From positions 1 to 31,025 of the IMG/VR virus record IMGVR_UViG_3300032284_001473: a stretch of DNA of 31,025 nt. One strand, written 5' to 3'. Positions 1 to 31,025 of the stretch are shown in pieces. A program made the translations under genes and the position numbers. Numbering within the stretch: the stretch's first letter is position 1; the number at the start of each line of letters is the position of its first letter. The notes beneath the pieces are model-generated. The model was not told the DNA's origin. It saw nothing but the letters and a program-made list of their open reading frames with translations, and ran no database searches. This stretch comes from a virus.

Positions 1-248
1 CCTTCAATAAATTGACCAGAATTTCTATCTATTGCATCTTTATAAGGGTGATCGCCAATTCTGATCCAATGTGGTTGCGGGTCCGGCTGATATTTGGTTG
101 CCGCCCAATTAATTAACATACTTCGTTTCATTTCCCACCGCCAAGCCATGCACTTGGGTCCATCGCAGCCTATAATCATACCGTGCTTAAATGGACAAAG
201 TTTTAAATCAGCTTCTTCAGGCGTCACATAATGTAAGTTATCAGTCAT
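1..248 (-). CDS. Small phage protein with CMAWRW motif (partial, cut by window edge)
   Basis: The reading frame starts at the ATG at 248-246 and runs open off the left edge, so the C-terminus is missing. About 82 residues are visible. Residues around 18-37 carry Cys-Pro, then IIGCDGPKCMAWRW, a pattern shared with the protein encoded at 491-727 (IIGKSCIGPRCMAWGW). The conserved cysteines could bind a metal, but this is inference. The ATG lies inside the stop region of the next gene upstream (stop at 243-241), which suggests translational coupling. I recognise this as a type of small accessory protein found in phages; function unknown. Confidence 0.8.
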   Translation of the reverse strand, partial: MTDNLHYVTPEEADLKLCPFKHGMIIGCDGPKCMAWRWEMKRSMLINWAATKYQPDPQPHWIRIGDHPYKDAIDRNSGQFIE

Positions 249-489
249 CTTTTTCTAACGCATGAAAATAAGCATCATCGTCCCATTTGGCTTCAAGCCA
301 TTGGTGCTGCAAATGACAAATGTGTTCGGCAATTTCTTTGGGATTTTCATACCTTGATGCAACCCAAAGCACTATTTCAGGAGGATTGTAATCATCTATT
401 GATGATGTTTTGATGCCAATGGCACCGTCCCAAGGCTTTAACTTTTCGTTTTCTTCATCTGTCATTAAATACCATTTTAGATCTTCCAT
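241..489 (-). CDS. Hypothetical 82-residue acidic protein
   Basis: A short, Trp-rich acidic protein with no membrane segment. The start is the ATG at 489-487, preceded on the minus strand by GGAG at a good distance. Its last codons overlap the start of the CMAW-motif gene to its left and it follows the other CMAW gene (491-727) after one base, so all three belong to one leftward operon. I do not recognise a family and cannot assign a function. Confidence 0.75.
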   Translation of the reverse strand: MEDLKWYLMTDEENEKLKPWDGAIGIKTSSIDDYNPPEIVLWVASRYENPKEIAEHICHLQHQWLEAKWDDDAYFHALEKDD

Positions 490-490
490 T

Positions 491-727
491 TTATTCTCCT
501 ACAAAACCGCAAAATCCTATTTCTTCACTATCGTAATAATCCGTTATTTCTTCATTTTCGTCATAAATTGGCAGCTGCAACCATCCCCATGCCATGCACC
601 TTGGCCCAATACAGGATTTCCCGATGATATGGCCTTTTACCGATATTTCCCGACCGCCTATACCCATAGGACAGACCATATCGCTATATAATGGATAAAT
701 TCCTTCTTCTGATACCGATGCGTACAT
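491..727 (-). CDS. Small phage protein with CMAWGW motif (paralogue of the left-edge gene)
   Basis: A 78-residue protein with Cys-Pro near residue 19 and then IIGKSCIGPRCMAWGW at about 34-49. The motif matches the protein at 1-248, so the two are probably diverged paralogues separated by one unrelated gene. The spaced cysteines suggest a small metal-binding fold, which is inference. The minus-strand start at 727-725 is preceded by TAGGAG, which overlaps the stop of the 42-codon gene upstream. Function unknown. Confidence 0.8.
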   Translation of the reverse strand: MYASVSEEGIYPLYSDMVCPMGIGGREISVKGHIIGKSCIGPRCMAWGWLQLPIYDENEEITDYYDSEEIGFCGFVGE

Positions 728-736
728 TATTATCTC

Positions 737-865
737 CTAAGTTGATTCATTATCCATGAAGAACCTTTGCCAATGTTCTGCTAATTCAAGATTATCGTCT
801 ACAAATCCATAGCTGGTCAGTTTCCGTGCCAGTAGAATTAACCAAAGCGCGATCACATCTTTCAT
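737..865 (-). CDS. Hypothetical 42-residue peptide
   Basis: A very short frame beginning MKDVIALWLILLARKLTS and ending in an acidic tail. The N-terminal half is hydrophobic with basic residues and could be a membrane-associated or amphipathic helix. Its ATG at 865-863 overlaps the stop of the upstream gene as ATGA, and its stop at 739-737 falls in the Shine-Dalgarno sequence of the downstream gene. That tight packing is the main evidence that it is translated. No family recognised. Confidence 0.65.
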   Translation of the reverse strand: MKDVIALWLILLARKLTSYGFVDDNLELAEHWQRFFMDNEST

Positions 866-1074
866 GGTTCTAATGCTTCAGCGGCTATGTCTTTGGCATC
901 ACATGCGTATTGTGCTTTATAAACTTTAATCAAAGCATCACGCAATCTAGCGTTTTCTACCCGTAAACGTGTCAATTCTGATACGGTTATATCGTCTGCA
1001 TGGCGATCTTTTGGCTTATATGGGCCAAGCCAACGTATTTCTGCTAATTGCTTCTTGGATCGGAAACCAGTCAT
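862..1074 (-). CDS. Hypothetical 70-residue coiled-coil protein
   Basis: The N-terminal half is basic; residues of about 33-55 (SELTRLRVENARLRDALIKV) form a likely short coiled coil. The start at 1074-1072 is supported by a strong GGAGGAGG on the minus strand and by an ATGA overlap with the stop of the 50-codon gene upstream. It overlaps the 42-codon gene downstream in the same way. The coiled coil suggests oligomerisation or a protein partner; function is unknown. Confidence 0.75.
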   Translation of the reverse strand: MTGFRSKKQLAEIRWLGPYKPKDRHADDITVSELTRLRVENARLRDALIKVYKAQYACDAKDIAAEALEP

Positions 1075-1223
1075 TTTGCCTCCTCCTTATCCCATGAGAA
1101 CCGGGGAAGCGTTACCTTTGGCTTTTCCGTGCTAAATGTCTTGCGAATGTTTTCTACCCGCAATTCGTCTTTAACTTTTTTGGGCAATACCTGCTTTTTA
1201 GCTTGTGGCTTCTTTTCCGTCAT
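1071..1223 (-). CDS. Hypothetical 50-residue basic peptide, first gene of the leftward operon
   Basis: A lysine-rich 50-codon frame (MTEKKPQAKKQVLPKKVKDE at the N-terminus) ending in an acidic stretch. The ATG at 1223-1221 has AAGGAG upstream on the minus strand at good spacing; an in-frame ATG six bases earlier is too close to that site. Its stop overlaps the next ATG (ATGA). It is the first gene after a leftward promoter at 1251-1278. The charge could mean nucleic-acid binding, but this is inference. Confidence 0.7.
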   Translation of the reverse strand: MTEKKPQAKKQVLPKKVKDELRVENIRKTFSTEKPKVTLPRFSWDKEEAK

Positions 1224-1250
1224 GTGCATCTCCTTCATAAGCCTGATGAA

Positions 1251-1278
1251 AGTATATTGAAAAATAATTGTTTGGCAA
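1251..1278 (-). promoter_or_regulatory. Sigma70-type promoter for the leftward left-end operon
   Basis: On the minus strand there is TTGCCA (1278-1273), 16 bases, then TATACT (1256-1251), five of six matches to the -10 consensus. It lies about 28 bases upstream of the first leftward start codon and forms a divergent pair with the promoter at 1293-1321. Confidence 0.6.
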
Positions 1279-1292
1279 CCGCATTTTTCTTG

Positions 1293-1321
1293 TTGACCAT
1301 ATCATACAATTCACATACAAC
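1293..1321 (+). promoter_or_regulatory. Sigma70-type promoter for the rightward left-end operon
   Basis: TTGACC at 1293-1298, a 17-base spacer, then TACAAC at 1316-1321. The first gene starts 43 bases downstream at 1364 after a GGAG site. The -10 match is moderate (four of six). With the leftward promoter next to it, this makes a compact divergent control region. Confidence 0.5.
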
Positions 1322-1363
1322 ATTATTGCGCGGTCACGAACCGCACTAACGCAGGAGACAGAC

Positions 1364-1693
1364 ATGAACAACTTTATTCCAGCCCAAGACCTTTACGCCC
1401 TTAACGATCAGCAGCTTGCCGACGAAATTGGCCGTTTGGACATTATGTATAAAGCCTACCGCGATGCCTTAGATGCCGCAAAGACTGAATTCAAAGTGCG
1501 GGGTATTGCCGAATGCCACGGTGAAAACTTCACTATTTCGGTCCGTTCAGATACCCGTTGGACATTAGATACCAAAGCGGTCAAAGAACTTATGGGCGAA
1601 ACTTGGTACAATAAACATAGCAAAATCAATACCGTTGCCACTATCAATATCAAAGCAAACAAGGGTTTAGTCGCCCAGACGGTGGCAGCTTGA
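1364..1693 (+). CDS. Conserved hypothetical phage protein, 109 residues
   Basis: The start at 1364 is chosen over the longer upstream frame because GCAGGAG lies directly before it and the longer version would run through the promoter. The N-terminal half is helical and acidic (about residues 8-45); the C-terminal half has a RWTLDTKAVKELMGE stretch seen in my memory of small early proteins of alphaproteobacterial phages. No enzyme motif is visible. It opens the rightward operon and may be an early regulator or accessory protein, which is inference. Confidence 0.8.
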   Translation: MNNFIPAQDLYALNDQQLADEIGRLDIMYKAYRDALDAAKTEFKVRGIAECHGENFTISVRSDTRWTLDTKAVKELMGETWYNKHSKINTVATINIKANKGLVAQTVAA

Positions 1694-1712
1694 ATATCCT
1701 AGCAAAATGGAA

Positions 1713-1740
1713 ACGGGGTAGGTGGTTGCGCCAGCCCCGT
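1713..1740 (+). other. Stem-loop in the 123-base gap after the first rightward gene
   Basis: ACGGGG at 1713-1718 pairs exactly with CCCCGT at 1735-1740 around a 16-base loop. No T-run follows, so it is not a standard terminator. It may stabilise mRNA or control read-through into the winged-helix gene. The rest of the gap (1694-1816) shows no clear gene. Confidence 0.4.
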
Positions 1741-1816
1741 GTCCGCACAACCCTTATTTATAACCGCAGGATCGTGCATTCTTCGCCCGTATTCCTAATT
1801 TCATTGGTGTCTTAAA

Positions 1817-2191
1817 ATGGCTACAACAGCTGAAAAACTATCAATGGCATTTGAATTACCCCGTACCACGGGATTGGCCCTTGCCTTGATCTATGAAGAA
1901 AAGACCGTTTCCCGTAACTATTTCTTAACCAAAATGTCAGGTTGGAGCAGAAAAGGTGAAGTTTCTAGGCATTCCGTGGATCGGATTATCAACCGATTAA
2001 GGAATCATTTACGTCCTTATGGCATTTTCATTGAAGCGAACCGAACTGTTGGCTTTTCCCTAACAAAGGAAAGTTACGACATTGTAAGTGATGCTATCTA
2101 CGATTACGACATCCACTATGGGAGACGCGGTAATGATGTTGGATTCCGAAACACTGAATTTGATGAAGATATTCGCGAAACTGGCACCTGA
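1817..2191 (+). CDS. Winged-helix DNA-binding protein (response-regulator C-terminal-like)
   Basis: A 124-residue protein. Residues of about 50-82 (SRHSVDRIINRLRNHLRPYG, then IFIEANRTVGFSLT) resemble the recognition helix and C-terminal beta wing of OmpR/PhoB-type winged helices, where a V-D-x-x-I-x-R-L-R helix is followed by a hairpin ending in G-(Y/F)-x-L. No receiver domain is present. An acidic tail follows (after residue 85). It could be a phage transcription regulator of the early operon or of host genes. The ATG at 1817 has only a weak ribosome site. The next gene starts within its last 60 bases. Confidence 0.7.
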   Translation: MATTAEKLSMAFELPRTTGLALALIYEEKTVSRNYFLTKMSGWSRKGEVSRHSVDRIINRLRNHLRPYGIFIEANRTVGFSLTKESYDIVSDAIYDYDIHYGRRGNDVGFRNTEFDEDIRETGT

Positions 2192-2444
2192 CAATCCATC
2201 TGACCTGCCATGTTACTACGCCAATCCTAAGCTTTGGGCAGTGTTTTTACAAATAGAAGACCTTCCTGAATATATAATTGCCTATAAACCCTTGCATCAT
2301 AAACCTATTTTTACGGAGAAAGACGTTGTGCGTAAGATCGACGCTTATTTCGGGTTCCCAGAAAAACACCTTAAAGGTGTATCGGGAAAACAATCAAATA
2401 GCCAAATTGGAAACGGAATTGAAAGCAGCGGAAATGCGGGCTGA
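2133..2444 (+). CDS. Hypothetical protein, 103 residues, C-terminus possibly frameshifted
   Basis: Start at 2133 (ATGATG) with GGGAG eight bases upstream, inside the end of the winged-helix gene. The first 85 residues look like a normal small globular protein (PSDLPCYYANPKLWAVFLQI and following). The last 20 residues are polar and low in order. In the +1 frame the same DNA encodes a good coiled coil (2377-2559). Either the two are separate overlapping genes, or one gene is read through a frameshift or carries a sequence error. Function unknown. Confidence 0.65.
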   Translation: MMLDSETLNLMKIFAKLAPDNPSDLPCYYANPKLWAVFLQIEDLPEYIIAYKPLHHKPIFTEKDVVRKIDAYFGFPEKHLKGVSGKQSNSQIGNGIESSGNAG

Positions 2445-2559
2445 ATTCTTTTCTGAACAACTGGTTCGGGTATCTAATGAATACCGCGCCCAGATTAAAA
2501 AGTTAGAAAAACATATAGAAAATCTAACAAAGGAGTTTGACCTTGATAGGCATTGCTGA
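2377..2559 (+). CDS. Coiled-coil peptide, GTG start or frameshift product
   Basis: The frame encodes IAKLETELKAAEMRAE and IKKLEKHIENLTKE segments, a convincing coiled coil of about 45 residues. No ATG with a good ribosome site is found near its beginning: a GTG at 2377 would give 60 residues, an ATG at 2434 would give 41 but cut the coil. It overlaps the previous gene by about 68 bases in another frame. It may be the real C-terminus of that protein after a +1 shift. Function unknown. Confidence 0.5.
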   Translation: MYRENNQIAKLETELKAAEMRAEFFSEQLVRVSNEYRAQIKKLEKHIENLTKEFDLDRHC

Positions 2560-2719
2560 CGAAGTTACCCGCCACCAGATCGCTGTCTTTATGGCTGTAG
2601 GTTGGGTTTGCGTTTGGTTTGGATACATAATCCAGCTGATCATTCACCTGCGCCAAGAAGCAAGGGATGAGAAAAAACAACTGGAATTGACAAGTTCATA
2701 CAATCATCATACAAGATAG
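2543..2719 (+). CDS. Small single-span membrane protein
   Basis: A TTG at 2543 has AAGGAG seven bases upstream and gives a 58-residue protein; a TTG at 2537 is too close to that site. One strong membrane segment of about 22 residues (AVFMAVGWVCVWFGYIIQLI) is followed by a charged cytoplasm-like tail (HLRQEARDEKKQ). It overlaps the coiled-coil gene by 17 bases. It could be a small membrane-acting early protein; a holin role is less likely this far from the lysis genes. Confidence 0.65.
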   Translation: MIGIADEVTRHQIAVFMAVGWVCVWFGYIIQLIIHLRQEARDEKKQLELTSSYNHHTR

Positions 2720-2748
2720 GTAATGCTGGTTAAACGTAGGGGATCATC

Positions 2749-3072
2749 ATGACTGACTTTTTCGGAACCTTTTTGATGACATTCGAAGACATCAATATGG
2801 CGGACGACTTTGGTAGGCCAATTTGTGTCGATGTCACTTATGAGATCGAATACGAAGCCACGCAAGGACACCCCGGCGAAATGTCAGATCCCGATGATCA
2901 AGATTACAAATTTGGGGCGATTGACCATATTTTTGTAACTAACGAAGAAGGCCGGGAAATAATTGTGGCGTTAACAGCCCCTTTTCTGGATCGGTTACAA
3001 ACCATTTTGGGAAAAAAATACGAAGACCGGATTATTGAGAAAATATGGGATGACGCATACAACAGTTGGTAA
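2749..3072 (+). CDS. Hypothetical acidic protein, 107 residues
   Basis: An acidic protein with beta-rich character (VDVTYEIEYEATQGHPGE) and a helical C-terminus (LDRLQTILGKKYEDRIIEK). Its general pattern resembles the protein at 3280-3609: a V-x-Y-E strand, a DY...D strand pair and a helical end followed by IIEK or EIIG. The two may be diverged paralogues, but this needs alignment. The ATG at 2749 follows GGGGATC. Function unknown. Confidence 0.7.
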   Translation: MTDFFGTFLMTFEDINMADDFGRPICVDVTYEIEYEATQGHPGEMSDPDDQDYKFGAIDHIFVTNEEGREIIVALTAPFLDRLQTILGKKYEDRIIEKIWDDAYNSW

Positions 3073-3089
3073 GCCTTAAGGAGGCGACA

Positions 3090-3314
3090 ATGCTATGTAA
3101 AGAATGCGGTGGTGATGGTTGGAAAACGGTGGCTTCTAGTAACAACGCGGTCACAATTCTGTGTATAGTGTGCGACGGAACGGGTGTAGCCCATCCGATT
3201 CCAGAAGATATTGTACATACAGAAACCCGCAACTTGGCTTTTTGGGCATATGCCGAAGCCGCCATGAATGGAGACACCAATGTTACTGACAGCGACCGGG
3301 GAAATCCAATTTGA
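3090..3314 (+). CDS. DnaJ-type CxxCxGxG zinc-finger peptide
   Basis: A 74-residue protein with two CxxCxGxG motifs, CKECGGDG at residues 3-10 and CIVCDGTG near residues 29-36. In DnaJ two such motifs make one zinc site, so this peptide probably folds around a single zinc. The J-domain and the other two repeats are absent. The start at 3090 has a perfect AAGGAGG at 3078-3084. Small proteins of this kind are common in phage early regions; the partner is unknown. Confidence 0.75.
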   Translation: MLCKECGGDGWKTVASSNNAVTILCIVCDGTGVAHPIPEDIVHTETRNLAFWAYAEAAMNGDTNVTDSDRGNPI

Positions 3315-3609
3315 TATTGAAGACTTTGCTGTGAAAACCGATGCTGGTGTTTTCTATGCAAACGGAACTGCCAATATCACCTACGAAGCAGCAGTAAGTG
3401 AAGAAGTTGAGGAAGATTATGACATCGCTTGGGACATTGCTTCCATTGATGAATTAACCTTCACTTCCGAAAACGAAGAAGAAACCCTTGGTGAATCTGA
3501 AAGCGATAAAGACGACGAACGCATCGGTGATCTTGTAAAGAATTTGATGGAAGCCCTAATTCTTTACAAATCGGATGAAATTGAAGAAATCATTGGTTAC
3601 GATTTCTAA
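3280..3609 (+). CDS. Hypothetical very acidic protein, 109 residues
   Basis: The start at 3280 is preferred because GGAG lies six to nine bases upstream; an ATG at 3268 overlaps that site. The gene begins inside the zinc-finger gene. A beta-rich N-terminal half is followed by a highly acidic stretch (residues of about 65-80) and a helical C-terminus. The overall pattern resembles the 2749-3072 protein. The strong negative charge suggests DNA mimicry or binding to a basic partner, but nothing proves this. It is the last gene before a terminator. Confidence 0.7.
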   Translation: MLLTATGEIQFDIEDFAVKTDAGVFYANGTANITYEAAVSEEVEEDYDIAWDIASIDELTFTSENEEETLGESESDKDDERIGDLVKNLMEALILYKSDEIEEIIGYDF

Positions 3610-3634
3610 TATCCAACAGGCTATGGGCCAGTGA

Positions 3635-3659
3635 GGGTCGCGTTATTCGCGGCCCTTTT
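3635..3659 (+). terminator. Intrinsic terminator of the first rightward operon
   Basis: GGGTCGCG (3635-3642), loop TTATT, CGCGGCCC (3648-3655), then TTTT. Eight pairs with one T-G wobble. It lies 26 bases after the stop at 3609 and overlaps the stop codon of the leftward gene at 3643. No T-run exists on the minus-strand side, so it works only for the rightward operon. Confidence 0.75.
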
Positions 3660-4143
3660 CTATATCTGACGACGCAATAACAAACGCTGGCGGAAATGTA
3701 TTGATCTGGAACGCCTTAAACGCAGATCCGTCATTATTAGGGATGTCTTTCATCCCAATTGTAATTAACCCCGACATTGCGTCCCTTACCGTTGTACGGA
3801 AAACGGATAAGTCCAAAATATACCACGGGTTAATTTTGCCTGTCGGATGTTCAAACCCATAGAAAAGCCAGTCGGCATGACCAGCCATAATCTTTTGAAA
3901 TTCCGTAGGCATCCCGCCGCCAGCCGTTGCCCGAATGGTAAATTCATTAGCAAAGTTAGCATATCTGCTATCCCGCACCCGAACTGCTATCTTAAGGTTT
4001 TTGGCTTCTAATACTAAATCGGTAGCCTGCGTCATGTCTTCTTCAGGCGTAGCTGACCGCAGAATGTACCTACCCAGTATGGAGCGGACTTCCGGCATGG
4101 ACTTCTTGGACTTTTCAAATAAAAACTGCTGCTTAGGTGTCAT
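3643..4143 (-). CDS. Putative PD-(D/E)XK-like phage protein
   Basis: A 166-residue protein. Residues of about 35-58 read EEDMTQATDLVLEAKN then KIAVRVRDSRY. The D...VRVR arrangement resembles a diverged PD-(D/E)XK core in which an aspartate is followed by a strand with a basic residue, a pattern I associate with small phage nuclease-like proteins next to replication genes. A canonical E-x-K is not clear, so catalysis is uncertain. The start at 4143 is preceded by AAGGAAG on the minus strand. It follows the primase gene by three bases and so is the last gene of the helicase-primase operon. An unrelated conserved protein is an alternative. Confidence 0.6.
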   Translation of the reverse strand: MTPKQQFLFEKSKKSMPEVRSILGRYILRSATPEEDMTQATDLVLEAKNLKIAVRVRDSRYANFANEFTIRATAGGGMPTEFQKIMAGHADWLFYGFEHPTGKINPWYILDLSVFRTTVRDAMSGLITIGMKDIPNNDGSAFKAFQINTFPPAFVIASSDIEKGRE

Positions 4144-4146
4144 CTA

Positions 4147-5076
4147 TCACTTCCTTAATGCGTCGTTCCAATCCTTGTGGGGCCATTCTGGTAAGGACAC
4201 CACAATCGTTTCATAATGATTTGTAAACGCCAACCGTTCCGCCAATGTATAACTGGCTTTCTGGCCTACAAAGTTATGGTCATTGTCCGAAAATATCCAA
4301 ATTTCCTTGGCAATAACCGGTGGCATCCACTTCCTAACCCCGTTTGCATTGATGGCCGACCAAACCGGCATTTGATGGATGATACTGGCTGAAATCGCCG
4401 TTTCAATCCCTTCAGCGATGCCCATACGTTTGGCGCTGGGCTGAAGCCTGATTGCGCTTCCATCTGAAAGCGATCCCGCCATGACCTGTTTTTGAACCTG
4501 TACATTAGCCTTTTCACCATTTTTAGTAAGCCAAGTTAGATGAATATTAGCCGCCCGATCATCCGCCCCGGCAATTTTAGAAACCATTACCGGACATTCT
4601 TCCTTAAGTTCCGTATTATACAGAACATTTTCCCGAATAGCGTTTGATTCATAATGCTTGCCCAGACGATCTAATAAATACAAATCAACAAAACTGTACT
4701 TTTCTGGCTTCCAAGACTCCTTCCAGACCCGTTCTTGGCGTTCTTTGGCAGCTTTTTGGTCAACTTTGTAACTGACAGTTGGTACTGGGCTTAATGACAT
4801 TGAAAGTTTTCTTACATTTGCAGCTATTACGTTAAAAGGTTCTTTGGTTTTCTTTATGATTAAATCAAACCCATCGCCTGCTCCACAATGGCTGCATATC
4901 CAACTGCCTTCACCATTCTTATCATCAAACCTGAATCTGTCCGTACCAGCGCAAATTGGACATGGTCCATGTTTATTGCGTAAAAATCGGGCTTCTATTC
5001 CGTAATGTTCAAGGATTGGTCGCCATTTGTGACGTACCAATTCCATAGTTGGTGTAAACGTTTTGGCCTGCTGCAT
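4147..5076 (-). CDS. DNA primase (zinc ribbon plus TOPRIM)
   Basis: A 309-residue primase-type protein that would make RNA primers for phage replication. A zinc ribbon has C39-x2-C42 (CPICAGTDRFRF) and C61-x2-C64 (CSHCGAGDGFD), as in phage T7 gp4 and P4 primases. A TOPRIM domain follows, with AEGIET at 221-226 (metal-binding Glu) and SDNDHN at 263-268 (the D-x-D motif); KDWND is near the C-terminus. No DnaB-type helicase domain is fused, so the helicase must be separate. Its ATG at 5076 lies inside the end of the helicase gene after GGGAG, an overlap of 68 bases. Confidence 0.9.
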   Translation of the reverse strand: MQQAKTFTPTMELVRHKWRPILEHYGIEARFLRNKHGPCPICAGTDRFRFDDKNGEGSWICSHCGAGDGFDLIIKKTKEPFNVIAANVRKLSMSLSPVPTVSYKVDQKAAKERQERVWKESWKPEKYSFVDLYLLDRLGKHYESNAIRENVLYNTELKEECPVMVSKIAGADDRAANIHLTWLTKNGEKANVQVQKQVMAGSLSDGSAIRLQPSAKRMGIAEGIETAISASIIHQMPVWSAINANGVRKWMPPVIAKEIWIFSDNDHNFVGQKASYTLAERLAFTNHYETIVVSLPEWPHKDWNDALRK

Positions 5077-6547
5077 TGTTCGTCTCCCGCTTCGCTTTCA
5101 TCATAGCCTTCGCAATATTCATATGCTTTATCCAACTTAACGTAGCTGGCGACGGTGGCACTGGATAAGGGCGATCATTTGGATTTACGCCAAATCTGTA
5201 ACGATATGCAAAGAAAGCCCAACCTATCTTAAAGTCCCTTGCTTGGGCATGGCCTAATAATTCTGCAAAAAATTGTTTCTTTTCTTCCCTTGTCAATTGA
5301 TTTGGCTTTCTTTTTTTATCTTTAGTAATTTCATACAATTCCCCAACGGCGCTATAAATATTATCCTTCGGATCAGGAACATGTCCACAATTAGGGCATT
5401 CAAACACCCGTAATGGTTTAACATACTTACATTTGGAACATTCCTTCGGTAACCGTTCGGCCTTAGCAGCTTCCCGTTTACCCTTCTTTTCACCGGAATC
5501 TAACTTATCGTGATGCAGATCCGTGACGAAGCCAAGACGCAAAGTCGTATCGGAATGATCTAAGATCAGGCAGTCCTTTTTGCCTTCAGCCGTCCGCAGA
5601 CCACGCCCAATAATTTGCGTGTACAATATTTCGGACTTCGTTGGCCGGGCTAAAATGATGCAGCGAACATCCCAATCTACGCCAGTTGTAAGCGTTCCTA
5701 CATTGCAAACAATCTGAATGTCGCCATTGTTGAAATTTGTCGCTATTTGTCGACGTTCCGCAAAGTCGGTGTACGCATCTTGGTACGCCGTCTTAACGCC
5801 AGCGGCTTCAAATTGTTTCTGTATGTTTTTTGCATGAACGCGATCAACACCGAAACACAAGGTAGGTAGGCCATTAGCCTTTTCTAACCATGTACTTACG
5901 ATGTCACCGATCAATGTCGGCTTATCCATCGCCTTTGACAGCGATTTTGTTTCATAATCCCCGGCTACTGTTTTTACACCGCGAAGATCAGGGTGATCAG
6001 CAGCAAAGCAGCGGAAATTTGAAAGATGTCCAGCATCAATCAATTCCTGTGTTGTCGTTCCAATGATAAGACTTTGGTATAATTTCCCCATGCCCTTCTG
6101 CCACGGTGTAGCAGATAGGCCCACAAACGGGATATTTTGCCATGCTGGGTTATTAAACCATTTATGATAAAAATCAAACATAACATGGGCTTCATCAATA
6201 ATAACCAAATCAGCCGGTGGTATTTCCCGCCGCATTAGGGTCTGGATTGATGCAACCTGTACAGGTTTACGTCCATCTGTCAGTTCGTGCATTGCTTGAA
6301 TGACACCTACGTCCCAGATGCCATTTTCTTCAAACCGTTTTACCGTTTGATCTACAAGGCTAATTGCTGGGACACAGAATATAATACGGCTTCCTTTAGC
6401 TTGGGCCATGTTGACGATCTGTGCAGCCATAACGGTTTTACCCGCACCAGTAGGTAGCTGCATACAGATTCGCTTTACCCCGGACCGCATGGTGGCACGA
6501 AGTTCATTTAACGCCGATATTTGATAATCGCGTAATTCAGCCTGCAT
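5009..6547 (-). CDS. DEAD/DEAH-box superfamily 2 helicase
   Basis: A 512-residue ATP-dependent SF2 helicase. Motif I LPTGAGKT is at 31-38, motif II DEAH at 118-121, motif III SAT at 145-147, and motif VI QIIGRGLR at 311-318. A four-cysteine zinc ribbon (C370, C373, C384, C387) follows the second RecA-like domain, and a basic tail follows that. Such proteins in phages are related to UvsW/RecG-like or restriction-helicase folds and act in replication restart or branch migration. It is the first gene of the leftward block, upstream of the primase. The ATG at 6547 has AAGGGATG upstream. Confidence 0.92.
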   Translation of the reverse strand: MQAELRDYQISALNELRATMRSGVKRICMQLPTGAGKTVMAAQIVNMAQAKGSRIIFCVPAISLVDQTVKRFEENGIWDVGVIQAMHELTDGRKPVQVASIQTLMRREIPPADLVIIDEAHVMFDFYHKWFNNPAWQNIPFVGLSATPWQKGMGKLYQSLIIGTTTQELIDAGHLSNFRCFAADHPDLRGVKTVAGDYETKSLSKAMDKPTLIGDIVSTWLEKANGLPTLCFGVDRVHAKNIQKQFEAAGVKTAYQDAYTDFAERRQIATNFNNGDIQIVCNVGTLTTGVDWDVRCIILARPTKSEILYTQIIGRGLRTAEGKKDCLILDHSDTTLRLGFVTDLHHDKLDSGEKKGKREAAKAERLPKECSKCKYVKPLRVFECPNCGHVPDPKDNIYSAVGELYEITKDKKRKPNQLTREEKKQFFAELLGHAQARDFKIGWAFFAYRYRFGVNPNDRPYPVPPSPATLSWIKHMNIAKAMMKAKRETNNAAGQNVYTNYGIGTSQMATNP

Positions 6548-6760
6548 TTTTCATCCCTTCGTCTACTACATAAAAAGGGACGGGGCGCGCTTAAAGCAGC
6601 AGCCCCGCCTAAGTTTTCCTGCTTGCAACGGGAGGTTCGACAAACAGGCATGACCGACCAAACACGGCCAACGCATTTACCCTACAACATTTTTACTGTT
6701 GGGCAATTTATTTTTTTGACATATAACAATTATATTAGTTGACGTGAGGAGAACGATGTA
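6548..6760. promoter_or_regulatory. Divergent intergenic control region between helicase and phosphoesterase genes
   Basis: This 213-base gap separates two divergent genes. It is AT-rich near 6700-6740, with TTGACA at 6716-6721 and TATATT at 6731-6736 on the plus strand, and TATAAT (6734-6729) on the minus strand. Spacings do not make a clean sigma70 promoter for either strand, so I only call a control region. No open frame of useful length is seen. Confidence 0.45.
6572..6607 (-). terminator. Terminator-like hairpin in the helicase leader (possible attenuator)
   Basis: CGGGGC at 6581-6586 pairs with GCCCCG at 6602-6607, with a small inner GC/GC pairing. Read leftward, it is followed after four bases by five T. 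It lies about 25 bases before the helicase start, so it could attenuate the helicase-primase mRNA. Confidence 0.35.
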
Positions 6761-7699
6761 ATGCCAGCACCAAAGTTGCCAGATGAAGTCCTTATTGAAA
6801 CTTTACGTATGTACGAAGCCGCCGGATTTAGTATGAAAGGCGGCGCAGCATTATCGGCAATTCCGCGACGAACCTTTATTGGTAGATTGCAGAAAGCAAA
6901 GGAACGGTTTCCCAATGGAATACCAGACGAAAAAAAACCAAAAAATACATGGACTTATGAAAGACTGAAATTTATTGATGAACCTTCATCAGTTTGGATC
7001 ATTGGTTCGGATTTACACGTATGGACCGGTGAACCAACACCGATTTTTAAAGCATTCTGTAAATTAGCCCGAAAGCTAAAAGTTACAGGAATTATCATGA
7101 ACGGCGACGTAATTGATGGCGCTAGAATTAGCAGACACGGATCAACTGTTGGCAGCCAAAGACCCCGAATCGATCAAGAAATTGAAACTGCACAACAATG
7201 GTTCCGTAAATTACCATTAGCAAAATATCGCCTTTGGACATTAGGCAACCACGATCTTCGGCTAGACAATTACTTAGCCAATCAAGCATCCGAATTAGAA
7301 GAATACGCCGGTCGCTTACACACCCGTTTCCCAGAATGGGAATTTGCATATGCCTTTTCAGTCAACGGCACAGAAGTAAGACATCGCTTTAGATCAGGCA
7401 TTCATGCGGGTTGGAACAATGCCCTGCACAGCGGTATCAATGTTATTACAGGCCATACCCATCAGTTACAATTAACGGCTATGCGTGACCGCCGGGGAAC
7501 CCGTTGGGGCGTTGAAACTGGCATATTGGCCGATCCACAGGGTCCGCAATTTGAATATGCAGAAGGTGCAACTAACCGCGCACAAATGGGCTTTGTGATC
7601 ATTATATTTGACGAAGAAGGTGAAATGTTGCCGCCAGAATTATGCGAAATGGTCCGTGGCCGACCAGTGTTTCGGGGCAACTATATTGACGTAGATTGA
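6761..7699 (+). CDS. Calcineurin-like metallophosphoesterase
   Basis: A 312-residue protein. After an N-terminal helical region of about 60 residues that may be a helix-turn-helix, the metallophosphoesterase motifs appear in order: SDLH (about 83-86), NGDVID (about 114-119), GNHD (about 162-165), a later His, and GHTH (about 231-234). These bind two metal ions. Phage members of this fold may act on nucleic acid ends (SbcD/Mre11-like) or on phosphoproteins; the substrate cannot be read from sequence. The start at 6761 follows GAGGAG. It is a single-gene rightward unit whose 3' end overlaps the DnaA-domain gene by 19 bases tail to tail. Confidence 0.88.
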   Translation: MPAPKLPDEVLIETLRMYEAAGFSMKGGAALSAIPRRTFIGRLQKAKERFPNGIPDEKKPKNTWTYERLKFIDEPSSVWIIGSDLHVWTGEPTPIFKAFCKLARKLKVTGIIMNGDVIDGARISRHGSTVGSQRPRIDQEIETAQQWFRKLPLAKYRLWTLGNHDLRLDNYLANQASELEEYAGRLHTRFPEWEFAYAFSVNGTEVRHRFRSGIHAGWNNALHSGINVITGHTHQLQLTAMRDRRGTRWGVETGILADPQGPQFEYAEGATNRAQMGFVIIIFDEEGEMLPPELCEMVRGRPVFRGNYIDVD

Positions 7700-8118
7700 A
7701 GTTCTGGATACCGCTGAACGCCATTCATAACTGTTGTATGATCGACCTTCATAATTTTGCCAATACGGTTGAATGAAAAATTAAGTTCTTTGTTCGCCCG
7801 GTAATATAATTCAAACCGACATGCCACAATGTTGGGCTTGCGTCCCCTTTTGATTATATCAGACGGGTCTAATTCATGTTTATCCGCAACTTCCCGTACC
7901 AGCCGCATAAATGACGGCGTGGCATGGTCAAGCATGATCAAAACACCCGCTTCAGGGGCAACCTGAATAATGGTCTTTTCTTTCTTAGGTTCCGGTATTT
8001 CAGGATATTCCGTTGGAGGAATAACGCCAGTGGGTCCGCCTAACCCGTATAATCTTCGCTTTACAGCCGCATAACGCGCCTTTAATTGCGAAACATAGCG
8101 GGAATCTCCGTCCACCAT
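7681..8118 (-). CDS. DnaA domain IV-like DNA-binding protein
   Basis: A 145-residue protein whose C-terminal two thirds match bacterial DnaA domain IV, the DnaA-box-binding helix-turn-helix: VREVADKHELDPSDII, then RGRKPNIVACRFELYY, and the signature DHTTV at residues 126-130. The AAA+ ATPase and domain I are absent; the first 60 residues are a basic helix and a proline-rich linker. It could bind DnaA boxes on phage or host DNA and recruit or block initiation; this is inference. It overlaps the RusA gene by 37 bases and the phosphoesterase gene tail to tail. The start follows GGAGG. Confidence 0.88.
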   Translation of the reverse strand: MVDGDSRYVSQLKARYAAVKRRLYGLGGPTGVIPPTEYPEIPEPKKEKTIIQVAPEAGVLIMLDHATPSFMRLVREVADKHELDPSDIIKRGRKPNIVACRFELYYRANKELNFSFNRIGKIMKVDHTTVMNGVQRYPELQSTSI

Positions 8119-8471
8119 TCTGCCTCCTGCTGATCTAACGGATATACTTTAACCACCATTGGCGGTCCAAAATCAACCCATTCGGCTACAATAGCCCTAC
8201 AAAAATTATCATCGGTAACAATACCTGTCCGTACCAGCAGGTCACTGGTAGCTTTAAGAAGGTTATCTAAATCCCTTCTTCTTTTATCAGGTTTTTTAGC
8301 TACCACCTGTAATATATAATCCCTTGGTACGGATTCTTTAGTTTGAGTCTTAATCATCCAAGATGATTCTTCTAACCATTGTTTATATATATTAGATTTA
8401 TATATACGCCCCCGGCCTGACCCCCAAATGGCGTTAGCTGACGGTGCTAATGGAAGTTCCAGCCGGATCAC
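8082..8471 (-). CDS. rusA: RusA family Holliday junction resolvase
   Basis: A 129-residue protein of normal RusA length. RusA cuts Holliday junctions symmetrically as a dimer. The conserved core is visible: RRRDLDNLLKATSDLL at 64-79, with the acidic D67 and D69, and GIVTDDN at 83-89 with the further aspartates. The start is a GTG at 8471-8469; the frame overlaps the gene upstream by 38 bases. Together with ERF and Gp157-like proteins it forms the recombination set. Confidence 0.9.
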   Translation of the reverse strand: MIRLELPLAPSANAIWGSGRGRIYKSNIYKQWLEESSWMIKTQTKESVPRDYILQVVAKKPDKRRRDLDNLLKATSDLLVRTGIVTDDNFCRAIVAEWVDFGPPMVVKVYPLDQQEAEWWTEIPAMFRN

Positions 8472-8664
8472 TTTTCTTACGTCCCATGGTTAAATTAGCT
8501 TCCATCTTTATTTGACTATTGGGGAAAGTCCAACATTCCCCGCCGTCATTTAGGAAGCATATCCACAATAGGTGGTGTTCAGCCCCATAATCCAACACAA
8601 AATGTGCCAATGACGGCCCTTTTGGGGTGACTAATGGTAGTGGCGGATCAAGTTGTAAGATCAT
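8434..8664 (-). CDS. Conserved hypothetical phage protein, 76 residues
   Basis: Beginning at the ATG at 8664 the protein reads MILQLDPPLPLVTPKGPS, then a HLLWICFLNDGGECWTFPN core. I recall this pattern as a small conserved protein in phages of alphaproteobacteria, often next to recombination genes. A longer frame to 8745 would cross the divergent gene start, so the short form is preferred, although its ribosome site is weak. A beta-rich fold is likely; function unknown. Confidence 0.75.
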   Translation of the reverse strand: MILQLDPPLPLVTPKGPSLAHFVLDYGAEHHLLWICFLNDGGECWTFPNSQIKMEANLTMGRKKSDPAGTSISTVS

Positions 8665-8725
8665 TTTAGGCCTGTTGACATTGTTTTTAGGGCATGGTTC
8701 ATAGGGTTCACGCAGGAGATGGGTT

Positions 8726-9289
8726 ATGAGATCGACGTTTACCAATACACCTACATTTAATACTTTACGGCGTGATGCACCTGAATCAAAGGAAGTTCAA
8801 CGTATGACGTTTCGGTATGAAGCGCTGAAGCAGCGCATTGAAGTTATTTTAAACCATTACCCTGAACTAAAAGAAGACGAAGATTTAAGAATGGATACGC
8901 TGGAAGGCGCAACCGATCTTAAGGATGTTATACAACGCGCCGCTTTAAATGTCTTGATTTATAGCGAAGAAACCGAAAGCGTTGGAAAAACCATTTCCCG
9001 TCTAATAGGCAGGAAAGAAAGATTTAAAAGGCGGACTGAATTTTACCGCCAAGTCATACAAGAATTAATGGAATTGGCCGATTTGAAGAAAATGGCATTG
9101 CCAGAAGCAACCATTACAATTCAAAATGCGCCAGCCAAGGTTGTCATTACGGATGAGGAAAAACTTCCTGATTCTGTGATGAAAGTTAGTGTTTCCGTAG
9201 ATAAGGTAAAATTGAAGGAAATGCTGAAAGAAGGCCCAGTCGACGGGGCAGAATTATCCAACGGCGGCACGATGCTTGTAATAAGGTAG
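8726..9289 (+). CDS. Siphovirus Gp157-like protein
   Basis: A 187-residue helical protein matching the Gp157 family: a Y-E-A-L-K helix, PELKEDEDLRMDTLEGATDL (about residues 47-66), a long coiled coil with ARKE-like IGRKERFKRR, PEATITIQNAPAKVVITDE, and a C-terminal GAELSNGGTMLVIR. Family members were first linked to phage resistance in Streptococcus thermophilus, and in many phages they sit beside ERF or RecT genes. The start at 8726 has AGGAG seven bases upstream. An in-frame ATG at residue 27 is a possible shorter start. Confidence 0.88.
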   Translation: MRSTFTNTPTFNTLRRDAPESKEVQRMTFRYEALKQRIEVILNHYPELKEDEDLRMDTLEGATDLKDVIQRAALNVLIYSEETESVGKTISRLIGRKERFKRRTEFYRQVIQELMELADLKKMALPEATITIQNAPAKVVITDEEKLPDSVMKVSVSVDKVKLKEMLKEGPVDGAELSNGGTMLVIR

Positions 9290-9297
9290 GAGAAACT

Positions 9298-9966
9298 ATG
9301 ACAAAGATGATCGCACAAGCACTTAGCAATGTTATGGCTAAAGTGTCCTATATCCAAAAAACGGGACACAATAAGTTCCATGGTTACAAATACGTAAGCG
9401 AATCAGACCTGTTGGAAAAGCTACGTCCAGCAATGACGGAAGAAGGGTTGGTTCTTATTCCTTCCTATCATTCGTCCCATTCAGACCCCGCAAGCGGTAA
9501 CATAGATGTTATTATTGCCTATACGCTTATTCATAAAAGCGGGGAGGTTTGGCCTGAAAAGATTATGGCGATTGGTTGCGGCAATGACCGTGCCAAGAAT
9601 GGATTGATTGGCGACAAGGGCGTTTATAAGGCCATTACAGGGGCTAATAAATACCTATTGTTTAAGTTGTTCCAAATTGAAACGGGTGACGATCCTGAAC
9701 GCGATGAAACGCCGGTAGCAGCGGCCCCAAAAGTTGCTGATTTGCCATTTTCTAATGGCACGGCAGAACAAGTTGATGCTTATATGTCATTGGCAATACC
9801 TGCGATACCTACTGCTAAAACTTCGGCGGAACTGAAAAAATGGTGGAAAGACGAAGCAGAAAATCGGTACAAATATGGAATTACTGAACATACTGATGAA
9901 TACAAAACGCTTTTAAGAAAAATTATGGAACATGAAGCTACCCTTAGCAAAGGCGGCAAATCATGA
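9298..9966 (+). CDS. erf: ERF family single-strand annealing protein
   Basis: A 222-residue recombinase of the ERF superfamily, which anneals complementary single strands in phage recombination and genome circularisation. The core shows KYVSESDLLEKLRPAMTEEG (about 32-51), a beta-rich middle, and the diagnostic DKGVYKAITGANKYLLFKLF followed by GDDPE. A variable C-terminal region follows. The start has TAGGAG upstream, eight bases after the Gp157-like stop, and its stop overlaps the next gene as ATGA. No paired exonuclease gene is obvious nearby. Confidence 0.93.
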   Translation: MTKMIAQALSNVMAKVSYIQKTGHNKFHGYKYVSESDLLEKLRPAMTEEGLVLIPSYHSSHSDPASGNIDVIIAYTLIHKSGEVWPEKIMAIGCGNDRAKNGLIGDKGVYKAITGANKYLLFKLFQIETGDDPERDETPVAAAPKVADLPFSNGTAEQVDAYMSLAIPAIPTAKTSAELKKWWKDEAENRYKYGITEHTDEYKTLLRKIMEHEATLSKGGKS

Positions 9967-10259
9967 AATCATCAGAAGAATGGAAAAGAATTTTGGATGA
10001 AATATCCAAAGGTATGGAATCAATCCGTGAAGAAATGATCAGCGAACAGAATAAAACTGCCGATGAAATGGACTACAAAACAAAAATGAACATCATTGCA
10101 TGGGTGTTTCGTAAAATAGTTGAACATGCAAGGGAAGGCGGTTCGTATCGTTATCTGATCTATGATCGGCTAGGGTTTGAACCAGATGCTTATGCGGTGT
10201 TGTATGAAGCCGGGGGCATGGAAATATCTAATAATTTTGATTTAATGGATCATGAGTAG
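9963..10259 (+). CDS. Hypothetical helical protein, 98 residues
   Basis: Mostly helical and charged. The first 50 residues resemble an amphipathic or coiled-coil helix (EEWKRILDEISKGMESIREE). The C-terminal half contains YRYLIYDRLGFEPDAYAVLY, which I recognise from small proteins after recombination genes in phages, without a known function. It overlaps ERF by ATGA and ends just before the next ribosome site. Confidence 0.75.
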   Translation: MKSSEEWKRILDEISKGMESIREEMISEQNKTADEMDYKTKMNIIAWVFRKIVEHAREGGSYRYLIYDRLGFEPDAYAVLYEAGGMEISNNFDLMDHE

Positions 10260-10269
10260 GAGAAGCGAA

Positions 10270-10524
10270 ATGGAAAATAAGTATGGCGATGGCGGTCTAA
10301 TTTATAAAAATGACCGTAAAACGGAAGATTGGCACGCAGATTATAACGGCACGTTGACCATTGAAGGCAAAGAATACTTTATTGGCCTTACAATTAAGAC
10401 TGGGCAGCGCGGCAAGTTTATGGCTGCAAAGATCCGCCCTAAGAATGGTCCCGCTGCGTCTGTTGCTAAACCAGCCCAAAAGGTTGTATTAGAAGATGAA
10501 TTAGATGATGGGATTCCGTGGTGA
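10270..10524 (+). CDS. Small conserved phage protein with SSB-like acidic C-terminal tip
   Basis: Start at 10270 is chosen because GGAG lies at 10259-10262; an ATG at 10252 overlaps the previous gene. The 84-residue protein has an apparent beta core (WHADYNGTLTIEGKEYFIGL, KTGQRGKFMAAKIRPK), a short Ala/Pro linker, then an acidic end LEDELDDGIPW. The tip resembles the DDDIPF tip of single-strand DNA-binding proteins, which recruits repair proteins. A small OB-like fold is possible but unproven. Its place just after ERF supports a role in recombination. Confidence 0.75.
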   Translation: MENKYGDGGLIYKNDRKTEDWHADYNGTLTIEGKEYFIGLTIKTGQRGKFMAAKIRPKNGPAASVAKPAQKVVLEDELDDGIPW

Positions 10525-10533
10525 GGTAAGATT

Positions 10534-10755
10534 ATGGATGAAGCCGAAAAGTGGGACGCACTGACCTACAGAACTGATAGACGCGGTAAGACCCGGCATA
10601 CGAATATCGGCTTTGCAAAGCGCGGAAAAGGCGAAGTGATCAATATCAAATTTGAATCACTTCCCATCCCTAATGAACATGGCGAAGTATGGGTAACTTT
10701 GGTTCCCTATAACCCCGAATATGCAGAAGATAATGGCGAAGCTTATTACAGATGA
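10534..10755 (+). CDS. Hypothetical 73-residue phage protein
   Basis: A small basic then acidic protein with beta-type pattern (KGEVINIKFESLPIPNEHGE, then VWVTLVPYN). I recall similar short proteins in phage recombination regions but no function. GAGGT precedes the start. The next gene begins within its last 25 bases. Confidence 0.7.
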   Translation: MDEAEKWDALTYRTDRRGKTRHTNIGFAKRGKGEVINIKFESLPIPNEHGEVWVTLVPYNPEYAEDNGEAYYR

Positions 10756-11071
10756 CATGATAGAATCAGCGTTGCAGTATCTTTCCACTGCATCCGAACC
10801 AACGGCAGCAAGCCGTGCAATGAGACTAAGAAAAGAATTTTCCCGCAAACGGATCAGGGCCAAATTGATTTTGGAAGCCCCTGAAAAGACAGCCGGTTTG
10901 CGTGAAGCATGGGCAGAAGCCCACCCAGCATATGAACGCGCATGTGAGGAGGAAATAGAAGCAGTAGAAGCAGATGAATTTTACCGAAGTGAACGCAGTA
11001 AAGCCGATATTATTGTTGAAGCATGGCGATCTGAACAAGCCAATCAACGCGCCGGAAACAACTTTAGATGA
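10733..11071 (+). CDS. Conserved helical phage protein, 112 residues
   Basis: The start at 10733 (MAKLITDDMI) is preferred over the in-frame ATG at 10721, which lies deeper in the previous gene. The protein is helical throughout, rich in Ala, Glu and Arg, with ASRAMRLRKEFSRKRIRAKL and a C-terminal VEAWRSEQANQRA helix. This length and layout are common in alphaproteobacterial phages near ERF genes. Function is unknown. Its stop overlaps the HNH gene as ATGA. Confidence 0.75.
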   Translation: MAKLITDDMIESALQYLSTASEPTAASRAMRLRKEFSRKRIRAKLILEAPEKTAGLREAWAEAHPAYERACEEEIEAVEADEFYRSERSKADIIVEAWRSEQANQRAGNNFR

Positions 11072-11424
11072 TTGAAGATGTAGGAACGACAAAGCGCGGC
11101 AACCTATCTACCCGCCGCAAACTAGCCATATGGGAACGTGAACACGGTAAATGTATGATTTGCAGCATTAAGCTGACAACCGGACAATTTATTTTTGAAC
11201 ACGTTCGTCCATTAGAACTGGGTGGTTCCGATACCGACGACAATATTCGGTTAACATGTAAACCATGTGCAACGGAGAAAACAAAAGTTGATCATTCAAC
11301 AGCTGCTAAAGCGAAAAGAAAAAAGTCCGCCAGTCTTGGACTTAAGGAGTCTAAATCCCCCCTTCCATTCGGAAAAGGAAGTCCTTGGAAGCGAAAACTT
11401 GATGGAACCATTGTTAAAAGGTGA
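11068..11424 (+). CDS. HNH endonuclease
   Basis: A 118-residue HNH nuclease. CMIC near residues 29-32 and CKPC near 66-69 form the zinc-binding pair. FEHVRPLELGGSDTDDNIRL holds the catalytic His in E-H and the Asn in D-N. The C-terminal 40 residues are a basic tail. HNH proteins in phages assist DNA packaging or work as free-standing nucleases; here the gene lies among recombination genes and no terminase is visible. It may be fused by translation coupling to the gene before it. Confidence 0.88.
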   Translation: MIEDVGTTKRGNLSTRRKLAIWEREHGKCMICSIKLTTGQFIFEHVRPLELGGSDTDDNIRLTCKPCATEKTKVDHSTAAKAKRKKSASLGLKESKSPLPFGKGSPWKRKLDGTIVKR

Positions 11425-11428
11425 TGAA

Positions 11429-11776
11429 ATGAACCATAGAAAAGTATTAGATAGTGCATTGGCTGCAATTACAGAACGGGGCGAAAGCTACGGTCCAATC
11501 TACGAATCATTTGATCGCGTAGCAAAAATTGCAACGATTATGCTTGGTAAGGAAATTACATCTTATGACGCATCAATCATTATGATGGCTATTAAGATGA
11601 GCCGTTTAGCATATGATCGTACCCATGAAGATTCATGGATTGATCTTGCTGCTTATACGTCCTTTGCAGGCGATTTATCCGTACCAGATCGTGATCGTAA
11701 GCCTGACTTTGTAGACAGCTTTACTAAGAACGTAGATAGCCTTGTAACCCGCCTACGGGCAGAACAATCGGCTTAA
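11429..11776 (+). CDS. DUF6378-like phage protein (possible MazG-like fold)
   Basis: The start at 11429 is chosen over a longer frame because AAAGGTG lies upstream and the earlier part overlaps HNH. The 115-residue protein carries TERGESYGPIYESFDRVA (about 14-31), KEITSYDASIIMMAIKMSRL and DSWIDLAAYTSFAGD, the pattern of DUF6378, a helical phage family which I believe is related to the MazG-type nucleotide-pyrophosphatase helices. No clear EExxE metal site is seen, so enzymatic activity is uncertain. It is the last gene of the rightward block and ends tail to tail with the late operon. Confidence 0.75.
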   Translation: MNHRKVLDSALAAITERGESYGPIYESFDRVAKIATIMLGKEITSYDASIIMMAIKMSRLAYDRTHEDSWIDLAAYTSFAGDLSVPDRDRKPDFVDSFTKNVDSLVTRLRAEQSA

Positions 11777-14007
11777 ATTACCTTCTTAGCCAAACTAAGC
11801 GCATGAGCGATAGTATCGTCTGGTAAAGACAACATTCTTTCGGTCTCATCGGCCAACAGGTTCTTGATCCGGGTGCTTTCCCGGATCAATTTATCCACCT
11901 TCTGATCAATATGGCTAACACGGCCACCACGGGCATAAGTTGATCCCCTTTGTCCGGGCATCATACCCATAGATGATCCCACCATTCCGCCAGCAAGCGC
12001 TTTATTTAAATTCATTTCTGCCGCTTGACGGGCAGCAACACCTTGACGAAGTGTTTCGATTTGATCGCCGGGTGTTGTTAAAATACGGCCTTGTTCAGCA
12101 GAAAATAATGGACCTGTTTGCCCCGTTATTTTTTTACCAACTGCGTTAACACCACGCAAAATTGGAGTAAAAACTTGTCCGGGATATTTTGTTATTTCTT
12201 CATCAATTATTGGTGCGTTTGCTTTTTCAATCGTTTGTGCGCCAGATTGCTGTTGTGCAGCTTTAAAAGCATTTCTTAATTCTTGATCCCGCGCAGCATA
12301 ACCCGCTTCCCGATTAGCAATATTAGTTAATCGTTCAGGAATACCATCACCAAATATGTTAGTTAAACTTTGATGAATATAGCTATTTTCACTTCCCGTA
12401 GCCTTTAAAGCAGCCACTTCATTAGGGGCAGTGCCAATTTTGTCTTGAATAGCTTGCCTTGATCCAAGGGTTAAAGCCTTGGCTGTATCTGGATCGGACA
12501 AATATGTTTTTATAACCGTTGGGTCTAAATCTTTATACGTTCCTTTATTTAAGATATTTGTACCCAAATCCAAAGCATCGCCCATATCGTAAATTTTAGG
12601 GTATTGACCCATAATTTTTGTATAGCCGTTAACATTATCCCTTAAAATATTAGAAATATCATTTCTTAAATTTCCAACTTGTGCTGACAAACCGGGCAAT
12701 TCTTGCGGACGAATAGACGACGATCCGTAAGTTCCGCCGTTTCTTATCATTGCATTAATTTCATTAATTGCGTTTTGTAATCCTACCGGCGAAGTATCCA
12801 AATTGCCCGCAGTATCATACATCATGTTACGAACATGATTTAAAGCAGACGATACCTTGCCTTTTGCGGTTGGCGCTATTTTATCAATTTGGTCAACAAT
12901 GTCTTGCACCCGATCAGCAGGTACTGGTCTAGAATTTTCTAATAATGGCTGTAATTGACTATTAACTACTTGCCGCGACTGAATAAGGTTTTCAGCCATT
13001 TCCTTATCGTTTACCGTTAGTGGGCCAACGGTTGAATCAATATCTGCGGCAATACGTGCCGGTGCTTCGGCTTGTCTTTGAGCCGATGTGCTAAGAATGG
13101 CGTCAGTTGCTGGGCTAGGCGCTGCTGGTTCGCCAACAATTTTTTTAGCCGCGCCAAAACCTGCATCGGTGTCTAACAAAAGATCGGCGGTCCCTTCTGG
13201 TGAAACAGGAATTTGGCCGTTTCGAAATTGTTTAGATAAATCTAACAACCAACTTTTGGAACCACGACTTAAATTAGAAAAAACTTCTGGTTCGCCTAAT
13301 TTGGTTAACGTGCTAGCAAATTTACCAACTACTGGTACGGACCCTGCTATGGCAGCTTCTGTTACAGCTTTAGGAATATCAGCGCCTTCTTTGCTTCCCG
13401 CCGCACCAGCCAAATAGTTTTCACCAAGGCTAGTGGCACCAGCGGTTAATGCCTGTGCGCCCATAAACAAAGGCAAACCAACCGCCGCTTCAGGCGCTAA
13501 TGCTGCCGCACCAACAGCCGTACCAAGCCCAAGCCCACCTTGTGCTGCAAACCGTTGAAATCCAAGGGCGTTCAAACCGGGGCTGTCAATGTGGTATTTT
13601 TTACCATTAACAATTGCTAATGGATTACCAAATTTATCTTCCGAATAATCAACATTTGGAATATTGGCATTTAAGATGTCGCGTACACCCTGCGGGGAAG
13701 ACGTAAATGGTAATCCCCCCTTTACTGCAATTGCATTTTTTGCACTTGGAATTTCGTTTAAAGGTATTTCAGTTACAGCTGGATAACTTTCAAAAGGTTT
13801 TATTCCCGAACCAACATTAAACGGATCCGTGCCAGACGCAGCCAATTGCGCCGCAATATCTTGATTTACAGGAACCACAGCCGGTCTTTGACGTGCCGTT
13901 AAATCAGCCGTAGTTCCTAAATTATTTCCTTTTTCGCCATAAAGAATATCTTCTGACAATCCAGCAGGAGGCGGTGGTGGAGGAGAATAAATAATATCTT
14001 CGTCCAT
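11773..14007 (-). CDS. Large virion protein, likely ejection or internal virion protein (744 residues)
   Basis: The last gene of the late operon. The ATG at 14007 has GGAGGG upstream; the frame can be extended to a TTG at 14019 but that is less likely. The N-terminus has a proline run and an acidic linker. Residues of about 160-235 are Gly/Ala-rich hydrophobic segments that could insert in membrane. The middle (300-600) is helical. The C-terminus has YARGGRVSHIDQKVDKLIRE followed by a Leu-rich helix ending SLPDDTIAHALSLAKKVI, which I associate with ejection-type proteins of alphaproteobacterial podoviruses. It probably helps move DNA through the host envelope; this is inference. Confidence 0.75.
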   Translation of the reverse strand: MDEDIIYSPPPPPPAGLSEDILYGEKGNNLGTTADLTARQRPAVVPVNQDIAAQLAASGTDPFNVGSGIKPFESYPAVTEIPLNEIPSAKNAIAVKGGLPFTSSPQGVRDILNANIPNVDYSEDKFGNPLAIVNGKKYHIDSPGLNALGFQRFAAQGGLGLGTAVGAAALAPEAAVGLPLFMGAQALTAGATSLGENYLAGAAGSKEGADIPKAVTEAAIAGSVPVVGKFASTLTKLGEPEVFSNLSRGSKSWLLDLSKQFRNGQIPVSPEGTADLLLDTDAGFGAAKKIVGEPAAPSPATDAILSTSAQRQAEAPARIAADIDSTVGPLTVNDKEMAENLIQSRQVVNSQLQPLLENSRPVPADRVQDIVDQIDKIAPTAKGKVSSALNHVRNMMYDTAGNLDTSPVGLQNAINEINAMIRNGGTYGSSSIRPQELPGLSAQVGNLRNDISNILRDNVNGYTKIMGQYPKIYDMGDALDLGTNILNKGTYKDLDPTVIKTYLSDPDTAKALTLGSRQAIQDKIGTAPNEVAALKATGSENSYIHQSLTNIFGDGIPERLTNIANREAGYAARDQELRNAFKAAQQQSGAQTIEKANAPIIDEEITKYPGQVFTPILRGVNAVGKKITGQTGPLFSAEQGRILTTPGDQIETLRQGVAARQAAEMNLNKALAGGMVGSSMGMMPGQRGSTYARGGRVSHIDQKVDKLIRESTRIKNLLADETERMLSLPDDTIAHALSLAKKVI

Positions 14008-14008
14008 G

Positions 14009-17000
14009 TTACCCTCCAAATACTAAGGCAGGATGTTTAAGCATCTGTTGATAAACAGCCGTTACATCACCATCAATTTTTTTGACACCGCCAAGGGTAT
14101 TTTTATTATGGTCAACCTTTGTAAATACAAATTTGTCACCGGGCTGAATGCCTTTGTCCAATAATGCTTTATATAATTGGGTATTTGGTTCAGCATCAGA
14201 AGAATAACCAGCCATCTTAGGAGATGATTGATTAGGCATTATATAAACCGTTTGTGCAGTAAGTTTATCTGCATTAGGCAATGGCATTCCTTTGAAGTTC
14301 CCCAAAACTGATTGGGCAGACTTTTCAAACAATTCAGGTTTATTTAATTGTCTCCAATTTTGTGCAAAAGCAGCGTAATTAGCCCCATTTGGATTTTGTT
14401 GTTTAAACGCCGTCCAATCTTTCCAAAGTGAATTTTGTGAAAGGGTTGCCGCAAGTTGTGTTTCCGCCAAACTTAACGATGCTGGATTTATTTGATCAAT
14501 ATTTGGCGTTGCTTTTTGTTCGGTCGTGTTAAATTCTGATTGCGTTGGTCGTGCAAAGTTGGCCGATACCTGTGCAACGGCATTAGACACAGAAGTTTTT
14601 ATTGCAATTTGACCAGCAGCAATATCAAGTTTGTTACTTAAAATTTGATTGGCAATATCATCAAAACCAAGACCCTTGGCTTGATTAGCCAATTCAATTC
14701 TATTTGTAGACAAACCACCGCCTTCAATAAAATGCGCCGCAGAACTAAATTTAAGAAGCGCAGGTATGGCATCTTTTGTCTTAGCAATAGATTGCTGCAT
14801 TTCTGCTTCTTGTTCAGCGCTTGCCTTTTGCGAAGATGCCAAATTGGGATCTGGCGCAGTTCTAACAACGCCTGATGGCAATGATTCTGTCGGATGTCCG
14901 CCAGTTAAAGGATAACCAATATTTGGAATGTTGGTTTTTACAACACCCGTATCATTATCAACCAATCCTGTATCTTGTTCTGACAAAGGTGGTGGTGGCG
15001 GGTTATTAAATGCCGGTCCACCCGGCTGCAACCGAACTGTATTTCCAGCAGGTGTTTGGAAAGTTTGCCCCAACGCATCTTGAGCCAGTTTTAACATTTC
15101 ATTTGCGCGTGCATATTCTACCTTTTGCTGTTCAGGATTTTTGGTCATCGTTGCAGCATTTTTGCGAATAGCGTCAGATTGTGCCTTTAAACTTTCGTAA
15201 CGATCTTGTTGGGCTTTAATTGATGCTTGCAATATATCGTTAGTGGCCGTTGGTTGACCAGTTACGGCTGGCGCTTGTGTCATTGTTGCAGGTGCCGGTG
15301 GTGCTGTTGTTGTAGCCGCCGCCTGTGCAGGTTGAGCAGCTGTTGTTGCCGCTGCTGTAGCAGCCGGTGTTTGACCAGCTGATTGAATAACATTTTTTGC
15401 CGTATTAACTGCCGTTGATGCAGCACCCTGCCCCGATGTTGCTGCGGAAGACATAGTTGCAGATTCACCCACATCGGTTGGTGTTAATCCATAACCCCGC
15501 ATAATTTTAATTTTTTCTGCTTGGAATTGTGCCGGTGAAAGCACCGTATTGTCAGGTGCCAAATATTGCAGTTTAGTACCGCCCGCACCGTCATCAACAT
15601 ATTGCGCGGTATATTGCCCTATGTCATTTTTGTATAGATTGAAGCCAAATTGCTTCGCTTCTAATCCATATTTTTGACCTTCTAGTCCTACGCGCTGACC
15701 TTCATAACCAACGCGTTGTTGTTCTTGTTGAAATTTAGCTTGTGCAAGCGCATTTTCACGGGCTAGCTGCATTTGATTTTGATAATTGCCAATAGCCGCA
15801 ACGCCGCCTTCGCCAATGGCTGATCCAAAGTATGGTGACTTAGAAGCCATCATGCCTAAAAACCCTGCCAGCAAAGACTGTCTGGTTGCAGGATCAAGAT
15901 TGCGGCCCAATACATTTTCTAACAAAGTGCGTTGATCCGCACCAGCCACGCCTGACTTGTCAGCCTGACCTGCCGCAGCAACACCCTGTTTAGGGCCAAA
16001 AGATGTAAATGTTGGGGCTAATGCCGCCCTCATTTCTGGCGTAAATCCGTTTTTCTGAATATCTGCTTCTAAATCATTACCTGTACGTGCTTTATAATCA
16101 CGTTTTGCCAATGTTAATGTAGCAGCATCTTGATATTCAGGAGTCATAGGTGCGCCACCTGTGACGTCATCCCATGTTCCCTTTATAAATTGTCCTGCGC
16201 CAGCCGCCGTAGATGTTCCACCTTCCCCAACGCGGTTAGGGTGTCCTTTTGTTGGATCAAAAGTTTCACCACCATTCAAAATATTATATTTTCCGCCACT
16301 TTCGCCATGATAAATTGTATGAACGATCATTTGTTGGATCGGATTCATATCATCAACGCTTTGAGGTTGAATTTTAAATTGCGGTTGATCAGGCGTTTGA
16401 TCTGGCGTTGTATCAGAAGTTTGTGGTGGTGTTGTACCTACAACATTGCCTTCACTTCCATCGTGATGTTCACGATACCCAACTAACCCGCCCCGGGCAA
16501 AACCCGGTTCATTACCCGTGGCAAACCCATAGCTTCCACCTGTACCAGATAAAGTATTGCCAAGGTTATTAAACCCACTAGATATATTTCCTAATCCGCC
16601 CTGCAAACTTCCGCTTCCCGGCCGCGTCTTTAATAATTGTTGCAAAAAATTGTCCGCAGTTGTGTCTTGTTCAACTTTAGGCGGTTGCGGAATAGTGTTT
16701 TTCCCAACAGGAATTTGCGTTGATGGTATATAACCACGAACATTAGCATATGGCGTTCTATTGGTTTGACCATATGGAATCATACCGATCCCGGGATTAG
16801 CTTTGCCATACAATTGCTGAATAAGATCAGTTAATTCAGAACTATCAACGCTTCCACCGGTTGGATATGCTTGCCTTTCCATACTTGGAACAACACCACC
16901 GCCCATAGATGCTAAACCACCCAAAGCAAAATGTCCGCGTTTTGCAGCATCTTCCGTAGCAATATCATAATTAACCGCACGAATACCGTCTTGCGTTCTG

Positions 17001-18349
17001 CTTACGGCTTCTGGTTTATGATGTTCTGTTTCTGCGGCGTTAAGACCAATTTGGGTCGTTGGACTGCCTTTATAATTAAACTTATAAATGTTTTGGCCGT
17101 CAAACGTCTTACCAACTGGCTCCATATTGTCTTTCATTCTTGGGTCGGAAATAAGTGACAATGCACCTAAACCGCCAAAGATCTGGGAAGCCACATTTGG
17201 ACCCGGCTGTGTCGCCGTAGAAGTACCACCCGTACCAGCGCCAATACCTTCAATGATATTAGCCAGATATTGCGTAGACTGAAATGGATACGCTTGTCCC
17301 TGTTGATATAGACCCTGCATCGCAGAATCCAACGCCTGCTGATAAGCCTGCTGTTGCGCGCCAGCAGCCAATTGTGCCTGTGCGCCTTGCAATGCGGCAG
17401 TTTGAGCCTGTGTACCCAGACCGGCAAGTGCCTGTCCGCCGCCAAGACCCATGCCATATAATCCTTGGCCTAGCGCCGCCTGCTGTTGTGCAGTAGACAA
17501 GCCCTGCCCATACAATTGTTGACCCAAAGCAGCCTGTTGTTGCGCTGCACCTAATTGTTGGCCGTACCCTTGCTGACCAATAGCACCCAACTGCCCTGCC
17601 GCTGCCGCTTGCGCTGCACGGTTAGCTTGCTGTGCTGCAAGATTTACACCTTGTTGCTGACCAAACATCTGTTGGGCATTGGTATAACCGCCTTGCAATA
17701 GATTGCTTAAAGTTTGACCAGATGCCAAATTCTGTTGGTTAGCTAATTCAGCTTGTGCAATACCTGCACGATCACCGCCAAATGCACCCGCACTAATAGC
17801 ATTGCCTTGCAGTGCCGCACGTTGCTGTCCCTGCTGATTCTGTAACTGCGCCATTGTCGCGTTTACGACATTGTTCATATATGGCGACATATACTGCTGA
17901 ACGGCTTCAGGCGAATATTGTTGAGGTGTAACCGCGCCTGCCGAACCAAGGGAAAGGTTGGTAGCCAAATTTTGATATGGTTGCGCCATATTTAAGGCGT
18001 TTTGATAACCATATTGTGCCTGCTGTTGCAGCGGCATAGCGGCATTGATACCGCCCTGAATTGATCCCGTAGCTGCATTATAATACGGCATAGCCGCATT
18101 CATGCCGCCTTGTACGTTTTGCATACCCTGATAAATAGCAGGAAGTGCCGTTCCAACTGACGCATTAACATTGCTAATGCCTGCTTGCTGGGTAGGGGAC
18201 AGCGGTGCAACCATTTCTCCGCCATACGGCGTATAAGGTGTTGCTGCGGCTTGTTTAGCCAGATCAACTACACCCATATAATTTTGCATCATCTGCGGCG
18301 TAGGAGACCATGATGATGTTGATTGCGTTGATCCTGACCCACCACTCAT
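14009..18349 (-). CDS. Giant multidomain virion protein with S74-like and transglycosylase-like domains (1446 residues)
   Basis: The ATG at 18349 follows GGAGA; a TTG at 18361 is less likely. Layout: residues 1-370 are Gln/Ala/Gly-rich helical repeats (AAQQQAALGQ-type units); 400-465 is an S74 chaperone-like segment with SDPRMKDNMEPVGKT, IYKFNYKG and PEAV; then linkers rich in Gly with FARGGLVG near 620; about 665-790 is a lysozyme/transglycosylase-like domain with HGESGGKYNILNGGETFDP and STAAGAGQF, similar to the lambda R (GH104) fold; 790-1446 is helical, with Ala/Thr/Pro-rich linkers. The likely role is a virion protein that locally opens peptidoglycan during ejection. An S74 segment in the middle, not at the C-terminus, is odd. 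Confidence 0.82.
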   Translation of the reverse strand: MSGGSGSTQSTSSWSPTPQMMQNYMGVVDLAKQAAATPYTPYGGEMVAPLSPTQQAGISNVNASVGTALPAIYQGMQNVQGGMNAAMPYYNAATGSIQGGINAAMPLQQQAQYGYQNALNMAQPYQNLATNLSLGSAGAVTPQQYSPEAVQQYMSPYMNNVVNATMAQLQNQQGQQRAALQGNAISAGAFGGDRAGIAQAELANQQNLASGQTLSNLLQGGYTNAQQMFGQQQGVNLAAQQANRAAQAAAAGQLGAIGQQGYGQQLGAAQQQAALGQQLYGQGLSTAQQQAALGQGLYGMGLGGGQALAGLGTQAQTAALQGAQAQLAAGAQQQAYQQALDSAMQGLYQQGQAYPFQSTQYLANIIEGIGAGTGGTSTATQPGPNVASQIFGGLGALSLISDPRMKDNMEPVGKTFDGQNIYKFNYKGSPTTQIGLNAAETEHHKPEAVSRTQDGIRAVNYDIATEDAAKRGHFALGGLASMGGGVVPSMERQAYPTGGSVDSSELTDLIQQLYGKANPGIGMIPYGQTNRTPYANVRGYIPSTQIPVGKNTIPQPPKVEQDTTADNFLQQLLKTRPGSGSLQGGLGNISSGFNNLGNTLSGTGGSYGFATGNEPGFARGGLVGYREHHDGSEGNVVGTTPPQTSDTTPDQTPDQPQFKIQPQSVDDMNPIQQMIVHTIYHGESGGKYNILNGGETFDPTKGHPNRVGEGGTSTAAGAGQFIKGTWDDVTGGAPMTPEYQDAATLTLAKRDYKARTGNDLEADIQKNGFTPEMRAALAPTFTSFGPKQGVAAAGQADKSGVAGADQRTLLENVLGRNLDPATRQSLLAGFLGMMASKSPYFGSAIGEGGVAAIGNYQNQMQLARENALAQAKFQQEQQRVGYEGQRVGLEGQKYGLEAKQFGFNLYKNDIGQYTAQYVDDGAGGTKLQYLAPDNTVLSPAQFQAEKIKIMRGYGLTPTDVGESATMSSAATSGQGAASTAVNTAKNVIQSAGQTPAATAAATTAAQPAQAAATTTAPPAPATMTQAPAVTGQPTATNDILQASIKAQQDRYESLKAQSDAIRKNAATMTKNPEQQKVEYARANEMLKLAQDALGQTFQTPAGNTVRLQPGGPAFNNPPPPPLSEQDTGLVDNDTGVVKTNIPNIGYPLTGGHPTESLPSGVVRTAPDPNLASSQKASAEQEAEMQQSIAKTKDAIPALLKFSSAAHFIEGGGLSTNRIELANQAKGLGFDDIANQILSNKLDIAAGQIAIKTSVSNAVAQVSANFARPTQSEFNTTEQKATPNIDQINPASLSLAETQLAATLSQNSLWKDWTAFKQQNPNGANYAAFAQNWRQLNKPELFEKSAQSVLGNFKGMPLPNADKLTAQTVYIMPNQSSPKMAGYSSDAEPNTQLYKALLDKGIQPGDKFVFTKVDHNKNTLGGVKKIDGDVTAVYQQMLKHPALVFGG

Positions 18350-18370
18350 CGCGGTCTCCAAAAATAAAAG

Positions 18371-18961
18371 TTACTCCTTTTCATCTACCACATCTTGACC
18401 CGTTTTGGCACCCCATAAGAAAAAAGCCCCTACAGGTGATCCCAATCGCTTCTCATACATACGTACTTTAGCACTAGTTCTATCATTTGACAAAACCCCA
18501 ATCATAAGGGGCATACCAAGTTCAGTAGCGCACTTTTTAGCAAATTCAATCAGTTTTGAGGCACGACCGCCCCGCGCTGATCGGTAATCCGGGTGAACAA
18601 ATAGGCTCATTTCTTCTAAAAATGGCTTATCTGCATACCATAAACTAGAAATCCGAAGAAGAATACCGGCTTCTACTTTATCTTTAGGTCCAATGACCCC
18701 GACAATACCACCTTCCTTATATAAAGAAGGCAACATCATTTGGGCCACTTTCTTAAGGTCCATAGGATATATCCCGTTTTCTTCATTTACTAAACGGGCT
18801 AGTTCCATAATCCCTTCTATGTCTTCCGGTTTAGCAATCCTGACGTGTACATCATCCGAACCAGCGTCAATCGCGCTTTGGTCCCGGTAATTTTTGGAGC
18901 GTCTGGATCGTTTTCTTCCGAATTTTGTTGACGTATCCATCAAGGATTGCGTGTCCGTCAT
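18371..18961 (-). CDS. GNAT family N-acetyltransferase
   Basis: A 196-residue protein. After a basic N-terminus ([10 protein letters not shown]), the GNAT fold begins at about residue 38 ([20 protein letters not shown]). Motif A is [20 protein letters not shown] at 121-140, with the R-x-x-G-x-A type acetyl-CoA loop varied to RGGRA. The end has [21 protein letters not shown] proteins are often found among structural genes of podoviruses; the target, perhaps a virion or host protein, is unknown. It overlaps the gene upstream by 95 bases. Confidence 0.9.
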
Positions 18962-19415
18962 CTATATTTCCTTCGCCTATTTCTTGAACTACACGGGGAG
19001 ATATAACATATTCACCCCCTGCCGCAACAATAGCTGTGCCTTTTACGTTGGGGTTATGTTCATAAAACTTCTCATCATCGCCAAATAAACGGTCCAAAAT
19101 ACGTGCGCCACCAAGACTATTGCCTTCTGCTAAAGCCGATACTTCAGCAGCTGGGATAACATAAGCACCCGATGGCACGTGCATAGGCAAGTGATCTGTG
19201 CGTCCAGCAACCGGCGATGGGATAAAACCAATATGGAATTTTGTAACCGGCGCATCATTTGGACCGGGCAATGGTACACCACCATGCTTTTTACCCGAAC
19301 GCGCAATATTTAATGCCGCAGCTACAGCTTGATCATGCGGATGCCCCGAACGGGTCATTTCGCTTATATTTTTGCTAATTGTGGCTTGAGATGATCCATG
19401 TTTAAGGGGCATCAT
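18867..19415 (-). CDS. Conserved virion-associated protein, 182 residues
   Basis: The N-terminus [18 protein letters not shown] followed by a helix ([14 protein letters not shown]) is common in many phages, where it occurs in short proteins of the structural region. The middle has [20 protein letters not shown] and [20 protein letters not shown], two repeats of a G-(A/E)-Y-V-I pattern that resembles the GEAGPEAVIP end of tape-measure proteins. The C-terminus has [10 protein letters not shown] cannot assign a function, but position and composition fit a virion protein. The start is the first of two tandem ATG codons with AGGA upstream. Confidence 0.75.
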
Positions 19416-19756
19416 GAATATCCTACAGAAATAATTGAACCGGTTCCGGGGACAAATACCAATCCAGTCGCAAACGGGATCTGTATTTGATAAATGCCTA
19501 ACGTATTTGGAACCGCATAAATACGATTACCGGAAGTAGCCGATGTGCTATTGGTGTCATACAAATAGCCTTGCGTAGAACCCGCTACTATAACACTGAC
19601 GGTAGAAAGCCATCCGCCAGATGATTTAATCACCTTGCTGGCTGATATTTCTTTAGTAGAATATGATCCATCATGGTTGGACAATAGCGAAACATAGGCA
19701 TTGATTGCCTGTACGCCATTTTTCTGTGTGGTTAAAATATCGTCTAAACTAGCCAC
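19412..19756 (-). CDS. Small virion protein, 114 residues, GTG start
   Basis: The start is a GTG at 19756-19754, one base overlapping the stop of the previous gene; a longer frame to 19807 is read only through that gene. The protein begins [20 protein letters not shown], a typical head of small podovirus structural proteins placed after the gp10-like gene, then a beta-rich Ser/Thr part. It probably is a small capsid or tail accessory protein. The ribosome site is weak, so coupling to the upstream gene is likely. Confidence 0.75.
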
Positions 19757-21999
19757 TAGAACCGCCCATCTGGTTGGAAACGATAACGAACGCCGCCAAG
19801 ACGCCAAAACGTCCCTGTATCATTGGATGACAAGGAAAATGACATAAAACGCGCCCTGATTCGGCATGAAATGTATTCCGTTGATTGCGTCATTGGAAAT
19901 GTCACAGATGTTACCTGCCCAGATGGTGAACCTGAATAGTAACTAGTTGATGGCGAAGTAGCGGTATCTGTGGCGTAATTAGTATAATTAATGGTCAAAT
20001 ATACGGTAGCATTTTGGTTGCCGCTGTATGTTCCCCATTTCATATCGGGCCAAATTTGGTCAATAAATACTAAATTGTCCGCTTCATTTAATTGGAAATA
20101 ACCAGTTGAGAAAGACGACTGCATGCCGGTTGTTTGACCATTATAAACCGCGTCATTGCCTACTTCATGTTGGTAAAGCCAATTATCCGAACCAGCGCCA
20201 ATAGGTGGGCCAAGAACCGACTGATCAATCCATGCCGTGCGGCCAAGCGTGCCATAGTCCCATTGGTCCAATGTCACGTTGTATTTTACATAGCTATCGT
20301 TTTCGGTCGACGATGCCGATGGGTAATACCACGTGATTTCATTAAACTGGCTGTTTACGCCGCAGCATACTTTATATAAATAAGACGTATTAAGGTTTTG
20401 AAATACAACGTCAAAAATGGGGCAGTTAATTGCTTGTGGGCCGGATCCCATCATGACAAAGAACTGTTTTTGGCTCATCCAATAGATGTTGTTGCCCAAT
20501 TGACCTACGCAATGACGGCTAATAGCCCCACAGTTAGACCCAATTTTGTTAAATCCATAAACCAACGGCAAGCCAACATACTGCATTGCCCAAAGGTCTA
20601 AGTCTGTCCATAACAGACCTTGTTGCGGACCCTGAAAAGCAGCAACAATTTTTGATCCAGTAGGTATACGGAATGAACCTGCTTGATTGGTTGCTGTAGC
20701 ATTCCATGTTGTAAAATCACCAACATCGCACCACCGTACCAGCAAGGGATCGGCCTGCAAAGTGAACGATGACCCGTAAGCTACAATTTGACGTTCTGGC
20801 ATAGCGACAAAAATACCGCTGTTTACCAATGGTGCATTTCCACCAAGGTATTGGGCATTTTGTAACTGACCATTTGGGTCATAATAGTAAATTGCGCCGC
20901 CTGCTGGGCAAGCTACCAAGTACGAACCAAAATTGTCTAAGGTCCAATCCGTTGCGGTAATAGGTGTTCCGGGCTGCGTTATAGGAACGCCAACACCAAA
21001 ACCACCTACGCCGTATCCGCCGACACCAAAACCCGTTCCTAAAGCCTGCGGTCCAACGCCAATATAATAAGTAAATTGAACATTCCCGCTATTGATAGCG
21101 GTCGGCCCAGCAGTAGACGAAGCTAATGTAGTTGACGAAAACGTAAACGAACTGGCAGTTGGTGTGCTAACAACCGTATAAAGACCGGACAGTGTCACAC
21201 CGCCAATCGTTATTGGAACGCCAATATCAAATGATGAACCAGCACTGTAACCGTGATTGTCAAAATAACCCGTAATAAGGGACGAATTATTTGTTGTTTT
21301 AAACGCGTAAACGCCGACTAATTTAGCCGTACCCGTACCAGCACCAACGCCTGTAGCATTAAATATAACGCCAACCGTATTGGCTGATGCGCCAATAAGC
21401 GTGTAATCTGTCGTTCCTACCGTTACAATTTGATACGTATTACCGACGACAAATGAACCAGCCGTGGTATTTGTTGATGTGTTAGCCGAACTTGTAGCTG
21501 TTGTTGAGGCAAAAATTGTATACGTTGTTGATGCCACAGTTTGTAGCGCATACGGCCCGTAAAGCGTTAATCCGCCAACAGCAACTGGGGTGACAAAGTT
21601 TACATAATCAAATGTAGTCAAATTTGACGCATTGGAATCAGTAATTGTAACGACATTAGATCCAGACGTTGTTACAAATACTGGTGGCGTATTGGTTGTG
21701 GTAATTTCTGGCGTAATATCTATCAAATTACCGCTGGTAAGGACATTAAGCGATGATTCTGCGCCAATGCCCAAATGGTTAACGGCATTTAAATCCGACC
21801 AACCTTTTAGCGCCCTAATTTTTGACGAAATAGCAGAACGGTAATAGTTAACCCAACCGCCTAATTTTTGGGCAAGCCCTAGCCCATTGCGTTCTTGCAA
21901 AAACCGAATCAGCTGTGACGATGAATACGCCGCTTCATTTAATGAAGGTGTATTGTTGGTTTCAACGCCGGGTTTTAAGCGAATGGTTGCATGTGGCAT
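19756..21999 (-). CDS. P22 gp10-like packaged-DNA stabilisation or tail hub protein (747 residues)
   Basis: The N-terminus (IRLKPGVETNNTPSLNEAAY, then a QLIRFLQERNGLGLAQKLGG helix) and the C-terminal beta-rich half (QIVAYGSSFTLQADPLLVRW, LLWTDLDLWAMQYVG, LGNNIYWMSQKQFFVM, YRFQPDGRF) match a family related to P22 gp10, the plug below the portal. It is longer than gp10 (747 against about 470 residues) because residues of about 95-350 carry inserted Thr/Ser/Gly-rich beta units. One unit contains GTTDYTLIGASANTVGVIF, a repeat type common in marine phages. Family naming is by recall; a tail tubular protein B-like fold is the alternative. Confidence 0.72.
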   Translation of the reverse strand: MPHATIRLKPGVETNNTPSLNEAAYSSSQLIRFLQERNGLGLAQKLGGWVNYYRSAISSKIRALKGWSDLNAVNHLGIGAESSLNVLTSGNLIDITPEITTTNTPPVFVTTSGSNVVTITDSNASNLTTFDYVNFVTPVAVGGLTLYGPYALQTVASTTYTIFASTTATSSANTSTNTTAGSFVVGNTYQIVTVGTTDYTLIGASANTVGVIFNATGVGAGTGTAKLVGVYAFKTTNNSSLITGYFDNHGYSAGSSFDIGVPITIGGVTLSGLYTVVSTPTASSFTFSSTTLASSTAGPTAINSGNVQFTYYIGVGPQALGTGFGVGGYGVGGFGVGVPITQPGTPITATDWTLDNFGSYLVACPAGGAIYYYDPNGQLQNAQYLGGNAPLVNSGIFVAMPERQIVAYGSSFTLQADPLLVRWCDVGDFTTWNATATNQAGSFRIPTGSKIVAAFQGPQQGLLWTDLDLWAMQYVGLPLVYGFNKIGSNCGAISRHCVGQLGNNIYWMSQKQFFVMMGSGPQAINCPIFDVVFQNLNTSYLYKVCCGVNSQFNEITWYYPSASSTENDSYVKYNVTLDQWDYGTLGRTAWIDQSVLGPPIGAGSDNWLYQHEVGNDAVYNGQTTGMQSSFSTGYFQLNEADNLVFIDQIWPDMKWGTYSGNQNATVYLTINYTNYATDTATSPSTSYYSGSPSGQVTSVTFPMTQSTEYISCRIRARFMSFSLSSNDTGTFWRLGGVRYRFQPDGRF

Positions 22000-22002
22000 A
22001 GA

Positions 22003-22719
22003 TTATGACCGTGTTGGTGTAGCAACAGGGGCAGGCGAATAAGATGTCCAAGCCGCAGCTTCGTATTTCTTGCGGTTTTCTTCCACCAAGGCGCTTTGTT
22101 TCAACGTCTGGTATTGCGCTTCATAAGTCTGCGCCATAGCAGGATCATCGTTGATCTTACCAAAATTGCGCTGAAACGCCGAAATATAAATCATGGATGC
22201 CATGATAAACATATCTGGCAGATAGGTAGATATAAATGTTGTTGTATTGGTAGCTGATAGCGGTGCAGCACGAACCGTACCAGTAAGGCGAACGGCATAA
22301 CTAGAATTAGGCGTTGGCCCAACGATCATGTATTGGCTTGTATTACCTGTAGTATTAGTATCGCCACCATAAACAGCAAAATACTGAGGCAAACCAGTTG
22401 TCGATCCTGATCCGTAAACATTTTGTATGAATTCTTTAGTTACTGGCAACAACGGCGTTGAATTGCCTTGGTTATCCAATACTTCAAACGTCTGCGGAAC
22501 GATAAATTGTGACGTTGGAAGGGTTAATTGATTGCTTCCGCCCGTAAAAGTATAGGCAGTTGTGCTAATTTGAGTAGAAAGAAAATCCAAATCGCGCTGC
22601 ATACGCAATTCGGCGTAATCAATCATGGATGGGATAATAATCGTATAGTTAGTATCCGTTACCGGAATAACCGCCATAGTCGCAATTTGTTGTACGTATG
22701 ACGCATAGGTAAGGGACAT
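22003..22719 (-). CDS. Tail adaptor-like protein, 238 residues
   Basis: Helical ends and a beta middle (LTLPTSQFIVPQTFEVLDN, then GLPQYFAVYGGD and YMIVGPTPNSSYAVRLTG) resemble the adaptor proteins that link portal to tail in podoviruses such as SU10-type phages. C-terminal helices (DMFIMASMIYISAFQRNFGK) fit that fold. It lies directly upstream in the operon of the gp10-like gene and downstream of the endolysin gene. Assignment by recall of motif layout. Confidence 0.75.
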   Translation of the reverse strand: MSLTYASYVQQIATMAVIPVTDTNYTIIIPSMIDYAELRMQRDLDFLSTQISTTAYTFTGGSNQLTLPTSQFIVPQTFEVLDNQGNSTPLLPVTKEFIQNVYGSGSTTGLPQYFAVYGGDTNTTGNTSQYMIVGPTPNSSYAVRLTGTVRAAPLSATNTTTFISTYLPDMFIMASMIYISAFQRNFGKINDDPAMAQTYEAQYQTLKQSALVEENRKKYEAAAWTSYSPAPVATPTRS

Positions 22720-22724
22720 GACGA

Positions 22725-23237
22725 TTAAACCATATTAAATGCCATGCGTTCGACTTCCGAAACACGGCGTGACCATCCTTTGCCGAAAGTACCATAGGTA
22801 GGCAAACTTTGCAAAAAGGCTAATCGGGCTTCGCATACTTTTGTAGCAATTTCACGGCTGTTTGCCGTTTCAAAAGCATCCATCGTGGCTGGCCCGATTT
22901 GTCCGTCGGCAGCGACACCAAGTACCGATTGTAGGGTTTTGACGGCCCGGGACGGCCCCGAATTGATGGCAAAATCAAAGACGGCATAATCTACACCCAT
23001 GGGTAACAGATCACCCTGAACCGTATTCCAATATTTTGCCTTATACAACGGCATAACATCGTTTGGCATCAATGACTTAATATCATCTTTGGTAACTTCA
23101 TGGCCAACCCATTGTTCCCAAGTCGCCTTGGTGCAGCCCAAATTTGTAGCCCCGCCGGGGTCCGATGGATTATCAACGTATCCGCCTTCGTTCTTTAAAA
23201 CCAAAGCAAAGCACTGTTCCCAGTTATCAGCCGCCAT
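22725..23237 (-). CDS. Endolysin, GH108-type muramidase with peptidoglycan-binding domain
   Basis: The start is the ATG at 23237, not the longer frame. The 170-residue protein has FALVLKNEGGYVDNPSDPGG at residues 10-29, the GH108 (ZliS) signature with catalytic Glu 17, then GATNLG. Residues of about 95-165 match the peptidoglycan-binding domain found with GH108 (GPSRAVKTLQSVLG). No signal peptide is seen, so release needs the holin. The gene follows holin and spanins in the operon, overlapping the o-spanin by 11 bases. Confidence 0.9.
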   Translation of the reverse strand: MAADNWEQCFALVLKNEGGYVDNPSDPGGATNLGCTKATWEQWVGHEVTKDDIKSLMPNDVMPLYKAKYWNTVQGDLLPMGVDYAVFDFAINSGPSRAVKTLQSVLGVAADGQIGPATMDAFETANSREIATKVCEARLAFLQSLPTYGTFGKGWSRRVSEVERMAFNMV

Positions 23238-23433
23238 TCTTATCACCACAGAATTGTTGCCACTTATCATCGTGGGCAAGTATTTGATTCGCCGTTTTGG
23301 CGCTTATTTTGTCAGATTTATTGACATAAATAGGTTTAACCCAGCTGCAAGATGTATCTACAATCTTGGTTTCTGGCTTAGGCATACAAGCCGCTACCGA
23401 CAATACCGCCAATAAAGCAATAATGCGTTTCAT
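23227..23433 (-). CDS. Outer-membrane spanin (Rz1-like lipoprotein)
   Basis: A 68-residue lipoprotein. The signal MKRIIALLAVLSVAAC ends at Cys16 with a lipobox (VAAC). The mature part contains TSCSWVKPIYVNKSDKIS and ends in FCGDKNGG, with a pair of further cysteines, a form common in small o-spanins. With the i-spanin it would fuse outer and inner membranes at lysis. The start overlaps the i-spanin stop as ATGA; GGAG precedes it. Confidence 0.82.
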   Translation of the reverse strand: MKRIIALLAVLSVAACMPKPETKIVDTSCSWVKPIYVNKSDKISAKTANQILAHDDKWQQFCGDKNGG

Positions 23434-23687
23434 GGCTGGCTCCACTTTTTCTTTAGCGTTTCAGCGGATGCGTTATCTTTATAGACTTTTTGTTCAATGT
23501 TAGCAGATTTGCTAACTACTTCTTGTTCGTGCTGTATGGCTATAACTTCTTCTTTGGCTTTTTCATCAGCCGCGCCAATAGCTTTTTCATTGGATGCCCA
23601 ATAAGCGTATCCGCCAATAAGCATCGCACCTAGTGCTACAATTATTAAGATATTCCGTACCAGCGGATTAAGCAGTAGGGCCAACAT
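23430..23687 (-). CDS. Inner-membrane spanin (Rz-like)
   Basis: An 85-residue protein with one N-terminal membrane segment (residues of about 11-30) and then a periplasmic coiled coil (ASNEKAIGAADEKAKEEVIA, EQEVVSKSANIEQK). This is the i-spanin form. It overlaps the o-spanin by ATGA and the holin candidate by 20 bases. The family is very variable, so the call rests on topology and gene order. Confidence 0.8.
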   Translation of the reverse strand: MLALLLNPLVRNILIIVALGAMLIGGYAYWASNEKAIGAADEKAKEEVIAIQHEQEVVSKSANIEQKVYKDNASAETLKKKWSQP

Positions 23688-23910
23688 TCCCCGGCTCCGT
23701 TTTAGACTTTAATGCCAAACCGCCACCGCCACCGGCAAGAATAGCCGATGCACCAATAGCCCAGTTTTGCGGGTCAAAATTACCATGTATCGCCGCATGA
23801 TACGCTGTAATAGCGCAATACACGATGGACATTTTGGCCCAAAGGATACGACCAATATCCCAAGTTGCGTTATCTACGCCTGTAAACATATGTTTTAATG
23901 CTTGAAGCAT
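23668..23910 (-). CDS. Holin candidate, 80 residues
   Basis: A small protein with two likely membrane segments (IVYCAITAYHAAIHG region and NWAIGASAILAGGGGGLAL) and a short basic-acidic tail. Size, topology and position directly before the spanin and endolysin genes fit a class II holin, which forms inner-membrane holes at lysis. The conserved head FTGVDNATWDIGRILWAK is familiar from phage holin-type proteins. No dual start is seen. Confidence 0.75.
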   Translation of the reverse strand: MLQALKHMFTGVDNATWDIGRILWAKMSIVYCAITAYHAAIHGNFDPQNWAIGASAILAGGGGGLALKSKTEPGNVGPTA

Positions 23911-23911
23911 G

Positions 23912-24379
23912 TTATTTCACCGTAATCATAAGAAATACGCCAATTGCACCAATGCCTATTACCAGAAAACCGACAATACTGCTAACCATAATCAAATCCT
24001 TACGGTTTTCTTCCTGTTCTTTTAAATGCACCGCTGCTTGACGGGCAGCTTCTTTCCGCATTTCAATCACTTGCCGTTGGATGCCTTCCCATGCAGCAGG
24101 GCCATATTGTCCTATGAAAAGATTTTTGACCTGCAACTGCATGTCTAATGCTTTTTGCTTTGCAGCATAGATTTTGACAGCGTCTGCTTCAAATTCAGCT
24201 TGAGATTGAAACAGTTTCTTTTTGCGGGGCGTTGAAGCAATTGTAACAATTTGCCCAATTTTACCAAAAAGATCGGACACTTTACCGGCAGTATCCATCA
24301 TATCCTGCCCAGCATCAACGGCGGATTTAATGGTATTATAAAGTGCGGTAGCACCCGCTATAAGGGTAAACGGGTCCAT
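23912..24379 (-). CDS. Conserved phage membrane protein, 155 residues
   Basis: Helical, with a hydrophobic N-terminal helix, a long charged middle (KKLFQSQAEFEADAVKIYAA) and one clear membrane segment at the C-terminus (residues of about 131-152). Similar proteins with this layout occur near lysis or structural genes in aquatic phages. It could be a lysis accessory or a virion membrane-binding protein; I cannot decide. AAGGAA precedes the start. Confidence 0.75.
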   Translation of the reverse strand: MDPFTLIAGATALYNTIKSAVDAGQDMMDTAGKVSDLFGKIGQIVTIASTPRKKKLFQSQAEFEADAVKIYAAKQKALDMQLQVKNLFIGQYGPAAWEGIQRQVIEMRKEAARQAAVHLKEQEENRKDLIMVSSIVGFLVIGIGAIGVFLMITVK

Positions 24380-24399
24380 AACGCATTTCCTTATATTAT

Positions 24400-25503
24400 T
24401 TAACCGACAATGCCACCGCGTTTATAAACGGTAAATCCGGGTATTCCTGCTGCCGCTGCGCCTTGCAATGCACTTTCTTCAGCAGGGTTAGCCCGAACAG
24501 AATTAAGATTTGCTATGTATCCGGGGCCAACATCGGTTGGTAATACTGGCGCAGGTGTTCCTGCTGCTGCCGTAACAGGTGTTAACGCCATAGCTTTTTG
24601 ATAAGCTGTTGCATCTGCGCCTGTTGCACCACCGGCAATTGTGGTCGATAATTTATTAGGATCACTTGCTAATGAAGGATTGGAAGCAATTTGCTGCGCC
24701 CAATACGAATCAGTTGCAGGGTTATAAGTCCGGCCAAAATCTGTTTGATAAATATTATTCAATAAAGATGTTGTTGAATTAGCCGGTGCCGGTGTTGGCG
24801 CAGGTGTTGGGGTAGGAACTGGCGTAGGAACTGGCGTAGGTGTAGGTGCCGGTGTTGGTGCAGGCGAAGGTGTTGGAACGGGCGTTGGCGCAGGTGGAGT
24901 AACCATGCCGGAATTCAAGCTGCCGCTAAATCCATAACTAGCTGGATTAAAGCCTCCACCGCCACCCATGCCGTAGCCGCCCATACCATATCCGCCCATA
25001 GGCATACCATAACCGCCCATGCCATAACCGCCACCGTAGCCACCCATGCCATAGCCGCCGTAGCCGCCCATTTGACCCATAAATGGATTTTGCATTGCAC
25101 CTAAACCACCCATGTATGACATTGGATAGCCTTGGGAATACGCCGACATACCAAGACCGGTCATAAATGGGTTTTGTGCGCCATAACCCATCATGGACTG
25201 TTGGTTATATGCCTGTGGTTGATATTGTTGCTGGCCGTATTGCCCCATATACGGGGAAAATTGCGGTTGTTGTGCAAGGCCACCCATCCCCCCTATATTT
25301 GTTTGGGGTCCGTAACTGACAGTCGGCATTGGTTCATTATTATAAAATGGCGCCTGCTGCTGTTGATATGCCTGTTGTGCAGGATACTGTTGGTACTGCG
25401 GCTGATATTGCGGCTGCTGTGGGTACTGCTGCTGACCGTAGCCGCCAAACATATTGCCTGTTTGCTGACCATATGCAGCATTAGTTCCAGCACCACCACC
25501 CAT
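24400..25503 (-). CDS. Low-complexity Gln/Gly/Tyr-rich and Pro-Thr-rich virion protein (367 residues)
   Basis: Residues 1-130 are rich in Gln, Tyr and Pro; 130-195 is a Gly-Tyr-Met repeat; about 200-245 is a Pro-Thr-Ala/Val repeat ([10 protein letters not shown] type). Residues of about 247-305 look like a DUF4214-type unit ([20 protein letters not shown]). The C-terminus ends YKRGGIVG, sharing a RGG patch with other virion proteins here. Low-complexity parts may act as a flexible tether or as sticky surface. AAGGA precedes the ATG. Function is unknown. Confidence 0.72.
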
Positions 25504-25538
25504 CGTCGCATTCCTTCTATAAATAAACGGTCTTTATC

Positions 25539-25727
25539 TTATTCCGTTTCTGTTGATTTGTCATCAGTAGCAGGCGGCGCAGATGCGGCTTGTACCTGTG
25601 ATACGCTTTGGCCGTGTAACAACTGAATTAAATCAGCAACTTCCGAATAAACGCCTTTTGCAAGGTGCTGTAAAATAGAATTTACATGACCAACTGTTAA
25701 TTTTAGTTCCAATTCTAAATTTTCCAT
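25539..25727 (-). CDS. Conserved small phage protein, 62 residues
   Basis: Starts at the ATG 25727 with GGAGA eight bases upstream; a GTG just before is possible. It has a helical core (ELELKLTVGHVNSILQHLAK, SEVADLIQLLHG) and a disordered tail. Small proteins of this pattern lie in the structural region of many marine phages. A chaperone or accessory role is possible, but function is unknown. Confidence 0.75.
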   Translation of the reverse strand: MENLELELKLTVGHVNSILQHLAKGVYSEVADLIQLLHGQSVSQVQAASAPPATDDKSTETE

Positions 25728-25736
25728 CACTTTCTC

Positions 25737-26045
25737 CTAAAACGGTGGTTTCTGCGTTAACATGACTGGTTGGGATAATTGCTTAATTTGGGCAGCAATT
25801 TGATCCTGTACCCCATTCATACTGATTGATTCGGCTACCCAGCGGTAAGCCATATCCTGCGTTATATCTGCATAGGCAATAAATTGTGCAGGATTAGGCG
25901 TACCTAATTTTACTGTACCAGAACTAGATGATGAAACAAATCCATCCGTACCAGAACAAACCCAGTTAATGGCTGTAACCACATTGGATAGGCCATCCGA
26001 TAGTGGATTCACTATAAACTGGGGAAATGACCATTTGTATTGCAT
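25737..26045 (-). CDS. Conserved small phage protein, 102 residues (DUF7936-like)
   Basis: The N-terminal half has QYKWSFPQFIVNPLSDGLSN, INWVCSGTDGFVS; the rest is helical, with DMAYRWVAESI. I recall this layout in a small structural-region family of marine phages. Its ATG shares one base with the stop of the fibre-like gene upstream. Function unknown. Confidence 0.72.
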   Translation of the reverse strand: MQYKWSFPQFIVNPLSDGLSNVVTAINWVCSGTDGFVSSSSSGTVKLGTPNPAQFIAYADITQDMAYRWVAESISMNGVQDQIAAQIKQLSQPVMLTQKPPF

Positions 26046-26542
26046 CAAAGTCCCAAAATCATAGCATAAGCAATGGATTGCGCCTGCGTAACACCACCGC
26101 CTGTGCTTGAAGAACTAGCCAAAGCCACATTGGTGCCGTCGCAGTATACAATAATGCTATATGTTCTTGGAATAACCAATGTCGTTCCAGCCGCAACATT
26201 GCTGCCGTTATTGGAACCCATTGTAACCGTATAAACACCGATTGTATTATTCGTAACGACCCACATGCCAGCTACGTTCTGCGGCAATAAAACCGTCTGA
26301 TTCGCGGCCAACGCGCCGGTCAATAAGAACCGCATACACTGCGATGTGGAACCCGATGCCGTTGAACTAGGCGCGGCAATGTTGGTATTTGTTGGCGATC
26401 CGCCCGTGTTTACAGAAACACTGGTTGTGCTACCAAATACAAGGTCAAGAATGCTTGAATTATAGTTAAGCGGCTGATCCCATGTAGGGGATGTGCTATT
26501 ATACGCTGGTTCGTTTAGGGCAAGGTTGGTGGTAATACTCAT
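26045..26542 (-). CDS. Tail-fibre-like virion protein, 165 residues
   Basis: The N-terminus (LNEPAYNSTSPTWDQPLNYN, ILDLVFG) is like the heads of tail-fibre or appendage proteins that begin a repeat of short beta units; the rest is Thr/Ser/Gly-rich beta structure (AANQTVLLPQNVAGMWVVTN). It has no enzyme motif. It overlaps the gene upstream by ATGA. It probably is a small fibre or adhesin component. Confidence 0.75.
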   Translation of the reverse strand: MSITTNLALNEPAYNSTSPTWDQPLNYNSSILDLVFGSTTSVSVNTGGSPTNTNIAAPSSTASGSTSQCMRFLLTGALAANQTVLLPQNVAGMWVVTNNTIGVYTVTMGSNNGSNVAAGTTLVIPRTYSIIVYCDGTNVALASSSSTGGGVTQAQSIAYAMILGL

Positions 26543-26775
26543 TTGTCAGCCTTCCCATCCAGCTTGTCGTAAATACGTTGGAACATGGACTCAATGTGAT
26601 CCATACGCTTGTCCAAATCTTCTTTAAGGACGTATTCTTTTGGCAATGTGGCTTCTAATTTATTAATATCCCGCTGTAGTTCTTTAACAGCACCCCATAA
26701 TTCCCGCATTAGCCATCCGGCTACGGTTAGAATAGCACCTAATCCAAGATTTATGAGGTTCTGAAATTCAACCAT
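26539..26775 (-). CDS. Small membrane-anchored coiled-coil protein, 78 residues
   Basis: A hydrophobic N-terminal helix (residues of about 6-25) is followed by a coiled coil (ELQRDINKLEATLPKEYVLK, DKRMDHIESMFQRIYDKL). The layout resembles small holin-like or i-spanin-like proteins, but the true lysis block lies further downstream. A perfect TATAAT element lies about 30 bases upstream. Confidence 0.72.
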   Translation of the reverse strand: MVEFQNLINLGLGAILTVAGWLMRELWGAVKELQRDINKLEATLPKEYVLKEDLDKRMDHIESMFQRIYDKLDGKADK

Positions 26776-26802
26776 AATTACAATTCCAAATTTACTTATT
26801 TG

Positions 26803-26808
26803 ATTATA
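26803..26808 (-). promoter_or_regulatory. Possible late-operon internal promoter (-10 element)
   Basis: On the minus strand the gap between the adhesin stop (26835) and the next start (26775) contains a perfect TATAAT. The best -35-like TTGGAA is 20 bases upstream, which is too far for a standard promoter. The gap is AT-rich. Confidence 0.3.
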
Positions 26809-26834
26809 CTACACCATAACCAAAAATATTCCAA

Positions 26835-28544
26835 TTATGGGAACCCTACGCAAGTTGAGGGAAATAATCGTTTACATCCGGGCCAAACAATGCGGACTGC
26901 GCCATTGCCCCCAGCATTTAAATTTCCACAAGAAGCACGGGAATTTCGGGGACCGCCGCCACCATACGTTCCACCATATCCACCTACGGTGTTTCCAAGA
27001 CTGCTTCCTTGAGTTCCCCCAGATCCACCATATCCACCTGTTGAACTTGTTCCACCGCCACAGCCAGATGTTCCTTGCCCATATAAACCTACGCCGCCGC
27101 CGCCCCCGTTAAAGGAGCCACCACCGCCACCGCCGCCGCCAGAACCTGCTGTTGCTGCACATAAACAACAATTTCCCCCGCCATTTCCGCCGTTACCCGA
27201 ATATCCCCCGGCACCGCCAGCCCCATGTCTACTGTTACCGCCCTTACTACCCGCATTACCGCCATTGCCCCCACCATCGCCAACATGGGTGCCACCAGTT
27301 GTTCCTACACCAGTAGGAGATTTGCCCGCCACTAAAGTTATGCTGCAAAAATATGATGAGGTAGGTTTACTGCTTGAAACCGTGCAAGAATTATTTGGAA
27401 AAGTATTATTACTACCTTTGCCAACTACAACTGTATAAGAATTTCCCGGAGTGACAGTAATATTGTTTTTATAACCAAGACCACCACCCCCACCACTACT
27501 ACCCGCATAACAAGTGCTTCCGCCGCCAATTGCAACTACTGAAACCTTCGTTACCGTGGACGGGGCTACCCATGAATATGTTCCGGGAACAATGAAAACG
27601 GCAGACCCATATTCCCCAGAACCAGAAACGCATGTGGATGGAAACGATCTTGTATTTCCGGGCCAAATAATACGCACCGCGCCACTTCCGCCTATTGTGG
27701 CATTGTAAGAACTTGCAGGAACATATCTTCCATGACCGCCACCGCCAAATTGTCCCGCCGTTCCACCGCCTAATGGACACGTTCCAGTAACACCGTTTCC
27801 TCCACCAGACCCTCCACCACCGCTGCCATTAGGATAAGTTCCTCCGGCACCGTTAGAACCTTGCCCATAAACGCCTACACCCCCACCGTTTCCATATAAA
27901 TTGCCGCCGCCACCGCCGCCGCCAGAACCAGACAATCCATTGCACGTTGATGATCTTGCGTTTCCCCCGTTTCCGCTATACCCGCCAGCGCCACCTCCGC
28001 CGCCGGGCTGAAAATTAGAACTATTTACACTGCCACTTCCACCATTCCCCCCCCCACAACCAGTATGGGTTCCGCCACAAACTGTAAAAGTTCCGCCCTT
28101 TCCAGAAACTGTTGATAAATTAACAAAATAACTATTTCCGCCACAAGTAGCAGCCCATGTATTAATTCCCCCAGCGCCAACTACAACCGTATATGAATTA
28201 CCGGGTGTTACGGAATAATTATTTTTGTAACCAAGGCCACCACCTCCGCCACCGTAGCCGGGATAAGATCCGCTGCAATTAATCCCCGTTCCGCCAGCCC
28301 CGCCCCCTATAGCAACAACAGAAACATTATTAACGCAAGAAGGGGCAACCCAAGTGTAAGTTCCCGGAGTTGAATAAAGTTGTCCACCGGGTGGAATATT
28401 TCCGGCAATAGGCCAAACACCTTGTTTTACATATTGGGTCATTTGGTCAACTGTCCAAACGCCGGGTGCCGCCCCATTTGAATATGGACCAGTAGGTGTA
28501 GTAACGTTTTTGTTAATAAAACCGCCAAGGTATCTGGTAGACAA
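26835..28544 (-). CDS. Glycine-rich adhesin with two tandem modules (569 residues)
   Basis: The start is a TTG at 28544 with a perfect AAGGAGG seven bases upstream. After an N-terminal part (residues 1-58), two related modules follow: about 59-310 and 318-569. Each has PGTYTWVAPS or PGTYSWVAPS, VSVVAIGGG, GLGYKNN, VTPGNSYTVVVG, a long Gly-Gly-rich core, and a closing AVRIIWPG or AVRIVWPG then FPSTCV. Gly-rich cores of this type form polyglycine-II helix bundles in T-even-like adhesin tips (S16 gp38). The likely role is host recognition. It may be a receptor-binding tip; the FPST ending is a familiar close of marine phage fibres. Cysteine is unusually frequent. Confidence 0.85.
   Translation of the reverse strand: MSTRYLGGFINKNVTTPTGPYSNGAAPGVWTVDQMTQYVKQGVWPIAGNIPPGGQLYSTPGTYTWVAPSCVNNVSVVAIGGGAGGTGINCSGSYPGYGGGGGGLGYKNNYSVTPGNSYTVVVGAGGINTWAATCGGNSYFVNLSTVSGKGGTFTVCGGTHTGCGGGNGGSGSVNSSNFQPGGGGGAGGYSGNGGNARSSTCNGLSGSGGGGGGGNLYGNGGGVGVYGQGSNGAGGTYPNGSGGGGSGGGNGVTGTCPLGGGTAGQFGGGGHGRYVPASSYNATIGGSGAVRIIWPGNTRSFPSTCVSGSGEYGSAVFIVPGTYSWVAPSTVTKVSVVAIGGGSTCYAGSSGGGGGLGYKNNITVTPGNSYTVVVGKGSNNTFPNNSCTVSSSKPTSSYFCSITLVAGKSPTGVGTTGGTHVGDGGGNGGNAGSKGGNSRHGAGGAGGYSGNGGNGGGNCCLCAATAGSGGGGGGGGSFNGGGGGVGLYGQGTSGCGGGTSSTGGYGGSGGTQGSSLGNTVGGYGGTYGGGGPRNSRASCGNLNAGGNGAVRIVWPGCKRLFPSTCVGFP
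26845..26903 (-). repeat. Adhesin 3'-end repeat, copy A
   Basis: This 59-base stretch at the end of the 569-residue adhesin gene aligns without gaps to 29897-29955 at the end of the next adhesin gene. By hand count about 48 of 59 bases match. A weaker third copy is at 27625-27683, the end of the first module. It encodes the AVRI(V/I)WPG to FPSTCV ending. Confidence 0.75.
27625..27683 (-). repeat. Adhesin module-end repeat, copy B (internal)
   Basis: This is the end of module 1 of the 569-residue adhesin, in the same frame and orientation as the copies at 26845 and 29897, and shares GGGCCA and the GCGCC end. It marks the module boundary. Confidence 0.6.
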
Positions 28545-28546
28545 AA

Positions 28547-28777
28547 TTAAACCTCCTTGGATATAATTGCCGTAGAAGTATTCCTATCAATGGACATTAC
28601 ACCATAGCACACAATATTCCAATCCCCACCATCCCGTTCATCCGTAACGGGGGTTGTAATGTTTAAATGCTTAAACAGGTATTCTTTACCATTTTCAAAT
28701 ACCCGCCAAACATGATCTTCTGTCCCACGGCCTTGTTGCCCACGGGATTTGTTAAACCTTATGGCATATTTGTTCAT
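28547..28777 (-). CDS. Conserved small phage protein, 76 residues
   Basis: The protein has EDHVWRVFENGKEYLFKHLN and DWNIVCYGVMSIDR, a pattern I recall from small conserved proteins of aquatic phages placed near structural genes. It is probably a small beta-rich domain. The ATG overlaps the oxygenase stop as ATGA, and its final codons contain the ribosome site of the adhesin gene, so the three are translated together. Function unknown. Confidence 0.78.
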   Translation of the reverse strand: MNKYAIRFNKSRGQQGRGTEDHVWRVFENGKEYLFKHLNITTPVTDERDGGDWNIVCYGVMSIDRNTSTAIISKEV

Positions 28778-29436
28778 ATCACTTCAGCCGCCGGAATGTT
28801 GTCTGTTTGACGAACACCAAGGTTAAAGTGAATGAATTGGATTGGTTTTTTAGCGGCATGACGGGTAAATGAATGTGCTAACCAAGCATTTGTAAATATC
28901 ATTAAACCCGGTTCAGGAACAAAATTAATCATTCCACTAGCCGCCGTTGCCTCACCACCGTTTTTTTCCGGCAAACTGGTCATTACCTTACCAGCCCGTG
29001 GATCATGGAATACTACACGGGAGCCGTCTTCGGGGGTTTGAGTAAAATAAAACCCAACAATTTGTGATCCAAAACCGTGGACGTGTTGTTCCATAGCGGA
29101 GTGCTTGTAGTGTTGCTGGCACCACATTTCCGAAAAAAACGTATGGAATCCCGCCATGTTATATCCTTGGCCGTCAAGAATATTCCATGCCGTTTGACCG
29201 ACAAATGCAGCAAAATCTTGCATCCGTGGATCGTCGTAAAGATTGCCCGTCATGTATACTGGATAAATTTCATCCAGTTTTTTGTCTTTTTTAACTTTTT
29301 CTACGTTTTCATCACAAACTTGACGTACAACTTTAAGAAATTCGGGTTTTTTGACGGTATAAATCAGTGTTGGAAAATAATTAAACGTACCTAATTGATT
29401 TTCCTGTTCTTCTACTGCTTCCGCAAGATTGTTCAT
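28774..29436 (-). CDS. 2-oxoglutarate/Fe(II)-dependent oxygenase
   Basis: The start at 29436 is chosen for the GGGGG upstream; a longer frame to 29481 overlaps the next gene. The 220-residue protein has QHVHGFGSQIVGFYF at about 117-131, with H118 and H120, VVFHDPRAG at 141-149, and LMIFTNAWLAHSF at 178-190 with H188. This is the layout of phage 2OG-Fe(II) oxygenases related to prolyl 4-hydroxylases and PF13759. The first metal motif is H-x-H, not the usual H-x-D. The target is unknown; it lies between two fibre-type genes, so a virion protein substrate is possible. Confidence 0.85.
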   Translation of the reverse strand: MNNLAEAVEEQENQLGTFNYFPTLIYTVKKPEFLKVVRQVCDENVEKVKKDKKLDEIYPVYMTGNLYDDPRMQDFAAFVGQTAWNILDGQGYNMAGFHTFFSEMWCQQHYKHSAMEQHVHGFGSQIVGFYFTQTPEDGSRVVFHDPRAGKVMTSLPEKNGGEATAASGMINFVPEPGLMIFTNAWLAHSFTRHAAKKPIQFIHFNLGVRQTDNIPAAEVI

Positions 29437-29450
29437 ATTTCCCCCGTTAA

Positions 29451-29867
29451 TTACGTTGTTGGCGGAGTAAATTCCACCCATGAAAGTGTTGGCTCATCCC
29501 AACGGTATTCTTTACCGTCAGTTGGCTTAGGCTTTGGCGCAGAATATGTCAATGTAGCTTCATCTAATGTCCATGAAGGAAATGGCGGATTTGCTTTGTA
29601 TTGTGCAATCTTTTCTGATTTTTCTTGTTCAGTCATTGGACGTAAAGACCAAACATCTTTTACTATTTTATCAAACCATTGGTAGCTAACTTCAGCTACT
29701 TCAAATGGTTCCGGTTGCACATTTTGGGGCACCCGTTCAAATACAGCAAATTCAGGCGGCAAATTGTTTACGTCAATATGCGGAAATGCTTGACGAAAAT
29801 TGTCACCAAAAATTGGGTGTTCAAAAGGCTGACCGTTGCGGATTTGAATGTATAATTCTATTGGCAT
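29451..29867 (-). CDS. Conserved fibre-associated phage protein, 138 residues
   Basis: Begins MPIELYIQIRNGQPFEHPIF, then NLPPEFAVFERVPQN, and a helix (MTEQEKSEKIAQYKA). The C-terminus has KEYRWDEPTLSWVEF. I recall this family next to tail-fibre genes of marine phages, where it may help fibre assembly. AGGAG precedes the ATG. The role as a fibre chaperone is inference. Confidence 0.78.
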   Translation of the reverse strand: MPIELYIQIRNGQPFEHPIFGDNFRQAFPHIDVNNLPPEFAVFERVPQNVQPEPFEVAEVSYQWFDKIVKDVWSLRPMTEQEKSEKIAQYKANPPFPSWTLDEATLTYSAPKPKPTDGKEYRWDEPTLSWVEFTPPTT

Positions 29868-29886
29868 TTCTATTTACTCCTATGAT

Positions 29887-31025
29887 TTATGGACTTCCTA
29901 CACAAGTTGAAGGGAATTGTCTTGTATTGCCGGGCCAGACAATGCGGACTGCGCCACAAATACCAATTCCGCCTACTCCATAGCCACAACAAGAATATGG
30001 GCTTCCGCCGCCAGCGCCACCTCCGTAAAATCCACCATTTCCCGCTTTTCCCCTTTGTGAACCGCATGGTTTTCCATCTCCACCTGCCGTTCCAGAAGAA
30101 CCTCCGGCACCTCCTACCCCCGTGCTACTACCATAAGTACCGCCAGATCCATTTGAACCACTTCCAAATAAACCAACGCCACCACCACCTCCGCCGCCTA
30201 AAGCAGTATTTGTAGTACCTGAACCGCCACCGCCACCTCCGCCGCTTCCCGAAACTCCGCTATGAGCCGCCAAGGTATTGCAAGGTCCGCCTTGTGCACC
30301 TCCACCTCCCCTGCCACCAGAACCGGAATACCCCCCAGCACCACCGCCGCCGCTAGAACCCGTGCTATAACTAGCGCACCAACGCCCTCCCTTGCCGCCA
30401 GATCCGCCAGTACCGCTAACAACAGTACCACCACATCCCCCTGTTCCAGCCCCATACCCTCCTCCTCCGGAACCTGCGGCTACAACTGAAGTGGAACAAA
30501 AATAGGCTTTTGAAGAATTATAAGAACTTGTGTTTTGTGAAGGTACATTTACAGCATATGAATTTCCCGGAATCACTGTAATGTTGTTAACGTATGCTAA
30601 AGCTCCACCACCTCCTGCAATACCGGGATACGAACCACTACTCCCGTTGCCCCCCTTGCCTCCAGCACCAACAGTTACAACCGAAACTGAAGTAACTCCA
30701 CAAGGGGCAACCCAAGTATATGTTCCGGCTGCTGTATAAGATTGAGAACCAGCAAGAACTGCCGTTATAGAATTGCTTGAACTACTTGCTGGACCCGTGC
30801 CACCCGGAGTTACGCCGTATGCTTTAAATGTATAAGAAGTTCCACTAGTTAATCCAGAAACAACAACGGGGGACGATGATCCCGTATTTTGATAACAACC
30901 CGGCGTAGAAATAACTTTATAAGTTAAGGAACCCGTGCCAACGCAACTTGGTGCAGAAAATGTTACCGATGCACAAGCCGTTGTTCCAGCCGTAGCTGTT
31001 CCAATTGTTGGCGCTCCGGGACTAC
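29887..31025 (-). CDS. FN3-domain plus glycine-rich adhesin (partial, 5' end off the window)
   Basis: The frame runs open through the right edge; its stop is at 29887. The visible 379 codons begin with an FN3-type beta domain (SPGAPTIGTATAG, SSPVVVSGLTSGTSYTFKAY, GPASSSSNSI). Then a Gly-rich module like those in the 569-residue adhesin follows: AAGTYTWVAPCGVTSVSVVT, VNNITVIPGNSYAV, a Gly-Gly core, and AVRIVWPGNTRQFPSTCV near the end. An internal ATG at 30576 is not a real start since the homology begins far upstream. The likely role is host binding, with FN3 as a spacer or sugar-binding unit. The N-terminus is unknown. Confidence 0.85.
   Translation of the reverse strand, partial: SPGAPTIGTATAGTTACASVTFSAPSCVGTGSLTYKVISTPGCYQNTGSSSPVVVSGLTSGTSYTFKAYGVTPGGTGPASSSSNSITAVLAGSQSYTAAGTYTWVAPCGVTSVSVVTVGAGGKGGNGSSGSYPGIAGGGGALAYVNNITVIPGNSYAVNVPSQNTSSYNSSKAYFCSTSVVAAGSGGGGYGAGTGGCGGTVVSGTGGSGGKGGRWCASYSTGSSGGGGAGGYSGSGGRGGGGAQGGPCNTLAAHSGVSGSGGGGGGGSGTTNTALGGGGGGGVGLFGSGSNGSGGTYGSSTGVGGAGGSSGTAGGDGKPCGSQRGKAGNGGFYGGGAGGGSPYSCCGYGVGGIGICGAVRIVWPGNTRQFPSTCVGSP
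29897..29955 (-). repeat. Adhesin 3'-end repeat, copy C
   Basis: The end of the partial adhesin gene, matching 26845-26903 at about 48 of 59 bases without gaps. Both run in the same direction about 3 kb apart, so recombination between them would remove or swap the oxygenase and two small genes. Confidence 0.75.

Follow-up and report, generated by a model that had tools for sequence, protein, structure and literature searches.

Putative Pam3-like tail-fibre tip genes with glycine-rich modules in an uncultured phage may evolve by gain, loss and re-joining of parts

Which bacteria a phage can infect is decided by the tips of its tail fibres. Two neighbouring genes, here named A and B, carry glycine-rich modules with repeated ends in a viral DNA record, and the question was what these genes encode and how their parts were put together. 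The record (IMG/VR IMGVR_UViG_3300032284_001473) most likely comes from an uncultured freshwater tailed phage. The window, that is, the whole stretch of DNA analysed, was the entire record of 31,025 nt. Features of the locus are listed in Table 1. Gene A starts with a TTG codon, and the sequence AAGGAGG is found at 28552–28558. Gene B runs off the end of the contig, and its start is outside the record, which covers no further.

Table 1. Positions, strands and characteristics of the features at the A/B locus of the window
Feature	Position	Strand	Remarks
Gene A	26835..28544	-	569 aa; ORF; two glycine-rich modules behind an N-terminal anchor
N-terminal anchor of A (STRYLGGF...GVWTVDQ...GVWP)	28395..28544	-	Also on genes with other C-termini
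Module A1	27630..28367	-	246 aa; fold match of this module in the A model to Pam3 gp24 7YPX, Z 16.5
Module A2	26850..27587	-	246 aa; homologous to A1, z 17.6 against glycine-held shuffles
Gene B	29887..31023	-	FN3 and one glycine-rich module; 5' end cut by contig end
FN3 domain of B	30754..31023	-	Pfam fn3 E 5e-4 (below cut-off); fold match Z 12-13, residues 1-90
Module B1	29902..30729	-	276 aa; matches Pam3 gp24 7YPX_A
End block of A2 (GAVRIVWPGCKRLFPSTCVGFP)	26835..26904	-	Repeat family, codon comparison
End block of A1, internal to gene A (GAVRIIWPGNTRSFPSTCV)	27615..27684	-	Repeat family, codon comparison
End block of B1 (GAVRIVWPGNTRQFPSTCVGSP)	29887..29956	-	Repeat family, codon comparison
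Companion gene after B, 138 aa (MPIELYIQIRNGQPFEHP...)	29451..29867	-	Belongs to no known family; candidate for fibre assembly
2OG-Fe(II) oxygenase gene, between B and A	28774..29481	-	PF13759 E 5e-8; phrog_81
Conserved 76-aa gene upstream of A	28547..28777	-	In relatives without A, 26539-26775 comes directly after
Degraded copy of 3' end of gene 28547-28777	26806..26834	-	Just after A stop; likely insertion scar
Gene on far side of A	26539..26775	-	About 94% DNA identity to relatives without A

The first-pass annotation, made from the letters of the window, held that the two genes share one module type. This was borne out: A contains two modules, and B contains an FN3 domain followed by one. 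The three modules shared 53–58% amino-acid identity in pairwise comparisons over 243–251 aligned residues. Smith–Waterman scores of whole modules were 15–18 z units above those of shuffles that held the glycine positions, and the scores of the module middle alone were 3.8–5.9 above them. As the modules, including their middles, outscored shuffles with every glycine in place, their similarity is not only a matter of composition, an explanation that the annotation had allowed for outside the module ends. Gene A matched PF21722 (Gly_rich_2) in two stretches (E 1e-16, 61.7 bits against a curated cut-off of 24.3) and phrog_4474 (E 3e-84). These are the sequence families of the modules, and PHROG 4474 has no assigned function. 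B1 had no PF21722 listing of its own in the Pfam search; it is still homologous to A1 and A2. The fn3 match in B scored 20.6, below the Pfam cut-off of 25, and the FN3 fold was supported by structure comparison. A tblastn search of a phage collection returned no match for A, which low-complexity filtering may hide, and none for the 748-aa protein. PDB sequences searched with the module profile gave unrelated glycine-rich stretches only.

AlphaFold 2 models of B and A were built on alignments of 32 and 20 sequences, respectively. The model of B had a pLDDT of 81 and a pTM of 0.75. Its residues 90–364 matched the Pam3 tail fibre gp24 (PDB 7YPX_A) with Z 17.3 and rmsd 2.4 over 183 residues at 26% identity, and the residues before them matched FN3 domains. 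The model of A was weak (pLDDT 70); its first module still had Pam3 gp24 as its top match. After it came the Bxb1 tail tip at Z 12.1, and then glycine-rich domains from ALK and LTK at Z 9. The Pam3 fibre has an N-terminal helical shaft through which it trimerises and docks to the baseplate; in the window, the anchor of A was modeled with low confidence, with one short helix at 31–39, and the start of B is beyond the contig end. The TNF-like β-sandwich with a glycine-rich extension, which is the feature of Pam3 gp24, was present in the models of both genes, supporting the adhesin-like fold that had been suggested for the modules.

In Pam3, the glycine-rich domain of gp24 carries a distal tip that is variable and is the proposed receptor binder, and a chaperone gene accompanies gp24; gp24 was detected in the virion, whereas the chaperone gp25 was not (PMC9608196). 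The locus in the window shares with Pam3 gp24/gp25 (PDB 7YPX; PMC9608196) the predicted TNF-like and glycine-rich fold, a small adjoining companion gene, and conserved glycine motifs with variable segments. Pam3 differs in having one module only, carried by a long helical shaft. In the family studied here, short anchors, leaders or FN3 domains precede one or two modules, one to three genes stand in tandem, and the companion matches no known chaperone in sequence. The Bxb1 tail tip protein (PDB 9D93 chain Q), a mycobacteriophage tail tip, is more distant, with fold matches of Z 12.1–12.3. In adhesins of the S16/T2 gp38 type (PDB 6F45), too, hypervariable segments are set between glycine-rich motifs. 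Pam3 gp24 partly resembles gp38, and gp38 has a β-helix domain where gp24 has the TNF-like one (PMC9608196). The first-pass annotation had pointed to S16 gp38 for comparison, but the match obtained was Pam3 gp24. The gp38 structure 6F45 was outside the chains listed in the fold comparison, so that this comparison does not speak against gp38. The predicted fold suggests that A and B function as adhesins or receptor-binding proteins, and they are most likely tail-fibre tip proteins. The structural kind, a Pam3 gp24-like tip, is known; the modular arrangement is what makes the locus notable.

The companion gene after B was 77–81% identical in eight relatives whose B genes vary strongly. A companion-type gene followed at least 42 of 97 such module genes under a strict pattern, and more were seen by eye. 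B has a conserved companion, whereas A has none directly after it. The companion protein did not match known chaperones in searches of PDB sequences and Pfam. By analogy with Pam3, it probably helps B to fold in a chaperone role. The 2OG-Fe(II) oxygenase gene stays with the adhesin genes in relatives.

In related genomes, the site of B lies beside the companion and 2OG-Fe(II) oxygenase genes. At this site, single-module genes were found in L007, L166, L172, L174, L165 and L170, two-module genes in L018 and L171, two tandem genes in L169, and FN3 with one module in L176. Three tandem module genes were found elsewhere, in L219 and L221. Module number thus varied among relatives, with one or two modules per gene and one to three tandem genes per locus; a constant number had been named as a result that would count against modularity. 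The N-termini were swapped among anchor, leader and FN3 types across relatives. B itself was a mosaic at the DNA level. Its FN3 domain and first strands resembled L219–L221 (71–73%), its end block and companion resembled L165–L174, and its middle had no DNA resemblance among the fetched loci.

Gene A sits between the conserved 76-aa gene and the gene on its far side. In 13 distinct relatives (upstream gene at least 84%), homologues of these two genes were 1–2 nt apart, and the site was empty. In nine more distant loci, the same slot held a gene with an A-type anchor and a different C-terminal part. The degraded copy just after the stop of A was identical to L099 at 25 of 29 positions and to the window's own copy at about 23 of 29 by eye; none of 2,000 shuffles reached the score of the window's own match. 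DNA identity to relatives without A was about 94% over 287 nt ending at A and 70–82% beyond. The simplest reading of these sequences is that gene A was inserted at a recombination junction and left a remnant of the old gene end. Because direct repeats flank A, an older A could also have been lost in the relatives by deletion between them, which we do not favor as the simplest account. In L172, L007, L174 and L166, the slot of A was occupied by a gene of 680–700 aa that has the A anchor but a different C-terminal part, with TYIFLAIA at its end; a second small gene, encoding about 165 aa, comes next.

The three end blocks were found where the first-pass annotation had placed them and formed one repeat family. 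The gene-end pair (A2 and B1) was 79% identical over 70 nt, in agreement with the 48 of 59 bases quoted earlier. The peptide encoded by all three, GAVRI[IV]WPG..R.FPST, is found at the end of similar genes in 59 loci. The DNA-level match was therefore real, and it had been taken as a sign of duplication or exchange between the two genes. The 79% identity, the longest exact shared run of 18 nt (the between-genome 95th percentile was 16), and the end-block excess within genomes that is seen family-wide would fit a recent duplication, or gene conversion, between the two genes. However, identical amino acids in the A2 and B1 end blocks shared a codon in 57% of cases (0.57), and this agreement was matched or beaten by the end blocks of several other phages, ranking 5 and 13 of 75 when the end blocks from every phage in the comparison were included. 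Elsewhere in the three modules, four-fold degenerate sites agreed at 34–37%, near saturation. A1 also shared more with a module of another phage, module 1 of L010, than with A2: 34 private columns against 14 (p 0.006, which is optimistic because L010 had been selected as the top one among about 100). As the A2 and B1 codons matched no better than those of unrelated phages and the rest was saturated, nothing here points to recent duplication or exchange, and the end blocks match in DNA mainly because their peptide is conserved across phages. We consider recent copying between A and B improbable in this genome. The origin of A1 and A2 by duplication inside gene A is unlikely in our judgment. A1 was 64% identical to module 1 of L010 and 53% to A2, and it grouped with modules of L010 and L009 in a free quick tree (SH-aLRT 97). 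On the other hand, the deep module tree was poorly resolved, and the AU test did not reject a tree that held A1 and A2 together (p 0.94); this constrained tree had a better score than the free one, indicating that the quick search was not optimal.

Conservation of the peptide accounts fully for the end-block match in the window, and the same peptide ends unrelated genes in the 59 loci. It could be that selection on the peptide is the only cause throughout the family and that exchange plays no part, but we regard this as rather doubtful in view of a comparison of 18 genomes with at least two gene-terminal modules. In these, synonymous-codon identity of the end blocks exceeded that of the rest of the module by 0.13 on average. 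The excess was 0.03 for pairs from different genomes, and 5 of 20,000 random sets reached the within-genome 0.13. Most of the effect of codon usage cancels when the value for the remaining module is subtracted, but the loci had been collected because they resemble A, the within-genome pairs were not independent, and the control pairs were drawn at random. The excess was clearest in L041, L059, L169, L050 and L046, and L017, L011 and L012 showed none in the same test. These results are suggestive of end-block homogenisation in the family. Module exchange, the mechanism offered in the first-pass annotation, is thus plausible for the family, where recombination may pass through the conserved ends, and is unsupported for this genome. 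A 91% match over 69 nt between L217/L218 and 29801–30250 was rejected as end-block evidence; the longer alignment starts at the companion gene. In a tentative and less probable extension, the 3' end block would act as a DNA-level homology arm, lengthened by the adjoining companion gene. Through it, adhesin genes in tandem would exchange their ends or make them alike, and the middle, where the receptor is contacted, would remain hypervariable. Hypervariable segments between conserved motifs could also come from a dedicated system, that is, a diversity-generating retroelement or an invertase. We consider this very improbable, as no reverse transcriptase (PF00078) or serine recombinase family match was found in the record, which is a fragment.

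The phage does encode ERF and RusA, as had been noted, and both were confirmed by Pfam profile matches (ERF at 9298–9966, PF04404, E 4e-19; RusA at 8082–8471, PF05866, E 5e-9). They could take part in recombination; nothing was found that ties either to the A/B locus. Other parts of the window are described here for completeness. A 1450-aa protein is encoded at 14009–18361, and its residues 284–467 match the DNA ejection protein family phrog_4287. A 367-aa protein at 24400–25503 has repeats rich in glycine, glutamine, tyrosine and methionine and had no DNA relatives among the fetched loci. Four contigs (L085–L088) were 92–99% identical to the window in the structural protein at 19756–21999. 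They stop 165–310 nt away on the upstream side of the endolysin gene, close to where the variable region begins (23430–23600 in the window). Their ends may be assembly breaks at strain variation or a genome end.

Taken as a whole, A and B are best explained as Pam3-like receptor-binding tips that evolve by gain, loss and re-joining of parts, and we put the probability of this reading at about 75%. Like Pam3 gp24, each module would form a TNF-like β-sandwich in which glycine-rich motifs link one strand to the next. These motifs, which are conserved, would support the variable segments in contact with the host. The tip would be attached to the particle through a short N-terminus of the anchor, leader or FN3 type, and the small companion gene would help the tip to fold. 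The locus would evolve as its parts are gained, lost and re-joined; close relatives have nothing at the site of A, which would have entered there by insertion.

The report on metaviromic islands of marine phages (PMC3909814) likewise describes phages that are much alike except in their host-recognition genes, which vary; the present analysis describes a specific module family and an insertion site. In many uncultured freshwater phages, a parts list of anchor, FN3, glycine-rich tip and companion is combined in varying number and order. The empty site with its scar marks a place where one tip gene appears to have entered. If end-block homogenisation is true, it would provide a simple and testable route for the exchange of tips in nature.
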